DNA of 64,000 bases, from NCBI RefSeq assembly GCF_020150815.1, contig NZ_CP083723.1:1116001-1180000 (forward strand). The letters run 5' to 3'. The notes beneath the pieces were generated by a model, which saw only the letters and a list, made by a program, of their open reading frames with translations, made no database searches and had not been told where the DNA came from. Origin of the DNA: Haloprofundus salilacus (GTDB lineage: Archaea > Halobacteriota > Halobacteria > Halobacteriales > Haloferacaceae). The position numbers and the translations under genes were made by a program. Shown piece after piece: positions 1 through 64,000 of this stretch (its first letter is position 1; every line of letters starts with the position of its first letter).

Positions 1-715
1 CGCGGGTCGTACTGCGCGCTCTCGCCGGCCATCTGACGCGGAAGCCGCGAGTCCCACTCTTTGACGGTCATGAACACCTCGCGGTCGGCTGGTTCGTACC
101 CCTTCGGGTCGACGCGGAAGATGCCGTACATCCCCATCTCGATGTGGCGGTGCGTCTGGTAGTGGCAGTGGTAGAGGTGGGTCCCCGGCACGTTCGCCGG
201 GATGGTGTAGGTGTGCTTCTCGCGGGGTCGATGAGGATACCCGTCGTCGTCGGGACGCCGTCGTCCTTCCACACCTTCTGGACCCCGTGGAAGTGCAGTG
301 TGTGAGGCCGCATCCCCTCGGTGTTGTCGAACGTCACCTCCATGTCGTTGCCCTCGGTCGTCCAGAGGATCGGTCCGGGGACGCTCGGTTCGCCGTCGTC
401 GGCTTTGAACGCCCACACCTGCGGCAGTTCGACGGGGATGCCCATCGAGTCGAGCGGGTGGGCGGCGTGCCGCGCCGGTTGCGAGGAGAGCGTCACCTTC
501 CCGCTCTGTTCGTCGACCTGCACGACTTCGGGCGGACTCGTCCACGGGAGCGATGACTCGGCGGCGTTCGTTTCTCCCCCGCTGCCGCTAACGGTCGCGG
601 GGTCGTTCATTGGGGCCGAACAACCGGCGAGCGTCAACGCACCCGCGCCACCCGTCGCCGCCAGAAACTCACGTCGCGATACGCCGTTACCGGGTGCGCC
701 TATCTCTCCCGTCAT
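1..715 (-). pseudogene. Multicopper oxidase (nitrite reductase-like), N-terminal part, frameshifted
   Basis: This is the 5' part of a copper oxidase that runs off the left edge of the window. The start at 715 gives a twin-arginine signal (SRREFLAATG) followed by a lipobox (LAGCSA), so the protein would be exported folded and anchored as a lipoprotein. A cupredoxin domain follows with the copper-ligand stretch HTLHFHG. Near position 223 the frame changes: the downstream cupredoxin sequence (HTYTIPANVPGTHLYHCHYQ, then HRHIEMGMYG) is readable only in another frame, as if one G of a GGCGAG had been lost. Both halves are otherwise well conserved, so this is either a very recent frameshift or a sequencing error. 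The substrate cannot be told from this piece. Confidence 0.8.
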
Positions 716-969
716 GCTACACTCGGTGATTGTGAGGCCTCGAGAATAATCCAGGACGATGATTCCCAACAACTGGGAACGGGATCGGTGCGTCGGAATC
801 CGAACGAAAGCCGCTGACCCCGAGACTCGCCGACCGAGAACGGTCGGGCGTCGAGCGACGACCGCCGAAACGTCGACACCGAACCGCAAACCGCGATAGA
901 GGGGCCGTTGCGGACGTGTCTGACCGGAGTCCATCCGGTGTCTGACGCTGACGCTCACGTTCTACGAAC

Positions 970-978
970 ATTAAAGAC
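970..978 (+). promoter_or_regulatory. TATA box of PRC-barrel gene
   Basis: The sequence ATTAAAGA is centred about 28 bp before the ATG at 1001. This is the spacing expected for a leaderless haloarchaeal transcript, and it is the reason for preferring 1001 over the in-frame ATGs at 989 and 995. Confidence 0.6.
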
Positions 979-1000
979 CCGGGCCTCCATGAGGATGAGC

Positions 1001-1291
1001 ATGGACGGGACGCCACAAGAAATCACGACGCTCGTCGGCCGAGAGGTCTACTCCAATAACGGGGTGTACGTCGGCGAGGTCGAAGACGTCCGATTGGACC
1101 TCGACCAGGAGGTCGTCACCGGACTCGCGCTCGCCGAACTGAACCGAGAACTGTTCGAAGGTCGCATCCAGCGCGGCAAGGGAGTGCTCATCCCCTACCG
1201 CTGGGTTCGCGCCGTCGGCGACGTCATCCTCATCAACGACGTTATCGAACGCCTGAAACAACCGGAAGAAGAGACGGAAATCGCGGTCTAA
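1001..1291 (+). CDS. PRC-barrel domain protein, CdpB-like
   Basis: A 96-residue protein made almost entirely of one PRC-barrel (EITTLVGREVYSNNG, then VGEVEDVRLDLD and VLIPYRWVRAVGDVILI). Single-domain PRC-barrel proteins of this size in haloarchaea include CdpB1 and CdpB2, which act with SepF in cell division. The length and the VGREVYSNNG...VGEVEDVRLDLD pattern fit that family, but I cannot separate CdpB from other PRC-barrels without alignment. There is no signal peptide or membrane segment. The gene is convergent with the DHH phosphoesterase, and the two stop codons overlap (TAA at 1289-1291, TAG on the other strand at 1288-1290). Confidence 0.75.
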   Translation: MDGTPQEITTLVGREVYSNNGVYVGEVEDVRLDLDQEVVTGLALAELNRELFEGRIQRGKGVLIPYRWVRAVGDVILINDVIERLKQPEEETEIAV

Positions 1292-2742
1292 CTGCCGTTT
1301 CCGCTTTCGCTGCCGTCGACGCCCATCGCCTGAAACAGTTTTCGTCGTACTGCCTCCTCGGTGAGCGCCAGCAGCGTGTCCCGGTTGTCCTCGCTCGTCT
1401 CGATGCCGGTGAAGATGCCGAGCGGGATCTCGACGCTCGCCTGCGTAGAGTGACCGGCGGCCTCGCCGATATCTTTGAACGCGTCCTGCAGGATGTTCCC
1501 GATGTTCATCCGGATGTCCTTCGAGCGCGCGGCGAGGTAGATGGTGTTCTCGGCGATACCGAAGACGGCTGTCGTGGTGATGCCTTCCAGATTGAGGAGG
1601 TGCTGGGCTGCCTGCGCGAGCGCTTCGCGGTCGCGGATGAACCCCGCGTTCGAGACGAGGTGGCTGCCCTGCACTTCCCGATTTTGGATGGCCTCGGCGA
1701 GCACGTCAAGCGTCTCCGGCGACATCGACGGTGACTCGACCTGTTCGAGCGTGTCGTGGTTCGCGAACGGGTAGAGATACGCCGCCGCCGTCAGGTCCGC
1801 GGGCGTCGTATCGCGCTTGAAGTCGAGCGTCTCCGCGCGGATACCGTACAGAAGCGCTGTGGCGACTTCCTCGCTGGGGCTGAGGTCGAACTCCTGGATG
1901 TACTTCGTGAGAATCGTCGAGGTGGAGGAGACGTTCGGCCTGACGTCGGTGAACGTCGCGTCGAACTCGCGGTCGGGTTCGTAGTGGTCGATGAAGATGT
2001 CGATGGGAACCTCAACGTCGAAAGCGCCCGACTTCATGTGGTCGACGAGGGCGACTGCCGCGTACTCCGACAGCGGCTTCGTCTCGTCGCGAGAGAGCAG
2101 GTCGATACCGAGGAGGTTGACGAACGCCCGGTTCTCCTGGTGGCCGATGTCGCCGTTGTAGAGGATGTCGGCGTCGACGCCGTACTCCTCGGCGATCTGT
2201 TTGAGCGCCGCGGCGCTGGCGATAGAGTCGGGGTCGGGGTTGTCGTGTGTCAGAATTGCCAACTCGCCGTCGGTCGCCACGAGCACGTCCGCCAACTGTC
2301 GGGCCTTGTACTCCAACTCGCCCGATTCGAGCGTTCGGAGCGCCGAGTCGGCGATGACCGTCGAGGGGTTGATGACCACGTCCGCGCCGAGTTCGGTCAG
2401 TTCGTCCTCGGAGACGGGGTCGGAGGCGCGCACGACGACGAACTGGTCGCCGCCGCGTTCGCGAATCGCCGACACCGCGGCTTTGTTCGCCTCTACATCC
2501 GAGGAGAGGATGAGGATGACGTCTCGGTCGGAGACGGCCGAGGCCACCTCGGGTTCGCGGATGTCCTGTCTCTGTGCGTTCAAGTCTTGATCGCGGAGGG
2601 CTTCGACCCGACTCTCGTCCTTGTCGAGTATGAGGACGTCTTTTCCTCCGGCCACGAGTTCGTCCGCCACTGCATGCCCGACGCTCCCGCACCCCAAAAT
2701 AGCGTACGTAGACATCGAAGAGATGCTGACCTCAGAACTCAT
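1288..2742 (-). CDS. TrkA-N/DHH-DHHA1 fusion phosphoesterase
   Basis: A 484-residue cytoplasmic protein with three parts. Residues 12-130 are a Rossmann TrkA-N/RCK domain with a GCGSVG dinucleotide-binding loop. Residues 160-345 are a DHH phosphoesterase domain with metal-binding motifs THDNPDPDS (165-173), ALVDHM (231-236) and the DHH-equivalent IDHYEPD (251-257). The C-terminal part is DHHA1-like, ending in AAGHSTQASVEIPLG. The last H of DHH is Y here. DHH-DHHA1 enzymes hydrolyse cyclic dinucleotides, nanoRNA or single-stranded DNA. The nucleotide-binding N domain and the dacZ gene at 50 kb make a c-di-AMP or nucleotide phosphodiesterase role plausible but unproven. Start 2742 is chosen because a TATA-like CTGTTAAG sits about 29 bp upstream; 2715 (MSTYAILGCG) is the alternative. 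Confidence 0.85.
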   Translation of the reverse strand: MSSEVSISSMSTYAILGCGSVGHAVADELVAGGKDVLILDKDESRVEALRDQDLNAQRQDIREPEVASAVSDRDVILILSSDVEANKAAVSAIRERGGDQFVVVRASDPVSEDELTELGADVVINPSTVIADSALRTLESGELEYKARQLADVLVATDGELAILTHDNPDPDSIASAAALKQIAEEYGVDADILYNGDIGHQENRAFVNLLGIDLLSRDETKPLSEYAAVALVDHMKSGAFDVEVPIDIFIDHYEPDREFDATFTDVRPNVSSTSTILTKYIQEFDLSPSEEVATALLYGIRAETLDFKRDTTPADLTAAAYLYPFANHDTLEQVESPSMSPETLDVLAEAIQNREVQGSHLVSNAGFIRDREALAQAAQHLLNLEGITTTAVFGIAENTIYLAARSKDIRMNIGNILQDAFKDIGEAAGHSTQASVEIPLGIFTGIETSEDNRDTLLALTEEAVRRKLFQAMGVDGSESGNGS

Positions 2743-3163
2743 TAGTACCTTCTGTACCCACGGACGACACTTAACAGCATCCGTTTGTTTCCCGCTCGAT
2801 GTTCCTCCGGCCGCGAGGCTACCACGCGGGTTCGGCCGCGAAAATTCCTCGACCTTGACACACCGGTGTTCCGTAACGACGGCCGTGGCGAGATGACACA
2901 CACTTACATCGGCACCACGGCCACCGCAGAGCGAGCGAACGGACACCCGCTCGCCATCTACACTGTGGAGAGACGTACTAATCAATACGCTTGCTAAACC
3001 ATCTGATATGTGTCGTGGTAACACTGAGTTCTACCCGGCGTCTTCCGGCGATTCGGCGCCGCCGCGACACTCGTTATTCGACTGTCGCTTCGCTCTTCCA
3101 CGCGTCGTGGTCACCGTTCCGAAAGGAAACGCCTTTTAGCGTACCCTCGAAATGAGCTACTGA
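2743..3163. other. Intergenic region between DHH gene and tRNA-Lys
   Basis: No convincing gene. It holds the TATA-like element of the DHH gene (about 2769-2776, minus strand) and a CTTTTAGC element (about 3133-3140, plus strand) about 28 bp before tRNA-Lys that may be the tRNA promoter. Confidence 0.5.
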
Positions 3164-3237
3164 GGGCCGGTAGCTCAGTTAGGGAGAGCGACGGACTCTT
3201 AATCCGTCGGTCGGGGGTTCAAATCCCTCCCGGCCCG
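3164..3237 (+). tRNA. tRNA-Lys (CTT)
   Basis: A complete cloverleaf: acceptor stem GGGCCGG pairs with CCGGCCC, D-arm GCTCAGTTAGGGAGAGC, anticodon stem ACGGA/TCCGT around the loop CTCTTAA (anticodon CTT, reads AAG), and T-arm GGGGGTTCAAATCCCTC with discriminator G. The 3' CCA is not encoded. There is no intron. Confidence 0.97.
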
Positions 3238-3312
3238 CTTCTACGACGCACCAACTAACGAGCACCGCGTCGCGTGTGCGAGTCGCTCGTGAGGAGTAAT
3301 GCGACCTGAGAG

Positions 3313-3365
3313 GGATTTTGGACTAGACTGGACGAGCAACGCGAGTCCAGGCGTGGTTCAAATCC
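3313..3365. repeat. Imperfect inverted repeat ending in a tRNA T-arm sequence
   Basis: A 53-bp element starts with GGATTTTGGAC and ends with GTGGTTCAAATCC. The two arms pair imperfectly, including a perfect CTGGAC/GTCCAG inner stem around the loop GAGCAACGCGA. The outer 3' arm copies the consensus T-arm of tRNAs. It lies 76 bp after tRNA-Lys. Two relatives occur at 48200-48269 and 48325-48382 after tRNA-Leu. Confidence 0.55.
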
Positions 3366-3386
3366 GTGATACGACCAAACAGAGTC

Positions 3387-3394
3387 TTTATTAC
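3387..3394 (+). promoter_or_regulatory. TATA box of receiver-domain gene
   Basis: CTTTATTA is centred about 28 bp before the ATG at 3418. It supports a leaderless start there rather than the GTG at 3412. Confidence 0.55.
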
Positions 3395-3417
3395 TCCGTT
3401 GCACAGACCCCGTGTCG

Positions 3418-3867
3418 ATGACTTCGCGAGACCAACAGTTGGTCGACCCTATCGAGATACTGTTGGTCGAACCAAATCCCGGTGACGTCCGTCTTTTCAC
3501 CGAATCGTTCAAGGAGGCTACTATCTCGAATCAGATTCACACTGTCTCCGACAGCGACTCCGCGCTCGATTTCCTTCATCAGCGCGGCGACTATAGCGAC
3601 GAACCGTTCCCGGATCTCGTACTACTCGACCCTCATTCACTCGGACCAAGCGGTCTAGAAGTGCTGTCCGAGTTGAACGACGAACCGACACTAGACGAAA
3701 TCCCGGTCATCGTTCTCACGAGTTCGGAAATGGGCGAGGAGGTCCTGAAATCGCAGGGATTCGACGCCGACAACTTCATTCAAAAACCGGTCGAAATCGA
3801 GGATTTCATCACTTTCATCCAGTCAGTCGAAGGCTTTTGGTTGACCTTCACCCGTTCGCAAACGTAG
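3418..3867 (+). CDS. Stand-alone response regulator receiver protein
   Basis: A 149-residue protein consisting only of a CheY-like receiver domain of the Rcp1 type common in haloarchaea. Visible landmarks are the acidic pocket EILLVEPNPGDVRL, the phospho-acceptor Asp in LVLLDPHSLGPSG, the Thr/Ser of VLTSSE and the conserved Lys of IQKPVE. The Asp is followed by PHSLG instead of the usual LNLPK. There is no output domain, so it probably passes signal by protein contact. No histidine kinase is adjacent; the gene lies alone after tRNA-Lys. Confidence 0.9.
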   Translation: MTSRDQQLVDPIEILLVEPNPGDVRLFTESFKEATISNQIHTVSDSDSALDFLHQRGDYSDEPFPDLVLLDPHSLGPSGLEVLSELNDEPTLDEIPVIVLTSSEMGEEVLKSQGFDADNFIQKPVEIEDFITFIQSVEGFWLTFTRSQT

Positions 3868-4057
3868 AGCGAAGCGCAGGATGCTTTCTGCGAGTATCTT
3901 CCCGCAGATATCGCTCTCGGTCAGACGGAACGCGTCGGTGTCGCTGATCTGTCGCCCCCGTCGCTGTGGTTCGTGAGCGCTTCGCGTTCGCTCACTCCAT
4001 CTCGGTCCCTCGAAACTTTTTGCCGCTACCCGTCGACTCCCTCACGGGTGACCCCTC

Positions 4058-4735
4058 GTGACAGACAGTTCGCGCCGCCTTCCGACGCTCCGCCGCGCCG
4101 TCGCGCTCGCCGCACTCGCGTTCGCGACGGCCGTCTACCGATACGTGATTCGCCCGTGGCACCTGTCGTGGGGTGCGACGACGGCCGAACGTCGAGCACC
4201 GCTTCCCGGCGATGAACTGCTCGACGATGTGCACGCCGAGTCGACGCGAGCGGTGACTATCGCCGCGCCGCCGAGCGAGGTGTGGCCGTGGCTCGTCCAG
4301 CTCGGGCAGGGCCGCGCCGGCTTCTACAGCTACGACTGGCTGGAGAACCTCGTCGGAGCCGACATCCACAACGCTGACCGGATTCTCCCGGACGAACAGC
4401 GTCTCGCGCCGGCCGACACTGTCCGACTCGCCCCCGAGGATTACTTCGTTCGACCGCCGGTGACGACGCTCACCGTCCGGGAACTCGACGCCGAGCGAAT
4501 CCTCGTCCTCCAGGGGTTCGACGGCGGGACGTGGGCGTTCGTCCTCGAACCCATCGCCGAGGGGACGACGCGCCTTCTGGTCCGGTCGCGGGCGGCCCCG
4601 ATTCGCCGCCGCGTCGGCCGTCTCTCGCACTACCTCCTCTACGAGCCCGCGCACTTCCTGATGGAGCGGAAGATGCTGTTCGGAATCAAAGCGCGCGCGG
4701 AACGAGCGTACTCGTCGCCGCCATCCGATTCGTAG
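4058..4735 (+). CDS. SRPBCC-fold protein with N-terminal membrane segment
   Basis: A 225-residue protein with a GTG start. Residues about 11-31 form one hydrophobic segment (RAVALAALAFATAVYRYVI). The rest resembles the START/SRPBCC ligand-binding fold: TRAVTIAAPPSEVWPWLVQL at the first strand and helix, GFYSYDWLEN, then strands TLTVRELDAERILVLQG and a long C-terminal helix. Such proteins bind lipophilic ligands, but the ligand is unknown. It would be membrane-tethered. It appears to be a single-gene unit. Confidence 0.75.
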   Translation: MTDSSRRLPTLRRAVALAALAFATAVYRYVIRPWHLSWGATTAERRAPLPGDELLDDVHAESTRAVTIAAPPSEVWPWLVQLGQGRAGFYSYDWLENLVGADIHNADRILPDEQRLAPADTVRLAPEDYFVRPPVTTLTVRELDAERILVLQGFDGGTWAFVLEPIAEGTTRLLVRSRAAPIRRRVGRLSHYLLYEPAHFLMERKMLFGIKARAERAYSSPPSDS

Positions 4736-4782
4736 CCCGGTCGCGTAACGCGGCGCTCGTGACCCGACGCACAGCGGTTACA

Positions 4783-4789
4783 TTATACG
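4783..4789 (+). promoter_or_regulatory. TATA box of duplicated-domain gene
   Basis: TTATACG lies about 28 bp before the GTG at 4814 and supports that start as leaderless. Confidence 0.6.
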
Positions 4790-4813
4790 CACAACCTCCC
4801 TATCCGGGTTACC

Positions 4814-5530
4814 GTGACCGAGTTCCCCGACGCCGACACCACTGACGACCTCGTGACCGAACGCGACGAGACCGTCGAGGCCGTCCGTTCGCACGCAGGC
4901 CAGATCGCCCGCCAACTCGCCCTCCTACAGGGTGGCGACTACGGCCAGCGGACGTTCAACACCGACGAGGGCGAGTGGACGCTGAAGTACGAAGCAGGTG
5001 ACCTGGAGTATCTCCGGTTCAGCGGACGCTCCGGCGACGACGTCTACGTCGTCTCGACGAAACAGCCGCCGGAACCGACCGACCTCCGGCGGGCGATGAC
5101 CGACTACGACGCATTCGTCGAGTCGTACAACCAGTACGTCCGGTCGCTCGACGGCGTTCTCGACGACGTGCAAAGCGAGTTTCCGAAGGTCGAGACGACC
5201 GACTCCGTCGTCACCGAGCGGGATCGAATCGTCGAGCGCATCCGCGACGTGGCCGACGCCATCGCGGGCGAACTCCACCGCTACGACGGCACCGACTACG
5301 GGACGTTCTCTGCGCGCGTCAACGGTGCGCGGTGGGAGTTGAAGCGGGAGAACTCGCGCGTCTCCTACCTCCGCGTCGGCGGGCAGAGCGGCACGTACCT
5401 CGTCTCGCAGTACGAACCGCCGTCGGCCCCCGATGTCCGGGAAAACGCCGACGATTTCGTCGCGTTCGTCGACGCGTACAATGACCACGTCGCCGAGTTG
5501 GAGGCCGACCTCTCGGAGATCTCGCTCTGA
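4814..5530 (+). CDS. Hypothetical protein with two tandem copies of an unknown domain
   Basis: A 238-residue protein with no recognised family. It consists of two homologous halves of about 110 residues (about 12-120 and 130-235). Shared positions include VTERDETVE/VTERDRIVE, GGDYGQRTF/GTDYGTFSA, WTLKYE/WELKRE, LEYLRFSG/VSYLRVGG, YVVSTKQPPEP/YLVSQYEPPSAP and DYDAFVESYNQYV/DFVAFVDAYNDHV. Each half reads as a helix, a small beta-sheet, then a second helix. There is no signal peptide or membrane segment, so it is probably cytosolic. GTG start. Confidence 0.75.
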   Translation: MTEFPDADTTDDLVTERDETVEAVRSHAGQIARQLALLQGGDYGQRTFNTDEGEWTLKYEAGDLEYLRFSGRSGDDVYVVSTKQPPEPTDLRRAMTDYDAFVESYNQYVRSLDGVLDDVQSEFPKVETTDSVVTERDRIVERIRDVADAIAGELHRYDGTDYGTFSARVNGARWELKRENSRVSYLRVGGQSGTYLVSQYEPPSAPDVRENADDFVAFVDAYNDHVAELEADLSEISL

Positions 5531-5588
5531 CGGCCCGCCGAATTTCTCCGAGGAACGTAACCGATTTCGCGACTCCTTCCGTAGCCGA

Positions 5589-6776
5589 TTACTCCCGTAG
5601 CAGCGCCGCCGCCGCGTCGAGCGCCTCGTCGCCCGCGACGTCTGCACCCTGCGCGTCGAGGGCGTCTGCCAGCGACGCGAGCAGGTAGGTGACGTTCTTC
5701 GGGTTCGCGGAGTGACCCATGCAGCCGATGCGGAATATCTCCCCTTCGAGGTCGCCGAGCCCGCTAGCGATTTCGAGGTCGTACTGGTCGAGCAAAAACG
5801 AGATAACCGCGCCGTCGTCGATACCGTCGGGGACGCGCACGGCGTTGAGGCTCGGCAGCCAGTAATCGTCGGCGGCGTTCATCTCCAGTCCCATCGCCTC
5901 GACGCCCGCTTTGAGCGCGCCGGCGACGCGCAGGTGACGATCCCACCGCAATTCGATGCCCTCCTCGGCGACGAGCCGAAGCGCCTCACGGAGCGCGTAG
6001 ACGTTCGTGATGGGCGCGGTGTGGTGGTACGAGCGGTCCTCGCCCCAGTAGCCCTCGAGCAGCGAAAGGTCGAGATACCACGAACGCGGTTCTTCCTCCC
6101 GCGAGAGCACTTTGTCCATCGCTCGGTCGTTGAGCGTCAGCGGACTCGCGCCCGGCGGACAGGAGAGACACTTCTGCGGCCCCGAGTAGGCCACGTCGAC
6201 GTCCCACTCGTCGGCGCGGAACTCGACGCCGCCGAGCGACGTGACGGTGTCGGCGACGACGTAGGCGTCGTGGCTGTGCGCGATGCTCGTCAGTTCGGAG
6301 ACGTTCGGCTGCAGCGCGCCCGTGCTCGTCTCGGCGTGGACGAAGCCGAATACGTCCGGCTGGTGCTCGTCGAAGGCGCCCTGTACGTCCGCGGGGTCGA
6401 GCGGTTCGCCCCACGGCGCGTCGACTTCGACGACCTCTCCGCCCGCACGCTCGGCCATGCTCGCCATCCGACCGCCGAAGTAGCCGTTCGTCGGCACGAG
6501 CATCGTGTCGCCCGGTTCGACGAGGTTGCCGATGGCCGCCTCCATCGACGCCGATCCCGTCCCGGAGACGGGAATCGTCCACTGGTTGTCCGTCCGGAAC
6601 GTGTAGCGCAGCAGTTCCTGTACCTCGTTCATTATCTCGATGAACGACGGGTCGAGGTGACCGACCAGCGGCGTACTCATCGCCCGCAACACTCGGGGAT
6701 GGACGTCGCTCGGTCCCGGACCCATCAGCGTTCGCTGCGGCGGCGTCAGTTCGTCGACGACGGGAGCATACGACAT
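5589..6776 (-). CDS. Alanine-glyoxylate / serine-pyruvate class V aminotransferase
   Basis: A 395-residue PLP-dependent aminotransferase. It has the family start LMGPGPSDVHPRVLRAM, the cofactor loop GTGSASMEAA, VVADTVTSLGG with the pyridine-N Asp, and the Schiff-base Lys in YSGPQKCLSCPPG. A GCMGHS near the C-terminus matches the AGXT/SPT signature. The enzyme would transfer an amino group from alanine or serine to glyoxylate, giving glycine. It lies 126 bp after the FAD/Fe-S dehydrogenase on the same strand, which suggests glycolate is oxidised to glyoxylate and then aminated. Start 6776 (MSYAPVV) avoids a basic 30-residue extension that does not look like the family. Confidence 0.88.
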   Translation of the reverse strand: MSYAPVVDELTPPQRTLMGPGPSDVHPRVLRAMSTPLVGHLDPSFIEIMNEVQELLRYTFRTDNQWTIPVSGTGSASMEAAIGNLVEPGDTMLVPTNGYFGGRMASMAERAGGEVVEVDAPWGEPLDPADVQGAFDEHQPDVFGFVHAETSTGALQPNVSELTSIAHSHDAYVVADTVTSLGGVEFRADEWDVDVAYSGPQKCLSCPPGASPLTLNDRAMDKVLSREEEPRSWYLDLSLLEGYWGEDRSYHHTAPITNVYALREALRLVAEEGIELRWDRHLRVAGALKAGVEAMGLEMNAADDYWLPSLNAVRVPDGIDDGAVISFLLDQYDLEIASGLGDLEGEIFRIGCMGHSANPKNVTYLLASLADALDAQGADVAGDEALDAAAALLRE

Positions 6777-6902
6777 ACCCCCCGATTCCGCGGACTGCGA
6801 GAAAAATCCATGGGTGTTCGTCGCACGATGCCGGTTCCTCGCGTATCGCCGTCGTCGAATCGCCACGACCGTCGTCGGGTCACCACGACCGCCCTTGGGT
6901 CA

Positions 6903-9893
6903 CTACGGCCGGTCGTCGAGCGCCGCCGCGACCAGTTCGACCGGGTGTGCCGGCTCTCTTGTGTCGTCGCGGTCGCCGAGTTGCGTCCGACACGACGCGC
7001 CGGGGGCGACGACGGTGTCGCCGTCGCTCTCATCGACTTGCCCGACGAGGATGTCCACGATGGACTGCGAGAGGTCGTAGTGTTCGGCCTCGTAACCGAA
7101 CGACCCGGCCATCCCGCAGCAGCCGGAGTCGAGATGGTCCACGTCATAGCCGACGCTCCGGAGCACGTTCGCCGCGTGGTGGTCCTTGTTCAGTGCCTTC
7201 TGATTGCAGTGGCCGTGGTAGGTGAGCCGCTTGCCGACCGGTCGGGCCGACAGTCTCTCGCTCAGTTGGCACGTGTCGAGATACTCGAGGACGCCGTAGG
7301 CGTTCGCTCCCAGTTCCAGCACGTCGTCGCCGTCGAGTAGGTCCGCGTACTCGTCTTGGAGCATCACCGCGTCGGAGGGTTCGACGAAGATGACAGACCA
7401 CCCGCATTCGACAGCCGGGTAGAGGGCGTCGACGTTCTGTCTCGCCCGCTCTCGAGCGAGGTTCAGAAAGCCGCCTGAGTACGCCGCCCGCCCGCTCGGC
7501 GCGGTGTCGGACGCGAGTTCGACGTAGACGCCCGCCGCCTCCAGCACCCGGACCGCGGCTTTCCCCGCCTCCGGATAGATGTAGTTCGAGTAGGTGTCGG
7601 GGAACAGGAGTACCTTCTCGTCGGCTTCCGTCGCCGAGGCCCCGGCCTCCCGCGCGTCGAACCACCGTTCAAGCGACTGGCGGGTGAACGTCGGCAACTC
7701 GCGGTCGGGGGCGATACCGAGCGTCCGCTTCAAAAGCAGTCGCGCACCCGGGAACTTCGGCGCGAGGTTCGACACGGGCGCGGTCGCGCTCCCGACGGCG
7801 GCGAGGCAGTCGATGTTGGCGAACAGTCGCTCGCGCAGGCCGCCGCCCTCCCGCTCGTGGTACTGGTGTTTGACCTCGGCTTTCAGCTTCGCCAGGTCGA
7901 CGCCGGTCGGACAGTCGTTCGCGCAGCCTTTGCAGCCGATGCAGAGGTCCAGTACCTCCGACTGAAATCTCTCAGAATAGAGCTCCTCCTCGTCTAATTC
8001 GCCGGTGATAGCCGCCCGCAGGAGGTTCGCCCGTCCGCGCGTCGTCGCCGCCTCGTCGCGCGTCGCCCGGTACGTCGGGCACATCGTGTCGCTGCCCGTC
8101 TGTCGGCAGGTGCCGCAGCCGTTGCAGAGTTCGACCAGTTCGGAGAAGCTCCCGTGTTCGTCGAAGTCGAGGCTCGTCTCCCACTCCGTTGAGAGGTACT
8201 CGGTCCCGTAGCGCAGCGACTGCCGCATGTCGGTCGGGTTCTCCTCTCTGAAGACGACCTTCCCGGGGTTCATCCGCCAGTCGGGGTCGAACGCCGTCTT
8301 CAGCTCCTGAAACGCCGACCACAGTTGCGGCCCGTACATCTTCGGGTTGAACTCGGTCCGGGCGAGACCGTCGCCGTGCTCGCCCGAAAAAGAGCCATGG
8401 TGTACCAGCACGAGGTCGGTCACGGCGTCCGAGATCGAACGCATCGTCTCGATGTCCTCGCCGTCTTTGAGGTTGAGGATGGGGCGGATGTGGAGCGTGC
8501 CGACCCCGGCGTGCGCGAAGTACGCCGCCGACGTGCCGTGGTCTGAAAGCACCTGCTCGAACTGCGTGACGTACTCGGCGAGTTCCTCGGGCGGCACCGT
8601 CGCGTCCTCGATAAACGGATAGGGCTTCGCGTCGCCCGGCAGCGACATGAGCAGCGGAATCGCTGCCTTCCGGAGCTTCCAGAGTCGTCCCTGCGCCTCG
8701 TCGGTGTACGCCTCCACGACGTCGAACGCCTCCCCCTCGGCGAGGAAGCGGTCGTTCGTCCGCTCGATTGCGGCCGGAAAGTCGTCGTGGAGTTCCGAGT
8801 CGAACTCCAGCATCAGCGCCGCCGCCGTGCTCTCGGGCATCTGCGCGGCGTACTCGGCGAACTCGCTGGACTCGCGGGCCAGCCGGAACACCTCGTCGTC
8901 CATCAGTTCGACGGCGCTCGTGTCGAACTCCAGCGCCGCGGGGACGGCCGCCATCGCGTCGACGAGGTCCGAGAAGCAGTACACCGCGAGCGCCGTCTCC
9001 TCCGGTTTGCTCACGAGCGACAGCTCCGCCTCGACGACGACCCCGAGCGTCCCCTCCGCGCCGACGACGAGTTTCGAGAGGTTCATCACCCGCTCGCCCT
9101 CGTCGGTCTCTCTGACCACCTTGTCGAGGTTGTAGCCCGAGACGTTGCGTTTCAGGTCCGGGTACCGGCTCTCTATCTCCTCGGCGTTCTCCTCGACGAG
9201 ACGCCGAACGGTTCGGTAAATATCGGCTTCGAGGTCGTCTTTCGCCACTATCTCCTCCCACTCGTCGCCGTCGACGACCACGTCTCGGGTGCGAATCAGC
9301 GACCCGTCGGCGAGCACCACGTCGAGTTCCTCGGTGTAGGCTCCGGTGATGCCGTAGCGGACCGAGTGCGCGCCCGTCGAGTTGTTGCCGATGCCGCCGC
9401 CGACAGTCGCCCGATTCGAGGAGGCAGGGTCGGGAGCGAACTTCAGTCCGTGCGGCGCGAGCGCGTCGTCCAAATCATCCTGGACGACGCCGGGTTGCAC
9501 CCGCGCCCGCCGGGCGTCGGGGTCGATCTCGAGGACTCCGTCCATGTACTTCGAGAAGTCGAGGACGACGCAGCCGGGTCCGACCGCCTGCCCCGCCAGT
9601 GACGACCCCGCGCCGCGGGGGAGTATCGGCGCGTCGTGCTCGGCGGCGATTCGCACCGCCGCCTGTACGTCTTCGACGGTGCGCGGGAGGACGACGCCCG
9701 CCGGACGCGCCCGGTAGATGCTGCCGTCGGTCGCGTACAGCAGCTGGCTGTACTCGTCGAATCGGACCTCTCCGGCGACGGCGTCGCGCAACGCCGCCGC
9801 GAGAGCGGCGTACTCGTCTACGTCCGCTATCTCCGATTCGGATGCGCGGTACGCCTCGAACGCCTCGACCATCGATTGCTCGTCGACCGCCAT
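6903..9893 (-). CDS. FAD-linked oxidase / Fe-S fusion dehydrogenase (glycolate or D-lactate)
   Basis: A 996-residue fusion of GlcD-like and GlcF/GlpC-like parts. Residues about 50-520 are a PCMH/VAO FAD domain with LPRGAGSSLAGQAVG and ATVGGGIGNNSTGAHSVRYG. Near 590 and 650 are two 4Fe-4S motifs (CNGCGTCRQ...CP and CIGCKGCANDCP). The last third carries CCG-type cysteines (HGHCNQKAL, LDSGCCGMAGSFG). It oxidises a 2-hydroxyacid and passes electrons to the respiratory chain from the cytoplasmic face. The aminotransferase downstream favours glycolate as substrate, but D-lactate fits the family equally. A TATATA at 9919-9924 is 28 bp before the ATG at 9893. Confidence 0.9.
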   Translation of the reverse strand: MAVDEQSMVEAFEAYRASESEIADVDEYAALAAALRDAVAGEVRFDEYSQLLYATDGSIYRARPAGVVLPRTVEDVQAAVRIAAEHDAPILPRGAGSSLAGQAVGPGCVVLDFSKYMDGVLEIDPDARRARVQPGVVQDDLDDALAPHGLKFAPDPASSNRATVGGGIGNNSTGAHSVRYGITGAYTEELDVVLADGSLIRTRDVVVDGDEWEEIVAKDDLEADIYRTVRRLVEENAEEIESRYPDLKRNVSGYNLDKVVRETDEGERVMNLSKLVVGAEGTLGVVVEAELSLVSKPEETALAVYCFSDLVDAMAAVPAALEFDTSAVELMDDEVFRLARESSEFAEYAAQMPESTAAALMLEFDSELHDDFPAAIERTNDRFLAEGEAFDVVEAYTDEAQGRLWKLRKAAIPLLMSLPGDAKPYPFIEDATVPPEELAEYVTQFEQVLSDHGTSAAYFAHAGVGTLHIRPILNLKDGEDIETMRSISDAVTDLVLVHHGSFSGEHGDGLARTEFNPKMYGPQLWSAFQELKTAFDPDWRMNPGKVVFREENPTDMRQSLRYGTEYLSTEWETSLDFDEHGSFSELVELCNGCGTCRQTGSDTMCPTYRATRDEAATTRGRANLLRAAITGELDEEELYSERFQSEVLDLCIGCKGCANDCPTGVDLAKLKAEVKHQYHEREGGGLRERLFANIDCLAAVGSATAPVSNLAPKFPGARLLLKRTLGIAPDRELPTFTRQSLERWFDAREAGASATEADEKVLLFPDTYSNYIYPEAGKAAVRVLEAAGVYVELASDTAPSGRAAYSGGFLNLARERARQNVDALYPAVECGWSVIFVEPSDAVMLQDEYADLLDGDDVLELGANAYGVLEYLDTCQLSERLSARPVGKRLTYHGHCNQKALNKDHHAANVLRSVGYDVDHLDSGCCGMAGSFGYEAEHYDLSQSIVDILVGQVDESDGDTVVAPGASCRTQLGDRDDTREPAHPVELVAAALDDRP

Positions 9894-9918
9894 TACGGAG
9901 GCATACGGCAGTGTCGTG

Positions 9919-9925
9919 TATATAC
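9919..9925 (-). promoter_or_regulatory. TATA box of the glycolate-dehydrogenase operon
   Basis: TATATAC on the minus strand, 28 bp before the start codon at 9893, giving a leaderless transcript. Confidence 0.65.
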
Positions 9926-10076
9926 CATGGGTGCAGTTCACACGATGCGAAAAACGTGTCTCCGCGGTAGGTAGATCCTCCCGTCGCTGTCTCGGTAGCG
10001 CCCGACGCCTCCAGTCACGTCGACGCCGAACCTACGAACCGAAACTCCTTTTCGCCGGTCTGTCCCATCGCTCTCC

Positions 10077-11381
10077 GTGGAATCCAAGCGACTCCAGTTC
10101 TACGGACTCTATCTCACGCGGTTCGCCGGCGGTTTCGGGTTCATCACGCTCATCACGCTCCTGCCGGAGTACATCAACCTGATCGACCCGCAGGATTTCG
10201 CACTTCCATTTCTCGGTCTTACGCTCAGCGCCGGGTTCGTCATCGGGATGTACACGACGGGATTCACGCTCGCCCAGACCGTCGCCGTCGTTCCGCTGGC
10301 GTGGGCGGGCGACCGCTACGACAAACGGCTCGTCCTCCTGGGGTCGCTCCTCGTCGGCGTCGTCGCCTACGCGCTGTTTCCGCTCCTCGACACCGGCGCT
10401 CCCGGCGCGAGTCTGCTCTTCATCCTCGCCCGCGCGCTGCAGGGCGTCGCCGTCACCGGCGCGTCGCTGATGTCGCTGTCGCTGGTCGGCGAACTCGCCG
10501 ACGCGGGAACGCGCGCGAACCACATCGGCAAGGCCAACGCCGCCAACTTCGCGTCCTCCGTCCTCGGCAGTCTCAGCGCCGGCGCGCTGTACGAACTGCT
10601 CGGCTTCACGCCCATCTTCTCGCTCATCGTCGTCCTCCTCTCGGTGGCGACCGGAATCGTCTGGCTCTTCGTCTCACCCGATCGCACCCGAGTGAAGGGC
10701 TTTCCCTTCTCGGACCTCGCGCTCAACCGCCGCATCATTACGGTCTCTAGTTTCCGCGCACAGTACGCCGTCGCCGTGACGCTCGTCCGGACGTGGGTGC
10801 CCATCTACGCGGGCGTCTCCGCCGCGAGCGGCGGTCTCGCGTACGGCGCGCTCGCGGTGAGCGTCACCGTCGTCACCGAGAAGTTCTGCAACATGCTGCT
10901 GCAGCCGCACACGGGTCGGCTCTCGGACCGATACGGCCGCGCGCTGTTCGTCTTCGTCGGCGGCGGTCTCTACGGTCTCATCGCGCTCGCGGTTCCCTTT
11001 TCGCCCGCAATCGGTGCGTCGCTCGGTGCCCCGACCGAACTCCCATTCCTCGGGGCGCTGACGCCCGCATTCCTCCCGCTGGCCGTCCTCTCGGGGCTAC
11101 TCGGAATCGCCGACAGCTTCCGCGAACCGGCGAGCATGGCGCTGTTCGCCGACGAGGGCAGCGGCGGCAAAGGCGTCGCCTCCAGTTTCGGCATCCGCGA
11201 ACTCGTCTGGCGACCTGGGAGCGTTGTGGGACCGCTGCTCGGCGGGTGGTTGATGGCGGAGGTCGGCATGGAGTGGGTGTTCTACGTCGGCGGCGCGTCG
11301 GCCATCACGGGCGTCCTCACCATGTTGGGCGTCCTCGCCTACCACAACGGAACCGGCGTCCGCGCGCTGACCGAGTGGTAG
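10077..11381 (+). CDS. MFS transporter
   Basis: A 434-residue membrane protein with about 12 transmembrane segments in two six-helix halves. Between TM2 and TM3 is GDRYDKRLVLL, and the second half has the matching LSDRYGRALFV; both are variants of the MFS loop motif G-x-x-x-D-R-x-G-R-R. The substrate cannot be told. GTG start; the gene is divergent from the dehydrogenase operon with 183 bp between starts. Confidence 0.88.
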   Translation: MESKRLQFYGLYLTRFAGGFGFITLITLLPEYINLIDPQDFALPFLGLTLSAGFVIGMYTTGFTLAQTVAVVPLAWAGDRYDKRLVLLGSLLVGVVAYALFPLLDTGAPGASLLFILARALQGVAVTGASLMSLSLVGELADAGTRANHIGKANAANFASSVLGSLSAGALYELLGFTPIFSLIVVLLSVATGIVWLFVSPDRTRVKGFPFSDLALNRRIITVSSFRAQYAVAVTLVRTWVPIYAGVSAASGGLAYGALAVSVTVVTEKFCNMLLQPHTGRLSDRYGRALFVFVGGGLYGLIALAVPFSPAIGASLGAPTELPFLGALTPAFLPLAVLSGLLGIADSFREPASMALFADEGSGGKGVASSFGIRELVWRPGSVVGPLLGGWLMAEVGMEWVFYVGGASAITGVLTMLGVLAYHNGTGVRALTEW

Positions 11382-11395
11382 CGCCGCCGACTTCC

Positions 11396-12454
11396 TCAGT
11401 CGTCGCCGGAGATGCGGCGTCGACTCCGCGTCTCGACGTCGAGTCGCCGCTCCGCCTCCGGTCTCTCTCCCGACCCGCTGTCCGGCCGAACCGCCCACCC
11501 GAGCGCGTAGCCGACGGCGCCGACGACGAGTCCGAGGCCGAGTCCGCTTCCGACGCCCGCCGAGACCGCGCCGCCGAGCGTCGGTTCCGCAGTCTGAAGG
11601 CCCCGGACGATGCCGAGGAGAACCGACGCTTCGACGCCGAGCGACAGACAGGCGAACGCGCTCTCGCCACGCCAGGAGACGTAGCCGAGCAGGCCGACGA
11701 CCGCGACGACGACGACCCCGTTCAGGAGCGCGCCGTGGGTGAACTCCGAGAGGTACGCCGCGACCAACACGGCGACGAGGGTGAGCAACCCGACGCGGGC
11801 GCTCGGTTCCCACGCCTGTGCTCGGGCGTACAACGCGGCCGCGAGCAGTCCGGCGATACCGAAAGCGTAGATGGCCGTACTCCACGGGAGCAGCGACCCG
11901 GCGAGGATAAACGACGCGACGCCGAAAACGGCGAGGGCGCTCGTCACTCGGTCGTGGGCCGCCGGCGCGTTGCCCTCCCGTACGTCGAGGAGGAACGAAA
12001 ACGGCGTCGCGTCGCCTCGGGAGACCGACTCGTTGCGCCGCCGAACGGCGACGCCGACGGCGAAGACTAGACTGCCGACGACGGCCGCGAGGCCTCCGGC
12101 GTGACCGACCGCTCTGGCGACTACGTGCGCCGTTGAGGCGTCGGCGATGCCGGCGTCGATGCCGACGGCGAGCAGTCGTCGACTGTGGACCGAGAGCGCG
12201 AAGAGTACCGAAAAGACGGCGACCCACGCGCCGCCGACCCCGCCGCCGCGGACGGCGTAGAGGAGCAGTCCGCCGGCGCCGACGGTCGCGCCGAGCAACG
12301 TCGGTACGGAGAACAGCGTCACGCCGTCGAACGCCGTCGCGTCGACGAAGCCGTAGCTAACGAGTACGACGGCGAGCGTGACTGACACGACGCTCATCCG
12401 ATACGTCAGCGTCTCGTTAGTTCCTACGACTGCAGAGCGGACACGCTGCGACAC
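11396..12454 (-). CDS. Multi-pass membrane protein, unknown
   Basis: A 352-residue protein with about ten hydrophobic segments rich in Ala, Val and Gly and a short polar C-terminal tail (DSGSGERPEAERRLD). I do not recognise the family. A minus-strand TATA (GTTATATG, 12479-12486) lies about 28 bp before the ATG at 12454. It is convergent with the MFS gene, 14 bp apart. Confidence 0.7.
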   Translation of the reverse strand: MSQRVRSAVVGTNETLTYRMSVVSVTLAVVLVSYGFVDATAFDGVTLFSVPTLLGATVGAGGLLLYAVRGGGVGGAWVAVFSVLFALSVHSRRLLAVGIDAGIADASTAHVVARAVGHAGGLAAVVGSLVFAVGVAVRRRNESVSRGDATPFSFLLDVREGNAPAAHDRVTSALAVFGVASFILAGSLLPWSTAIYAFGIAGLLAAALYARAQAWEPSARVGLLTLVAVLVAAYLSEFTHGALLNGVVVVAVVGLLGYVSWRGESAFACLSLGVEASVLLGIVRGLQTAEPTLGGAVSAGVGSGLGLGLVVGAVGYALGWAVRPDSGSGERPEAERRLDVETRSRRRISGDD

Positions 12455-12541
12455 ACGTCGGTAGTGGGCCGACCACTACATATAACTTAGTCAGACAGTT
12501 ATGTTCTAGAACTAGTCAGAACGGAGAGTTCTCGTGACTTT

Positions 12542-14470
12542 TCAGTCGAGGAAGTCGGGAGCGACTCGCTTCTCGTCGCGTTCCTCGCGGAGGTGCGCGC
12601 GGAACGCGTCGCGGTCCACATCGTTCTCCTCGCGCTCCTTCCGGTCGCGGACGGAGACGGTGCCCGCCTCCTCCTCGTTGTCGCCGATGATCAGCATGTA
12701 CGGCACGCGGTCGGTGTGCGTGTCCTGAATCTTGCGCCCGATGGTCCACGAGCGGTTCTCGACGCCGACGCGGAGACCCTCCTCGCGGAGTTCGTCGGCC
12801 ACCCGCTCGGCGTAGTCGAGGTTGTCGTCGCTGATGGGGAGGACGCGCACCTGTTCGGGGGCGAGCCACAGCGGGAACTTTCCGTTGAAGTGCTCGATGA
12901 GCACCATCAGGAAGCGCTCGTAGCTGCCGTAGAGCGCGCGGTGAATCATCACCGGGCGGTGGTCCTCGTTGTCCTCGCCCGTGTAGGTGAGGTCGAACCG
13001 CTCGGGCATGTTGAAGTCGAGCTGGACCGTCGGGCCGTCCCAGCTCCGGCCGAGGGCGTCCTCGAAGCCGAAGTCTATCTTCGGGCCGTAGAACGCGCCG
13101 TCGCCCTCCTCGAGGTAGTAGTCGATGTCACCGTCGTCGAGGACGGCTTTCAGCTGTTTCTCCGCGCGTTCCCAGATTTCGTCGCTCCCCACGGACTTCT
13201 CGGGGCGCGTCGCCAGTGCCACGTCGGCGTTGAGTTCGAACGTCTCGAACACCGTGAGGATGTTGTCGATGATGAGGTTGATCTCCTCCTCTATCTGGTC
13301 GGGGCGGACGAAGAGGTGGCCGTCGTCGATGGTGAACGACCACACGCGCGAGAGGCCCGAGAGTTCGCCGCGCTGTTCTTTCCTGTAGACTTTGCCGTCC
13401 TCGAAGTAGCGGACGGGCAGGTCGCGGTAGCTCCACGACTGCTGGTCGAAGATGGTCGCGTGCCCCGGGCAGTTCATCGGCTTCAGGCCGTACTCCTCGT
13501 CGTTGACATCGAGGAGGAACATGTCGTCGACGTAGTTCTCGTAGTGGCCCGACTTCTTCCACAGCTCGGTGCGAAAGAGGTGCGGCGTCTCCACGGGGTC
13601 GTAGCCCGCGTCAAGGTTCAGCCCCTTCGCGAAGTCGGCGAGTTCGTCGAGGATGCGCTTCCCGTTCGGGTGGTACAGCGGCAGGCCCGGTCCCGTCACC
13701 TCGTCGATGGAGAACAGGTCGAGTTCGCGGCCTAGTTTGCGGTGGTCGCGTTCGGCGGCCTCCTCGCGCCGTTCGACGAACTCCTCCAACTCCTGTTCGT
13801 CGGTGAACGCCGTGCCGTAGACGCGCGTCAGCGTCTCGTTCTCCTCGTCGCCGCGCCAGTACGCCGACGAGATGTTGAGGAGTTTGAACGCGCCGATCTC
13901 GCCCGTCGACTCGACGTGCGGTCCCTTACAGAGGTCCTCGAACTCGCCCTGTCGGTAGAAGCTGATCTCCTCCTCGTCGGCGGCTTCGGTGTCGAGGATG
14001 TCCTGCTTGAACGGGTTCTCCTCGTAGTAGTCGAACGCCTCCTCGCGGCTCATCGTGAACCGTTCGATCTCGTAGTCCTCGGCGACGATGTCGGCCATCT
14101 GCTCTTCGATCTCGCGGAGGTCGTCCTCGTCGAGGTCGACATTCGTCACGTCGTAGTAGAAGCCCTCGTCCGTCCACGGGCCGATGGTCAGTTTCGCCTC
14201 GGGGCGGAGTCGGAGCAGCGCCTGCGCGAAGACGTGCGCCGCCGAGTGGCGAAGCACGTCGAGATACTCGTCGGACCCCTCGGTGACGATGACGAGTTCC
14301 GCACCTTCCTCCAGTTCCGTCACCTTGTCGACGAGGTCGCCATCGACGACGCCCGCCACGGTGTCCTTTCCGAGGCCCGGTCCGATCTCGTAGGCGGCGT
14401 CCTCTACCGTGGACCCCTCCGGGACGGACAATTCCGAACCGTCCGGCAGAGTCACTACGATATCACTCAT
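12542..14470 (-). CDS. thrS: Threonine-tRNA ligase
   Basis: A 642-residue class II synthetase that charges tRNA-Thr. Domains in order are N-terminal TGS ([16 protein letters not shown]), the bacterial-type editing domain ([11 protein letters not shown] near residue 74, with a second half around 180), catalytic core (motif 1 region [15 protein letters not shown], motif 2 [15 protein letters not shown], motif 3 [15 protein letters not shown]) and an anticodon-binding domain ([20 protein letters not shown]). The editing domain is bacterial in type, as is usual in haloarchaea. A CTTATCC box about 27 bp upstream supports the ATG at 14470. Confidence 0.97.
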
Positions 14471-14574
14471 GGAAGGACGAAACCAGAGGATGGGGATAAG
14501 TGTTTTTGAGACGCGCTACCGGGGTAGCGAAACGGATTTATCCACCACTTCGCCGACAGTTCGGCGAGCGGTTC

Positions 14575-14718
14575 TCAGTCCCGTCCGGTCTCGATGTCGA
14601 CGCCCTCGGTCGCCATGTACTCGAGCGCTTCGAGGCACGCGTCGCCCGCCTACGCGGCCAACTTTAGTTGCCGCTGGTCCACCTCGTCGCTGGTGGTCTT
14701 CTGGCTGTTTCGGCTCAT
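14575..14718 (-). pseudogene. Small haloarchaeal protein gene interrupted by in-frame TAG
   Basis: From the ATG at 14718 a 47-codon reading frame runs to a TGA at 14575-14577. It encodes MSRNSQKTTSDEVDQRQLKL, then AA, a TAG stop at 14650-14652, then AGDACLEALEYMATEGVDIE and TGRD. The parts on both sides have coherent helical, acidic composition typical of small haloarchaeal proteins, so one point mutation (or a base-calling error) appears to have broken an intact gene. I do not know its function. Confidence 0.6.
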
Positions 14719-14882
14719 CCGGATGCTCGATACGGTACTGCCGCCAGCGAAGTAGTAGTTGAGCCTGATTACGGCCGGAGGACAGCGTACGCTCGGGCGG
14801 CAGGTCTGGTCGTGCTTACCACCCGACGGATTCGCTCCGTTCGGTCCCCACAGTTAAATCACAGAAGACGGAACTTTCTCGC

Positions 14883-16373
14883 ATGCGATTCGACCGACAA
14901 AGTGGCGTCTTTCTCCACGTCTCTTCGCTCCCCGGCCCGCACGGCATCGGCGATCTCGGCGACGGCGCGCGCGCATTCGTCGATTTTCTCGCGAAAGCGG
15001 ACCAGTCGCTGTGGCAGTTCTGCCCGCTCGGACCCACCTCGTCGGCGCACGGTAACTCTCCGTACCAGTCCTTTTCAGCGTTCGCCGGCAACCCGCTGTT
15101 CGTCGACCTCCGGGAGTTGCTCGACCGGGGGTGGCTCGCCGACGGCGACCTGAAGCCCGTCCCCGAGTTCGACCCCCACGAGACCGATTACGAGCGCGTC
15201 TCGGAGTACAAACGCCCCCTGCTCCGGACGGCGTTCGAGCGGTTCGAGTCGGAGGCCTCGGACGCCGACCACGAGGCATTCGAAGCGTTCCGCGAGCGCA
15301 AGTCGTCGTGGCTCGACGATTACACGCTCTTTATCTCGCTAAAAGAGCACCACGACCAGGTCGCGTGGATCGATTGGCCGGAGGAACTGAAGACGAGAGA
15401 GCCGGACGTGCTCGACCGCGCCCGCGACGAACTCGAAGCCGAGCGCCGCTACCACGCGTTCTGTCAGTTCCTGTTCGACGAACAGTGGCGCGACCTGAAG
15501 TCGTACGCCGCCGCCAACGGCGTCTCGCTCGTCGGCGACCTCCCCATCTACGTTGCGCTCGACAGCGCCGACGTCTGGGCGTCGCCGGAAGCGTTCGCCC
15601 TCGACGAGAACCACGAACCCGCGGCCGTCGCCGGCGTGCCGCCGCAGTTCGGCGACAGCGGCCAGCGGTGGGGGAATCCGCTGTACGACTGGGACTACCT
15701 CCGCGAGACCGACTTCGACTGGTGGCGTCGCCGCCTTTCTCGGCTTTTCGACCTCGTCGACGTCGCGCGCCTCGACCACTTCAAGGGATTCGACGAGTAC
15801 TGGGCGATTCCCGCCGACGCCGACGACCCCGCCGCGGGGTCGTGGCGCAACGCGCCCGGCTACGACTTCTTCGAGACGATAGAGCGAGAGTTCGGCGACC
15901 TGCCGTTCGTCGTCGAAGATTTAGGATTCATCGACGAGCAGCTCGTCGCCCTCCGCGACTACTTCGAGTTCCCCGGGATGCGCGTCCCGCACTACGCCGA
16001 CTGGTGCCGCGAGGGCAACATGAACCAGCCGATGCACTATCCGCACAGCAGCATCGGCTACACCGCCACCCACGACACCGACACGACGGTCAGCTACTAT
16101 CGGAGTTTACCGGACCACCAGAAGGACTGTCTGCACTACAATCTCGGCGTCGACGGCAGCGAGATCAACTGGTCGCTCATCGAGGCGGTGTGGAACTCCG
16201 AAGCGGTGCTCGCGATGACGACGGTGCCCGATTTGCTCGGGTTGGGTTCGGAAGCACGGTTCAACACGCCCGGCACTGCCGAGGGCAACTGGTCGTGGCG
16301 GTGTACGTACGAGGATCTCGAAGACAGCGTGGCCGAGCGGCTTCGCGACGTGACCGACTACACGATTCGATAG
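14883..16373 (+). CDS. malQ: 4-alpha-glucanotransferase (amylomaltase)
   Basis: A 496-residue GH77 enzyme that moves maltodextrin segments between alpha-1,4-glucans in the cytoplasm. Conserved stretches are GVFLHVSSLPGPHGIGDLG at the N-terminus, WQFCPLGPTS, GDLPIYVALDSADVW, VARLDHFKGFDEYW with the catalytic Asp, VVEDLGFI with the acid/base Glu, and GYTATHDTDT. Length is normal. A GTTAAATC box about 27 bp upstream supports a leaderless ATG at 14883. No other glycogen genes are adjacent. Confidence 0.95.
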   Translation: MRFDRQSGVFLHVSSLPGPHGIGDLGDGARAFVDFLAKADQSLWQFCPLGPTSSAHGNSPYQSFSAFAGNPLFVDLRELLDRGWLADGDLKPVPEFDPHETDYERVSEYKRPLLRTAFERFESEASDADHEAFEAFRERKSSWLDDYTLFISLKEHHDQVAWIDWPEELKTREPDVLDRARDELEAERRYHAFCQFLFDEQWRDLKSYAAANGVSLVGDLPIYVALDSADVWASPEAFALDENHEPAAVAGVPPQFGDSGQRWGNPLYDWDYLRETDFDWWRRRLSRLFDLVDVARLDHFKGFDEYWAIPADADDPAAGSWRNAPGYDFFETIEREFGDLPFVVEDLGFIDEQLVALRDYFEFPGMRVPHYADWCREGNMNQPMHYPHSSIGYTATHDTDTTVSYYRSLPDHQKDCLHYNLGVDGSEINWSLIEAVWNSEAVLAMTTVPDLLGLGSEARFNTPGTAEGNWSWRCTYEDLEDSVAERLRDVTDYTIR

Positions 16374-16379
16374 TCGCGG

Positions 16380-17435
16380 TCACCGAAATTCGCGAAATCC
16401 GACCGAGAGAAACAGCGAACTCAGGCCGCCGACGAGCAACAGAAACCAGTACGAACACAGTCGATAGACCAGCACCGCCGCCGCAGCCGTCTCCAATCCG
16501 ATCCCGGCGAACAGCACGACGGCGGCCGTAAGACCGAGCTCGGTTCCGCCCAACCCCCCCGGCGTCGGCAACAGCGTCGCCAACCCGGCGGCCGGGACGA
16601 CGAACAGCACGAGCGCAAACGGCAGCGACTGCCCGACGGCCAGCGACCCCAAATAGAGGGGAAGCGCGAACAGCACCCAGCCGACGGCGGCGTACGTTGC
16701 CGCCTGGACGACCATCCAGCGGTCGCCGGTCGCGCGGTCGAACGTCGCGAAGAACTCGTCGAGATCGCGGTCTACCGCGGCCGGAGCGAGTCGGTCCTGC
16801 ATCCGCGGCCCGGTGCGGTGAAACAACGCCCGTCCGACCAGTGCGACGCCGTGGACGACGCGGCGGAACGCCGTCCGTCGCTTGACGAACCCAACGATTG
16901 CTACGGCGACGAGCGCCAGGACGCCGACCAGTCCGAGAACAACGAGCTCTGCTCCCGAGGCGACGCCGTCGGCGACGACGAACCACCCGAACCCGACACC
17001 GGCGACGACGAGCGACGCGACGAACACGACGAGTTCGCTCGCGGTCACCGAAGCGAACGTCCCGCGGTAGTCGAGTTTCATCTCCTCGGCCAACACGTAC
17101 GCCATCAGCGGGACGCCCCCGGCGTGGCCGAACGGGAGAATCTGCTTCGCGAACGTCCCTGTAAGATACCCTAAGCGAACGCGTCCGGTCGGCACTTCGG
17201 GGTCGACGGTCCGGAGAAACAGCAGCGTCGAACTGCTCCACGCCAACTGCGCGAGGAGACTCGCGACGAGCGCCGCGCCCAATAGAATCGGGTCCATCGT
17301 CCGCAACTCGGCGAAGATTTTCTGCCAACTCACGCCCGAGAGACCGACCAGCGCAGCGAGCACGACGACGACGGCGACGCCCGCGGCGACGCGCTTTCGC
17401 ATCGACCCGACGCGGGTGACCTCCGTCGTTCCCAT
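16380..17435 (-). CDS. Lysylphosphatidylglycerol synthase TM / flippase-like membrane protein (UPF0104)
   Basis: A 351-residue protein with about eight transmembrane segments of the LPG_synthase_TM (UPF0104/AglD C-terminal) superfamily. Family features include LAWSSSTLLFLRTVDPEV, LTGTFAKQILPFGHAGGVPL, GLATLLPTPGGLGGTELGLT and a terminal YRLCSYWFLLLVGGLSSLFL. Members are proposed to act in lipid or lipid-linked sugar translocation; the cargo is unknown here. Start 17435 has a TATA-like CATACTG about 27 bp upstream. It is convergent with malQ (6 bp). Confidence 0.85.
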   Translation of the reverse strand: MGTTEVTRVGSMRKRVAAGVAVVVVLAALVGLSGVSWQKIFAELRTMDPILLGAALVASLLAQLAWSSSTLLFLRTVDPEVPTGRVRLGYLTGTFAKQILPFGHAGGVPLMAYVLAEEMKLDYRGTFASVTASELVVFVASLVVAGVGFGWFVVADGVASGAELVVLGLVGVLALVAVAIVGFVKRRTAFRRVVHGVALVGRALFHRTGPRMQDRLAPAAVDRDLDEFFATFDRATGDRWMVVQAATYAAVGWVLFALPLYLGSLAVGQSLPFALVLFVVPAAGLATLLPTPGGLGGTELGLTAAVVLFAGIGLETAAAAVLVYRLCSYWFLLLVGGLSSLFLSVGFREFR

Positions 17436-17595
17436 GACAAATGGTAGTCTTGTAGAACAGTATGAGTCTTCTGTCTGTCTCAAAGCTCAACAGGCACGCT
17501 GGTTAGTCGGGGCAGCTACTGCGTCGGTGAGGTTGACGCGTCGGCGCGCCCAGACGGACCTCAGCGACGAAAGAGCGGAGTTCCGAGCCAGTCGA

Positions 17596-18171
17596 TTACT
17601 CGACGAACGGGTCCGGGTAATCCATCTGCGCCGCGATCTCCCGACGTGTCTCGACGTCTGTCAGTCGCTCGACGAGGTGGAGTCCGACGTCGAGCGCGGA
17701 CGCCACGCCGCGGGCGGTGACGACGGGACCTTCGTCGACGACGCGGGCGTCGACCACCTCGCAGTACTCCTCCAGCATGTCGAAGGCGTTCGGGTGGGTC
17801 GTCGCCAGTCTCCCGTCGAGGAATCCGGCCGCGCCGAGCAACAACGACCCCGTGCAGACCGACGCGACCACCGGACACTCCTCGGCCGTTTCGAGCCACG
17901 AGACGAACGCGTCGTCGCGGCGTAACTCCCGCGTGGCGCTCCCACCGGGGACGAACAGCAGGTCGTAGCCCGCGAGCGACTCGCCCGCCGAATCGACCTC
18001 GAACCGGAGGTTCGCGGCAGCCGTCACCGTCTCCGTCTGCGCCGCCGCGGAGGCGCACACGTCCCACTCGAGGTCCACGTAGCCCATCGTTGAGAGGCGA
18101 GTCACCGGGTCGAACCCGCCGACGAAGTCGAGTGCGGTCATCCCGTCGAAGGTGACGAATCCTGCGCGCAT
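17596..18171 (-). CDS. DJ-1/PfpI family protein
   Basis: A 191-residue class I glutamine amidotransferase-like protein. It has the N-terminal MRAGFVTFDGMTALDFVGGF, LFVPGGSATREL, and the nucleophile elbow VASVCTGSLLLGAAGFLDG with the reactive Cys. Such proteins include isonitrile hydratases, glyoxalase-like and chaperone-like enzymes; the late TARGVASALDVGLHLVERL resembles the isonitrile hydratase/GATase1-regulator branch. There is no HTH extension. A GTATCAT element upstream could be its TATA box. Confidence 0.85.
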   Translation of the reverse strand: MRAGFVTFDGMTALDFVGGFDPVTRLSTMGYVDLEWDVCASAAAQTETVTAAANLRFEVDSAGESLAGYDLLFVPGGSATRELRRDDAFVSWLETAEECPVVASVCTGSLLLGAAGFLDGRLATTHPNAFDMLEEYCEVVDARVVDEGPVVTARGVASALDVGLHLVERLTDVETRREIAAQMDYPDPFVE

Positions 18172-18300
18172 GGCCTCCGTTTCGCGGCACGGGGTATCAT
18201 CGTTGCGACGCTCCGACGACTGCACGCCTTTCGAGACTCGCCCTACCGCACAGATAGCCGCGGGGGCAACTCACATGGACCTCCGCCGCAACCACCAGCC

Positions 18301-19563
18301 ATGCACGTCGACGCAGCTCGCCTCCGGGCGGACATCGAAGCGAACGCCGAGTTCGGCGACATCGACGCCGAGGAGGGTCACGGCCGGACCGTCCTCTGCG
18401 GAACCGAAGCGAACAGACAGGCCCGCGAGTACTTCGTCGAGCGACTCGAAGACGCCGGACTCGCGGTCGAAATCGACGCCGTCGGCAACGTATCCGGCAC
18501 GTGGACGCCCGACTCCACTGACGAGAACGCCGCGCCAGTCGCCTTCGGTAGCCACCTCGATTCCGTGCCCGAGGGCGGCATCTTCGACGGCCCCCTCGGC
18601 GTCTACGCCGCGCTCGAAGGCGTCCGCGCGATGCAGGAGGCGGGCGTCGACCCCGAGCGCCCGGTAGTCGTCGTCTCCTTCACCGAGGAGGAGGGCCAGC
18701 GGTTCGCCGACGGTCTCCTCGGTTCCTCGGTCTCGGTCGGCGTGCGGTCGGTGGAGGAGGCGCTCGCGCTCGAAGACGAAGACGGAACTACGCTCGAAGA
18801 CGCGCTCGCCGACGTCGGTTTCCGCGGCGAGGGGCTGCTCGACGCAAACGAGTGGGACGCGTGGTACGAACTCCACATTGAACAGGACACCCAGCTCGAA
18901 CGCGCCGACGTTCCGGTGGGCGTCGTGACGACCATCACCGGCATCACGCACTGCGAGGCGACGATTCTCGGCGAGGCGAACCACGCGGGCGCGACGCCGA
19001 TGGACGAACGGACCGACGCGCTCGCGGCCGCCGCGGAGTTCGTCCTCGACGTCGAACGCACGGCCAACGACGTCGTCGACGACTCCAGCGATTCGGCCGT
19101 CGGCACCGTCGGGTCGCTCAACGTCTCGCCGAACGCGACGAACGTCGTCCCGGGGCGCGTCGAGATGGGCATCGACGTGCGCGACGTGGTGTACGAGTCG
19201 ATGGAGACCATCGTCGGCGCGGCGCGGGAGAGCCTCAACCGCCTCGAAGCCGAACGCGGCGTCGACACCGCCTTCGAGCGCCCGTTCGACCTCGAACCGA
19301 CGCCGATGGCCGACCGACTGCGCGAGGCGGCCCATTCGGCCGGTTCGGACGCCGGTATCGAGACGATAGATATGCATTCGGGGGCGGCCCACGATACGAT
19401 GCACGTCGCCGACGTGACCGACGCGGCGCTGTTGTTCGCGCCGTCGCGCGACGGCATCTCGCACAACCCCCGCGAGTGGACCGACTGGGACGACTGCGCA
19501 GCGGCGGCGCGCGTCCTCGCCGGAGCCGTCGCCGACGCGGCCGGCGGCGACTCGAACATGTAG
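18301..19563 (+). CDS. M20 Zn-dependent amidohydrolase (N-carbamoyl amino acid / allantoate type)
   Basis: A 420-residue metallo-hydrolase of the hydantoinase/carbamoylase group. Metal ligands are in FGSHLDSVPEGGIFDGPLGV and SFTEEEGQRF, with HIEQDTQLE and MHSGAAHDTMHVA further on. The lid domain has EANHAGATPMDERTDAL. The likely reaction is removal of a carbamoyl or ureido group from an amino acid, but the substrate cannot be fixed and no purine or pyrimidine catabolic genes are adjacent. Confidence 0.88.
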   Translation: MHVDAARLRADIEANAEFGDIDAEEGHGRTVLCGTEANRQAREYFVERLEDAGLAVEIDAVGNVSGTWTPDSTDENAAPVAFGSHLDSVPEGGIFDGPLGVYAALEGVRAMQEAGVDPERPVVVVSFTEEEGQRFADGLLGSSVSVGVRSVEEALALEDEDGTTLEDALADVGFRGEGLLDANEWDAWYELHIEQDTQLERADVPVGVVTTITGITHCEATILGEANHAGATPMDERTDALAAAAEFVLDVERTANDVVDDSSDSAVGTVGSLNVSPNATNVVPGRVEMGIDVRDVVYESMETIVGAARESLNRLEAERGVDTAFERPFDLEPTPMADRLREAAHSAGSDAGIETIDMHSGAAHDTMHVADVTDAALLFAPSRDGISHNPREWTDWDDCAAAARVLAGAVADAAGGDSNM

Positions 19564-19624
19564 GTGACCGAGTCGCGACGAGAGACAACGCAACGGTTTT
19601 CAGGCCGCCGTCTGAGCATCGGCC

Positions 19625-20578
19625 GTGAAACGTCCGCTCGGCTATCTCTCGCTCGTTTTCGCGGCGCTCGCTTCGCTCGCGGCGGCCGTCGTCGACGCGG
19701 TTCACCCGTTCGGCGAGTTGGTCGTCGCCGACGTTCTCGTCGAACCGCTGGTGGTCAAAGCGCTGTTCGTCGTCGCGCTGGTGTTCGGGCTCAACGGGTG
19801 CTACGTGCTTTTGATGTGGGTGCTGAGCCGCGGCGTCAACAAGCGCCGCGTCCACGACGTGCGGAACGTCCTTCGCTTGCTCTTCGGCGCGCTCGGTCTT
19901 GTCAGCGTTCTCGGCATCGTCACCGACAACTGGTTCGGGTTCCTGCTCTCGTTCGGCGTCGTCGGCTTCGCCGTCACGTTCGCGCTCCAACAACCGCTGT
20001 TGTCGCTTCTCGGCTGGGGGTACATCATGACCAAACGCCCCTACGAGGTGGGCGACCGCGTGAAAATTGAGGATTCGAAGGGCGATGTCATCGAGGTCGA
20101 CTTTCTCGTGACGACGCTCTGGGAGATAAACGGCGATTTAGTCTCCTCGAACCAACCGTCCGGTCGCGTCGTCACCGTGCCGAACAGCGTCGTGCTCTCC
20201 TCGCAGGTGGTGAACTTCGGCGTCGCCGCGTTTCCGCACGTCTGGAACGAACTCCCCGTTCAGGTCTCCTACGAGACGGACCTCGCGTTCGCCTGCGAGC
20301 TGATGGCGACGGAGGCGGACGACTACCTCGGCGACGAGATGGCCGCCGGCGTCGCGACGTACCGCGAGCGACTCGCCGAGACGCCGGTCGAACTCGACGT
20401 GCAGGACCGCCCGACGGTCAACCTCGCTCAGGAGGAGTCGTGGGTCGTTCTCCGACTCCGGTATCTGACCCATCCTCGCCGCGGCCAGCGCGTAAAAAAC
20501 GAACTGTACCGTCGCATCATCGACGAGTTCAACGAGCATCCCAACCGCGTCAGTTTCCCGCTGGGTCGAAACCGGTAG
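19625..20578 (+). CDS. Small-conductance mechanosensitive channel (MscS family)
   Basis: A 317-residue membrane protein with four to five hydrophobic segments in residues 1-125, the last being the pore helix (GVVGFAVTFALQQPLLSLLG), followed by the MscS beta domain (KRPYEVGDRVKIEDSKGDVI, TVPNSVVLSSQVVNF) and a C-terminal alpha/beta domain. It opens under membrane tension to release solutes. GTG start. It is one of two MscS-family genes in the window; the other follows dacZ. Confidence 0.9.
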   Translation: MKRPLGYLSLVFAALASLAAAVVDAVHPFGELVVADVLVEPLVVKALFVVALVFGLNGCYVLLMWVLSRGVNKRRVHDVRNVLRLLFGALGLVSVLGIVTDNWFGFLLSFGVVGFAVTFALQQPLLSLLGWGYIMTKRPYEVGDRVKIEDSKGDVIEVDFLVTTLWEINGDLVSSNQPSGRVVTVPNSVVLSSQVVNFGVAAFPHVWNELPVQVSYETDLAFACELMATEADDYLGDEMAAGVATYRERLAETPVELDVQDRPTVNLAQEESWVVLRLRYLTHPRRGQRVKNELYRRIIDEFNEHPNRVSFPLGRNR

Positions 20579-20636
20579 GTCGGGAGAGTCGCCGAACATC
20601 GAAACCAGCAAGCCCGCGGGAACTAACGACGAAACG

Positions 20637-21572
20637 ATGGAGCGAGGGGCGATTCCGCTCGACGAGCTGGCCGGCGAGTTTGACCTGCAAGCGACCGTCG
20701 AGAGCGGTCAGTCGTATCTCTGGGACCGCGCCGACGGCGGCATGTACGACGAACTGGTCGCCTACGGCGGCGACCACTGGTACGAGACGGTCGTCCCGCC
20801 GATGGATGGCGTGAGCGATAGGCGAGCCGTCGTCCGCGTCCGACAGGTCGGCGACCCGTCGACCGGACGACTGGAGTGGGAGTCGAACGTCGACGCCGTC
20901 CCGCTGCTCACCCACCTGCTCCGCCTCGACGACGACTTAGACGCGATTCTCGCAGCGACGCCGGACGACCCGCTCCTCCGGCGGGCGTACGACGCCTACC
21001 GCGGGATGCGTCTGGTCCGCGACCCGCCCTTCGCCTGTCTCGTCTCGTTCATCTGCTCGGCGCAGATGCGCGTCTCGCGCATCCACGGGATGCAGACGGC
21101 GATGGCCCGCGCGTTCGGCGACCGAGTGGAGTTCGACGGCGAGACGTACCACGCGTTCCCGACGCCCGCACAGTTGGCCGAGCCGACCGAGGACGAACTC
21201 CGCGACCTGAGCCTCGGCTACCGCGCACCCTACGTCCGGCGGAGTGCGGAGATGGTCGCCGCCGGAGAGGCTCACCCCGACGAGGCGCTCGGACTTGGCT
21301 ACGAGGACGCCCGCGAATCGTTGACCCGGTTTGTCGGCGTTGGCGACAAGGTGGCCGACTGCGTGCTGCTGTTCTCGCTCGGCTTCCTGCAGGCGGTGCC
21401 GCTCGATACGTGGATTCAGACGGCCATCGCGGACCACTACCCCGACTGCGAGCGGGGGAGCTACCGCGAGACGTCGCGGGCGATACGCGAGCGGTTCGGC
21501 GGCGACTACGCGGGCTACGCTCAGACGTACGTCTTCTACTACCTGCGCGCCGGCGGTGACGGCGGGAGTTGA
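20637..21572 (+). CDS. ogg: 8-oxoguanine DNA glycosylase (OGG1-type, HhH-GPD)
   Basis: A 311-residue base-excision repair enzyme. The N-terminal OGG_N-like part (FDLQATVESGQSYLW) matches the start of eukaryotic OGG1. The HhH-GPD region reads FVGVGDKVADCVLLFSLGF, then VPLDTW, with the catalytic Lys in GDKVADC and the conserved Asp of PLDTW, as in OGG1 (GTKVADC, PVDVH). A second helical motif ISCAQMR-like (FICSAQMRVSRIHGM) is in the expected place. It removes 8-oxoG and probably has beta-lyase activity. Confidence 0.9.
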   Translation: MERGAIPLDELAGEFDLQATVESGQSYLWDRADGGMYDELVAYGGDHWYETVVPPMDGVSDRRAVVRVRQVGDPSTGRLEWESNVDAVPLLTHLLRLDDDLDAILAATPDDPLLRRAYDAYRGMRLVRDPPFACLVSFICSAQMRVSRIHGMQTAMARAFGDRVEFDGETYHAFPTPAQLAEPTEDELRDLSLGYRAPYVRRSAEMVAAGEAHPDEALGLGYEDARESLTRFVGVGDKVADCVLLFSLGFLQAVPLDTWIQTAIADHYPDCERGSYRETSRAIRERFGGDYAGYAQTYVFYYLRAGGDGGS

Positions 21573-21727
21573 TGGCCTCGATGACGAAACGACCCGTCGA
21601 CCCCGGTGACGCTTGTCGCGACTCGTGTCGGCTTCTCCGCCGACTCCGCCGGACTGTCCGTTTTTCGTGACGAACACGTTGCGACGGGCGAACATCTATG
21701 CGTTTCGATGGGTTACGACTAGTCACT

Positions 21728-22192
21728 ATGGACTGCAGAGTCGTCGTAGAGGCGGCCGTGCCCGTCTACGACGTGGGGACGACGGACGAAGCGGTCCGCA
21801 TCGCGATCTCCAAAACCGGCGAGATGCTGAATCCGGACCTCAACTACGTCGAGATAAATATGGGGACCCGCAACTCCCCGTCAGGCGAGGAGCTCCCCCC
21901 GGCGTTCATCGCCGCGGACGAGGCGCTCGTCGCGCTCGAACTGGAGATGACCGTCTTCAACGTCGAACGAGAGGAGCACGCGTCGCGAATCGCTCGCAAA
22001 GAGATCGGTCAGCGTCTCGATAACATCCCGCTGAAAGTGCTCGAAGTGACCGTCATTCCGGAGGAGGGGGACGAAGAAGCAGGAGCGGGTGAGCAGAGTG
22101 ACGAGCCCGACGGAGATCCGGGCGGCGAAGAGACGGACGACGAGTTGTTGCCGGAGTTCGAGGAGATGGTCGACGAGGAGAGCGACGGCTGA
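21728..22192 (+). CDS. UPF0212 (DUF555) family protein
   Basis: A 154-residue archaeal conserved protein. It begins MDCRVVVEAAVPVYDVGTTD and contains AISKTGEMLNPDLNYVEINM and EEHASRIARKEIGQRLDNIP, all hallmarks of UPF0212. The last 35 residues are a Glu/Asp-rich tail. The function is unknown. The start at 21728 has a TATA-like ATCTATGC about 28 bp before it. Confidence 0.88.
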   Translation: MDCRVVVEAAVPVYDVGTTDEAVRIAISKTGEMLNPDLNYVEINMGTRNSPSGEELPPAFIAADEALVALELEMTVFNVEREEHASRIARKEIGQRLDNIPLKVLEVTVIPEEGDEEAGAGEQSDEPDGDPGGEETDDELLPEFEEMVDEESDG

Positions 22193-22226
22193 TCGGTCGT
22201 ACTTAGGGAGAACTGCAGTCGAGATC

Positions 22227-22463
22227 TCAGTCGGCTTTTGGTGCGACTGTCTCCGGCTCTGTCTCTTCCATCGAGGACGTGATCCCTTTCGCGAGTTTAA
22301 AGACGGCCGCCTTGTGGTCAGTTTTCGACTTGTGAATAGATGTCGGCCGGACGCCGAGTTCGTTGTATTCGGTGAGGTCGAGTTCGGTTCCTTTCCAGTG
22401 TTCCTGCTGGCTACGTACCTCTGCAAGCAGGCCGTGAAGGTGAATGAGCTCCTGCTTCTTCAT
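22227..22463 (-). CDS. UPF0058 family protein
   Basis: A 78-residue archaeal protein: MKKQELIHLHGLLAEVRSQ, then LGVRPTSIHKSKTDHKAAVF, both diagnostic of UPF0058. The conserved His and Lys residues suggest nucleic acid or metal contact, but its role is not known. A minus-strand ACTATAAG (22490-22497) lies about 30 bp before the ATG at 22463. It is convergent with the UPF0212 gene. Confidence 0.9.
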   Translation of the reverse strand: MKKQELIHLHGLLAEVRSQQEHWKGTELDLTEYNELGVRPTSIHKSKTDHKAAVFKLAKGITSSMEETEPETVAPKAD

Positions 22464-22594
22464 GAGCAAATTCTCGTTGATACTCGATGCTTATAGTATT
22501 ATCTTGAGTCTAGTTAACACAGTACTGTGAGTGAGAGTCTCTACCCCTCGATACCGGTGGTTCCACGAAACGGCCTAAAAAACGGTCGTGAACG

Positions 22595-22600
22595 TTATAC
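22595..22600 (+). promoter_or_regulatory. TATA box of aIF2-beta gene
   Basis: TTATAC is centred 28 bp before the ATG at 22625 (leaderless). Confidence 0.6.
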
Positions 22601-22624
22601 GGACCGCGCGTTCAGTTGTGAACG

Positions 22625-23029
22625 ATGGACTACGACGACCAACTCGACAAGGCGCTCGCGGAGTCGCCCGACATCGAAAGCAGTGGAAGTCGCTTCGAGG
22701 TCCCCGACCCGAATGTCCGTCCGGAGGGGAACGTGACAGTGTTCGAAAATTTTCAACCGGTAGTCGACAGACTCGGGCGCGACGAGGCGCACGTGCTGAA
22801 GTTCCTCCAGACCGAACTGGGGACGAGCGGTCACATCGACGAGAGCGGGCGCGCCCGTCTGACGGGCGATTTCCGCGAGGACCGCGTCGCCCGCGCCGTC
22901 GAGGAGTACACCGACGCGTTCGTTCTCTGTCTGGAGTGCGGGCTTCCGGACACGCGCCTCGTCGACGAACGCGGAACCATGATGCTGAAGTGCGACGCCT
23001 GCGGTGCGCTGTCGTCGACGGGGCAGTAG
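22625..23029 (+). CDS. Translation initiation factor aIF2 subunit beta
   Basis: A 134-residue aIF2-beta. The core fold includes NVTVFENFQPVVDRLGRDEAH and LKFLQTELGTSGHIDESGRA, with the C-terminal zinc ribbon CLECGLPDTRL...CDACGAL. It joins the alpha and gamma subunits to bring initiator Met-tRNA to the ribosome. The length is normal for archaea. It is a single-gene unit facing a small zinc-ribbon gene. Confidence 0.95.
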   Translation: MDYDDQLDKALAESPDIESSGSRFEVPDPNVRPEGNVTVFENFQPVVDRLGRDEAHVLKFLQTELGTSGHIDESGRARLTGDFREDRVARAVEEYTDAFVLCLECGLPDTRLVDERGTMMLKCDACGALSSTGQ

Positions 23030-23077
23030 TCGTCACTCGTCGGACGGAGTCGGAAAAAATCGCGCAGTGCTGGGCCG

Positions 23078-23257
23078 CTACTGGAGCTGTTTGACGGTGT
23101 TTAGGTCGGATTCGGTCCGCATGAACTCGGCTAACCGGCGCGTCGCGTGACAGTTCGGACAACTGAAGTTTGCGCGATGGCCGGGCAACTCGCTGGGACC
23201 GGACTCCCAGTCTTTTCCACACTCGGGGCACAACAAGCGGACGAACGCTTCGACCAT
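23078..23257 (-). CDS. Small zinc-ribbon protein, haloarchaeal
   Basis: A 59-residue protein with two CPxC knuckles (RLLCPECGKDWESGP and NFSCPNCHATRRLAEFMRT) and a short helical tail (DLNTVKQL). It is a conserved type in haloarchaea with unknown function. A TTTATTGAA box at 23281-23289 (minus strand) is about 28 bp before the ATG at 23257. It lies just upstream of nothing else on this strand; its start faces the tfb 3' end 54 bp away. Confidence 0.8.
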   Translation of the reverse strand: MVEAFVRLLCPECGKDWESGPSELPGHRANFSCPNCHATRRLAEFMRTESDLNTVKQLQ

Positions 23258-23311
23258 ACGACTGACCGACGGGAGCGGCTTCAATAAATGTTTGTGCCGC
23301 TCTCGCACACT

Positions 23312-24280
23312 TTAGGCGAACAGTCCCGTCTCTTCGGCTTCCAGTAGCTCTTTGTACCGGTTGCGGATGGTGACTTCGCTGATGTTGGCGACGTCACTGA
23401 CCTCGCTCTGAGTCACCTTCTCGTTCGTCAGCAGGGCCGCGGCGTACACCGAGGCGGCGGCGAGTCCGACCGGCGATTTACCGGAGTGGATGCCCTTCTC
23501 CTTGGCCGTCTTCAGCAGTTGCCGGGCGCGGCGTTCGGCCTCGTCGGAGAGGTCGAGCGCCGAGGCGAACCGCGGGACGTACTGCTCGGGGTCGGCGGGC
23601 TGGATTTCGAGTTTCAGTTCGCGGACGATGTAGCGGTACGTCCGGGTGAGTTCCATCTTCTCGACGCGGGAGACGGTCGCAATCTCGTCGAGACTGCGCG
23701 GCATCCCCGCCTGTCGGGCGGCGGCGTAGAGGCTGGCCGTGGCGACGCCCTCGATGGAGCGGCCGGGAAGCAGGTTCTCGCCGAGTGCGCGGCGGTAGAT
23801 GACCGAGGCGGTTTCGCGGACGTTCTCGGGAAGCCCGAGCGCCGACGCCATACGGTCGATCTCGCCGAGCGCCTGCTTGAGGTTGCGCTCCTTCGAGTCG
23901 CGGGTGCGGAACCGCTCGTTCCACGTCCGCAGTCGCTGCATCTGCTGGCGCTGCCGCGAGGACAGCGAGTTGCCGTAGGCGTCTTTGTTCTGCCAGCCGA
24001 TGTTCGTCGACAGCCCTTTGTCGTGCATCATCTTCGTCGTCGGTGCACCGACGCGGGACTTCGAGTCGCGCTCGGCGCTGTCGAACGCGCGCCACTCGGG
24101 ACCGCGGTCGACGGAGTCCTCTTCGACGACGAGACCGCAGTCGGTACAGACGGTCTCGCCGTGTCCTTCGTCGGTGACGAGTCGGCCGCCACATTCGGGA
24201 CAGCTGCGTACCGACTCGCTCTCTTGCTCTCGTTCTGGTTCCGTTTCGCCGGTGTATGTACGGATGGTTGTGTCGGTCAT
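23312..24280 (-). CDS. tfb: Transcription initiation factor TFB
   Basis: A full-length 322-residue TFB. The zinc ribbon is at residues about 27-48 (CPECGGRLV...CTDCGLVV), followed by the B-finger/linker (GPEWRAFDSAERDSKSRVGA) and two cyclin folds (IDRMASALGLPENVRETASV; RFASALDLSDEAERRARQL) ending in a helix-turn-helix with NISEVTIRNRYKEL, which reads the BRE. It recruits RNA polymerase to TBP-TATA. Haloarchaea carry several TFBs with partly separate regulons; which one this is cannot be told. Confidence 0.96.
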   Translation of the reverse strand: MTDTTIRTYTGETEPEREQESESVRSCPECGGRLVTDEGHGETVCTDCGLVVEEDSVDRGPEWRAFDSAERDSKSRVGAPTTKMMHDKGLSTNIGWQNKDAYGNSLSSRQRQQMQRLRTWNERFRTRDSKERNLKQALGEIDRMASALGLPENVRETASVIYRRALGENLLPGRSIEGVATASLYAAARQAGMPRSLDEIATVSRVEKMELTRTYRYIVRELKLEIQPADPEQYVPRFASALDLSDEAERRARQLLKTAKEKGIHSGKSPVGLAAASVYAAALLTNEKVTQSEVSDVANISEVTIRNRYKELLEAEETGLFA

Positions 24281-24675
24281 GGTATGGTCCTCGTGATAGT
24301 GGCGGACCGCTATCCGGAAGGAGAAATATGGAGAATTCGCCGGAGTCGGTCCTTACCCACAGTAAGGCCGCAACTCTTATAAATGTTTCGCAGAAAACGG
24401 CCGACTGACGCCTCGAAACGGCCGAACGCGTGAGTTTCTGTTTTTCAAAAAAGTCGACACGGAAATCCATACAAAATAAACCTTACGAATATTCGACTCG
24501 GGACGACGCGGCGCTCATCGTCGTCTCGACCCCACGGCGAGATGCGCGGCTAGACTGCCCCGAGACTCGTCCGAAAAATTCGGTCGTGCGACTCTTGTTG
24601 CCGGACTCACCCCGTGAATCCGCCACTCGACGTTTACGAAACCGGCCGCTCAGGCCGAATTTGCGACTGTGACGC
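24281..24675. other. Long upstream region of tfb
   Basis: 395 bp between tfb and the DUF6517 gene with no coding sequence I can support. It contains the leadered tfb promoter at 24373-24388 and AT-rich sequence around 24425-24490. Confidence 0.5.
24373..24392 (-). promoter_or_regulatory. BRE/TATA promoter of tfb
   Basis: On the minus strand CGAAACATTTATAAG is a near-consensus BRE (CGAAA) directly followed by TATA (TTTATAA). The expected transcription start is near 24350, about 70 nt before the ATG, so this mRNA would have a 5' leader, unlike most genes in the window. Confidence 0.65.
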
Positions 24676-25323
24676 TCAGGCTGGATGCTGGACCGACTCG
24701 ACGAGCGAGACGATGTTCGACTCCTCGCCGTCCAACTGCTGCGGGTAGACGCCGAGGGCGATGACGAAGTCGTCTTCGTGACGTACCTTGGTGACGTGGA
24801 CGAACACGTCTATCTGCTCGCCTTCGACGTTCGAGGTGGCCTCGTACTTCGTCACCTCGGTGTCGGTTCCGAGCATCGTCAGCGTCTGCGAACTCGCTTC
24901 GCTCACGTTACTCAACCCCTCGTACTGGCTCGTCAGTAACTGGACGAGATCCTCGTTGCTGTAATCCGCGATAGGGTTGAACGTCCGGCCCGCGATCTCG
25001 ACGGCCGGCGAGGAGATCGCGGCGAAGACGCCGAGTTTCTGCTCGCCGAGCAGGCTCATCTCCAGGCGCTTCTCGTACGTCGATATCTGGTTCGTCACCT
25101 CGACGCTTCGAGTCTGCCCGGCGGCGCTGAACTCGCGCGTGATGGTCTGTGCTTCGGTTCCGTCGAGTTCGTAGCCGGTGTCGTTCGCGACGGACTCCTC
25201 GGCTACGGCGGGGTCAGCCTCGAACGTCAGCGATTCCTGGCCCGTGACGAAGCCGAGACAACCGCTCGACGCGACCAGCGCGCCGAGTGTTGCAGTCGCT
25301 ACCTCGCGTCTCGTGTGTCTCAT
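24676..25323 (-). CDS. DUF6517-type lipoprotein
   Basis: A 215-residue exported protein. The signal reads MRHTRREVATATLGALVASS with a lipobox SGCLG, so it is a Tat-like (TRRE) lipoprotein. The mature part is beta-rich with EAQTITREFSAAGQTRSVEV and TKYEATSNVEGEQIDVFVHV and matches my memory of haloarchaeal DUF6517 proteins. The function is unknown. A GTTATAAG element at 25347-25354 is about 27 bp before the ATG at 25323 and decides the start. Confidence 0.8.
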   Translation of the reverse strand: MRHTRREVATATLGALVASSGCLGFVTGQESLTFEADPAVAEESVANDTGYELDGTEAQTITREFSAAGQTRSVEVTNQISTYEKRLEMSLLGEQKLGVFAAISSPAVEIAGRTFNPIADYSNEDLVQLLTSQYEGLSNVSEASSQTLTMLGTDTEVTKYEATSNVEGEQIDVFVHVTKVRHEDDFVIALGVYPQQLDGEESNIVSLVESVQHPA

Positions 25324-25415
25324 CGCCCCCGTCTCTCTCACTCAGCGTTATAAGTCTCTCGGCCGGACTGTCAATCCGAACGACGATTCCGAGAGGTGAC
25401 GGTTCGGTGTCATCG

Positions 25416-26246
25416 TTACTCGCCGCGCCACTGGGGGTCTCTCCCCTCCAGAAACGCGTCGATGCCCTCGTTCTTGTCGTGGCTGTCGAACAGGCCGACG
25501 AACAGTTCGGACTCGTAGTCCAGTCCCGCGTCGAGTTCCATTCGCGTCGCGGCCTGAAGCGCCTGCTTCGCCCGCGCCAACGCGAGCGGGCTCTTCGACG
25601 CCATCTTCCCGGCGAGGTCGGCGACGCGCTCGTCGAGTTCGTCGGCCGGATGCGCCTCCTCGACGAGCCCGATCTCGGCCGCCTCCGCGCCGCTGACGAG
25701 TTCGCCCGAGAGCACGAGCTTTCGCGCCTGGCCCGTCCCGACGAGTCGCGTCAGGCGCTGCGTACCGCCGCCGCCGGGGATGATGCCGAGATTGATTTCG
25801 GGTTGGCCGAGTTTGGCGTCGTCGCGGGCCAAACGCACGTCGCACGCCTGCGCGAGTTCGCAGCCGCCGCCGAGGGCGTGGCCGTTGACGCGGGCGATGA
25901 CGGGCTTCGAGCAGTCGGCGACCGTCTCGTAGATGCGGGGACGCTCGCTCGCCTCGTGCTGTTCGACGGCGGTCCGCTTGCGGAGTTCTCTCACGTCGGC
26001 CCCGGCGACGAACGCTTTCGCCTCGTCGGACCCCGTCAGGACGACGACCCGGACCTCGTCGTCGTCCTCGACAGCGGCGAAAACCCGAGCGAGTTCCGTC
26101 CGTACCCGCGCGTTCAACGCGTTGCGCGCGTCCGGCCGGTCGATGGTGACCGTGAGGACGTGGTCTCCGTACCCACCGCGTTCGACGCGGACGAACTCGG
26201 CGTCCGCCGCCGCAGCCTCTACGTCCCGGTTGTCGTCGTCACTCAT
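25416..26246 (-). CDS. Enoyl-CoA hydratase/isomerase (PaaF/PaaG-like)
   Basis: A 276-residue crotonase. The acyl-CoA oxyanion hole loop is AFVAGADVREL, the active-site loop is NGHALGGGCELAQACD with the first catalytic Glu, and GQPEINLGIIPGGGGTQRL holds the second Glu. Both acids present suggests a hydratase. The ATG at 26246 overlaps the end of the upstream dehydrogenase by 8 nt, so the two are translationally coupled. Being next to paaK suggests a role in phenylacetate breakdown, although general beta-oxidation is possible. Confidence 0.88.
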   Translation of the reverse strand: MSDDDNRDVEAAAADAEFVRVERGGYGDHVLTVTIDRPDARNALNARVRTELARVFAAVEDDDEVRVVVLTGSDEAKAFVAGADVRELRKRTAVEQHEASERPRIYETVADCSKPVIARVNGHALGGGCELAQACDVRLARDDAKLGQPEINLGIIPGGGGTQRLTRLVGTGQARKLVLSGELVSGAEAAEIGLVEEAHPADELDERVADLAGKMASKSPLALARAKQALQAATRMELDAGLDYESELFVGLFDSHDKNEGIDAFLEGRDPQWRGE

Positions 26247-27120
26247 CGTCTTCCCCCGAGACGCCGACTATCTCGCCGTCCTCCCAGACGTAGAATCCCT
26301 CTCCCGTTTTCTTGCCGAGCTTCTCGGCACGGACCTTCTTTCGGAGGAGCGTCGGCGGGCGGAACCGTTCGCCCAACTCCTCGCGGAGGTGTTCGAGGAT
26401 GTCGAGGCGAACGTCCAACCCGACAACGTCGCCGAGTTCGAGTGGTCCCATCGGGTGGTTGTAGCCGAGTTCCATCGCGGCGTCGATGTCGCGAGGGCTG
26501 GCGACGCCCGACTCGACCATCCGAACCGCCTCGACGCCGAGGGCGACGCCCAGCCGCGAGGTGGCGAATCCGGGGGTGTCCTCGACGACGACGGCGGTTC
26601 TGTCGACGCAGTCGACGAACGTCTCGGCGAACTCGCGGGTCTCGTTGCTCGTCTGCTCGGCCAAGACGACTTCGACCAACTGCATGATGTGCGGCGGGTT
26701 GAAGAAGTGGAGACCGACGCAGCGCGAGGGGTCCGAGAGCGCGCTCGCGATGCTCGTCACCGGGAGCGACGAGGTGTTCGTCGCCAGCACGGTGTCGTCG
26801 GGCGCGTGGTCGGCCACCTCCGACAGTACCCGCTTTTTGAGCTCTTCGTCCTCCGGCACCGCTTCCACGACGAGGTCGGCGTCGGCGACGGCCTCGGCGA
26901 GGTCCGTCGTCCCGGTGAGTCGTGAGAGCGTCGCTTCCCGCGCTTCTTCGGTCACTTTTCCGCGCTCGACACCGCCGTCGAGGTTCGCCTCGATGGCCGC
27001 GAGTCCGTCGGCGACGAAGTCCTCTTCGATGTCTCGGAGCGTCACGTCGTGGCCGCCCATCGCGCTCACCTGTGCGATGCCGTGGCCCATCGTCCCCGCA
27101 CCAACTACACAGACGTTCAT
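26239..27120 (-). CDS. 3-hydroxyacyl-CoA dehydrogenase (PaaH-like)
   Basis: A 293-residue NAD-dependent enzyme that oxidises 3-hydroxyacyl-CoA. The Rossmann motif is VCVVGAGTMGHGIAQVSAMG. The catalytic region is RCVGLHFFNPPHIMQLVEVV (His-Glu pair), and the C-terminal domain has ELGYNHPMGPLELGDVVGLD. It is the first gene of a two-gene operon with the enoyl-CoA hydratase and is divergent from paaK across 116 bp. A TTTAAT about 27 bp upstream is its likely TATA. Confidence 0.92.
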   Translation of the reverse strand: MNVCVVGAGTMGHGIAQVSAMGGHDVTLRDIEEDFVADGLAAIEANLDGGVERGKVTEEAREATLSRLTGTTDLAEAVADADLVVEAVPEDEELKKRVLSEVADHAPDDTVLATNTSSLPVTSIASALSDPSRCVGLHFFNPPHIMQLVEVVLAEQTSNETREFAETFVDCVDRTAVVVEDTPGFATSRLGVALGVEAVRMVESGVASPRDIDAAMELGYNHPMGPLELGDVVGLDVRLDILEHLREELGERFRPPTLLRKKVRAEKLGKKTGEGFYVWEDGEIVGVSGEDDE

Positions 27121-27236
27121 GAACGATGTGGCTCGGGTCGCCGATTAAATCATTCCCATTCGTCCACTGCCGAGCGGCGACCGCAACCCGACCGCTCGGA
27201 GTAACCGTTTTGTACCGCCTCTCCGAGCGAAGTATC

Positions 27237-28520
27237 ATGGTTTACAATGAGGTAGAACGCGCCGACCGTGACGAGCTACGGTCGATGCAGGACGAGCGGC
27301 TCCGAACGACCGTCGAACACGCCTACGAGAACGTCCCGTTCTACCGCGACGCCTTCGACGAGGCGGACCTCTCGCCCGGCGATATCGGCGGCGTCGACGA
27401 CATCTCGTTGCTGCCGTTCACCGCCAAAGAGGACTTCCGCGACCACTATCCGGACGGACTCGTTGCCGTCGACAGAGCGGAGTTGCGACGCATCCACGCC
27501 TCTTCGGGAACGACGGGCAAGCCGAAAGTCGTCGGCTACACCGAGGGCGACCTTCAACTCTGGGGCGAGGTCGTGGCACGGTCGCTCGAAACGGCCGGCG
27601 TCGACGCCGACCACACCGTCCAGAACGCCTACGGCTACGGTCTCTTTACCGGCGGTCTCGGCATCCACATGGGCTGCGAGACGCTCGGCGCGAACGTCAT
27701 CCCCATCGGCGGCGGCCAGACCGGGAGACAGCTAGAACTGCTCTCGGACCTCGACTCCGACGTGCTGACCTGTACACCGTCGTACGCGCTCTACCTCGCC
27801 GAAACGGCCGAAAAAGGGGGCATCGACCCTCACGAGTGGAACCTCTCGACGGTCGTCATCGGCGCTGAACCCTGTACCGAACCGATGCGCAGGGAGATTG
27901 AGGAGGCTCTCGACGTGACAGCGCTCGACATCTACGGTCTCTCCGAAATCGTCGGTCCCGGCGTCTCGATGGAGTGCGAGGCGAAGGACGGCCTCCACGT
28001 CTGGGAGGACCACTTCTACCCGGAGGTCGTCGACCCCGTCACCGGCGACCCGCTTCCCGAAGGTGAAGAAGGCGAACTCGTCTTCACGACGTTGACGAAG
28101 GAAGCGGTTCCGGTGCTTCGCTACCGGACGGGCGACTTAGCGACGCTGACGCGCGAACCGTGCGACTGCGGACGGTCCATGGTGCGCATGTCGCATGTCA
28201 CCGGCCGGAGCGACGACATGCTCGTCGTCCGCGGCGTCAACGTCTACCCGAGCGAGATCGAGTCCGTCGTGCTGGAGTTCGACGCCGTCGCGCCGTACTA
28301 CCGCATCGACCTGCGGCGCGACGGCCAACTCGACACCATCGAGATCACCGTCGAGCGTACCGAGTCCTTTGACGGCGACGCCGACGAGTTGGCCGACCGC
28401 CTCCGCGACCGCCTCCAGACGGTGCTCTCGCTGTCGCCAGACACGCTCACCGTCGCCGACCCCGACGGTATCGAGCGTACCGAGACGGGGAAGGTAAAGC
28501 GCGTCTTCGACCACCGCTGA
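27237..28520 (+). CDS. paaK: Phenylacetate-CoA ligase
   Basis: A 427-residue adenylate-forming ligase that makes phenylacetyl-CoA, the first step of the pathway. It has the PaaK-type start (VPFYRDAFDEADLSPGDIGG), the ATP loop IHASSGTTGKPKVVGYT, the A5 motif DIYGLSEIVGPG, YRTGDLATL and the C-terminal lid with GRSDDMLVVRGVNVYPSEIE and TGKVKRV. It is divergent from the 3-hydroxyacyl-CoA dehydrogenase/enoyl-CoA hydratase pair. The paaABCD operon is about 10 kb away on the same strand. Confidence 0.92.
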   Translation: MVYNEVERADRDELRSMQDERLRTTVEHAYENVPFYRDAFDEADLSPGDIGGVDDISLLPFTAKEDFRDHYPDGLVAVDRAELRRIHASSGTTGKPKVVGYTEGDLQLWGEVVARSLETAGVDADHTVQNAYGYGLFTGGLGIHMGCETLGANVIPIGGGQTGRQLELLSDLDSDVLTCTPSYALYLAETAEKGGIDPHEWNLSTVVIGAEPCTEPMRREIEEALDVTALDIYGLSEIVGPGVSMECEAKDGLHVWEDHFYPEVVDPVTGDPLPEGEEGELVFTTLTKEAVPVLRYRTGDLATLTREPCDCGRSMVRMSHVTGRSDDMLVVRGVNVYPSEIESVVLEFDAVAPYYRIDLRRDGQLDTIEITVERTESFDGDADELADRLRDRLQTVLSLSPDTLTVADPDGIERTETGKVKRVFDHR

Positions 28521-28553
28521 CGCCGCGTACGCCCGATTTCGTGTTTCGAGCTT

Positions 28554-29003
28554 TCAGGAGTCGACGGCCGCCGTCTGCTCGGTGGCCTCCTCGTCGTCGA
28601 CGCTCTCCGGTCTCTCGGGGGCACTTCCGCCCTCGGAGGCGTACTTCTCGCGTCGCCGCTCGTTCTCGTCGCGGATGCGCCGCTCGCTGTAGAGGTAGTA
28701 CGCCGGTGCGACGAACGGAAGCGCGAACGCCGCGCCGAACCAGAGGTGCCGCGTCCAGCCCCAGTCGAACCCCTGTCGCCGCATCGCCTTGATGTCCGAG
28801 CGGAGGAACCCGGCGATGAACAGGTGCGTGACGAGCATTACGACCAGTCCCGACCCGTTGCCGATGGGAACCGAGAGCACGAGAAGCGGGATGCCGAGCA
28901 GCCAGATGAGAAGCACCAGTTTTCGGTACGGCGCGACCAACCGGCGCTCGCTCCACCCGTCGCCGCCGCGGTCGGCGTCGTGTCCGCGTCTGTAACCGTC
29001 CAT
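28554..29003 (-). CDS. Small membrane protein, unknown
   Basis: A 149-residue protein with a polar, charged N-terminus, three hydrophobic segments (LLIWLLGIPLLVLSV, LVVMLVTHLFIAGFL, LWFGAAFALPFVAPAYYLY) and an acidic soluble C-terminal tail. I do not recognise the family. It is convergent with paaK, 33 bp apart. Confidence 0.65.
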   Translation of the reverse strand: MDGYRRGHDADRGGDGWSERRLVAPYRKLVLLIWLLGIPLLVLSVPIGNGSGLVVMLVTHLFIAGFLRSDIKAMRRQGFDWGWTRHLWFGAAFALPFVAPAYYLYSERRIRDENERRREKYASEGGSAPERPESVDDEEATEQTAAVDS

Positions 29004-29098
29004 GCGTCAGAATGGCCACCGCCGGAGCAAAAGCGGTTCGCCCGTGCCACCGACTGAGTACCTCCCGACTCCCGCCCCCATCCCTCGTTCCCCAAGAC

Positions 29099-29170
29099 GC
29101 TGGGACGCAGAGACACTGAAACGCTGGGACGCCGAGACATCGGGATGTCGGGACGCCGAGGCGACGGCCC
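29099..29170. repeat. 24-bp tandem repeat, three copies
   Basis: Three consecutive 24-bp units start at 29099, 29123 and 29147 and share the core GGGACGC(A/C)GAG. The first two share GCTGGGACGC-GAGACA. The block sits in the 203-bp gap between a membrane-protein gene and the ASCH gene, with no coding sequence I can support. Confidence 0.7.
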
Positions 29171-29206
29171 CGCCGCTTTTCTTCGCCCCGCCCCAACGAG
29201 GAGCGT

Positions 29207-29521
29207 ATGGCAGCAATCGACGCCGCGAACGTGCTTCCGACCGAGAGATTACAGTCGATGGTCGCGGACGGCCGGGTGACCCAACTGCACCGCGGTCACG
29301 CCTACGCCGAGAAAGGCGACACGTTCGAGGTCGACGGCAAGCGCTTCGAGGTCGTCGCCGTCGAGACTCGGACGCTCGGCGATCTGACCGAAGAAGACGC
29401 CCGCGCCGAAGGCTCGGAGAACTTGGACGCCTACCGTGAACGCCTCGAACAGGCCCACGAGGACTTCGAGTGGGACGACGACACGGAAGTCGTCCGTCAC
29501 TGCTTCGAACCGGTCGAGTAG
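29207..29521 (+). CDS. ASCH domain protein
   Basis: A 104-residue protein with the ASCH (PUA-like) fold: RLQSMVADGRVTQLHRGHAY at the start, then FEVDGKRFEVVAVETRTLGD and the C-terminal half with ENLDAYRERLEQAHEDFEWD. ASCH proteins bind RNA or modified nucleosides; a precise role is not known. Single gene. Confidence 0.75.
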   Translation: MAAIDAANVLPTERLQSMVADGRVTQLHRGHAYAEKGDTFEVDGKRFEVVAVETRTLGDLTEEDARAEGSENLDAYRERLEQAHEDFEWDDDTEVVRHCFEPVE

Positions 29522-29599
29522 TTACTAACTTCGATTCGACTCGTCGAATCGTTCGTCAGTTCTCCGAGTCGCCCGTCGGTTATTCGAATCGTTCGCCGA

Positions 29600-30049
29600 T
29601 TATCCGAGTCGCTTCACCGCAACCTCGTGTTCTCCCTCATCCGTCTCGATAGTCACCGTCTCGACGATAGCGTCGCGGACGGTTTCGCGCCACGCCCCGA
29701 CCGCGTTCACGTGCTCGTCGCGGTGTGTGTCCACCGAGTATCTCCCCGCCTCTCGCAGGCGGTCCTCGGCCTCGTCGGGCGTCGGAAACGGGGGGACGCG
29801 CGTCACGAGACGCTCGGGGTCGAGGTGTATCGGCTCGGTCGGGCCGTCGTAGGTTCCTTCGCTCCCGGCGAGGTGGAGGCGGGCGCGCATCCGTCCCGCG
29901 AACGGTGGCGTCACGCGCAACACGGCGGGCGCGCGATCCCGTCGCCGAGCCTCCACCGCGGCGACGACGACGTCGGCGGTGACCGCGATAGAGCGAATCT
30001 GCGCCAGACTCCCGCCGTTGACGTTCCCGCCGTCGCCGTCGCAAGTCAT
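29600..30049 (-). CDS. Conserved haloarchaeal protein, unknown
   Basis: A 149-residue soluble protein. Recognisable stretches are ALRVTPPF-like (AVLRVTPPFAGRMRARLHLAG), IHLDPERLVTRVPPFPTPDE and a C-terminal VTIETDEGEHEVAVKRLG. I have no function for it. The gene starts 66 bp after a 37-codon zinc-ribbon gene on the same strand, so the two may share a transcript. Confidence 0.7.
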   Translation of the reverse strand: MTCDGDGGNVNGGSLAQIRSIAVTADVVVAAVEARRRDRAPAVLRVTPPFAGRMRARLHLAGSEGTYDGPTEPIHLDPERLVTRVPPFPTPDEAEDRLREAGRYSVDTHRDEHVNAVGAWRETVRDAIVETVTIETDEGEHEVAVKRLG

Positions 30050-30115
30050 CGCTGGTGGTTCAACGGTGAGACGGAAGGCGCTTTCTCCGACTTCTCGGCG
30101 CGGGCCACGACGACG

Positions 30116-30229
30116 TTACGAGGTGGCCGACCGGAGGCCGCCGCCACACTCCGGACAGAGCGCGTAGTACGAGCCGGGCGTCACTCGCTGGTCACACTGC
30201 TCGCACACGAACGCTGAACGTTCTGTCAT
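30116..30229 (-). CDS. Very small zinc-ribbon protein (37 aa)
   Basis: A short gene encoding MTERSAFVCEQCDQRVTPGS followed by YYALCPECGGGLRSATS. The two CxxC pairs, 16 residues apart, form a rubredoxin-like zinc ribbon of the type annotated as rubrerythrin-like small proteins in haloarchaea. A minus-strand TTTAAC centred at 30256 is 27 bp before the ATG, which supports real, leaderless expression. Function unknown. Confidence 0.75.
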   Translation of the reverse strand: MTERSAFVCEQCDQRVTPGSYYALCPECGGGLRSATS

Positions 30230-30325
30230 CGCTCTCAGTGGTCACCGTATCTTGTTAAATGTTACCGTGAAGTACGTCGCGTAATAGTACACAAATTTTT
30301 ATCATCGATAGGAGAACCGGAAGAC

Positions 30326-30787
30326 GTGCCTTACAGTTACGAACCCCACCACTTCGAAGATTTCGAGGTCGGACAGACGTTCGAGAGCGCCGGGCGGACG
30401 GTGACCGAGACGGACTTCGTCATGCACTCGGCATTTTCGGGCGACTGGACGGAGCTCCACACGAACCGCCACTACGCCGACGACGAGTACTTCGGCGAAC
30501 GCGTCGCCCACGGGCCGATGACGTTCGTCCTCGCGACAGGACTCGTCTTCCGATGCGGCTTCCTCGAACGCACCGTCGTCGCCTTCCTCGGGATGAACTA
30601 CATGGACATCCCCGCGCCAGTCAAAATGGGCGACACAATCTCCCTGGAGATGGAAGTCGTCGAGACGAAATCGTTCTCTAGCCGTGACGACGCCGGACTT
30701 GTGGTCATCGACTCCGAGATGACGAATCAGGACGGCGAGACGGTGTTCTCCGGCGACATGAAGTTCATGATCAAGACGAAGGAGTAG
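30326..30787 (+). CDS. MaoC-like (R)-specific enoyl-CoA hydratase
   Basis: A 153-residue single hot-dog domain. It has the hydratase motif FSGDWTELHTNRHYADDEYF with the catalytic Asp and His positions, then FGERVAHGPMTFVLATGLV. In bacteria the MaoC domain of PaaZ acts on the ring-opened intermediate; a separate MaoC near paa genes could do the same, or serve PHA or other acyl-CoA metabolism. GTG start, with a T-rich TTTTTATC at about 30296-30303 upstream. Confidence 0.85.
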   Translation: MPYSYEPHHFEDFEVGQTFESAGRTVTETDFVMHSAFSGDWTELHTNRHYADDEYFGERVAHGPMTFVLATGLVFRCGFLERTVVAFLGMNYMDIPAPVKMGDTISLEMEVVETKSFSSRDDAGLVVIDSEMTNQDGETVFSGDMKFMIKTKE

Positions 30788-30834
30788 CACTCTTTCTCGC
30801 GTTCGTCGAACGCGTCTCTCTCACTCTCAAGACC

Positions 30835-32307
30835 TCACACGCGGAATCGGCGGACGAACGCGCCGATGACGACGAGATGCGCTGCCACACCCACCGCGAG
30901 TAGTCCCACGACCGCCACCGTCGACCCGCCGTCGACGCCGACGAGGAACGCCTTCAGCGGCCAGTACGCCGGGAACACACCTGCGAAAAACTGCCACGGT
31001 TCGGGGGCGACGAGGACTCCGACTACCGGAACCATCACCGTGAGACCGAAGAACTTGCTCACCGCGACGCCCTCCACCGTGTTCGAGGCGAACGCCGACA
31101 GCAGCAGCGCGCAGGCGAACGTCCAGAGCGACCCGACGGCGCAGATCCCGACGAGCAGCGTAACCGGTACGGGAAGAAGTCCGACCAGCGGCACAGTTAA
31201 AAACATCAGCGCGAAGGTGACGACGGTGACCGAAATCGACCGGTAGAGCAAGTAGCCGCGGCCGGTGAGCGGCGTCGTCAACAGCGCGGCGAGGACGTTC
31301 TGGTCGCGCTCTTCGAGGATAAAAAAGCCCGTGACGAATCCGAACGTCAGCGGCGCGAGGAAGAGGAACACGCCGAGGACCAACGGGTAGTACGGCGTCA
31401 ACTCGAACCCCGGAGCTAAGAGGTCGGCGACATACGGAACCGCGAGTCGTCCGAGCACCGCGTAAAACAGCGGCACGGCCGCGAAGAACGCGAGCATCGG
31501 GTCGCGGAGCCAGTTTTTCAGGTCCGCGATGGCGAGGCTGACGACCGGGCCGTAGCTCCGTCCGCGTCCGACGATGCTGCCGCGGGCCGCGCCGCTCTCG
31601 GAAGTGCCGCTGCTGAGTCCTTGAACGATGTGACGCTCGAACGCTCGTCGAGCAAAGACGGCCGCGACGGCGACACTGAGGGAGAGGTAGCCGACACCGT
31701 AGGCGAGTTCCCACGTCGGCGCCGGTCGAAACGCGGCGTCGATGAGCACGAGCGACGCCTGCGTCGGGACGAGGTAGACCAACGAGTTTTCGACGAGTCC
31801 GAGATAGTCGAGCATCGGAAGACTCGTCGGGAGGAGGTAGACGAGCGGGGTCATGAAGTACGCGTTCAGGTCATCGAATCGCGCGACGGCGATGAAACCC
31901 ACGAGGACGAACAGCGCCGAAGTGAGAACGATACCGACGAGAAACGGCAGCGGGGCGAAATCGAGGCCGTAGCCGAACACCGCGACGATACTGCTGGCGA
32001 GCAGAGCGAGAAGCGTCAGCGAGAGTGTCTTCGACGCCAGATACTCGACACCGCTAAGCGGTGACAGTGTCAGCGCGTCGACGACGCCTTCGCGCTTCTC
32101 GAACAGCACCAGCGCCGCGATGAAGTAGAAGCCGAGAAACGCCGGGTCGCCCATCAGGACCAGCACGAGTGCCGTCGCTCTGAACGACGACGGGACCTGC
32201 GTGAGACCAAGCGTGAACGCGGTGACGATGACCGCGTAGACGGCGTAGAAGCCGTAGCGAACCTGGAGTCGAACGTCCCATCGGAGCATCGAGGCGACGC
32301 CCTGCAC
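30835..32307 (-). CDS. ABC-2 type permease, two-module
   Basis: A 490-residue membrane protein with about 12 transmembrane segments arranged as two ABC-2 permease modules joined near residue 240 by a polar linker (SSGTSESGAARGSIVGRGRS). Each module has the FEKREGVVDALTLSPLSGVE/LEERDQNVLAALLTTPLTGR element that contacts the ATPase. It would export an unknown substrate, driven by the adjacent ATPase. That ATPase is truncated, so the complex may be inactive. GTG start 12 bp after the ATPase stop; an ATG at 32289 is the alternative. Confidence 0.85.
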   Translation of the reverse strand: MQGVASMLRWDVRLQVRYGFYAVYAVIVTAFTLGLTQVPSSFRATALVLVLMGDPAFLGFYFIAALVLFEKREGVVDALTLSPLSGVEYLASKTLSLTLLALLASSIVAVFGYGLDFAPLPFLVGIVLTSALFVLVGFIAVARFDDLNAYFMTPLVYLLPTSLPMLDYLGLVENSLVYLVPTQASLVLIDAAFRPAPTWELAYGVGYLSLSVAVAAVFARRAFERHIVQGLSSGTSESGAARGSIVGRGRSYGPVVSLAIADLKNWLRDPMLAFFAAVPLFYAVLGRLAVPYVADLLAPGFELTPYYPLVLGVFLFLAPLTFGFVTGFFILEERDQNVLAALLTTPLTGRGYLLYRSISVTVVTFALMFLTVPLVGLLPVPVTLLVGICAVGSLWTFACALLLSAFASNTVEGVAVSKFFGLTVMVPVVGVLVAPEPWQFFAGVFPAYWPLKAFLVGVDGGSTVAVVGLLAVGVAAHLVVIGAFVRRFRV

Positions 32308-32319
32308 CGACTCGGACGC

Positions 32320-32583
32320 TCATCGAAGTTCCTCACCGGTGATTTCGAGGAACACGTCCTCCAGCGTCGCCTCCTCGGTGTGAATCGTCTCGACGCGGTC
32401 ACAGAGTTGGTCGGCGACGGTCATGTCGTGCGTCGTCACGAACACCGTCGTCCCCGCCGCCCGGAGGTCGAGAAGCATGTCTTTGATGTTCCGGGCGTTG
32501 CCGGGGTCCAGTCCTCCGGTCGGTTCATCGAGAAACAACAGGTCCGGGTCGTTGAGGAGCGCTCGGGCGACGTTGAGACGCAT
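32320..32583 (-). pseudogene. ABC transporter ATPase, N-terminally truncated
   Basis: Only the last 87 residues of an ABC ATPase remain: RLNVARALLNDPDLLFLDEP (the end of the signature helix and Walker B), the D-loop GGLDPGNAR and the H-loop FVTTHD. Walker A, the Q-loop and the LSGGQ signature are missing. Going upstream the same frame meets TAA three codons before the ATG, and the sequence becomes AT-rich and non-coding up to 32760. The break is therefore a deletion or rearrangement with its junction near 32585, not an alternative start. Confidence 0.88.
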
Positions 32584-32798
32584 TCGCGTTTAACTGCTTT
32601 TGAGGACAGTCTTCGGTCCGATTTTGCGACGACGGGGCCGTTCTCGAATCGTTCCGTACACCGACGAAATGTACTCATGTTCGAACTAACGTTTCCTCAT
32701 ATTTTCGCTCGATTTAACTTGTACGCAGGAGCGAACGTGTCGGCTTGCTATAGCAAGGCGAACCACCATGGACGACGCTGTGGACCTCTCACAAAGCA
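32584..32798. other. AT-rich gap between broken ATPase and acidic-protein operon
   Basis: 215 bp of lower-G+C sequence next to the truncation point of the ABC ATPase. It probably contains the promoter of the acidic operon (TGCTATAGC near 32746-32754 is the best TATA-like element). An ATG at 32768 opens a 25-codon frame only; I do not call it a gene. Confidence 0.4.
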
Positions 32799-33707
32799 AT
32801 GGATTCGGAACGTTCACCCGAGCGCGTTGGACAGGTGGCAACTGATAGTGTCGAACGGAGAGTACTGCCAGACGGCGGGCAGAGTGCCGAGGCCGAGGAA
32901 TCGGAGGAGGCCGACGAGTCCGAATCGTCCGAGGAATCGCAAGAATCGGAGGAAGCCGAGCAATCAGAGGAAGAAGAAAAGTCGGCCGAAGGCGAAGAGT
33001 CAGAGGAGTCAGAAGAGTCCGAGGAAGGCGAAGAGGCAGAAGAGTCCGAGGAAGGCGAAGAGGCAGAAGAGTCTGAGGAAGGCGAAGAGGAGGAGGAGTT
33101 CCCCTCCGAGACGGCCAAAGAGAAGAAAGACACTTCCGACCAGCGACAGGAGGCGATGCGAGGCGAGGACGAGACGGGAGTACTGTTCTTGGACCTCGAA
33201 GGCCTCCATCTCGACCTTCTCGGATTGCAGGTCGACCTCGACGACGTCGTCCTCGACCTCTCCGCAAAGGAGGGCGAGGGGAACCTCGTCGGCAACCTGC
33301 TGGCAGCCGTCGCCGGACTGCTCGACGACGGCCTCGGCAAAATCTTAGACAAACTGCCGGGGATGCCGGAGCTACCGGATCTCAAGGACATGCTTCCGGA
33401 ACTGCCGTCGCTCGGCGGCGGGGGCGAAGACGGCGAGGGTGGTCGCCTCTCCTCGGTGGCGGACGCCACGAAGAGTACGCTCAAATCCGCAGCGAAAGAA
33501 CTTCCGCTGAAGGATATCGCGGTCCAGCTCATCGTCGGGGTGGTGAACCAACTGTTCGGTGACGCCGACGAGAAAGAAGACGAGGAGGGCGAGGGTGAAG
33601 AGAGCTCGGAGGCCGAGGAAGGCGACGAGGAGGGTGAGTCCGCTGACGAGAGCGAGAGCGACGAGGAGAGCGAACCGTCCGACTCCGAGGAGGAAGACGA
33701 ATCGTGA
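32799..33707 (+). CDS. Acidic low-complexity protein with LLGLQVDLD-type core
   Basis: A 302-residue protein, first of four coupled genes. Residues about 28-112 are almost pure Glu/Ser/Ala, encoded partly by a 27-bp DNA repeat. Residues about 126-180 are an amphipathic core: LFLDLEGLHLDLLGLQVDLD, then DVVLDLSAKEGEGNLVGNLL and AAVAGLLDDGL. From memory this resembles a motif common in exported bacterial proteins (LNLLGLQVHLD...GPGNLLGNLLCAVAGLL). Here there is no signal peptide. A helical stretch (PLKDIAVQLIVGVVNQLFG) and a second acidic tail follow. Function unknown; the design suggests a membrane- or self-associating core on disordered acidic arms. Confidence 0.7.
   Translation: MDSERSPERVGQVATDSVERRVLPDGGQSAEAEESEEADESESSEESQESEEAEQSEEEEKSAEGEESEESEESEEGEEAEESEEGEEAEESEEGEEEEEFPSETAKEKKDTSDQRQEAMRGEDETGVLFLDLEGLHLDLLGLQVDLDDVVLDLSAKEGEGNLVGNLLAAVAGLLDDGLGKILDKLPGMPELPDLKDMLPELPSLGGGGEDGEGGRLSSVADATKSTLKSAAKELPLKDIAVQLIVGVVNQLFGDADEKEDEEGEGEESSEAEEGDEEGESADESESDEESEPSDSEEEDES
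33021..33093 (+). repeat. 27-bp in-frame tandem repeat in the acidic region
   Basis: Units begin at 33021, 33048 and 33075 with GAGGAAGGCGAAGAGGCAGA; the first two are nearly identical and the third is partial. Each encodes EEGEEAEES. The number of copies is likely to vary between strains. Confidence 0.75.
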
Positions 33708-33952
33708 GCCAGTCGTCGCTTCTCGGTCGCATCGACGTGACCGAACTACTGACCAACCTCGATTACGACGAACTGCTTGCCGATACGAAGTGGAGCGGCA
33801 TCCAAGACGACGACGCTCTCGGCGAGCGACTCGGCGGCCGAGGCGGCGAAGTACTCGGCGCACTCGTCGGGTCGGCGCTCGGCGCGCTCCTCGGCGAACG
33901 CGTCGTCGGAGGCGCGCTAAACCGGTTCACGGGGGGTGGCGACGATGAGTGA
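33704..33952 (+). CDS. Small glycine-zipper protein
   Basis: An 82-residue protein whose GTG start overlaps the stop of the preceding gene (GTGA). The N-terminal half is polar (LLGRIDVTELLTNLDYDELL). The C-terminal half carries regularly spaced glycines (LGERLGGRGGEVLGALVGSA, then LGALLGERVVGGALNRF), a glycine-zipper pattern that packs helices in membranes or oligomers. I do not recognise a family. The coupling argues that it works with the acidic proteins on either side. Confidence 0.7.
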   Translation: MSQSSLLGRIDVTELLTNLDYDELLADTKWSGIQDDDALGERLGGRGGEVLGALVGSALGALLGERVVGGALNRFTGGGDDE

Positions 33953-34727
33953 TTCGTCGTCCTCCTCGTCATCGTCCTCCTCGCTACAGAACGTCGTCGC
34001 CGACGAAGTCGGAGACCAGATAGACGGCCGCGAGGTCGGCGAGAGCGTCGGCCGGAAAATCGGGAGTCGGTTAGGGCGCGAACTCGGGAAACGGCTGGGC
34101 CGGACGGTCGACGAAACCGTCCGCGACGGCGTCGAAGCGGGAAAGAAACCGTTCGAGATTCTCGCAGACGTCAAAGAAACGCTCAAACAGGCGATCTTGA
34201 ACTCACTCGGAACGCGTGATGCGGTCGAGGAGAGCGCCGAAGCGCTGCGCGCCGCGGTCTCCAAACCGAGCGAAATCGAACAGGCGGCCGAGGAAACCGC
34301 TGAGTCGGCCAAGGAGTCCGCAGAGAGCGCCAAAGACGAAGCGACCGACACCGCAGAAAAGGCGACCGGTAAGGCAACGGACGCCGCCGAAAAGGCGACC
34401 GGCAAGGCGGAAGACGCCGCCGAGACGGCCGAGGAACAGGCGACAGACACCGCCGAGGACGCCGAAGAGACGGCCGATGACGTCGCCGACGAAGTCGAAT
34501 CCCGCGCGTCGGACGCATTGCCGGACAATCTGAGCAACGTTCGTCGGGAGACGTACCGGGAACTGCTCGAGACGGTCTCGTACCGCGAACTGCAGTCGAT
34601 GGCGAAAGACGCGGACATCAAGGCGAACCAGAGCCACGAGGACCTCGTCGACGACCTCGTCGAGCAGTTCGACGAGGAGAAAGAATCGGCCGACCAGTCC
34701 GACGACGGAGGTGACGAAGGCGAATGA
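33945..34727 (+). CDS. Acidic/LEA-like repeat protein with C-terminal SAP-like motif
   Basis: A 260-residue protein that overlaps the preceding gene by 8 nt. It begins with a run of serines (MSDSSSSSSSSSS), then a helical region (VGESVGRKIGSRLGRELGKR, LGRTVDETVRDG, PFEILADVKETLKQAIL). Residues about 100-185 are Ala/Glu/Lys repeats (AEKATGKATDAAEKATGKAE) like LEA or apolipoprotein helices. The end, YRELLETVSYRELQSMAKDA and DIKANQSHEDLVDDLVEQF, resembles the SAP/Rho-N helix-extended-helix, so contact with nucleic acid is possible. An in-frame GTG at 33936 is an alternative start. No known family. Confidence 0.68.
   Translation: MSDSSSSSSSSSSLQNVVADEVGDQIDGREVGESVGRKIGSRLGRELGKRLGRTVDETVRDGVEAGKKPFEILADVKETLKQAILNSLGTRDAVEESAEALRAAVSKPSEIEQAAEETAESAKESAESAKDEATDTAEKATGKATDAAEKATGKAEDAAETAEEQATDTAEDAEETADDVADEVESRASDALPDNLSNVRRETYRELLETVSYRELQSMAKDADIKANQSHEDLVDDLVEQFDEEKESADQSDDGGDEGE
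34347..34412 (+). repeat. 33-bp in-frame tandem repeat
   Basis: Two adjacent 33-bp units (34347-34379 and 34380-34412) encode D-T-A-E-K-A-T-G-K-A-T and D-A-A-E-K-A-T-G-K-A-E. They form the centre of the LEA-like helical region. Confidence 0.65.
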
Positions 34728-35488
34728 CGGACGCCGCCGAGACCGCCGACCGAATCCTCGGCGAGGTGAGACAGGCGCTCTCGGCGTCCGACGAGGAGCG
34801 CGACGACCGACTCCGCGAACTCGCCGACGAGGCGGCGACATTCGTCGACGAGACGACGACCGAAGAACTGATCAAAGCAGTCGGTCTCACCGACGACGAC
34901 GGCGACCACGTGGAGACGATTCCGCACGCCCTCGCCGCCGGCGGCGAGGAGTCGGTGCTCGACCTCAAGACGATTCTCGCGCTGTCGAAAGCCGGGAACG
35001 TGGAGGACGGCGACGCGATGAGCGAACTCCGGGAGCGCCTCTCCGACCTCACCGCCGAGTCCGAACCGACCGCCGAGAGCGAAACGACCGGCGAGGGCGA
35101 CAGCGAGGACGAGACCGAAACCGGTGACGCCGCTGATTCCGAGGCGACCGACGAGGCAGAGGCGGAAGAAGCCGAGGCGGAAGAAGCCGACGACGACGGC
35201 TCTCCGCTCACGAAGTCGCTGCAGTCGCAACTCGACAAGGCGGCCGACTCGCTCAAAGCCAGCGTCGAACAGATGCAGACGGGCGACGAAGCAGACGACT
35301 CCGCGGCGAGCGACGAGGCGGAAGTCGAAGAAGAGGAAGCCAGCGAAGACGACGCCGAGGACGACGGACTCGTCGACGTCGGCGACGACGATCGTTCCCG
35401 CGGGCGACCGACGATGCACTCGACCGTGCCGAGCGCGCGGCCCGACATGAACGGCGTCGTCCGCCACTCGACCGTACCGAGGCGGTGA
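34724..35488 (+). CDS. Acidic protein with C-terminal HSTVP repeat
   Basis: A 254-residue protein whose ATG overlaps the previous stop (ATGA). Residues 1-110 are helical with no family I know (ILGEVRQALSASDEERDDRL, TTTEELIKAVGLTDDDGDHV, DLKTILALSKAGNVEDG). A Glu/Asp/Ala linker, one amphipathic helix (LTKSLQSQLDKAADSLKASV) and a second acidic linker follow. The last 25 residues are suddenly basic and contain the motif twice: MHSTVPSARPDM and VVRHSTVPRR. Such a conserved basic tail on a disordered acidic protein looks like a targeting or docking peptide. Function unknown. Confidence 0.68.
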   Translation: MTDAAETADRILGEVRQALSASDEERDDRLRELADEAATFVDETTTEELIKAVGLTDDDGDHVETIPHALAAGGEESVLDLKTILALSKAGNVEDGDAMSELRERLSDLTAESEPTAESETTGEGDSEDETETGDAADSEATDEAEAEEAEAEEADDDGSPLTKSLQSQLDKAADSLKASVEQMQTGDEADDSAASDEAEVEEEEASEDDAEDDGLVDVGDDDRSRGRPTMHSTVPSARPDMNGVVRHSTVPRR

Positions 35489-35555
35489 GCGCGTCGACCC
35501 GGACGACGAACGCACCGACTCGCAGGACCTTTCCTTCGTTCAACAACGCTTCGAG

Positions 35556-36722
35556 ATGACACCCCAACCGACGACAGTCCGCCGGACGCTGACGAGAACC
35601 GCCGACGAGTTCCGAACGAAGAACGTCGCGTTCATGGCCGGCAGCATCGCGTACAACGCGTTCGTCTCGCTGCTTCCGCTGCTGCTGTTGTTGGTGCTTT
35701 CGGTGTCGGTCGTCGGCAGCGGCGCGCTCGAACGTCGCGTCATCGAACTCGCGGCGACGTATCTCGCTCCCGGCGTCGGCGACACGCTCCGGGAGGTGCT
35801 CCGCGAGGCCAACGACAACACCGGCTTCTCGCTCGTCGGCATCGTCGTGCTCCTGTGGGGGACGCTGAAGATATTCCGCGGTCTCGACACCGCGTTCGCC
35901 GAAATCTACGAGACGGCGCAGGCCGACGACTTCGTCGACAGAATCCGCGACGGAGTCGTCGTCTTCGCGGCGCTTCTGGTCGCCGTCGTCGCCATGGTCA
36001 CGGCCGGGTCGGCCTTCGCGGCGCTGACGCAGCGACTCGCCATCGGCGTCCTGAACCCCCTGTTTCTCGTCGTCTCACTCAGTATCGCCTTCTTCCCGCT
36101 CTACTACATCTTTCCGAACGTCGACGTCACCTTCGGAGAGGTGCTTCCCGGCCTCCTCACTGCCGCTACGGGCTGGGCGACGCTTCAAGCGCTGTTCCAA
36201 CTATACGTCGCCGCCTCCGCGAAGACGGACGCCTACGGCATCCTCGGCGGCATCGTACTCCTCGTCACGTGGCTCTACTTCGGCGGTCTCCTCTTGCTGC
36301 TCGGAGCGGTCGTCAACGCCGTCGTCGGCGGCTACATCGGCGGAGACGCCGACGAGACGGAGACGAGCGGTCTTATTTTCGCCGACTCCCGAACCGCCTC
36401 GGACACTACACCCGTCAAGTCGCATCGGGAGGAGCGGCTCTCCCCGGACGAAGCGGCGGCGTACCTTCGTCGCCTCCGCGAGGACCTGACCGGTCGGTAC
36501 AACGGAATGCGACCGACGGACGGCGAGAGAACCCCGAACCTCCTGTCGGGGGCGACCGAAATCGGGCTTCTCGAACGGTCGTTCGAAACCGACGACGAGC
36601 ACGTCTACGAGACGCGCTTCCGATGGCGTCTCCCCGAGCGAGACTCCGAGGCCGACGGCGACGACGAAGGCGAAGCCGAGGAGTCACCGGCGGTCGACGC
36701 GCGCCGCGCCGAAGAGGACTGA
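35556..36722 (+). CDS. YihY/BrkB family membrane protein, copy 1
   Basis: A 388-residue integral membrane protein with about six transmembrane segments. YihY features are VAFMAGSIAYNAFVSLLPLL at the start, LWGTLKIFRGLDTAFAEIYE, FPLYYIFPNVDVTFGEVLPG, and WLYFGGLLLLLGAVVNAVVG. The C-terminal 110 residues are cytoplasmic and charged. The role of YihY proteins is uncertain (proposed transport or envelope roles; it is not RNase BN). It follows the acidic operon by 67 bp and may be co-transcribed with it. Confidence 0.9.
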   Translation: MTPQPTTVRRTLTRTADEFRTKNVAFMAGSIAYNAFVSLLPLLLLLVLSVSVVGSGALERRVIELAATYLAPGVGDTLREVLREANDNTGFSLVGIVVLLWGTLKIFRGLDTAFAEIYETAQADDFVDRIRDGVVVFAALLVAVVAMVTAGSAFAALTQRLAIGVLNPLFLVVSLSIAFFPLYYIFPNVDVTFGEVLPGLLTAATGWATLQALFQLYVAASAKTDAYGILGGIVLLVTWLYFGGLLLLLGAVVNAVVGGYIGGDADETETSGLIFADSRTASDTTPVKSHREERLSPDEAAAYLRRLREDLTGRYNGMRPTDGERTPNLLSGATEIGLLERSFETDDEHVYETRFRWRLPERDSEADGDDEGEAEESPAVDARRAEED

Positions 36723-36801
36723 CGACGACGAGAACGAGACCGAGGCTGCCGCATTCGCCGACCCGGCGAAACACTTTCTGCCGCGGTGTTGACCCGACGG
36801 T

Positions 36802-37947
36802 ATGAGTACCCGACGCTCTCCTATCGCGGTCGGCAAACAGGTCCTCGAGGAGTTCAGCTCGAAGAACGTCGCGTTCATGGCCGGGAGCCTCGCGTACAAC
36901 GCGTTCATCTCACTCATCCCGCTCCTGCTCCTGATCGTGCTCCTGACGTCGGTTCTGGGGTCCGAGCAACTCGAAGGACGGGTCTCGACGCTCGTCGCGT
37001 CGTCGCTGACGCCCGCAACGGGCGACCTCGTCTCTGGCGCGCTCGACAGCGCGAGCGAGGGCACCGGACTCTCCATCGTCGGCGTCGTCGTCCTCCTGTG
37101 GGGGACGCTGAAGATATTCCGCGGTCTCGACACCGCCTTCTCGGAGATCTACGAGACGGAGGACAGCAACGAGTTCACCGACCAACTCCGTGACGGACTC
37201 GTCGTCTTCGTCGTACTCCTCGTCGGCATCACCGGGATGGTCGCCGCGAGCACCGTCTTCGCCGCGTTCGAGTCGCTCCCGTGGATCGGCCTGCTCAACC
37301 CGCTCGTGTTGATTCTCGGCCTGTGCATCGCCTTCCTCCCGCTGTACTACGTGTTTCCGGACACCGACCTCTCGGTCCGCAGCATCCTCCCCGGCGTGTT
37401 GACCGCGGCGGTCGGGTGGGCGCTCCTCCAAGGGGTGTTCCAGTTCTACATCGCCTTCTCGGACAAGTCGGAGGCGTACGGCGTGCTCGGCGGCGTCATC
37501 GTCCTCGTCACGTGGCTCTACTTCGGCGGCCTCGTCCTCCTGCTCGGCGCAGTCGTCAACGCCGTCGTCGGCGGCTACGCGACCGGCGCGTCCGGCGGCG
37601 TCGGAACGGGCGCGGCCGACCGCGCCGCGAATCGGGAGGTGCTGCGCGAGGACCGCTTGAACCGCGACCAGGCGGCGGGCTATCTGCGGCGACTTCGCGA
37701 AGACGTCACCCGTCGGTACGAGGGAATGGAACCGACACGGACCGATGGGACGCTCGGTCGCGCCCGAATGCCGGAGACCGGAACGCTCGAGGTCACCGAA
37801 CGGGCGTTGTACGAAGACGACGAGCGAGTTCACGAGGTGCGACTCCGGTGGCGAACGCAGGAGGACGACGTCCGAGTCGAGGGGCGTCCTCACGAGACGA
37901 CAGAAACGAACCCCTCGGACCAGTCGTCGACGCCCGCCGACGACTAA
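36802..37947 (+). CDS. YihY/BrkB family membrane protein, copy 2
   Basis: A 381-residue paralog of the preceding gene, 79 bp downstream, with the same order of landmarks (VAFMAGSLAYNAFISLIPLL, LWGTLKIFRGLDTAFSEIYE, WLYFGGLVLLLGAVVNAVVG). The two genes share perfect DNA blocks of 44 bp (35850-35893 with 37093-37136) and 28 bp (36259-36286 with 37502-37529). This shows a tandem duplication still kept similar by selection or conversion. The tails differ. Its stop overlaps that of the convergent regulator by 4 bp. Confidence 0.9.
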   Translation: MSTRRSPIAVGKQVLEEFSSKNVAFMAGSLAYNAFISLIPLLLLIVLLTSVLGSEQLEGRVSTLVASSLTPATGDLVSGALDSASEGTGLSIVGVVVLLWGTLKIFRGLDTAFSEIYETEDSNEFTDQLRDGLVVFVVLLVGITGMVAASTVFAAFESLPWIGLLNPLVLILGLCIAFLPLYYVFPDTDLSVRSILPGVLTAAVGWALLQGVFQFYIAFSDKSEAYGVLGGVIVLVTWLYFGGLVLLLGAVVNAVVGGYATGASGGVGTGAADRAANREVLREDRLNRDQAAGYLRRLREDVTRRYEGMEPTRTDGTLGRARMPETGTLEVTERALYEDDERVHEVRLRWRTQEDDVRVEGRPHETTETNPSDQSSTPADD

Positions 37948-38585
37948 CTGCGGCCGAGCACCTGTCCGAGCAACCCCGCCTGCCCGCGTCGGAGCCGTTC
38001 GAGAAACGCCGACTTGCTGATTCCCAACTCCTCTGCGACTTCGACCGCCGTCGCCGCCTTCGGGACCGAGAAGTATCCCATCTCCAGCGCCGCCCGCAAC
38101 GCTGCCTCCTGGGCGGGCGTCACGTCCCACCGCGCGGCAGCCGAATCGGCCTGCGGACCGAGTGGGTAGACGCGTTCGAGCGTCACGCCGACAGCCTCGC
38201 CGGCGGCCGCCAATACGCCCTGTAGCACGTCGTAGCCGACGACTGCGCCGGTGAACCGCTCCTCGCCGTCGCGGTAGGTCAGCGTCTCGGCGACGAACCC
38301 CACGTCGGTCAACTCGTGGACGATACAGGGGTGCTTCGAGAGGCAGCGGTACGTGTCTCGCCCTTCGGCCGTCGCGCGGTGGAGGTAGCGAAGTCGCCCG
38401 TCTGCGTCGAGCGTCGCCGCGAGTTCGTCGCTCGTCGGCGCGCCGAACCGGAGGAGGACGTTCCCGTCGCCGCGCATCTGCGGCGGTTCGCATTCGATGG
38501 TCACGCTCGTCGTCCGTGACGCCGCCGCCAAGGGGCAGTCGTCCCCGGTCACTCGAAACTCCACCACCAGACACTCCTCGCGCAT
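37944..38585 (-). CDS. Bat-type HTH_10 regulator, likely of paa genes
   Basis: A 213-residue haloarchaeal regulator. The N-terminal part is a beta-rich sensing region (CLVVEFRVTGDDCPLAAASR, VLLRFGAPTSDELAATLDAD). The C-terminal HTH_10 is WDVTPAQEAALRAALEMGYF, then SVPKAATAVEVAEELGISKS and AFLERLRRGQ. The gene is divergent from paaABCD with 85 bp between starts, the usual arrangement for a local regulator, so control of phenylacetate oxidation is likely but inferred. TATATG at 38609-38616 (minus strand) is about 27 bp before the ATG at 38585, which decides this start over the ATG at 38612. Confidence 0.82.
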   Translation of the reverse strand: MREECLVVEFRVTGDDCPLAAASRTTSVTIECEPPQMRGDGNVLLRFGAPTSDELAATLDADGRLRYLHRATAEGRDTYRCLSKHPCIVHELTDVGFVAETLTYRDGEERFTGAVVGYDVLQGVLAAAGEAVGVTLERVYPLGPQADSAAARWDVTPAQEAALRAALEMGYFSVPKAATAVEVAEELGISKSAFLERLRRGQAGLLGQVLGRS

Positions 38586-38608
38586 CGTCGGCGAATCGGC
38601 GGGCGGCA

Positions 38609-38648
38609 ACATATAAACACCGCCTATAGACGGGTCAAATCGTATATT
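38609..38648. promoter_or_regulatory. Divergent paa/regulator promoter with palindromic operator candidate
   Basis: The minus-strand TATA (TTTATATG, 38609-38616) serves the regulator and the plus-strand TATA (GTATATT, 38642-38648) is 27 bp before paaA. Between them CCGCCTATAGACGG (38620-38633) is a near-perfect palindrome (12 of 14 bases match its own complement). It is well placed to be an operator that controls both promoters. Confidence 0.55.
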
Positions 38649-38670
38649 CGCCAATCTATAACGAACGACC

Positions 38671-39615
38671 ATGGACCTCGACACCGTCAAGGAACGGGCC
38701 GGACCTCGGCAGTTCAGCCCGAAAGACGACATGCCGGAGGAGTACCGGAAGGCGGCGACGCGGATGATTCAGTTCCACGCCAACTCCGAGGTGATGGGCG
38801 GGTACCTCGACAAGGTGTTCACGCGCATGGCTCCAAGCCTCGACCGAAAGCTCGCGTGTACGGCGAAGACGCAGGACGAGATCGGCCACGCGCAACTGCT
38901 GTACCGCGCTGCCGAGACGCTCGGCGTGAAGACGCGCGAGGAGATGTTAGACGAACTCGAACGCGGCGACGGGAAGTTCCTCAACTGCTTCCACTACCCG
39001 GTGAACTCCTGGTACGAGGCGCCGATGATCGACTTCTTCGTCGACGGCGGCGCGATGCGTCGGCAGGCGACGCTCAAGAGCACCTCGTGGGAGCCGTACG
39101 CACACGCTATGGACAAAGTGTGCTTCGAGGAAGGGTTCCACGTCAAACACGGCGAGGACATCCTCCGCGAACTCATGCGGTCCTCGAAGGCGAACCAGGA
39201 GCGTACTCAGGAGGTGTTCGACACGTGGTGGCCGCGCATCCTCCAGTTCTTCGGGCCAATGAACAGCGAGAGCACGCACAACGACTTCGCCCAGCAGGTC
39301 GGGCTGAAAACCGTCTCGAACTCCGAACTCCGGCAGGCGTTCTTGAACGCCTACATCCCGAAAGCCGAGAAGTACGGCCTCGAAATCCCCGACGAACCCC
39401 GAATCGAGTACGACGAGGAGACCGGGAGGTACACCGTGGTCGAAGAGGACCTCGACTGGGACGAGTTCTGGACCATCGCCAAGAACGATTACGAGGGCAG
39501 TTACGAACAGATCGGGTCGCGTCGCCAGCGCCACGAGGCCGTGGCGTGGGTGCGCGAGGCGATGGACGGCTGGGAGAACGAATCGGCGGGTACGACCCCG
39601 CAGGCGGCCGATTAG
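38671..39615 (+). CDS. paaA: Phenylacetyl-CoA 1,2-epoxidase, catalytic subunit PaaA
   Basis: A 314-residue ferritin-like di-iron oxygenase subunit that epoxidises the ring of phenylacetyl-CoA. Iron-ligand motifs are KTQDEIGHAQLLYR (residues about 66-79) and CFEEGFHVKHGEDI (about 151-164). The start (GPRQFSPKDDMPEEYRKAAT) and FDTWWPRILQFFGPMNSEST are typical of PaaA. It is first of a five-gene operon with overlapping or nearly touching genes. Confidence 0.96.
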   Translation: MDLDTVKERAGPRQFSPKDDMPEEYRKAATRMIQFHANSEVMGGYLDKVFTRMAPSLDRKLACTAKTQDEIGHAQLLYRAAETLGVKTREEMLDELERGDGKFLNCFHYPVNSWYEAPMIDFFVDGGAMRRQATLKSTSWEPYAHAMDKVCFEEGFHVKHGEDILRELMRSSKANQERTQEVFDTWWPRILQFFGPMNSESTHNDFAQQVGLKTVSNSELRQAFLNAYIPKAEKYGLEIPDEPRIEYDEETGRYTVVEEDLDWDEFWTIAKNDYEGSYEQIGSRRQRHEAVAWVREAMDGWENESAGTTPQAAD

Positions 39616-39616
39616 G

Positions 39617-39943
39617 ATGATCTGGGAAGTGTTCAGACAGGAGAAACCCGGGAAGTACCACCAGCACTGCGGCAACGTCCACGCGCCGGACCGCGAGATG
39701 GCGCTGATGTTCGCGCAGATTCAGCACGGCCGCCGCATGCAGACCAACAGCCTCTGGGTCGTCCCGCGCGACGAAATCGGCGAAGTCGACGCCGACGAGG
39801 CGAAGTTCGGCGGCACGACCGACAAGGCGTACCGCTGGGCGATGACGTACAACAACGTTGACGCCAGTTTCGCCGCCGAGGTCGAAGAGAGCGAGGACGA
39901 ACAGCGCGAAGCCGCGAAGAAGCGCGAGGAGGCGCGGTCGTGA
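39617..39943 (+). CDS. paaB: Phenylacetyl-CoA epoxidase subunit PaaB
   Basis: A 108-residue PaaB that bridges PaaA-PaaC heterodimers. Landmarks are MIWEVFRQEKPGKYHQHCGN, VHAPDREMALMFAQIQHGR and SLWVVPRDEI. It begins one base after the paaA stop, and its own end overlaps paaC by 4 nt. The last 20 residues are a charged helix (ESEDEQREAAKKREEARS). Confidence 0.95.
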   Translation: MIWEVFRQEKPGKYHQHCGNVHAPDREMALMFAQIQHGRRMQTNSLWVVPRDEIGEVDADEAKFGGTTDKAYRWAMTYNNVDASFAAEVEESEDEQREAAKKREEARS

Positions 39944-40767
39944 GCCGATTCGACGGTCCCACCGACCTCAGCGACCGCGAGCGGGCGACGCTCGAAGAAC
40001 TGCTGTTCCGGATGGCCGACGACGAGTACGTCGCCGCCGAGCGCTACATCGAGTGGCAGATTTTCGCGCCGACGCTCGAATCCGACCTCGCGCTGGCAAA
40101 CGTCGCTCAGGACGAGTACGGTCACGCCCGCCTCTGGTACGACCTCCTCTCGGACCTCGGCCACAGCGAGGAGGAACTCATCTGGGAGCGAGAACCCGAA
40201 AAGTGGCGACACGCGACGCTCGTCGAACTCGAAACCGAACCCGGCGACTGGGCGGACACGATGGTCCGGACGTACCTCTACGACGTCGCCGAGCAGTTGC
40301 GCATGGAAGCTATCGTCGACTCGTCGTACGCGCCGCTGTGCGACCGCGTGGAGAAGGTGCTCGCCGAGGAGTCGTACCACCGCGAACACGCCCAGAACTG
40401 GCTCGACCGCCTCGCCGACGAGGGGAGCGAGGAGAGCCGCGCCCGCGTCCAGACCGCCCTCGACCGCCTTTTCCCCCACGCGCTGACGCTGTTCGCCTCC
40501 GGCCCCCGCGAGGACGACATCGTCGACCTCGGACTCCGGACCGATACGCTCGCAGACCTCCGCACCGAGTGGCTCGAAATCGTCGTGCCGTACCTCGAAT
40601 CGCTCGGTCTCGACGTTCCCGAGCCGGACGAGGTCGCGCGCCCGGAGGCGACCGGTCGCGACGGCCGCCACACCGACGACTGGTTCGACCTCTACGAGGA
40701 GTTCACGGCGACGTACCGCGAACTCGACTTCGACCGGCCGACCACGCTGCGGGGTGAGGGCGCGTGA
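39940..40767 (+). CDS. paaC: Phenylacetyl-CoA epoxidase structural subunit PaaC
   Basis: A 275-residue ferritin-like partner of PaaA. It keeps the four-helix pattern with FAPTLESDLALANVAQDEYG and HARLWYDLL, DVAEQLRMEAIVDSSYAPLC and LAEESYHREHAQNWLDRL. In known PaaC the iron site is degenerate and the subunit is structural; several potential ligands still appear here. It overlaps paaB and paaD by 4 nt each. Confidence 0.95.
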   Translation: MSRFDGPTDLSDRERATLEELLFRMADDEYVAAERYIEWQIFAPTLESDLALANVAQDEYGHARLWYDLLSDLGHSEEELIWEREPEKWRHATLVELETEPGDWADTMVRTYLYDVAEQLRMEAIVDSSYAPLCDRVEKVLAEESYHREHAQNWLDRLADEGSEESRARVQTALDRLFPHALTLFASGPREDDIVDLGLRTDTLADLRTEWLEIVVPYLESLGLDVPEPDEVARPEATGRDGRHTDDWFDLYEEFTATYRELDFDRPTTLRGEGA

Positions 40768-41189
40768 GCACCGACGAGTTCGAAGTCGAGGGAGGCGAGT
40801 TCGAGTCGGAAGCGTGCGCCTACACCGACTACGAACCCGGCGATGCGCACGACCAGTACCCCAAAACTGGCGACGGTGCGACCGGCGTCGAACGCGACGT
40901 GTGGGACGCGCTGTACGAGGTGGAGGACCCCGAGATGCCCGTCAGTATCGTCGACCTCGGTCTCATCTACGACGTGGACGTCGTCGACGATGTCGCGCAC
41001 GTCGAGATGACGCTCACCTACACCGGCTGTCCGGCGCGCGACATGATTCTCAACGACGTGCGCTGCGCCACGCTCGCCGCCGGCGTCGCCGACGCCGAGG
41101 TGACGCTCCGCTACTCGCCGGCGTGGAACGTCGAGATGGTGACCGAACAGGGGAAAGAAGACTTGCGGGAGTTCGGGTTGAGCGTCTGA
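40764..41189 (+). CDS. paaD: PaaD N-terminal part (MIP18/DUF59 family)
   Basis: A 141-residue protein matching the DUF59 domain of PaaD: VWDALYEVEDPEMPVSIVDL, GLIYDVDVVDD, LTYTGCPARDMILNDVR and LRYSPAWNVEMVTEQGKEDL. PaaD is needed for maturation of the epoxidase, probably iron-sulphur cluster assembly. The zinc-ribbon that ends bacterial PaaD is absent here and is encoded by the next gene. The first 45 residues are an acidic extension. Confidence 0.92.
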   Translation: MSTDEFEVEGGEFESEACAYTDYEPGDAHDQYPKTGDGATGVERDVWDALYEVEDPEMPVSIVDLGLIYDVDVVDDVAHVEMTLTYTGCPARDMILNDVRCATLAAGVADAEVTLRYSPAWNVEMVTEQGKEDLREFGLSV

Positions 41190-41353
41190 TGCGCTTCGAC
41201 CCCAGCACCCGCGGCGAAGGGCCGAAAACGGGCGTCGAGTGTCCGTACTGCGGGTCTACGAACACGGTGCGCGACCATCCGAAAGGGCCCGGCCTCTGCC
41301 GGTCGATGCACTACTGCGAGGACTGTGAACAGCCGTTCGAGCAGTTCGGCTGA
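41189..41353 (+). CDS. PaaD C-terminal zinc-ribbon as a separate protein
   Basis: A 54-residue protein: KTGVECPYCGSTNTVRDHPK, then GPGLCRSMHYCEDCEQPFEQ. The CPYCGS...Y-x-CxxCxxPFxxF pattern is that found at the end of bacterial PaaD (CPRCGSADTV... YKCNDCLEPF). The ATG shares bases with the paaD stop (TGATG), so the two parts are made together. It is a natural split of PaaD, not a frameshift: the new start is in place and the join is tidy. Confidence 0.9.
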   Translation: MRFDPSTRGEGPKTGVECPYCGSTNTVRDHPKGPGLCRSMHYCEDCEQPFEQFG

Positions 41354-41399
41354 CGGCGGAGTCGTCCCCTTTTAATCCTCGGCGTGTCCACCTCCGACC

Positions 41400-42278
41400 A
41401 TGACCGAAGACGCGTGGTTCGTCGGCGTCGACCCCGGCGACACCGAGACGGCGGCGTCGCGTATCCGCGAGGGGAGCGCCGACGCGCCCGCCGACTGGCC
41501 CGAAGCGGCCGTCGAGAGCGGGTTCGTCGCCAACGAAGACGAGTACTACGAGAGGCTCCGCGCAGCGAGCATCGAGGCCGCACGCAGCGCCGCCGCGGAA
41601 GCCGAACGTGCCGACGACAAGCAGCTGATGCACGCCGTCCGCGCGATGGACGATGTCGAACGAACCGCGAACGAACTCGCCGAGCGCCTCGGCGAGTGGG
41701 CCGGAAGCCTCTTCGAGGGCGACGGAACCGGAGGCGACACCGACCGCCGCCGAGGTGGAACTGGGGTCGACTACGCCCGCGAACTCGCCGAGATCGAGCC
41801 TGAAGACGCCACCGAGGAGCGCGTCGTCTCGCTCGCCGAGCGCGTGGCCGAACTGGCCGCCGAGCGCGACGCGCTTCGGGAGTACGTCGAACGCCGCGCG
41901 CCGGAAGTCGCGCCGAACATGGCCGAGATGGCCGGACCGGTGCTCACCGCCCGTCTCATCTCGTTAGCCGGCGGCCTTGAGCCGCTGGCGAAGAAACCGA
42001 GCGGCACGGTGCAGGTCCTCGGCGCGGAGGACGCGCTGTTCGCCCACCTCGCCGGACGCGCGTCGTCGCCGAAACACGGCGTCATCTACGTCCACGAGGC
42101 TGTCCGCGGGACCCGACCGCAGGACCACGGGTCGGCCGCCCGCGCGCTCGCGGGCAAACTCGTCATCGCCGCCCGCATCGACCACTACAGCGGCGACCTC
42201 AAGCCGGAGATTCACGACGAACTCCGCGAGCGGATCGAGACGATTCGCGCCCGCGCCGAGGAGGGAGACGGCGAATGA
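41400..42278 (+). CDS. Nop5/Nop56-like box C/D RNP protein
   Basis: A 292-residue Nop5 that binds L7Ae-bound box C/D guide RNA and docks fibrillarin. The Nop domain includes APNMAEMAGPVLTARLISLA, GGLEPLAKKPSGTVQVLGAE, and HGVIYVHEAVRGT and GKLVIAARIDHYSG. The N-terminal fibrillarin-binding half is short and very acidic. A TTTTAATC box about 28 bp upstream gives it its own promoter, separate from paa. It overlaps flpA by 4 nt. Confidence 0.93.
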   Translation: MTEDAWFVGVDPGDTETAASRIREGSADAPADWPEAAVESGFVANEDEYYERLRAASIEAARSAAAEAERADDKQLMHAVRAMDDVERTANELAERLGEWAGSLFEGDGTGGDTDRRRGGTGVDYARELAEIEPEDATEERVVSLAERVAELAAERDALREYVERRAPEVAPNMAEMAGPVLTARLISLAGGLEPLAKKPSGTVQVLGAEDALFAHLAGRASSPKHGVIYVHEAVRGTRPQDHGSAARALAGKLVIAARIDHYSGDLKPEIHDELRERIETIRARAEEGDGE

Positions 42279-42913
42279 GCCGACGCGAACTCCCCGAGGG
42301 CGTCGAACGCCGCTCGTTCGACGGGCGCGAGCGACTCGCCACGCGGGGCGAGACGGTGTACGGCGAACCGACCGACGACGGCTGGAGACTCTGGGACGCC
42401 GGGCGCTCGAAGCTCGGCGCGATGCTCGAACTCGGTATGAAGACCGGTCTCTCGGGCGGCGAGTCGGTCCTCTATCTCGGCGCGGCGTCGGGAACGACGG
42501 TGAGCCACGTCGCCGACTTCGCCGGACCGACGTACGCCGTCGAGTTCGCCCCTCGGACGGTCCGTGACCTCGTCGGCGTTGCCGAAGACAGAGAGAACCT
42601 ATTTCCGCTACTGAAAGACGCCCGCAAACCGGACACGTACGCCCACGTCGTCGAATCGAATCTCGACGTACTCGTGCAGGACGTGGCGACGCGCGGGCAG
42701 GCGGACGTGGCGGTCCGTAATCGGCAGTTCCTCGCCGACGACGGACGACTGCTCATGGCGGTCAAGGCGCGGAGCGAGGACGTGACGAGCGACCCAAGCG
42801 ACGTGTTCGACGGCGTCGTCTCCCGACTCGGCGACGCCTATGAGGTGTTGGAGACGGCGCGCCTCGACCGCTTCCACAGCGACCACCTCGGCGTGGTAGC
42901 TCGGCCGCGGTAG
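42275..42913 (+). CDS. flpA: Fibrillarin-like rRNA/tRNA 2'-O-methyltransferase
   Basis: A 212-residue S-adenosylmethionine-dependent methyltransferase acting in box C/D RNPs. Landmarks are WDAGRSKLGAMLELGMKTGL, the SAM loop VLYLGAASGTTVSHVADF, YAVEFAPRTVRDLVGV and DVATRGQADVAVRNRQFL. It is translationally coupled to nop5 (4-nt overlap), the universal archaeal pairing. Confidence 0.96.
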   Translation: MSRRELPEGVERRSFDGRERLATRGETVYGEPTDDGWRLWDAGRSKLGAMLELGMKTGLSGGESVLYLGAASGTTVSHVADFAGPTYAVEFAPRTVRDLVGVAEDRENLFPLLKDARKPDTYAHVVESNLDVLVQDVATRGQADVAVRNRQFLADDGRLLMAVKARSEDVTSDPSDVFDGVVSRLGDAYEVLETARLDRFHSDHLGVVARPR

Positions 42914-43061
42914 CTTGACCGCGGTAGTTCGAGAGCATGGCGGGGTCGCGTGCGAGTTTGTTGACAGTCACACACAGATGCGGTAGCGCGCGACCGGCGC
43001 ACACCCGGCGTCAGCGGCCGACTTCACGAACTATTTACTTCGAGGTTCCGAAAGGCGGCCA

Positions 43062-44138
43062 ATGGAGGAGTTGGGAACGCGCGAGGCGTTCGACCGGATG
43101 GGGACCCTCGGCATCGAAGAGGAGTTTTTCGTCGTCGACGACGCCGGGCGCCCCGCGTCGGCCATCGACGAGTTGGTGTACGGCGACGACCCGCCCGACC
43201 CGCTCGGCGGCCGCATCGACCACGAATTGTTTGAGTTCATCGTCGAGACGCAGACGCCGCTCATCGAACGCCCTGCCGAGGCGAGCGACGCGCTCCGCTC
43301 GGTTCGCGAGGCGCTCGTCGACCACGCGGAGACCCACGGCTTCAGCGTCGCCGCCGCCGGACTCCACCCCGCGGCGAAGTGGCGCGAACTCGACCACGCG
43401 CAGAAACCGCGCTACCGCGCACAACTCGACCGAATCCAGTATCCGCAGCACCGCAACACGACGGCGGGACTGCATGTCCACGTCGGCGTTGACGACGCCG
43501 ACAAAGCCGTCTGGGTCGCCAACGAACTCCGCTGGTATCTCCCGCTCCTGCTCGCGCTGTCGGCAAACTCGCCGTTCTGGAACGGTTTCGACACGGGGCT
43601 TGCCTCGGCGCGGGCGAAGATATTCGAGGGGCTTCCGAACACGGGGATGCCGACCCGATTCGACGATTTCGAGTCGTACGCGCGCTTCGAGCGCCGGATG
43701 GTCGAAACTGAGTCGATAAACGATAGAGGGGAACTCTGGTACGACGTTCGACCCCACACCGGCCACGGCACCGTCGAAGTCCGGACGCCCGACGCCCAGC
43801 GGGACCCCGAGGTAGTGCTGGCGTTCGTCGAGTTCGTCCACGCGCTGGTCGTCGACATCGCGGAACGGTTCGAGGACAGCGAATCCGCCACCGACATCCG
43901 CCGCGAACTCCTCGACGAGAACAAGTGGCGGGCGATTCGACACGGCCACGACGCCTCGTTCGTCGACCGGGACGCGGAGTCGCTCGTCGACCTCGAAACG
44001 GCCGTCGACCGCGTCTGCGACCGACTCGACGTCTCGGGCCTGCGCTCGATACTCGACGATGAGAGCGGTGCGAGTCGGCAGCGACGCGTACTCCGCGAGG
44101 CGGATATGGATGCGCTCTGCGCGTCGCTCCTGCTCTGA
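43062..44138 (+). CDS. gshA: Glutamate-cysteine ligase, haloarchaeal type
   Basis: A 358-residue ATP-dependent ligase that makes gamma-glutamylcysteine, the main haloarchaeal thiol. It has the GCS2 family start [31 protein letters not shown], and [20 protein letters not shown]. Haloarchaea normally stop at gamma-GC, and no glutathione synthetase is seen nearby. A TATTTACT box is about 28 bp before the ATG. Confidence 0.92.
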
Positions 44139-44213
44139 GCCGCTCGTAATTCACAGCAACTGATCTGGCCAAACGCTTTTTCTGACTGTAGTCCCGAGTT
44201 CAGACCTAAACAC

Positions 44214-44759
44214 ATGTCTGCCGAGGAACCCCCCGACGATTCGCGCAGCGACGAGCGAACGGCTGAGGAGGACGACCAGCCGGCAACTCGGGCACGACTC
44301 GGCGAGGGCGCAGACCGTGCTGCGAGCGAGTTCGACCAGAACGTCGTCGACCTGCTCGCGTGGGTGCTCGACACCGAAACGCGGGCGCGGATCTACGTGT
44401 ACCTCCGTCAGCATCCGAACAGTACGAGCGACGAAGTCGCTGAGGGAACCGAACTGTACCCGAGTACCGTCCGCGAAGCGCTCGCGGAACTCCACGACGA
44501 AGACCGGGTGACGCGGCAGAAGCGCGAGAGCGCCGGCGCGGGGAACAACCCCTACGAGTACGAGGCTATCGCGCCGAGCGAACTCGTTCGAAGCGTCGCC
44601 GAACAGGTGCAGTCGGAGTTGAACACGGTGTTCAACCTCGACCATCAACTCCGCGACGGGGCAGATGCCGACGCTGCCGACGACGGTTCGACGCCGGTGA
44701 CCATCACCGTCGACGGGGGGTCGATCGAGTCGAGCGATTCGGACGCCGACTCGGAGTAA
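44214..44759 (+). CDS. Winged-helix transcription regulator
   Basis: A 181-residue protein. Acidic disordered residues 1-40 precede a winged helix-turn-helix: DLLAWVLDTETRARIYVYLR, HPNSTSDEVAEGTELYPSTV, REALAELHDEDRVTRQKRES and a wing NNPYEYEAI. The C-terminal helix may dimerise (VAEQVQSELNTVFNLDHQL), and an acidic tail closes it. It is ArsR/TrmB-like with no ligand domain. It precedes coaD by 48 bp, but coaD has its own TATA-like element. Confidence 0.8.
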   Translation: MSAEEPPDDSRSDERTAEEDDQPATRARLGEGADRAASEFDQNVVDLLAWVLDTETRARIYVYLRQHPNSTSDEVAEGTELYPSTVREALAELHDEDRVTRQKRESAGAGNNPYEYEAIAPSELVRSVAEQVQSELNTVFNLDHQLRDGADADAADDGSTPVTITVDGGSIESSDSDADSE

Positions 44760-44807
44760 GTCGGCGAAGCCGACCTTTTTAAGTGAACCGACGCCAACAC
44801 GGAGATT

Positions 44808-45302
44808 ATGCACGTTGCGCTCGGCGGGACATTCGACCCGGTCCACGATGGCCACCGCGCCCTGTTCGAGCGTGCGTTCGAACTCGGTGACCTGACGGTC
44901 GGACTCACGTCCGACGAACTCGCGCCGCAGACCCGCCACATCGACCGGTACGTCCGCTCGTTCGAGGAGCGACAACGCGATTTGGTGGCCGAACTCGAAC
45001 CGCTGGCGGCCGAGCACGATCGCGAGTTCGAGGTTCGCGAACTGTCGGAACCGACCGGCATCGCTACCGAACCCGGCTTCGACGTGCTCATCGTCTCACC
45101 GGAGACCGAGGACGGCGGCGAGAAAGTCAACGAAATCCGTAGAGAGCGCGGTCTCGACCCGCTCGACATCGAAGTCGTCGACCACGTCGCCGCCGCCGAC
45201 GGCGAGCGCATCTCCTCGACGCGCATCGTCTCGGGAGAAATCGACCGTCACGGCAACCTCACGCCCGAGCGCGAGGGCCGCGGCAAGACGCCGCCGGAGT
45301 AG
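44808..45302 (+). CDS. coaD: Phosphopantetheine adenylyltransferase
   Basis: A 164-residue archaeal PPAT that joins ATP and 4'-phosphopantetheine to make dephospho-CoA. The nucleotidyltransferase motif ALGGTFDPVHDGHRALFERA is at the N-terminus and the second motif ISSTRIVSGEID near the end. A TTTTTAAG box about 28 bp upstream supports the ATG at 44808. Confidence 0.93.
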   Translation: MHVALGGTFDPVHDGHRALFERAFELGDLTVGLTSDELAPQTRHIDRYVRSFEERQRDLVAELEPLAAEHDREFEVRELSEPTGIATEPGFDVLIVSPETEDGGEKVNEIRRERGLDPLDIEVVDHVAAADGERISSTRIVSGEIDRHGNLTPEREGRGKTPPE

Positions 45303-45307
45303 TTACC

Positions 45308-45616
45308 TCACCACGACGGCGGGCGGAATCCGGCGTCTTCCAGGATGTTCTTCCAGCGTTTCTGTATCGAGAGCCGAGTCACGTCCATTGCGTCGGCGAC
45401 GGCGGTCTGGGAGCGTTCCTCCCCTGCGATGAGTGCCCCGGCGTAGAGACTCGCGGCGGCCGTCGCGGGTTTCGAGCGGTCCTCGTCCGGGACGTGGGTG
45501 AGAAACAGGTCGGTCGCGTTCGACCGCGATTCCGAGCCGAGGTCGAGGCTGTCGGCGGCCCGTTCGAGGCGGGTCAGCCACTCCTCGTTGTCGACGCGGT
45601 CCCGTGCGCGGTACAT
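45308..45616 (-). CDS. TFB-like protein with a single cyclin repeat
   Basis: A 102-residue protein that matches only the last cyclin repeat of TFB: LERAADSLDLGSESRSNATD, PATAAASLYAGALIAGEERS, and the DNA-binding helices TAVADAMDVTRLSIQKRWKN. It lacks the zinc ribbon and B-finger, so it could bind DNA but not recruit polymerase in the usual way. A TTTATATC box (about 45639-45647, minus strand) lies 27 bp before the ATG, so it is probably expressed. It may compete with or modulate TFBs. Confidence 0.82.
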   Translation of the reverse strand: MYRARDRVDNEEWLTRLERAADSLDLGSESRSNATDLFLTHVPDEDRSKPATAAASLYAGALIAGEERSQTAVADAMDVTRLSIQKRWKNILEDAGFRPPSW

Positions 45617-45720
45617 GTCTTTGTGTTCCCTCTCGGTGGATATAAACCGACCGCGTGGGGGCGGGACGACGCTCCGGGGAACGACAACTTCTTACTGCAC
45701 TTTCCGTTACTACAAGGTGC

Positions 45721-45804
45721 GCGTGGGTAGCCAAGCCAGGAAACGGCGCAGCGCTTAGGACGCTGTCTCGTAGGAGTCCGCCGGTTCAAATCCGGTCCCA
45801 CGCA
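45721..45804 (+). tRNA. tRNA-Leu (TAG)
   Basis: Class II tRNA: acceptor GCGTGGG/CCCACGC, D-arm GCCAAGCCAGGAAACGGC, anticodon stem CAGCG/CGCTG around CTTAGGA (anticodon TAG, reads CUA), a long variable arm (TCTCGTAGGAGTCC) and T-arm GCCGGTTCAAATCCGGT. Discriminator A; CCA not encoded. Its 3' 44 bases form the left attachment repeat of an integrated element. Confidence 0.96.
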
Positions 45805-45805
45805 T
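45761..45805 (+). repeat. attL, 3' part of tRNA-Leu
   Basis: A 45-bp sequence from CGCTGTCTCGTAGGAG to CCCACGCAT, identical to 48115-48159. It restores the tRNA 3' end after integration. Confidence 0.92.
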
Positions 45806-45866
45806 ACGCCTTCGGCGTACCGTCGTACAATTCTCTTGGAGCGTCTATCGGAAGAAAACCCACAAA

Positions 45867-46964
45867 ATGTCGCTCGATAGACCAAATTCACTGCAACGCT
45901 GTCCCGTAATGGACGGAGACGAAACTGAACCCAATCGGAACATCATCATCGTCTCCGAACCCAACCGAGAACTGCTCACTGAGAAGGAGCACGTCGACTA
46001 CTACGAGTACCGTAAATCGCTCCTGACGTGGCTTTTGAAATTCGGCAAGAACCCCCAGCGGGCCAGTGGGTACTCACCGTACTCAGTCTACAGTACCGGG
46101 TATCGTACCGCCGCGTTCGACCGCTGGGTGTGGCAACAGGACGGCCACTACGTCGCTCCACCAACGCAAGAGCACGCGAGCGCCTTCATGGAAGAAACCG
46201 CCTACAGCGACGTCTCTGACTCCACAAAAGGCAAGCAGTTAGAAATGCTTCGGCGGTACTCCAAGTGGCTTCAGGAGCAACACGGGGCCGACAAATGGGA
46301 GTTCCCGTGGACATTCACGAGCGGGGGCGGCAACAACGCACCCAGAGACTTCCTGTCCCTCGATGAACGCCGGAAGATTCGCCAAGCCGCTCTCGCTATG
46401 GATGGTAACCCAGCTTACGGTGTGGAGGACACAGACGCACTCGCTGTCACGGACTGTAGCTGGAAATTCACCTCAATCGTATGGACGAGTCTTGACGCCG
46501 CGCTCCGTCCAGTTGAGGTTGGGCGGGCGAAAGTTGGATGGGTGGATACCGAAAACGGTGTGCTCCGTATCCCGCGTGAAGAGTCCAGCAAGAACGAAGG
46601 GAACTGGACGGTGAGCCTGACCGACCGAACCACCACAGCGTTGAGTCGCTGGCTTGAGGAGCGGGCCGAACACCCCCATTACGAGGATACGGACCAGTTG
46701 TGGCTCACCCGCCACCGGAACAAGTACGGTGCGAACGAACTCCGGAGACTCTTACACAAGCTCTGTGACGACGCCGAGATAGACCACACACACCGGCAAA
46801 TGTCGTGGTACACTATTCGCCACTCGGTCGGGACGTACATGACCAAGGAACGCGACCTTGCCGCGACGAAAGCACAGCTCCGTCACCGGAACGCGAAGAC
46901 GACGATGAAATACGACCAAGTGCCGGTTGAAGACCGCCGCGACGCACTCAACCGGATGGGATAA
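45867..46964 (+). CDS. Tyrosine recombinase / integrase
   Basis: A 365-residue integrase located 62 bp after the tRNA it presumably targets. An N-terminal SAM-like core-binding domain (KLEMLRRY-like GKQLEMLRRYSKWLQEQHGA) precedes the catalytic domain. Active residues visible are Arg in AALRPVEVGRAK, Lys in REESSKNEGNW, Arg of box II in SWYTIRHSVGTYM, His/Arg in LRHRNAKTTM and the nucleophile Tyr of TTMKYDQV. Box II begins WYTIR rather than HxLR. It looks functional. An ATG at 45909 is an alternative start. A broken relative is at 48441. Confidence 0.93.
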   Translation: MSLDRPNSLQRCPVMDGDETEPNRNIIIVSEPNRELLTEKEHVDYYEYRKSLLTWLLKFGKNPQRASGYSPYSVYSTGYRTAAFDRWVWQQDGHYVAPPTQEHASAFMEETAYSDVSDSTKGKQLEMLRRYSKWLQEQHGADKWEFPWTFTSGGGNNAPRDFLSLDERRKIRQAALAMDGNPAYGVEDTDALAVTDCSWKFTSIVWTSLDAALRPVEVGRAKVGWVDTENGVLRIPREESSKNEGNWTVSLTDRTTTALSRWLEERAEHPHYEDTDQLWLTRHRNKYGANELRRLLHKLCDDAEIDHTHRQMSWYTIRHSVGTYMTKERDLAATKAQLRHRNAKTTMKYDQVPVEDRRDALNRMG

Positions 46965-46966
46965 CC

Positions 46967-47230
46967 ATGCACGAAAACCAACCCTACTCGTTCAACCCGA
47001 ACCGAATTGAGGAACTGATTGGCGACTACCACCGGGCGACCTCGAACAGCGAGAAGCGCACCATCGAGAATGAAGTGCTCGGGGAAACGGTCTGGCGGGC
47101 CGAACGCGGAGACAACGGCGGCCAGTTCACGCTGTCAAGAGACGACTTGATGGCCCTCTACGAGCGGTTGGACGAAGACGATGAAGAAGGCAAGCATGTG
47201 ATTCAGAAGGCGCTGGTGGACCGCCTGTAG
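46967..47230 (+). CDS. Small element-borne protein with ETVWRAER motif
   Basis: An 87-residue acidic protein two bases after the integrase stop, so it is probably in the same operon. It is helical (FNPNRIEELIGDYHRATSNS; DDLMALYERLDEDDEEGKHV) with a central ETVWRAERGDNGGQFTLS. The same ETxWRAER peptide recurs in the 34-codon ORF at 47823. No family recognised; a helper of the integrase (excisionase-like) is one possibility. Confidence 0.7.
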   Translation: MHENQPYSFNPNRIEELIGDYHRATSNSEKRTIENEVLGETVWRAERGDNGGQFTLSRDDLMALYERLDEDDEEGKHVIQKALVDRL

Positions 47231-47407
47231 CTGTCGGTCAATTCTTGCCGGAAATTCATGGACAGCGAGAAGCCGTCGAGTAGGTTACTTTCGACGTATG
47301 AGACATAAAGGGGGTTAGTAAGAGTTGACTTTCCTGTCTGCTGGGAACCGGGAATTTAGTGTGACACCACTAACACTTATATTGAAAGTCGTTGACTTTA
47401 CTATAGA
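47231..47407 (+). other. Promoter-containing gap in the mini-element
   Basis: 177 bp of lower-G+C sequence between the integrase operon and the DUF7344 gene. ACACTTATATTG (about 47371-47382) includes a TATA-like CTTATAT about 30 bp before the ATG at 47408. Confidence 0.45.
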
Positions 47408-47818
47408 ATGTCTGACGATGTGTTCGAGTCAGATGGTGGAGAATATAATTGGGGAAGCGGGTACGCGACCCAGTTGCTACGCGATTCGAGGGTCACTGAG
47501 AACCTTGATACTATATTTGAACTCTTAAGTATCACACGGCTCCGATACGTCCTCTATTACCTCTATAGTATGGACGACGAGGTTGCCGAGCTTGAAGATG
47601 TAGTTCATGCAGTATGTGCGTACGAGGTTGCTGGCACAGAACCAGACGAACCCCCATCACGGGAGCAGGTCAAACTTGATGTACACCATTCGAAGCTACC
47701 CCGTCTTGACGAGGCCGGAATCATTGACTACGATTCCCGACAAAATGAACTCCGCTTTTACCACTCACCCTCTCTTGAAGAGTGGCTTGAACATGCTCGG
47801 CACATGGAAATAGACTGA
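47408..47818 (+). CDS. DUF7344 winged-helix protein
   Basis: A 136-residue protein of the haloarchaeal DUF7344 type: NLDTIFELLSITRLRYVLYY, LYSMDDEVAELEDVVHAV, and VKLDVHHSKLPRLDEAGIID with a wing YDSRQNELRFY. Such wHTH proteins are frequent in haloarchaeal viruses and integrated elements and probably regulate them. A CTTATAT TATA lies about 30 bp upstream. Confidence 0.85.
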   Translation: MSDDVFESDGGEYNWGSGYATQLLRDSRVTENLDTIFELLSITRLRYVLYYLYSMDDEVAELEDVVHAVCAYEVAGTEPDEPPSREQVKLDVHHSKLPRLDEAGIIDYDSRQNELRFYHSPSLEEWLEHARHMEID

Positions 47819-47822
47819 ACAA

Positions 47823-47927
47823 ATGACATCCTCCCCAGAAACCATCTGGCGGGCTGAACGCGAAGACGGCTCGCCGTGTAGCGTGGGAGAGTTGGGAATT
47901 TACGATTGTCGGCCCGCGCCAAGTTGA
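47823..47927 (+). CDS. Short element ORF (34 codons), ETIWRAER motif
   Basis: An ATG four bases after the DUF7344 stop opens MTSSPETIWRAEREDGSPCS and VGELGIYDCRPAPS. The peptide ETIWRAERED is close to ETVWRAERGD of the integrase-linked protein, so this is a paralogous fragment or a short functional motif. Reading on in another frame (VGPRQVEVTNASYGFLKDNQ) also looks protein-like, so a longer gene may have been frameshifted here. Confidence 0.5.
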   Translation: MTSSPETIWRAEREDGSPCSVGELGIYDCRPAPS

Positions 47928-48114
47928 GGTTACAAACGCCAGCTACGGCTTCCTGAAGGACAACCAACCGGTATGTGGTCAGTGTCGAGGAGCGAGATGG
48001 CCGGGCACTTCCTGCTGAGTGCGACTGCCCGGCAGACGTCCACCGTGAACAGACTGTGAGCACAAAGTCGCACTGGCGACCGTAGGCGGCCCAACTGTGT
48101 TGAGCGCGGCAGAC

Positions 48115-48159
48115 CGCTGTCTCGTAGGAGTCCGCCGGTTCAAATCCGGTCCCACGCAT
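48115..48159 (+). repeat. attR, copy of tRNA-Leu 3' end
   Basis: Perfect 45-bp copy of 45761-45805. It lacks the 5' part of the tRNA and so is not a gene. Confidence 0.92.
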
Positions 48160-48199
48160 TTTCTGTCCGAACGCAGTGAGGGCGAAAACCGTTCAGAGC

Positions 48200-48269
48200 G
48201 GATTCTGAACCCTGCAAGTCGCGCGCAGCGAGCCACGTGAGCGAGCACGTCTTGCTCCGGTTCAAATCC
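48200..48269. repeat. T-arm-ended hairpin, second copy
   Basis: Begins GGATTCTGAACC and ends GGTTCAAATCC, which are near reverse complements, with inner arms GCAAGTCG and CGTCTTGC. It continues into CAGTCCTACGCAT (to 48281), a decayed copy of the att core CCGGTCCCACGCAT. Confidence 0.55.
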
Positions 48270-48281
48270 AGTCCTACGCAT
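48257..48281 (+). repeat. Decayed attachment-site copy 1
   Basis: CCGGTTCAAATCC-AGTCCTACGCAT differs from the last 25 bp of the tRNA-Leu att core by two substitutions (A for G and T for C). It suggests an older integration at the same tRNA. Confidence 0.65.
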
Positions 48282-48324
48282 AAACCGGCGCGAGTGAACA
48301 CGAGCGCCGTGTTTTGTTGTCTGA

Positions 48325-48382
48325 GGATTTGAAGCAGGGAGTGAAGCGAACGTAGTGAGTGGAACGACCGAGGTTAAAATCC
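48325..48382. repeat. T-arm-ended hairpin, third copy
   Basis: Begins GGATTTGAAGCAGGGAG and ends CCGAGGTTAAAATCC; the outer arms GGATTTGAA and TTAAAATCC pair with one mismatch. The loop contains GAAGCGAACGTAGTGAG. Confidence 0.55.
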
Positions 48383-48394
48383 GGTTCCACGCAT
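48370..48394 (+). repeat. Decayed attachment-site copy 2
   Basis: GAGGTTAAAATCC-GGTTCCACGCAT aligns to the last 25 bp of the att core with about four to five mismatches. It directly precedes an integrase remnant. Confidence 0.6.
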
Positions 48395-48440
48395 CTCTAC
48401 ACCCGCGCAGCCATGCGGTTTTTCGCCCGACACATCGACC

Positions 48441-48596
48441 ATGTCAGGGAATCCAACGAACCCCAGCGACAATAGAATAGACGCCGATTTAGACCCCGGT
48501 CGGCACATCGTCATTGTCCCATCTGGCGCCAAAGAGTGGCTGTCTGAAAAGCAGTATGTGGACTATCACGGCTACCGTGAACAGTTCCTCAGGTAG
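48441..48596 (+). pseudogene. Integrase N-terminal remnant
   Basis: A 51-codon fragment whose residues GRHIVIVPSGAKEWLSEKQY and VDYHGYREQFL match the N-terminus of the intact integrase (NRNIIIVSEPNRELLTEKEH, VDYYEYRKSLL). It ends in a TAG where the intact gene continues. It lies 46 bp after decayed att copy 2, so it marks an older element once integrated at this tRNA. Confidence 0.8.
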
Positions 48597-48612
48597 CTAG
48601 TCGGTTCGGTTA

Positions 48613-48849
48613 TTGCTGGGATCTCCATCACCGTCGCCAGCGCCGAGTGGATTCGCCTTCCCGTCACTCTTCTTTTATGCCAGTTTCTCGGCTATATTCG
48701 GAATTCTCTTCACCAGTATCCGAACCGCTGTTGCCGGATTAGCAATTGCTGCGAGTACGGGTAGCATGACACTCACGATCAGAAGTAGTCGTAGCACCGC
48801 CGTTCGTCGGTTTGTGTGTGTGGGATGTCATGACCTTCCTCGAGAATAG
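48613..48849 (+). pseudogene. Probable remnant of a small membrane protein
   Basis: A hydrophobic reading frame: FAFPSLFFYASFSAIFGILF, then SIRTAVAGLAIAASTGS and TAVRRFVCVGCHDLPRE. Just upstream, hydrophobic sequence continues in a different frame (LVGSVIAGISITVASAEWIR, LPVTLLL), which suggests a frameshifted gene of about 85 codons. It starts on a non-ATG codon. Not recognised; probably dead baggage of the older element. Confidence 0.4.
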
Positions 48850-49206
48850 TTTCACAAGCCCTGGAGATAAATAATATAGACGATTTGATAGAAAGCTCAC
48901 TTAAGGGGATACTCTCAACAAAAGGACCATTCAATCGCAGAGCGGTCGAAACCCGGAAGACGCTCAGTGACGCCGGTCTGGAAGGCGGACGAACCGCGAA
49001 ACCCCCGTCGGCTCCGAGAGAACTACGGATACCAAAGAATTTCGCGCCTGTTGTGACGAACTCGACACCGAACTAGCGTAGAACCGACTTCCCCCGGACA
49101 AATACCTACGTTAGGGACGAATTGGAGAACAAAATTGAAACAAAACCCGAATTATGTAGACGAACACGAAACGCTTATGAGTGTTACCCGTCTTCGTTGA
49201 ATCATA
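48850..49206. other. Gap between integration region and cspA
   Basis: 357 bp with no gene I can support; a 63-codon frame at 48885-49076 has no family resemblance. AT-rich patches around 48858-48890 and 49125-49150. The cspA promoter (GCTTATGAG, about 28 bp before 49207) is at the right end. Confidence 0.45.
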
Positions 49207-49401
49207 ATGGCAAACGGTACGGTTGATTTCTTCAACGACACAGGCGGTTACGGCTTCATCACGACTGAGGACTCTGACGACGACGTGTTCTTCCACATGG
49301 AAGATGTCGGCGGCGAGGATCTGACGGAAGGAACTGAAATCGAGTTCGACATCGAACAGGCCCCCAAGGGCCCGCGCGCAACGAACGTCGTTCGCGCATA
49401 A
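49207..49401 (+). CDS. Cold-shock domain protein
   Basis: A 64-residue single cold-shock domain: GTVDFFNDTGGYGFITTEDS (RNP1 core GYGFI), DDDVFFHMEDVGGEDLTEGT (RNP2 VFFH) and EQAPKGPRATNVV. It binds single-stranded nucleic acid and may act as an RNA chaperone. Haloarchaea carry several copies; this one is single-gene with a clear terminator behind it. Confidence 0.95.
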   Translation: MANGTVDFFNDTGGYGFITTEDSDDDVFFHMEDVGGEDLTEGTEIEFDIEQAPKGPRATNVVRA

Positions 49402-49411
49402 ACTGATACAT

Positions 49412-49448
49412 CGTCGCCTCACGGCGACGCTTGCAACGCATCTTTTTT
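49412..49448 (+). terminator. Hairpin and T-run after cspA
   Basis: CGTCGCC (49412-49418) pairs perfectly with GGCGACG (49423-49429) around TCAC, and six Ts follow at 49443-49448. It sits 11 bp after the cspA stop. Confidence 0.6.
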
Positions 49449-49608
49449 ATCGACGCAACGTTCCGATAGCGCTTCGCTTCGAGCGTTTCTCTCGGTCAGT
49501 TTCTCCGTTCTCTCGTCCGAGGGTGCCGAACGGGACGGAATGACTTTCGAGCCGAATCTTCCCCGCGTCAGTAGCCACCTCTTTGCATCCCCGGCGTTGA
49601 CTGTGTGT

Positions 49609-49848
49609 ATGTCTCGGTACGAAGCCACCTTCGACATCAACTCGAAAAGCGACGCCAACGCCGTTCGCCGCCTCATCGACAGAATGTACGACACGCTCCG
49701 CGAGGAATCGCGTGAAATCTACCAGGGCGACACTTCCTCGAACGAGACGCTCGAACAGTTCAAGACGTTACGCGAGGCTGCGAGACGCCAATCGCCCGGC
49801 ACGCTCACAATCGTCTACGAGCAAGCCGACGAATCATTCGACGATTGA
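49609..49848 (+). CDS. Conserved haloarchaeal small protein, unknown
   Basis: A 79-residue protein: MSRYEATFDINSKSDANAVR, helix RLIDRMYDTLREESREIY and a final strand GTLTIVYEQADESF. The beta-alpha-beta look suggests a small soluble fold. No family or function known to me. It lies between two copies of a short intergenic repeat. Confidence 0.65.
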   Translation: MSRYEATFDINSKSDANAVRRLIDRMYDTLREESREIYQGDTSSNETLEQFKTLREAARRQSPGTLTIVYEQADESFDD

Positions 49849-50062
49849 CTCGTCGAGACGGCGAACAAGCGGTCTCTCGAACGCAGAAACCGCCGTACAG
49901 CGACTGCTGAGGCGCCGTCGCCGGCTCCCCGCCGTAAGCGGGTTTTCTCCTCGCCCCCGACGAGTGAGGGAGCGACTTTTGAGCCGAGTCGGGGTCGAAT
50001 CACCAAACGGCGGCAGGCACGCGCCACAACTTCTATAGGTGCTCCTTGAGAGGTATCGCTCA
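49849..50062. other. Promoter region of dacZ
   Basis: A 214-bp non-coding gap. It holds one copy of the GACTTTTGAGCC motif (about 49975) and the dacZ TATA (TTCTATAGG, 50031-50039), 27-28 bp before the ATG at 50063. Confidence 0.5.
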
Positions 50063-50872
50063 ATGTCAATGCTGGCTGACTTCTTGAACGACCTCGTCGC
50101 CGACGTAGACGGCCTGTTTCTGTTCTCTCCGAGCAGTTCGTTCTACGAACGATTCGAGAACGTCGAGACCGGTCTCGTCGTCGTCGCGCCGCAGAACGCC
50201 GTCGACGCCGAGCAGTTCGTCGAACTGCCGCTGGAGTTCGAGAACGTCCGCGACCGCGTTCGCTTCGGCATCGAGGGTGCGATGGACGAGGGACTCGTCG
50301 ACGGCGGCGACGTCATCGCCTGCGCGCTCGGGACGTTCGGCGAGGACAGCGACACGCTGATCCGGGTCCGCGCCGACGAGAAGATGCACTCGGGGATGTA
50401 CGACCTGTTCACGAACTCGCGGGCGGACCCGAGCGTCATCCGCGACGTGTTCGAAGTCGCCATCGAACTCGGGAAGAAAGGCCAGAAAGGCAGCCCCGTC
50501 GGCGCGCTGTTCGTCGTCGGCGATGCCGGGAAGGTGATGAACAAATCCCGACCGCTCAGCTACAACCCCTTCGAGAAGAGCCACGTCCACGTCGGCGACC
50601 CCATCGTCAACGTGATGCTCAAGGAGTTCTCACGCCTCGACGGTGCGTTCGTCATCTCCGACTCGGGCAAAATCGTCTCCGCGTACCGCTACCTCGAACC
50701 CGGTGCGGAGGGCGTCGACATCCCGAAGGGTCTCGGTGCACGTCACATGGCGGGTGGCGCGATAACCCGCGACACGAACGCGACGGCCATCGTGCTCTCG
50801 GAGTCGGACGGGCTCGTCCGAGCGTTCAAAGGCGGTCGGTTGATACTCGAACTCGACCCGGAGGACTACTGA
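50063..50872 (+). CDS. dacZ: Diadenylate cyclase DacZ (DisA_N)
   Basis: A 269-residue enzyme that makes c-di-AMP from two ATP. The N-terminal 130 residues are the archaeal-specific domain. The DAC domain carries the two catalytic motifs DGA in RLDGAFVISDSG (193-195) and RHMAGG in GARHMAGGAITRD (227-232; RHRAA in bacteria). DacZ is essential in Haloferax volcanii and its product is linked to osmotic control. The TATA places a leaderless start at 50063. The mscS gene follows after one base. Confidence 0.94.
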   Translation: MSMLADFLNDLVADVDGLFLFSPSSSFYERFENVETGLVVVAPQNAVDAEQFVELPLEFENVRDRVRFGIEGAMDEGLVDGGDVIACALGTFGEDSDTLIRVRADEKMHSGMYDLFTNSRADPSVIRDVFEVAIELGKKGQKGSPVGALFVVGDAGKVMNKSRPLSYNPFEKSHVHVGDPIVNVMLKEFSRLDGAFVISDSGKIVSAYRYLEPGAEGVDIPKGLGARHMAGGAITRDTNATAIVLSESDGLVRAFKGGRLILELDPEDY

Positions 50873-50873
50873 G

Positions 50874-51653
50874 ATGCAACTGGAGGTGGGACAGATACTC
50901 AACGCGATTCGACCCCGGATCTGGCTCGCGCTCGGCGTGCTCGCGCTCGGTATCATGCTCAGTATCATCGTCGGAGCGGTCAACCGCCGCCTGCTCGAAC
51001 GGGCGGGGCTGGCGGGCGTCATCGAGGGGACCGGATTCGAGCGCCTCGCGCAGGGTCTCGGCACCTCGACGATCTCCATCGTCTCGCAGCTCAGCACGTA
51101 CTTTCTCATCGGTCTTACCATCGTCGTCGCGCTCACCGTCGCCGACGTCGGCTACACCGACACCTTCTGGACGCGTCTCGTGGCGTTTCTGCCCCGCCTG
51201 TTCGTCGCGCTGCTCATCCTCATCGGCGGCATCCTCGTCGGCGACAAGGTCGAATTGCTCGTTGCCGAACGCCTGCGCGGCGTCAAACTCCCCGAAATCG
51301 GTCTCATCCCAACGCTCGCGAAGTACAGCGTCTTCTATCTCGCCGTCCTCGTCGCGCTCAGCCAAGTGAACATCAACACGCTCGCGCTCGTCGTCCTCCT
51401 CGCCGCCTACGCGTTCGCGCTCGTCGCCTTCACCTCCCTTGCGTTCAAGGACATGCTCTCGTCGGCGGCGGCGGGCATCTACCTGCTGTTGAACCAACCG
51501 TACACCATCGGCGACGAGGTCCGCCTCGGCGACCAGTCCGGTATCGTCCAGGAGGTCGACATGCTCGTCACGCGCGTCGAAACCGACAACCGAGAGTACA
51601 TCATCCCCAACCGCGCCGTCTTCGAAGAAGGCATCGTCCGCGTCTACGACTGA
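50874..51653 (+). CDS. MscS-type mechanosensitive channel, coupled to dacZ
   Basis: A 259-residue channel with four transmembrane segments; the pore helix and beta domain are VAFTSLAFKDMLSSAAAGIY and QPYTIGDEVRLGDQSGIVQE, with IIPNRAVFEEGIV near the end. It lacks the large C-terminal cage of bacterial MscS. It starts one base after dacZ, so the two are surely co-transcribed. This joins a c-di-AMP synthase to an osmotic-release channel. Its last 10 bases overlap the convergent acyltransferase. Confidence 0.92.
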   Translation: MQLEVGQILNAIRPRIWLALGVLALGIMLSIIVGAVNRRLLERAGLAGVIEGTGFERLAQGLGTSTISIVSQLSTYFLIGLTIVVALTVADVGYTDTFWTRLVAFLPRLFVALLILIGGILVGDKVELLVAERLRGVKLPEIGLIPTLAKYSVFYLAVLVALSQVNINTLALVVLLAAYAFALVAFTSLAFKDMLSSAAAGIYLLLNQPYTIGDEVRLGDQSGIVQEVDMLVTRVETDNREYIIPNRAVFEEGIVRVYD

Positions 51654-52228
51654 CTGTCGTCTCCGGACTCACGCTCCTTCGATTCGTCTGACTCGTTCTC
51701 TTCTTTCGTCGCGTCGTCACCGACGCCGCTCCGCGAGACGATTTCCGCGGGCACCCCGGCGACCGTGGCCCCGGGCGGGACGTCGTCGGCGACGAGCGAG
51801 TTCGCCGCCACCTGCGCGCCCGCACCGATGCGAACGCCCGGCAGGACGACCGCACCGGCGCCGATCATCGCCCGTTCGCCGACGACGACCTCACCCGTTC
51901 GATACTCGTCTTGGAGGAACTCGTGGCAGAGAAGCGTCGCGTCGTAGCCGACGATGGCGTGGTCTTCGACCGTTACGAGATCGGGCCAGAACACGTCCGG
52001 CGTCGACTCCAACCCCCACGAGACGCCGTCGCCGACGGTGACGCCGATGCGTCGGAGGAGCCAGTTTTTGAGCCGAAGGCTCGGCGAAACGCGCGCGGCG
52101 ACGATGGCAGCGTAGTTGCGAGCGACGACGAGCGGTGAGCGCGCGTCCGTCCACGACTGGAGGGAGTTGCGCGGTCCCGGCGTGGGATGTCTCGTGAGTC
52201 GGTCGTGCCGTGATTCTGCGTCCGTCAC
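51644..52228 (-). CDS. Left-handed beta-helix acyltransferase
   Basis: A 194-residue acyltransferase of the hexapeptide-repeat class. Repeats begin near residue 62 (VTVGDGVSWGLESTPDVFWP) and run through VTVEDHAIVGYDATLLCHEF and VVVGERAMIGAGAVVLPGVR, then IGAGAQVAANSLVADDVPPG ending with the usual VAGVPAEIV. It probably acetylates a sugar or similar acceptor; the substrate is unknown. The C-terminal 30 residues are an acidic tail. Confidence 0.88.
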   Translation of the reverse strand: MTDAESRHDRLTRHPTPGPRNSLQSWTDARSPLVVARNYAAIVAARVSPSLRLKNWLLRRIGVTVGDGVSWGLESTPDVFWPDLVTVEDHAIVGYDATLLCHEFLQDEYRTGEVVVGERAMIGAGAVVLPGVRIGAGAQVAANSLVADDVPPGATVAGVPAEIVSRSGVGDDATKEENESDESKERESGDDSQS

Positions 52229-52352
52229 GGCGCGTGCTTTCGCTCGGCGGCTAATAAAGCGGTAGGAACATTCGGGTTATCGACCGACCGGTGCGCTCGA
52301 ACACTCGGCCAGTCGGTCATTTAACCGTCCGACCAGTTGACCACTCGTCCGC

Positions 52353-53510
52353 TCAGACGCTCGTATCCTGTTCGGCGAACGAGAGGCACCAGTCGGCGCG
52401 GTCGGCGAGATGCCGACCGCCGACGGTCCACTGCGTCTCGTCTTCGGGGACCAACGGTCGAGCGACGACCGGCGTCGGGGACCCCCTGATCGACATCGGG
52501 AAGCGGTCGTTGCGGAAGAAGTTGAGCCGAGAGAGCACCGTCGGAGGAATGGTGTCTTCCGCGACGGCGACGGTGTCGACGTAGTCGTGGTCGTCGATTG
52601 CGACGCGGAGAAGACGGTCGAACGCCTCACTTTCGGCCTCCGCGTCGACTATTGGCAGCGCGTCGAGAATCTTTGTCGTCGTGATGCCGTGCGAAGCCTG
52701 CGTACAGGTGACGATGCTCGCGACGAGTTCGCCTTCGCGCTTGGCGGTGTACGCCACGGTGTCCCACTGCGGGTTCGCGAAACGCCAGTCGTAGAACGCC
52801 TCGGTCCGCGGGGCGTGGAGTCGCGGCGACACGGCGGATTCGTAGAGGGCGGCGAGGCGCTTCGACGGGATATCGGCGTGCCGCGTCACGGTCACCTCGT
52901 CGTCGCTTCTTCGGCGCGCGGCGGCGAGCGTCGCCGCGTCGCGTGCGCGGTAGCCAGCCGCCGAGAACGCGTCGGCGAGCGGTCCCATCCGCTTCGCGCG
53001 GTCGGATTTAAGGAACGCCGAGGGTTTCTGGATGCGGTACGCCGTCGCCACCTCGCCGACTTGGACCCAGCCGAGTTTGAGAAACGCGCCGATCGCCGCC
53101 TGGTTCGGGAAGTTGAAGATGAACGAGGGACCGGCGTCGGTATAGTGGTCGATGGCCGCCTCCGTGATGCGCGTCAGCAGGCCGTTGCGTCGGTGGTCGG
53201 GGTGGACCATCGCGTCTGCGGGCTGGAGGGCCGACACCGTCTCGCCGCCGCCGCAGATCTCGAAGGAGATGAACGGCTCGGCGCCAACGATTTCGCCGTC
53301 TTTCTCTGCGAGAAACATCCGAACCTCGTCGGTGTGCGGGCCGCCGTAGCGCCAGTTGAACCACTCGGGCGTGCGAGCTTTCTCGAACACTTCTTCGTAC
53401 AGGTCGAGAAACTGGTCGCGGTCGGCTGGCTCGTACCGACGGACGACGTAGCCGTCTTCCGCCGGTGTCGCTTTACTTTGAGGCGATACGTGTCCCATGT
53501 GGCCTCGCAT
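52353..53510 (-). CDS. GNAT family N-acetyltransferase, two-domain
   Basis: A 385-residue protein. The N-terminal half is a GNAT domain (YVVRRYEPADRDQFLDLYEE, then ADAMVHPDHRRNGLLTRITE, the CoA-binding loop). The second half is a degenerate GNAT-like domain (FYDWRFANPQWDTVAYTAKR; DRLLRVAIDDHDYVDTVAVA). The substrate is unknown. The ATG at 53498 is an alternative start; a TATA-like CATAACA lies between the distances expected for each. Confidence 0.85.
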   Translation of the reverse strand: MRGHMGHVSPQSKATPAEDGYVVRRYEPADRDQFLDLYEEVFEKARTPEWFNWRYGGPHTDEVRMFLAEKDGEIVGAEPFISFEICGGGETVSALQPADAMVHPDHRRNGLLTRITEAAIDHYTDAGPSFIFNFPNQAAIGAFLKLGWVQVGEVATAYRIQKPSAFLKSDRAKRMGPLADAFSAAGYRARDAATLAAARRRSDDEVTVTRHADIPSKRLAALYESAVSPRLHAPRTEAFYDWRFANPQWDTVAYTAKREGELVASIVTCTQASHGITTTKILDALPIVDAEAESEAFDRLLRVAIDDHDYVDTVAVAEDTIPPTVLSRLNFFRNDRFPMSIRGSPTPVVARPLVPEDETQWTVGGRHLADRADWCLSFAEQDTSV

Positions 53511-53630
53511 TTCACAGCTAACGGTTTTGTTATGTCCTCCGTACCGAACGTAAGCGGGTGCATGAACGGCGGGTTGGAACTCTCATCATCGGCCCGCCTC
53601 CGCCACGAAATCGTCCTCCCAGCCGGTTTA

Positions 53631-54923
53631 TCAACCCCGTAACTGGGACATGTGGTCGACGCGCCGCTCGACCAATTCCGCGGTGCCGATGTCGTGGCGG
53701 ATGCGGAGTCCATCGCCCGCCGCCGTGAGCGCGTCCGCCGCGACGGCTTCCGCTGCCGCGATGGTGTCGCCGAGACCGACGATGGCGAACGACCGGGACG
53801 TGCTCGTGTACAGTCCGTCCTCGCGCTCCTCGACGCTCGCGTAGAACAGTAGGCCGTCGCCGGCCCGCGTCACGCTCTCTTCGTCGACTTCGATTCGCGC
53901 GCCCGACTCGGGGTTGGTCGGGTAGCCCTCCGGCACAGCGTACTTGCACACCGTCGCCGTCGGCGCGAACTCAAGCGCGGGAAGGGGGTTGTCGTCGCGA
54001 GCGGAGACGAGCACGTCGAGGAACGGCGTCTCGAGTACGGGCAACGTGTTCATCGCCTCCGGGTCGCCGAACCGGGCGTTGAACTCGACGACGCGGACGC
54101 CGTCGGCCGTGAGCATGAACTGCCCGTAGAGAACGCCCCGGTAGTCGGGCAGCGCCGAGACGACGGACTCCAGAACGTCGACGGCCTCGTCGTAGTCGCC
54201 GTCGTCCATGAACGGCAGGAATCGCTCGGCGTCGCTGTAACTGCCCATCCCGCCGGTGTTCGGTCCCTCGTCGCCCTCGTAGGCGCGCTTGTGGTCCTGG
54301 ACGGCGGGCGTCGGCCGAACCTCGCCGTTGGCGACAAACGCCTGCACGGTGAACTCCTCGCCGACGAACCGCTCCTCGATGACGACCTGTTCGTACTTCT
54401 CGGTGCGGAGGTACTTTTTCGCCTCCTCTTTGGTCACCTGGTCGCCGGTCACTTTCACGCCTTTCCCGCCGGTGAGGCCGGCGGGCTTGACTGCCACGTC
54501 GCCATCGTACTGGTCGATGTACGCGCAGGCTGCTTCGATGTCGTAGAACGTTTCGAAGTCGGGACAGCCGAGAACGTCGTTTTCGACCATGAACCGGCGC
54601 TGGAACGCCTTGTCCGTCTCGATGCGGGCGTCCATCTTCCGCGGGCCGAACGCGTAGACGCCGACGTTTTCGAGCGCGTCGACGACGCCCGCCGCGAGCG
54701 CGGATTCGGGACCGACGACGGCGAGCGTCGCCTCCACGTCCTCGGCGTAGTGGACGATGGCGTCGGCGTCCGCCTCGTCGACTCGCTCGAAGCCCTCGGC
54801 GAGCGCGTCGATACCGGGATTTCGGTTGCTCGCGCAGGCGTACAGGTCGCAGTCCTGGGCGAGCGACTGGGCGATTGCGTGTTCGCGGCCGCCTCCGCCG
54901 ATGAGAAGCACCGTCTCCGTCAT
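53631..54923 (-). CDS. purD: Phosphoribosylamine-glycine ligase
   Basis: A 430-residue ATP-grasp enzyme of purine synthesis (step 2). Landmarks are VLLIGGGGREHAIAQSLAQ, AVVGPESALAAGVVDAL, VKPAGLTGGKGVKVTGDQ, ERFVGEEFTVQAFVANGE and VVEFNARFGDPEAMNTLP. Full length. A GGTTTACA element is 27 bp before the ATG. No other pur genes are adjacent. Confidence 0.96.
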   Translation of the reverse strand: MTETVLLIGGGGREHAIAQSLAQDCDLYACASNRNPGIDALAEGFERVDEADADAIVHYAEDVEATLAVVGPESALAAGVVDALENVGVYAFGPRKMDARIETDKAFQRRFMVENDVLGCPDFETFYDIEAACAYIDQYDGDVAVKPAGLTGGKGVKVTGDQVTKEEAKKYLRTEKYEQVVIEERFVGEEFTVQAFVANGEVRPTPAVQDHKRAYEGDEGPNTGGMGSYSDAERFLPFMDDGDYDEAVDVLESVVSALPDYRGVLYGQFMLTADGVRVVEFNARFGDPEAMNTLPVLETPFLDVLVSARDDNPLPALEFAPTATVCKYAVPEGYPTNPESGARIEVDEESVTRAGDGLLFYASVEEREDGLYTSTSRSFAIVGLGDTIAAAEAVAADALTAAGDGLRIRHDIGTAELVERRVDHMSQLRG

Positions 54924-55084
54924 ACGACGACGTGCTACGCACGAGAGTGTAAACCTTGTTGCTTCGCACGCCGCGGTGTATGCATTTTCGTGTATACTCT
55001 TCGAACGAGTCGACCGCCTACGTCAGGCGACGCTTTGTTCGCCGGAGCGCACGGCTTTTCCCTCTCGTGGCCCGTACAACACGT

Positions 55085-57193
55085 ATGACCGACCCGACGG
55101 GCCGAAACCGCCTCGACGAGGAACAGTCGCCGTACCTCCGGCAGCACGCGGAAAACCCCGTCAACTGGCAGCCGTGGGACGACGCGGCGCTCTCGGCCGC
55201 CCGCGAGCGCGACGTGCCCATCTTCCTCTCCATCGGTTACTCCGCCTGCCACTGGTGTCACGTGATGGCCGACGAGAGCTTCGAAGACGACGCCGTCGCC
55301 GAACTGCTCAACGAGGAGTTCATCCCGGTCAAAGTCGACCGCGAGGAGCGGCCGGACCTCGACGGCGTCTACCAGAGCATCTGCCAGCTCGTCTCCGGGC
55401 GCGGCGGGTGGCCGCTCTCCGTCTGGCTCACCCCCGAGGGCAAACCGTTCTTCGTCGGCACCTACTTCCCGCCGGAGTCGCGTCAGGGGATGCCCGGCTT
55501 CCTCGACCTCCTGCGCGACCTCTCGCGGTCGTGGGAGGACGACCGCGAGAAGATCGAGAACCGCGCCGATCAGTGGACTGCGGCCGTCCGCGACGAGTTA
55601 GAGGATACCCCCGACTCACCGGGCGAGATGCCGGACGACGAACTGCTCGGCACGGCGGCGCAGGCAGCGCTTCGGAGCGCCGACCGCGAGTACGGCGGCT
55701 TCGGCAGCGGCGGCCCGAAGTTCCCCCAACCGACGCGCCTCGGCCTGTTGATGCAGACGTACGCTCGGACCGGTCGGGACCAGGCGCTCGCCGTCGTCAC
55801 CGAGACGCTCGACGCGATGTCGACCGGCGGCCTGTACGACCACGTCGGCGGCGGCTTCCACCGCTACGCGACCGACCGCGACTGGACCGTCCCGCACTTT
55901 GAGAAGATGCTGTACGACAACGCCGAACTCCCGCGCGTCTACCTCGACGCCTACCGCCTCACCGGCCGCCCCCGCTACGCGACGGTAGCCCAGGAGACGC
56001 TCGCGTTCGTCGAGCGCGAACTCACCCACGACGAAGGAGGATTCTACAGCACGCTCGACGCGCAGAGCGAAGGCGAAGAGGGTAAGTTCTACGTGTGGAC
56101 GCCCGAGGCGGTCCGCGACGCCGTCGACGACGAGACGACGGCCAACCTCGTCTGCGACCGCTACGGCATCACCGAGCGTGGGAACTTCGAGAACGGCACC
56201 ACTGTCCTCACGCTCTCTGCTCGCATCGAGGAACTCGCCGAGGAGTACAACATCGACGAGGACGAGGTCGAAGAACGACTGTTGGACGCGCGAACGGCGC
56301 TGTACGATGCCCGTGAGGAGCGCGAACGCCCTGCCCGCGACGAGAAGATTCTCGCGGGGTGGAACGGACTGATGATATCGGCGTTCGCCGCGGGCACGCA
56401 GACTCTCGATCCGGCGCTCGCGGCGACGGGCGAGGCGGCGCTGTCGTTCGTCCGCGAACATCTCTGGGACGACGACGAGAAACGACTCTCGCGGCGGTTC
56501 AAGTCGGGCGACGTGAAGGGCCCGGGCTACCTCGAAGATTACGCGTTCCTCGCCCGCGGGGCGTTCGACCTGTATCAGGCGACCGGCGAGGTGGAACAGC
56601 TCTCGTTCGCGCTAGACCTCGCGCGGACCATCGAAGCCGAGTTCTGGGACGCCGAGGAGCAGACGCTCTACTTCACGCCCGAGAGCGGCGAGGCGCTCGT
56701 CGCCCGCCCGCAGGAGCGCCGCGACCAGTCAACGCCGTCGAGTCTCGGTGTCGCCGTCGACGTGTTGCTCGATCTGGACTACTTCGCGCCCGACGCCGAG
56801 TTCGGGCGTATCGCCGAGGAGGTGCTGGCGACGCACGCGAACCGCCTCCGCGGGAGTCCGCTCGAACACGGTTCGCTCGTGCTCGCGGCCGAGAAACACC
56901 GCCGAGGCGCGCTCGAACTCACCGTCGCGGCCGACAAACTGCCCGACGACTGGTGGGAGGTCCTCGCTGGGAGGTACCTCCCGGCGACGATTCTGACGCG
57001 CCGCCCCGAGACGGACGCCGAACTCGACTCGTGGCTCGAAACGCTCGGCGTCGACGAGGCGCCGCCCATCTGGGCCGGCCGCGAGGCCGTCGACGGCAAC
57101 CCGACGGTGTACGCCTGCGAGAACTTCACCTGCTCGCCGCCGCAGACCGATATCCGGTCGGCGCTAGACTGGGCACTGGCGAACGAGAACTGA
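55085..57193 (+). CDS. YyaL/SSP411-like thioredoxin-domain protein
   Basis: A 702-residue protein. Residues 1-165 are the DUF255 thioredoxin-like domain (NRLDEEQSPYLRQHAENPVN, SIGYSACHWCHVMADESFED with CHWC). The rest is an alpha/alpha-toroid glycosidase-like domain (PHFEKMLYDNAELPRVYLDA, LAGWNGLMISAFAAGTQTLD) and a C-terminal tail with NPTVYACENFTCSPP. The family is widespread and has no settled function. Start 55085 removes a basic 43-residue extension that does not belong to the family. Confidence 0.92.
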   Translation: MTDPTGRNRLDEEQSPYLRQHAENPVNWQPWDDAALSAARERDVPIFLSIGYSACHWCHVMADESFEDDAVAELLNEEFIPVKVDREERPDLDGVYQSICQLVSGRGGWPLSVWLTPEGKPFFVGTYFPPESRQGMPGFLDLLRDLSRSWEDDREKIENRADQWTAAVRDELEDTPDSPGEMPDDELLGTAAQAALRSADREYGGFGSGGPKFPQPTRLGLLMQTYARTGRDQALAVVTETLDAMSTGGLYDHVGGGFHRYATDRDWTVPHFEKMLYDNAELPRVYLDAYRLTGRPRYATVAQETLAFVERELTHDEGGFYSTLDAQSEGEEGKFYVWTPEAVRDAVDDETTANLVCDRYGITERGNFENGTTVLTLSARIEELAEEYNIDEDEVEERLLDARTALYDAREERERPARDEKILAGWNGLMISAFAAGTQTLDPALAATGEAALSFVREHLWDDDEKRLSRRFKSGDVKGPGYLEDYAFLARGAFDLYQATGEVEQLSFALDLARTIEAEFWDAEEQTLYFTPESGEALVARPQERRDQSTPSSLGVAVDVLLDLDYFAPDAEFGRIAEEVLATHANRLRGSPLEHGSLVLAAEKHRRGALELTVAADKLPDDWWEVLAGRYLPATILTRRPETDAELDSWLETLGVDEAPPIWAGREAVDGNPTVYACENFTCSPPQTDIRSALDWALANEN

Positions 57194-57224
57194 GCGACGC
57201 GTCGTTCGGGCGGTCGTGGACGAC

Positions 57225-57608
57225 TTACGCGGTCTGTTCGACTTCTTCGAGTCGCTCACCGAGGTACGCCGTCGCCGGAACCGGCTCGTCTTCGACGTAC
57301 CGCGCCACCTCTTCGCCGTCCTTCTCTACCACGATGGTCGGAATCAACTCGATGCCGTACTCCTCGACCTGCGGACCGCGCTTGCTGCCGTCGTCGTTCT
57401 TCTCGACGGGGAACTCCTTAATTCGCTCCTCGGGGACGCCCGCCTCCCGGAGCGCCGCGGCGAAGTCGGGTAGTTGGTGGCGACAGTCCTTGCACCAGTC
57501 GCCGCCCCAGACTTTGAACGTCAACCCATCCTGCCCGAGCGCGGCGACGGCGTCTTCGTAGCCCGCGGGACTCCACGTCGGGTTCGGCTCCATCGTGTTC
57601 AGTTCCAT
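57225..57608 (-). CDS. Thioredoxin-like protein
   Basis: A 127-residue thioredoxin-fold protein with active site FKVWGGDWCKDCRHQLPDFA (CKDC) and the cis-Pro loop IELIPTIVVEKDGEEVARYV. There is no export signal, so it acts in the cytosol as a disulphide reductase or redox partner. Convergent with the YyaL-like gene (31 bp). An ATG at 57593 is an alternative start. Confidence 0.87.
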   Translation of the reverse strand: MELNTMEPNPTWSPAGYEDAVAALGQDGLTFKVWGGDWCKDCRHQLPDFAAALREAGVPEERIKEFPVEKNDDGSKRGPQVEEYGIELIPTIVVEKDGEEVARYVEDEPVPATAYLGERLEEVEQTA

Positions 57609-57771
57609 CGGCTGGTCGTTGGCGGTGGAGGGGTTTAATCGCCTCGCTGGCGGAGATTCTGCGCGCACGACCGCTCCAGGAACCCGGGCTGGTGATTCGT
57701 GCGGCGGAGACAGTGTCGAACGTTGCCGGTGTCCGCCAGCGGTTTACGTCACAATCGCTTACTTGACGCCA

Positions 57772-58788
57772 ATGGACGCGAGCATCCTCGATACTATCGG
57801 CTCGCCGCTGGTACAACTCCAGTCGCCAGAGGGCGCGACGGTGGCGGCGAAGATAGAGTCGAAGAACCCCGGCGGTTCGGCGAAGGACCGGCCGGCGCTG
57901 GCGATGGTCGAGGCCGCAGAGCGCGACGGAACGCTCTCGCCCGGCGACGAACTCGTCGAACCAACGAGCGGGAACACGGGTATCGGTCTGGCGGTCGTCG
58001 CCGCCGCGAAAGGCTACGACATCACTATCGTGATGCCAAAGTCGAAGTCGCCCGAGCGCCGCCGGATTATGAAAGCCTACGGCGCGAGCCTCGAACTCGT
58101 CGACGGCGACATCTCCGACGCGAAGGCGCGCGCCGACGAACTCGAAGCCGAAGGCAGGATGGTCCAGCTCCGCCAGTTCGAGAACGAGGCGAACCCGGAG
58201 GCGCACTACCGCACGACGGCCGAGGAGATTCTTGAACAGGTCGAGGGCCGCGAGGTCGACGCGCTCGTCGCCGGCGTCGGCACCGGCGGCACCCTGTCGG
58301 GCCTCGGCCGCCGCCTCCGCGAGGAGTTCCCCGCGATGGAGGTCGTCGCGGTCGAACCCGAAGACAGCGCCGTCCTCTCCGGCAGAGAGCCGGAGGGCGA
58401 CAGCTTTCAAGGGATGGGTCCGGGCTTCATTAGCCCGAACCTCGACACCGACCTTCTGGACGACGTGATAACCGTCTCGCTCGACGACGCCGAGGCCGAG
58501 TGTCGCCGCCTCGCCCGTGAAGAGGGAATCTTGGTCGGTCAGTCGAGCGGCGCGTCGAATCTCGCCGCCCAGCAGGTCGCCGAGCGCCTCGCGCGACCCG
58601 ACCTGAACTGTCCGGAGGTTCCGGACGCGGTGACGCAGCGCATCGAGGCGGACGGCGGGACCGCGGCCCCCACCGACTACGACGACTGCCCGCTCGTGGT
58701 CACCGTCTTCTGGGACAGCGGCGAGCGCTACATGTCGACGGGGATGTTCGACGGTGGACCCCGCGCCACCGACGGTGGGTCGCCGTAA
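57772..58788 (+). CDS. cysK: Cysteine synthase (PLP-dependent)
   Basis: A 338-residue type II PLP enzyme. The PLP Lys is in ESKNPGGSAKDRPA; the substrate loop is EPTSGNTGIGLAVV; the phosphate-binding loop is GVGTGGTLSGLGRRL; GQSSGASNLAA completes the pocket. It forms cysteine from O-acetylserine or O-phosphoserine with sulphide; paralogs such as cystathionine beta-synthase look similar. TTTACG lies about 28 bp upstream. Confidence 0.9.
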   Translation: MDASILDTIGSPLVQLQSPEGATVAAKIESKNPGGSAKDRPALAMVEAAERDGTLSPGDELVEPTSGNTGIGLAVVAAAKGYDITIVMPKSKSPERRRIMKAYGASLELVDGDISDAKARADELEAEGRMVQLRQFENEANPEAHYRTTAEEILEQVEGREVDALVAGVGTGGTLSGLGRRLREEFPAMEVVAVEPEDSAVLSGREPEGDSFQGMGPGFISPNLDTDLLDDVITVSLDDAEAECRRLAREEGILVGQSSGASNLAAQQVAERLARPDLNCPEVPDAVTQRIEADGGTAAPTDYDDCPLVVTVFWDSGERYMSTGMFDGGPRATDGGSP

Positions 58789-58815
58789 CCTCCCACCTCT
58801 CTGTCTCACGTTTCC

Positions 58816-59889
58816 CTACTCCGACGACAACCGCCACAGCGTCGAGGAGTACTCCTTGCCGGGTTCCGGGCCGCCGGAGACGGCGTACAACTGGCCGTCG
58901 ATGGCCGCGACGCCGAGTCCGTGTCTCCCCTCCGGCATGTCGGGATACTGCTCCCACGAGTTGCTCTCGGGGTCGTACCCTTCGACGGTCGCCTGCGTCC
59001 CCTCGGGTTTCTCGCCGCCAAGGACGAACACCTTGCCGCCCATCGCCGCGCCGTTGACGCCGCCACGCTCGGAGGGCATCGGCGTCAACTCCGTCCACTC
59101 GTTGCTCCGGGGGTCGTACGATTCGTTGGCGCTCAGCTCCTCGCCGAACTCCCTGCGACCGCCCACGACGTACAGCTTGCCACCGACCGCACCCGAGGTG
59201 AGGTGGTTTCGAGCCGTCGGCATGTCCGGTCCCTTCGACCACTCGTCCGCTTTCGGGTCGTAGATTTCGAGCGTCGCTTTCACCCCGCCGACGATACCAC
59301 CTTTCGTGTAGCCGCCGGCGACGTACGTCTTCCCGCCGACGAGTTCGGCCGTCGGCGCGCCGCGCCCCGTCGGCATCCGCGCTCGCTCCGCCCACGAGTC
59401 GCTCTCGGGGTCGTACGCGTACGTCGTCGCCACCGACTTTTCGGCCTCCGTGTATCCCCCGAAGACGAGGATCCGTCCTCGATGGGCGACTGCCTTGACG
59501 TGGTGTAGCGCCCGCGGCAGCGCCGCGGCGCTCCGCCAAGAGTCCTCCTCTGGGTTGTAGACGGCCACCGCGCCGGTGACGCCGTCGGGGACGTAGCCGC
59601 CGATGACGTACAGTTCACCGTTCAGCGCGACGGCTTCGACTTCCGTCCGCTCTGGTCCCGGCATCGGCGTCAGTTCGGTCCAACGCAGCTCTCCCGCGCT
59701 CGCTGTCTCCTGAGTCGGCGCGTTGGTTTGTGCCGGTTGGTCGGACTGTCCCGACCCGTCGGTCCCGTCCGGTTTGTCGGACTGCGCGCCCGTCGCTCCC
59801 GAGGCGTCGTCCCGATTAGTGCACCCGGCGAGCGCGACGGCAGCCACCGCTGTACCGCGTCGGATGAATTCTCGTCTGTTCGTGCTCAC
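58816..59889 (-). CDS. Kelch-repeat Tat lipoprotein
   Basis: A 357-residue exported protein with a GTG start. The signal is STNRREFIRRGTAVAAVALA followed by the lipobox LAGC, so it uses Tat and is lipid-anchored. After a Ser/Gly/Thr-rich linker come six Kelch repeats forming a beta-propeller (ELYVIGGY, RILVFGGY, KTYVAGGY, KLYVVGGR, KVFVLGGE, QLYAVSGG). No catalytic residues are evident. A surface binding or scaffold protein. Confidence 0.88.
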   Translation of the reverse strand: MSTNRREFIRRGTAVAAVALAGCTNRDDASGATGAQSDKPDGTDGSGQSDQPAQTNAPTQETASAGELRWTELTPMPGPERTEVEAVALNGELYVIGGYVPDGVTGAVAVYNPEEDSWRSAAALPRALHHVKAVAHRGRILVFGGYTEAEKSVATTYAYDPESDSWAERARMPTGRGAPTAELVGGKTYVAGGYTKGGIVGGVKATLEIYDPKADEWSKGPDMPTARNHLTSGAVGGKLYVVGGRREFGEELSANESYDPRSNEWTELTPMPSERGGVNGAAMGGKVFVLGGEKPEGTQATVEGYDPESNSWEQYPDMPEGRHGLGVAAIDGQLYAVSGGPEPGKEYSSTLWRLSSE

Positions 59890-60031
59890 AGTTTGCTCTC
59901 GACACTCGTACAGCGAAACCACCCAAGGTTATGTCGCGCTTACTGGCCGCTTTCGCCGCAGAACTCGCCGGTTGGCTCCGACTCCGACGAGCTGCCGTAC
60001 CGGTTCGGGCGCTCGACTGCTCGGCTTCGGA

Positions 60032-60484
60032 CTACTCGCCGAACTCGGATTCGGTCACGCGAACCCTCAGCGTCTCGTCCACGTCGTAGAGGTCGTAGTC
60101 GGGGACCCGTCCGTCGACACGCGCGAGGTACATCGGGTCGAGCAGTTCGTCGTCGTCGACGCCGTACACTTTCAGGTAGCGGTCGGTCTCCTCGGGTCGG
60201 ATATCGCCCTCGCGGACGGCCGTCGCGAGTTTCCGCGAGAGCCACTCCGTCTCGCTGATGCTCGGCGATTTGACCAGCGCGTCGTCGGCGAAGCGCACGA
60301 GGTACCAGTTGAGGTCGTTGAGCAGCGAGACAGCCGCGCCGACGCTCACCGTCTCCAGTTCGAGGCTGTTGCGGTACGGTTCGTGGAGGTCGTACGTCGC
60401 GAGCGCCGCCCGCGCAGTCTCCCGCGATAGCAGTTCGTACCGGAGGTTTACCTCGGGCGCGCCGATTAGACAAACCCGCGTCAC
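60032..60484 (-). CDS. DUF5804 family protein
   Basis: A 150-residue haloarchaeal protein that I recognise as DUF5804: MTRVCLIGAPEVNLRYELLS, RETARAALATYDLHEPYRNS and VGAAVSLLNDLNWYLVRFAD. Function unknown. CTATAG at 60505-60511 on the minus strand is about 24-27 bp before the ATG. It starts 22 bp after thiI ends on the same strand, so read-through from thiI is possible. Confidence 0.8.
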   Translation of the reverse strand: MTRVCLIGAPEVNLRYELLSRETARAALATYDLHEPYRNSLELETVSVGAAVSLLNDLNWYLVRFADDALVKSPSISETEWLSRKLATAVREGDIRPEETDRYLKVYGVDDDELLDPMYLARVDGRVPDYDLYDVDETLRVRVTESEFGE

Positions 60485-60506
60485 GGCTGTAGGTACCCCG
60501 TGACGG

Positions 60507-61736
60507 CTATAGGGATTCCGGTCCCAGCTCCGGCCGTTCCGGGTCCCGTCTCGGTTCGACCTCGACCACGCGCGCCTCCCGCGCCGCGTCCTCGGCCCGC
60601 GACAACAGAGCCTCCGGCTCCGCCGCCTCTACGTCCGCGAGCGCGGCGTTCGTCTCCGGGCGCGACGGCGCGACGCGCTCGCAGCCTACGGGAAGCGTCG
60701 AATCGTCGTACGTTCCGATTCGCCGCGCCTGCGCGACGATGTCGGATTTGTCGCGCGTCAGAAGCGGCCGATACACCGGAACTGTGGTCACCGCGTCCGT
60801 GACGGCGAAGTTCGGTCCGGTCTGACTCGACTTCTGTCCGAGCGACTCGCCGGTGACGACGGCGTGCGCGCCCAGTTCCTTCGCCACCGTCTCGCCGATT
60901 CTGAGCATCGTCCGGCGGAGCGAGAGCATCCGCGTCGCCCCGACTTCGGCGGCGAGTTCGGCCACGAGGCCGCCCGCCGGGACGACTCGCGGACGAACGT
61001 CGAATTCGGGCGCGAACGCCGCGAGGCGGCGCATCGTCGACACCGCCCGAGCCTCGTGGTCCGGCCCGCCAAACTCCCCGAGGTCGACGTAGACGGGGAC
61101 GACGACGCAGCCGCGTTTCATCACCTCCCACGCCGCGACGGGCGAGTCGATACCGCCGCTGACGAGCGCCACCGCCTTGCCTTGCGTGCCGAGCGGGAGG
61201 CCGCCGGGTCCGCCACGCTCATTCGTCGAGACGAACGCCTCGTCCTCCCGCGCTTCGATCCGGTAGGTCACGTCGGGATCGTCGAGGTCGACCGACGCGC
61301 CGGTTCGCTCCTCGACGGCCGCGCCGCCGACGCGTTCGAGTTCCCGACTGCCGAAGTCGTGCGCCGACTTCGCTCCGGCGCGAGAGACGCGGACAGCGAA
61401 CGATCTTTCTTCCGTTTGTTCGCCCGCAAGCGACTCCAGCACGCCGACGAGCGTCTCTCGGTCGGGTGCGCAGGTGACCGCAGGTCGGGCGGTGACGACG
61501 CCGAAGGTGTCGGTGGCGGCGTCGGTGGCGGCCTCCACCTGCTCGGGATTTCGGAGGTGAATCAGCGGCCGCGACCATCGGCGCTCCACCTCGGCGTCGA
61601 CGCCGCGGGCGTCGAGCATCGCCGCGAGGTTCGAGACGAGCGTCCGCTCCATCCGGCCGCGGACTTTCGAACTCTTGGTGCCGATTTCGCCGTAGGAGAC
61701 GACGACGGTGTCGCGTTCGAGGGCCACGGGTTCCAC
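60507..61736 (-). CDS. thiI: tRNA 4-thiouridine synthetase / sulfurtransferase ThiI
   Basis: A 409-residue protein: N-terminal ferredoxin-like and THUMP domains (VVVSYGEIGTKSSKVRGRME, FGVVTARPAVTCAP, RSFAVRVSRAGAK) and a PP-loop ATPase (VALVSGGIDSPVAAWEVMKR) with VVTGESLGQKSSQTGPNFAV. It lacks the C-terminal rhodanese domain, as usual in archaea. It modifies U8 of tRNA. CTTATCC about 27 bp upstream is its TATA. Confidence 0.93.
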   Translation of the reverse strand: MEPVALERDTVVVSYGEIGTKSSKVRGRMERTLVSNLAAMLDARGVDAEVERRWSRPLIHLRNPEQVEAATDAATDTFGVVTARPAVTCAPDRETLVGVLESLAGEQTEERSFAVRVSRAGAKSAHDFGSRELERVGGAAVEERTGASVDLDDPDVTYRIEAREDEAFVSTNERGGPGGLPLGTQGKAVALVSGGIDSPVAAWEVMKRGCVVVPVYVDLGEFGGPDHEARAVSTMRRLAAFAPEFDVRPRVVPAGGLVAELAAEVGATRMLSLRRTMLRIGETVAKELGAHAVVTGESLGQKSSQTGPNFAVTDAVTTVPVYRPLLTRDKSDIVAQARRIGTYDDSTLPVGCERVAPSRPETNAALADVEAAEPEALLSRAEDAAREARVVEVEPRRDPERPELGPESL

Positions 61737-61813
61737 TACCGGAGGCTATCCGGTCGGAGGATAAGAGGGTTCGCACCTCGAGTTCCCCGTCTGTCGCCGC
61801 CGAGTCAGGTCCG

Positions 61814-62584
61814 TTACGTCACGGCGAGGCCGACGCCCGCCGCGACCAGCGTCACCCCGAGGACGGCCTTCAGGCGTGACGCGTCGACTCGGTGGGCGAC
61901 CCGCCAACCGACGACGACGCCGACGAGCTCCGGAACCCCGACGAGGGCGACCAGGGGCAGCGAGATGGCCCCCTGCGTCACATACGTCGCTGCCGCGAAC
62001 GCCGAGAGAAACACCGACTGCACCTGCGCGACGGCGAGCGCGTCAAGCATCGTGACCCCGAGGAGTACCAACACCGGCACGGTGACGACCGGTCCGCCGA
62101 CCCCGAGCAGCCCGCAGAGAACGCCGATGGCGAACGCGAGGGCGGCGAAGACGGACGCGCCCGCTGGGAGGTCGGGGTCGACCGACCACTTCGCGCCGAG
62201 TGATCGTCGCTCGCGGTAGACGATGCTCGTCCCGACGAGCACGGTGAACCCGGTCAGCAGCGATCCAAATGCGGCTGTTGAGAGGGCTGCGTTCGCGAGC
62301 GCACCGACCACCGCGCCGACTACACTCGGCACCGTGACGATGGTCGCGAGCCGCTTCCCCGCCCGCGTCCGTAACTCGCCGGACCGGTAGTAGGTGTAAC
62401 TCCCGAGAAGCCCTGTGACGACGAACGTCGTCAGCGCCGTTCCCGCCACGGTCGACGATGGGACGTCCGTGAACGCGAACAGCGCGACGGTAACGAAGAC
62501 GCCGCCGGGCCCGACGGCGGTGATACCGATCCCTGACAGAAACGCGACGCCGACCAGGAGAACCAGCGTCGAAGTAGAGAGCAT
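61814..62584 (-). CDS. TSUP/TauE-SafE family anion permease
   Basis: A 256-residue membrane protein with about eight hydrophobic segments in two repeats. Typical stretches are GIGITAVGPGGVFVTVALFA and GVLCGLLGVGGPVVTVPVLV, the paired glycine-rich motifs of TSUP proteins. It likely moves sulphite, sulphonate or another anion; the cargo is unknown. The start is 13 bp after the stop of the NRAMP-like gene, so they form an operon. Confidence 0.88.
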   Translation of the reverse strand: MLSTSTLVLLVGVAFLSGIGITAVGPGGVFVTVALFAFTDVPSSTVAGTALTTFVVTGLLGSYTYYRSGELRTRAGKRLATIVTVPSVVGAVVGALANAALSTAAFGSLLTGFTVLVGTSIVYRERRSLGAKWSVDPDLPAGASVFAALAFAIGVLCGLLGVGGPVVTVPVLVLLGVTMLDALAVAQVQSVFLSAFAAATYVTQGAISLPLVALVGVPELVGVVVGWRVAHRVDASRLKAVLGVTLVAAGVGLAVT

Positions 62585-62597
62585 ATATTCTCTGTGT

Positions 62598-63863
62598 TCA
62601 GATTCCGCCGGTGGTCAGCGTGTCGATGAACCCCGGCAGCGACGTGGCGGCGAGGTAAATCGAGAGCAGCACGAGCATCGCGTTCACCAGTGCCAAGCGG
62701 AGGCTATTCTTGTGCTCGCCCATCGTCTCCCGGTCGTTGACTGCCCAGAACAGCAACGCCGCGGCGATCGGGAGGCTGATGATGCCGTTGTACGCCGGAA
62801 AGAGGATTATCATGTCGATGACGCTGAGTCCGGCGAACTGGTGGACCAGCGGCGAGAGGCAGCCGATGCCGACGCCGACAACGTAGATGAGCTTGAACTC
62901 CCGACTGCTGGGGGTCGCGCTTCGGCCGCGAGCGTGTTGGACCAGGTACGACGGCGTCCACATTATCGGAATGATACTGTTGAACGCGGCGGCGATCGTC
63001 CCGAAAAGGAAGACGAACATCGCCCACCGGCCGAGCACGTCCGCGAGCGCTCGCCCTGGCGTGATGAACGTGTCGAGGTTCGTGTACCCTGCCGGGCGGA
63101 GCACCGCCGCCGCGACAACGAGGATGGCGATCGTAGTGACGCCGCCGACGAGATACCCCAGTCCGAGATCGCGGCGAACGGCCGGTAGGTCCGAGGCTCC
63201 TGTCCACCCCTTCTCGCCGACTAGATTCGATTCGAGAAAGAAGTTCGGCCACAGCGCCGTCGTTCCGACGATGGCGGCCGCGAGCGTCAGCGACCCGCCG
63301 GGAATCGACGGCACGAACCCGGACGCGATACCGGTCACCGAGGGCGCGCTCACGCCGGCGACGGTCACGTAGACGACGAGCAGTCCGAGCATCATCGCCG
63401 TCATGACGCGCTCGATTCCTTCGTAGTCCAAGACTCCGACTAAGATGGCGAGAACGCCGGTGACCACCGCGAGCGGTTGCCATCCGACAGCGCCGTCGAG
63501 GAGAATCGAGAGCCCCATTCCGACGGCCGCCGTGAGTTCGAGCGCCCACGCGACACATCCCGCCGAGAGAAGCACAGCCAGCAGTGTCGAGCTCGTTTTC
63601 CCCAGTTTGCGTCGGGCGAACTCCATCAAGGGTACACCGAAGATACCCAGACGTGCGCTCATGTCCTGCCCGATGAAACCGATGAGTGCACCACCGACGA
63701 CGGCCCAGATGAGCGCGTACCCGAACTTGACTCCGGCCTGACTCGCGATAAACACTGAGCCGGAGCCGAAGTAACTAGCAACCATCACGAACGCGAGACC
63801 GTACTTCTGGAAGAACCCCTTCGCCGTACTCCGGAGTCCACCAGTGTATGATCCGAATGACAT
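62598..63863 (-). CDS. NRAMP-related transporter lacking the DPGN motif
   Basis: A 421-residue, 11-segment membrane protein of the NRAMP/LeuT fold. Where NRAMP metal transporters have DPGN in TM1, this protein reads VASYFGSGSVFIASQAGVKF. The TM6 metal-binding MPH is replaced by LWPNFFLESNLV. Overall order and the QDMSARLGIFGVPLMEFARR loop fit the family. It may move another cation (Mg or Al, as in NRMT/NRAT relatives) or a different substrate. First gene of an operon with a TSUP permease. Confidence 0.82.
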   Translation of the reverse strand: MSFGSYTGGLRSTAKGFFQKYGLAFVMVASYFGSGSVFIASQAGVKFGYALIWAVVGGALIGFIGQDMSARLGIFGVPLMEFARRKLGKTSSTLLAVLLSAGCVAWALELTAAVGMGLSILLDGAVGWQPLAVVTGVLAILVGVLDYEGIERVMTAMMLGLLVVYVTVAGVSAPSVTGIASGFVPSIPGGSLTLAAAIVGTTALWPNFFLESNLVGEKGWTGASDLPAVRRDLGLGYLVGGVTTIAILVVAAAVLRPAGYTNLDTFITPGRALADVLGRWAMFVFLFGTIAAAFNSIIPIMWTPSYLVQHARGRSATPSSREFKLIYVVGVGIGCLSPLVHQFAGLSVIDMIILFPAYNGIISLPIAAALLFWAVNDRETMGEHKNSLRLALVNAMLVLLSIYLAATSLPGFIDTLTTGGI

Positions 63864-64000
63864 TTGTTGAGAACCGAGTATCTGCGTCGAACGAACTTTT
63901 CGGCACGATAACAGTCCGGATTCAGAGGGATTGTTCTGGTGCTTGTCAAAGAAAGCACGATGTTGAGTCGGCGCTGACGGTGCGTTCGAAGGGCGGTGAG
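63864..64000. other. Upstream region at right edge
   Basis: 137 bp containing the promoter region of the NRAMP-like gene; no gene seen. Confidence 0.4.

Follow-up and report, generated by a model that had tools for sequence, protein, structure and literature searches.

We consider it reasonably probable that the 2354 bp (measured repeat to repeat) lying beyond a tRNA-Leu(TAG) gene of Haloprofundus salilacus, in the 64,000-nucleotide stretch of DNA analysed here (the window), are a cut-down integrative element or plasmid that derives from larger elements and can probably still be excised, without replication or transfer of its own. In the proposed mechanism, the element would have been inserted into the 3′ end of the tRNA gene by its own HSTV2-type tyrosine integrase, having arisen by reduction from larger elements with an integrase of this kind and the same tRNA target, and it would now spread only passively or with help provided in trans, as genes of its own for replication and transfer appear to be absent. 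Read in this way, the element shows how far reduction of an archaeal integrative element can go while the att sites, the integrase and one regulator stay intact, and it connects elements of plasmid type with tailed viruses through a single tRNA target.

The ends of the element are formed by attL (45761-45805, + strand) and attR (48115-48159, +), two identical copies of a 45-bp core, and the complete tRNA gene at 45721-45804 (+) is recognised both by ARAGORN and by the Rfam tRNA family (50.6 bits); the perfect direct repeats at tRNA-Leu(TAG) reported in an earlier note on this DNA are thus confirmed. The attL copy corresponds to the 3′ half of the tRNA gene plus one base and, because the core spans this half, the tRNA is restored on insertion. 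The G+C content of the element is 0.555, compared with 0.648 (sd 0.032) for segments of 2354 bp across the window. That the repeats are not a product of chance follows from the empty site observed in three congeners. Our genus sample consisted of five genomes, that of the window included (G000, G084, G092, G204 and G222), and in G084, G092 and G204 the tRNA-Leu gene is joined directly to sequence homologous to position 48160 onward, so that the empty site, whose presence in relatives the earlier note had proposed to check, is found in three of the four congeners. The joined flanks of the window match these sites at 85/85 bases over the tRNA and one further base, and at 68/80 (G204), 61/80 (G092) and 53/79 (G084) bases at the start of the right flank; agreement is highest within its first 50 bases because the right flank is itself built of exchanged modules.

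Between the repeats, an integrase and three small open reading frames had been noted. The integrase (365 aa, 45867-46964, +; PF00589, E 2.8e-14) and the frames of 87 and 136 aa are borne out by our analysis, but the third frame is not a gene, and 47840-48114 (+) reads as a frameshifted SWIM zinc-finger pseudogene. The absence of replication and transfer genes agrees with our ORF and Pfam inspection; in particular, no replication protein, as an integrative plasmid would have, was matched by Pfam among the coding parts searched. Only integrase families were matched at low E when the element was searched against PHROGs. The integrase has the conserved R, K, (H/Y)xxR, H, Y pattern expected of an HSTV2-type tyrosine integrase: R214, K242, Y315xxR318, H340 and Y349, which we take to be the catalytic residues, are all present, in columns that are invariant in an alignment of eight sequences. 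Among solved structures, no match to it was obtained at E up to 0.001. HSTV2-type integrases are described as one of 17 archaeal tyrosine integrase families, delimited by an identity of 30% or more across 60% of the protein (PMC8371274, as far as its description of the families goes). The integrase of the element is 51.4% identical to gene 75 of HSTV-2 over 100% of its length and can, by identity, be classed with this family.

The 87-aa protein (ORF2, 46967-47230, +) is likely to be a partner of the integrase, judging from the company its homologues keep. Among the 392 genomes searched, five homologues were found outside the genus: two are directly behind an integrase of the same type as that of the element, a third is joined to the N-terminus of an integrase (in genome G257) and two follow what read by eye as other integrases. 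The 136-aa protein (47408-47818, +; PF24035, E 1.8e-16) belongs to DUF7344, presumably a winged helix, and this regulator is the only clear cargo. A paralogue with 67% identity, at G000:C1:2227552-2227956 in the same genome, is a possible source of the cargo gene, and similar genes occur in the congeners; a viral HTH protein was also considered as the source and rejected, as the two show no similarity. The arrangement of the three genes resembles, by gene order and size alone, the SNJ2-type module, in which int, orf2 and orf3 form one operon with products of 111 aa (Orf2) and 140 aa (Orf3), according to the summary of Wang et al. 2018 given in PMC8371274: in both cases, an integrase is followed by a small ORF and then by a DNA-binding-type protein. 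In the element, however, the third gene codes for a DUF7344 protein and lies 177 bp further on, and homologues of ORF2 are also found behind other integrases.

That we regard the element as reduced, and not as small from the outset, is mainly a consequence of the pseudogene at its right end. These 0.3 kb contain no intact gene, but when they are read through their frameshifts they match an intact protein of genome G132 (63% identity over 52 aa, E 8.7e-17) and, more weakly, proteins of other genomes, and the Pfam SWIM family is matched at E 8e-4, just below the cutoff. A first test with a SWIM profile made from three relatives was not significant (E 0.06); the SWIM match of the right end belongs to a different subfamily from that of this profile. 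Intact genes of SWIM type are found near the right att site in three larger elements (L075, L078 and L080). As the gene is intact at the right end of these elements and broken here, the replication and other genes have probably been lost by internal deletion. In two further relatives, L076 and L083, the right end yielded no SWIM gene of this type, and the larger relatives are therefore not all of one plan.

The integrase has matches at E up to 1e-30 in 168 of the 392 genomes of the order. The closest full-length relatives (58-68% identity) are found immediately 3′ of a tRNA-Leu gene at all 14 of 14 loci (13 TAG, 1 GAG), a count in which repeated fetches of the same place are included once and from which a split integrase (L086) and the fragment in G222 (L085), both also at tRNA-Leu(TAG), are left out. 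At 20 further loci, mostly of 44-53% identity, ARAGORN predicted a tRNA at the integrase end in 16, namely Leu(TAG) in six, Glu in seven, Gly in two and Leu(TAA) in one, and none in the remaining four. These other tRNAs indicate that the wider family has changed its choice of target, and that tRNA-Leu is retained in the nearest branch. Distances between att copies could be measured in 13 of the 14 genomes, under the assumption that neighbouring copies bracket one element and with three right copies that have 3 mismatches in 29. They come to 2354 (the element of the window), 3422, 5783, 6389, 6588, 7043, 8625, 13715, 14025, 17426, 20264, 29177 and 49434 bp, and the description of the element as very small is fitting, as it is the smallest of the 13. 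In the 6.4-kb relative L078, an integrated plasmid-type element, a DUF1424 Rep and the SWIM gene were confirmed by Pfam. L078 shares with our element the integrase (65%), the tRNA and a SWIM gene near the right end, but the element of the window has no Rep, and its SWIM gene is broken and of another subfamily. Other relatives carry large ORFs of other kinds; the closest integrases sit with plasmid-type or other cargo. Outside the genomes, relatives of the integrase were found in five records of the plasmids collection, all below 60%, and once in viral_contigs.

The alternative that the element is a virus satellite, which would be packaged or mobilised by Mincapvirus tailed viruses after infection, starts from its att site and integrase type, both of which it shares with these viruses. 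The integrase has matches in 49 phage records, and the best eight, all HSTV-2-like and with 51% identity over the full length, are entries of HSTV-2, HRTV-11, HCTV-6, HCTV-15, HRTV-2 and HRTV-7. In the five of these viruses that were examined (HSTV-2, HCTV-6, HRTV-7, HRTV-11 and HRTV-2; L105-L109), all classed as Mincapvirus, the attP consists of the 45-base 3′ end of a tRNA-Leu, is identical to the att core at 41/45 positions in every case and lies about 46 bases upstream of the integrase, so that the order of att site and integrase is also shared; one metagenomic viral contig has a 42/45 match to the core. It follows that viruses and element very probably have one common chromosomal target. 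In addition, Hafunaviridae, the parent family, are reported to be temperate, and most haloarchaeal tailed proviruses are reported to lie in tRNA genes (both from what PMC8651126 states on these points). By contrast, the element measures 2.35 kb and has no virion genes, compared with virus genomes of about 69-72 kb, and it carries no gene for packaging, capsid remodelling or replication. Beyond att and integrase, it shares no DNA with the stretches of the five virus genomes or with the viral contig to which it was compared. A capsid gene of HSTV-2 type is absent from the genome of the window and from its four congeners (it is present in 7 of 352 genomes), and the closer integrases are in elements that do not look viral. 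The suggestion of the earlier note that the element might be a satellite mobilised by a helper is thus circumstantially supported by the common att site and integrase type, but not by further shared DNA in the virus stretches compared or by a capsid gene in the five genus genomes, and we regard such a satellite as decidedly unlikely.

The element might instead be a dead remnant, whose ends and integrase survive but which no longer moves. The SWIM pseudogene is in line with this explanation, as is the fate of the copy in the congener G222, where tRNA-Leu is followed by a 124-bp cassette and then by the element. This copy retains 90% identity at its left end and 88% DNA identity in ORF2 and the DUF7344 gene, but a deletion joins residue 37 of the integrase to ORF2, and no right att site was found within 15 kb. 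Moreover, 282 bp beyond attR, the window contains the truncated N-terminus of a second integrase, of another subtype (48441-48596, +; 35 aa at 54% identity to the integrase of L083, E 6e-10), just past the cassettes described below, which was apparently left behind when an earlier element entered this tRNA gene. However, the integrase of the window is full length and has its invariant residues, ORF2 is open and the att repeats are perfect; with these parts intact, excision and reintegration within the cell should probably still be possible, and we hold a dead remnant to be rather unlikely. Against an element that still moves, the exact attP junction of an excised circle was found 0 times in viral_contigs. 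Another proposal is that the DUF7344 regulator benefits the host, so that selection keeps the element as a carrier of cargo and mobility is secondary. Compared with the G222 copy, the gene has a dN/dS of 0.20, it looks to be under purifying selection by this measure, and in G222 it is still open although the integrase is gone. Nevertheless, this ratio comes from one pairwise comparison only and the genome has the 67% paralogue as well, which makes us consider a cargo carrier very unlikely.

If the preferred reading of a reduced but excisable element is kept, the comparison with G222 also bears on its age. The dS of the DUF7344 gene between the window and G222 is 0.27, near the values of five neighbouring genes (0.29-0.43), and the element family has therefore been in the genus since about the time of the species split or circulates between the species. 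Had attR been unconstrained since the split from G222, about 6 changes per 45 bp would be expected, and 0 are seen (P about 0.003); the perfect attR, together with the different position in G222, suggests a recent move to the present site. Alternatively, the identity of attR may be due to gene conversion from the tRNA gene, and the divergence of the element from the G222 copy, close to that of the neighbouring genes, also fits a long residence. As a separate observation, an integrase N-terminus fused in frame to ORF2 is found both in G222 (L085:4197-4511) and in G257 (L149:5166-5615), and from their sequences these fusions look like the outcome of separate deletions.

The region beyond attR holds a lead that is more novel than the element itself. 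Imperfect copies of the tRNA-Leu 3′ end, absent from the earlier note, are found at 48237-48281 and 48350-48394, spaced by 122 and 113 bp and each identical at 20/22 positions over the last 22 nt. Partial tRNA copies are mentioned as a known footprint of integration in the relevant part of PMC9897764. In the window there is more than such a footprint, as each copy ends a hairpin cassette: cassette 1 (48160-48281, +) adjoins the element without being part of it, and cassette 2 (48282-48394, +) is decayed and folds poorly. The hairpin is made up of an antisense T-arm, a loop module and a sense T-arm with the tRNA end. Such cassettes, of about 100-165 bp, follow tRNA genes in tandem and terminate in a copy of the 3′ end of the tRNA concerned, and they are widespread in haloarchaea (L143, L144-L146, L154-L183, L184-L213 and L214-L243, besides 48160-48394). 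A pattern search for the 3′ 22-mer of tRNA-Leu followed by another T-arm start 80-110 bases on gave matches in 179 of 392 genomes, and the reversed-pattern control gave 0 among the matches listed. Neither the cassettes nor the element of the window was found described in a limited literature search. Like the MITEs, PATEs and SMRs of Haloquadratum, the cassettes are short, transposase-free haloarchaeal repeats, but unlike these, as they are described in the portion of PMC3119063 that concerns them, the cassettes are located at the 3′ ends of tRNA genes and include the end of the respective host tRNA.

Several results concern the structure of the cassettes. Fifty distinct hairpins have a mean z of −2.6 against shuffled sequences, with 72% below −2, and the antisense base pairs with the variable base of the T-loop in 35 of 46 scorable units, while in 11 it does not. 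RNAalifold, applied to 25 of the 50 hairpins (alignment A1), returned 12 pairs, 5 of them changed on both sides, although this covariation leans towards structure because the units were picked by eye for clear form. A second alignment (A2) comprised 20 hairpins, seven of which were taken from the five genus genomes that were subsequently searched with it, and these seven match by construction. The model R1, which matches cassette 1 with 87.1 bits at G000:C1:1164199-1164280, found 98 places in 11 of 12 genomes; as it includes the tRNA 3′ bases it favours tRNA ends, and hence a loop-only model without them (R2) was also used, with 33 places in 5/5 genus genomes. Thirty of the R2 loci were examined: in 19, the 3′ end of a tRNA gene is no more than 300 bp upstream, and in five more it is 390-1164 bp upstream; another is the window's own unit, separated from its tRNA by the element, and the last five have no tRNA. 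At 14 of the 19 near loci, the last 20 bases of the tRNA itself recur nearby at 19 or 20/20. The tRNAs concerned include Phe, Pro, Gly, Lys, Glu, Ser, His and Leu.

At tRNA-Pro(TGG), for instance, a cassette whose tRNA end matches at 20/20 is present in G084, and G000 contains one that has decayed (16/20); the tRNA of G204 and G092 is joined straight to the sequence that trails the cassette in the others, and G222 has a different insert (L252, L254, L258, L259 and L260). This pattern would fit an insertion with duplication of the tRNA end, but a loss by recombination between repeats would look alike. In the stretch of the window and in 11 further loci, Rfam matched only tRNA and none of the cassettes. 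Cassette 1 was found in 0 of 50,697 phage records and in 2 of 72,556 plasmid records, in both cases next to or inside tRNA genes, while the loop pattern of the cassettes gave three matches in viral_contigs, which neither lie near a tRNA nor have cassette form and were set aside as chance.

It could be proposed, tentatively and with considerable doubt, that the cassettes are undescribed, haloarchaea-wide and coding-free mini-elements that integrate at the 3′ ends of tRNA genes with duplication of the last ~20 bases and pile up in tandem, that they are moved in trans by tRNA-targeting tyrosine integrases, with the 2.35-kb element as a minimal autonomous partner, and that they supply spare att sites, one of which is occupied by the element of G222. 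Simple mobilisation in trans does not explain why the antisense arm matches each host tRNA; the match could arise on the hairpin by repair or by template switching. Alternatively, the cassettes may act as RNA. If they are mobile, they would represent a new class of small archaeal repeat with a mechanism that can be tested in laboratory haloarchaea; should they function as RNA, they would add a new structured feature to tRNA transcripts.

Two further observations concern tRNA genes and their neighbours. In a plasmid of Haloarcula halophila, a cassette (L275:1448-1590) interrupts what reads by eye as a tRNA-Cys, within an array of 17 predicted tRNA genes that precedes a TROVE-domain gene. In the window, the tRNA-Leu gene is adjoined, at 45308-45616 (−), by a gene for a short TFB-like protein of 102 aa that contains only a TFIIB repeat (PF00382).
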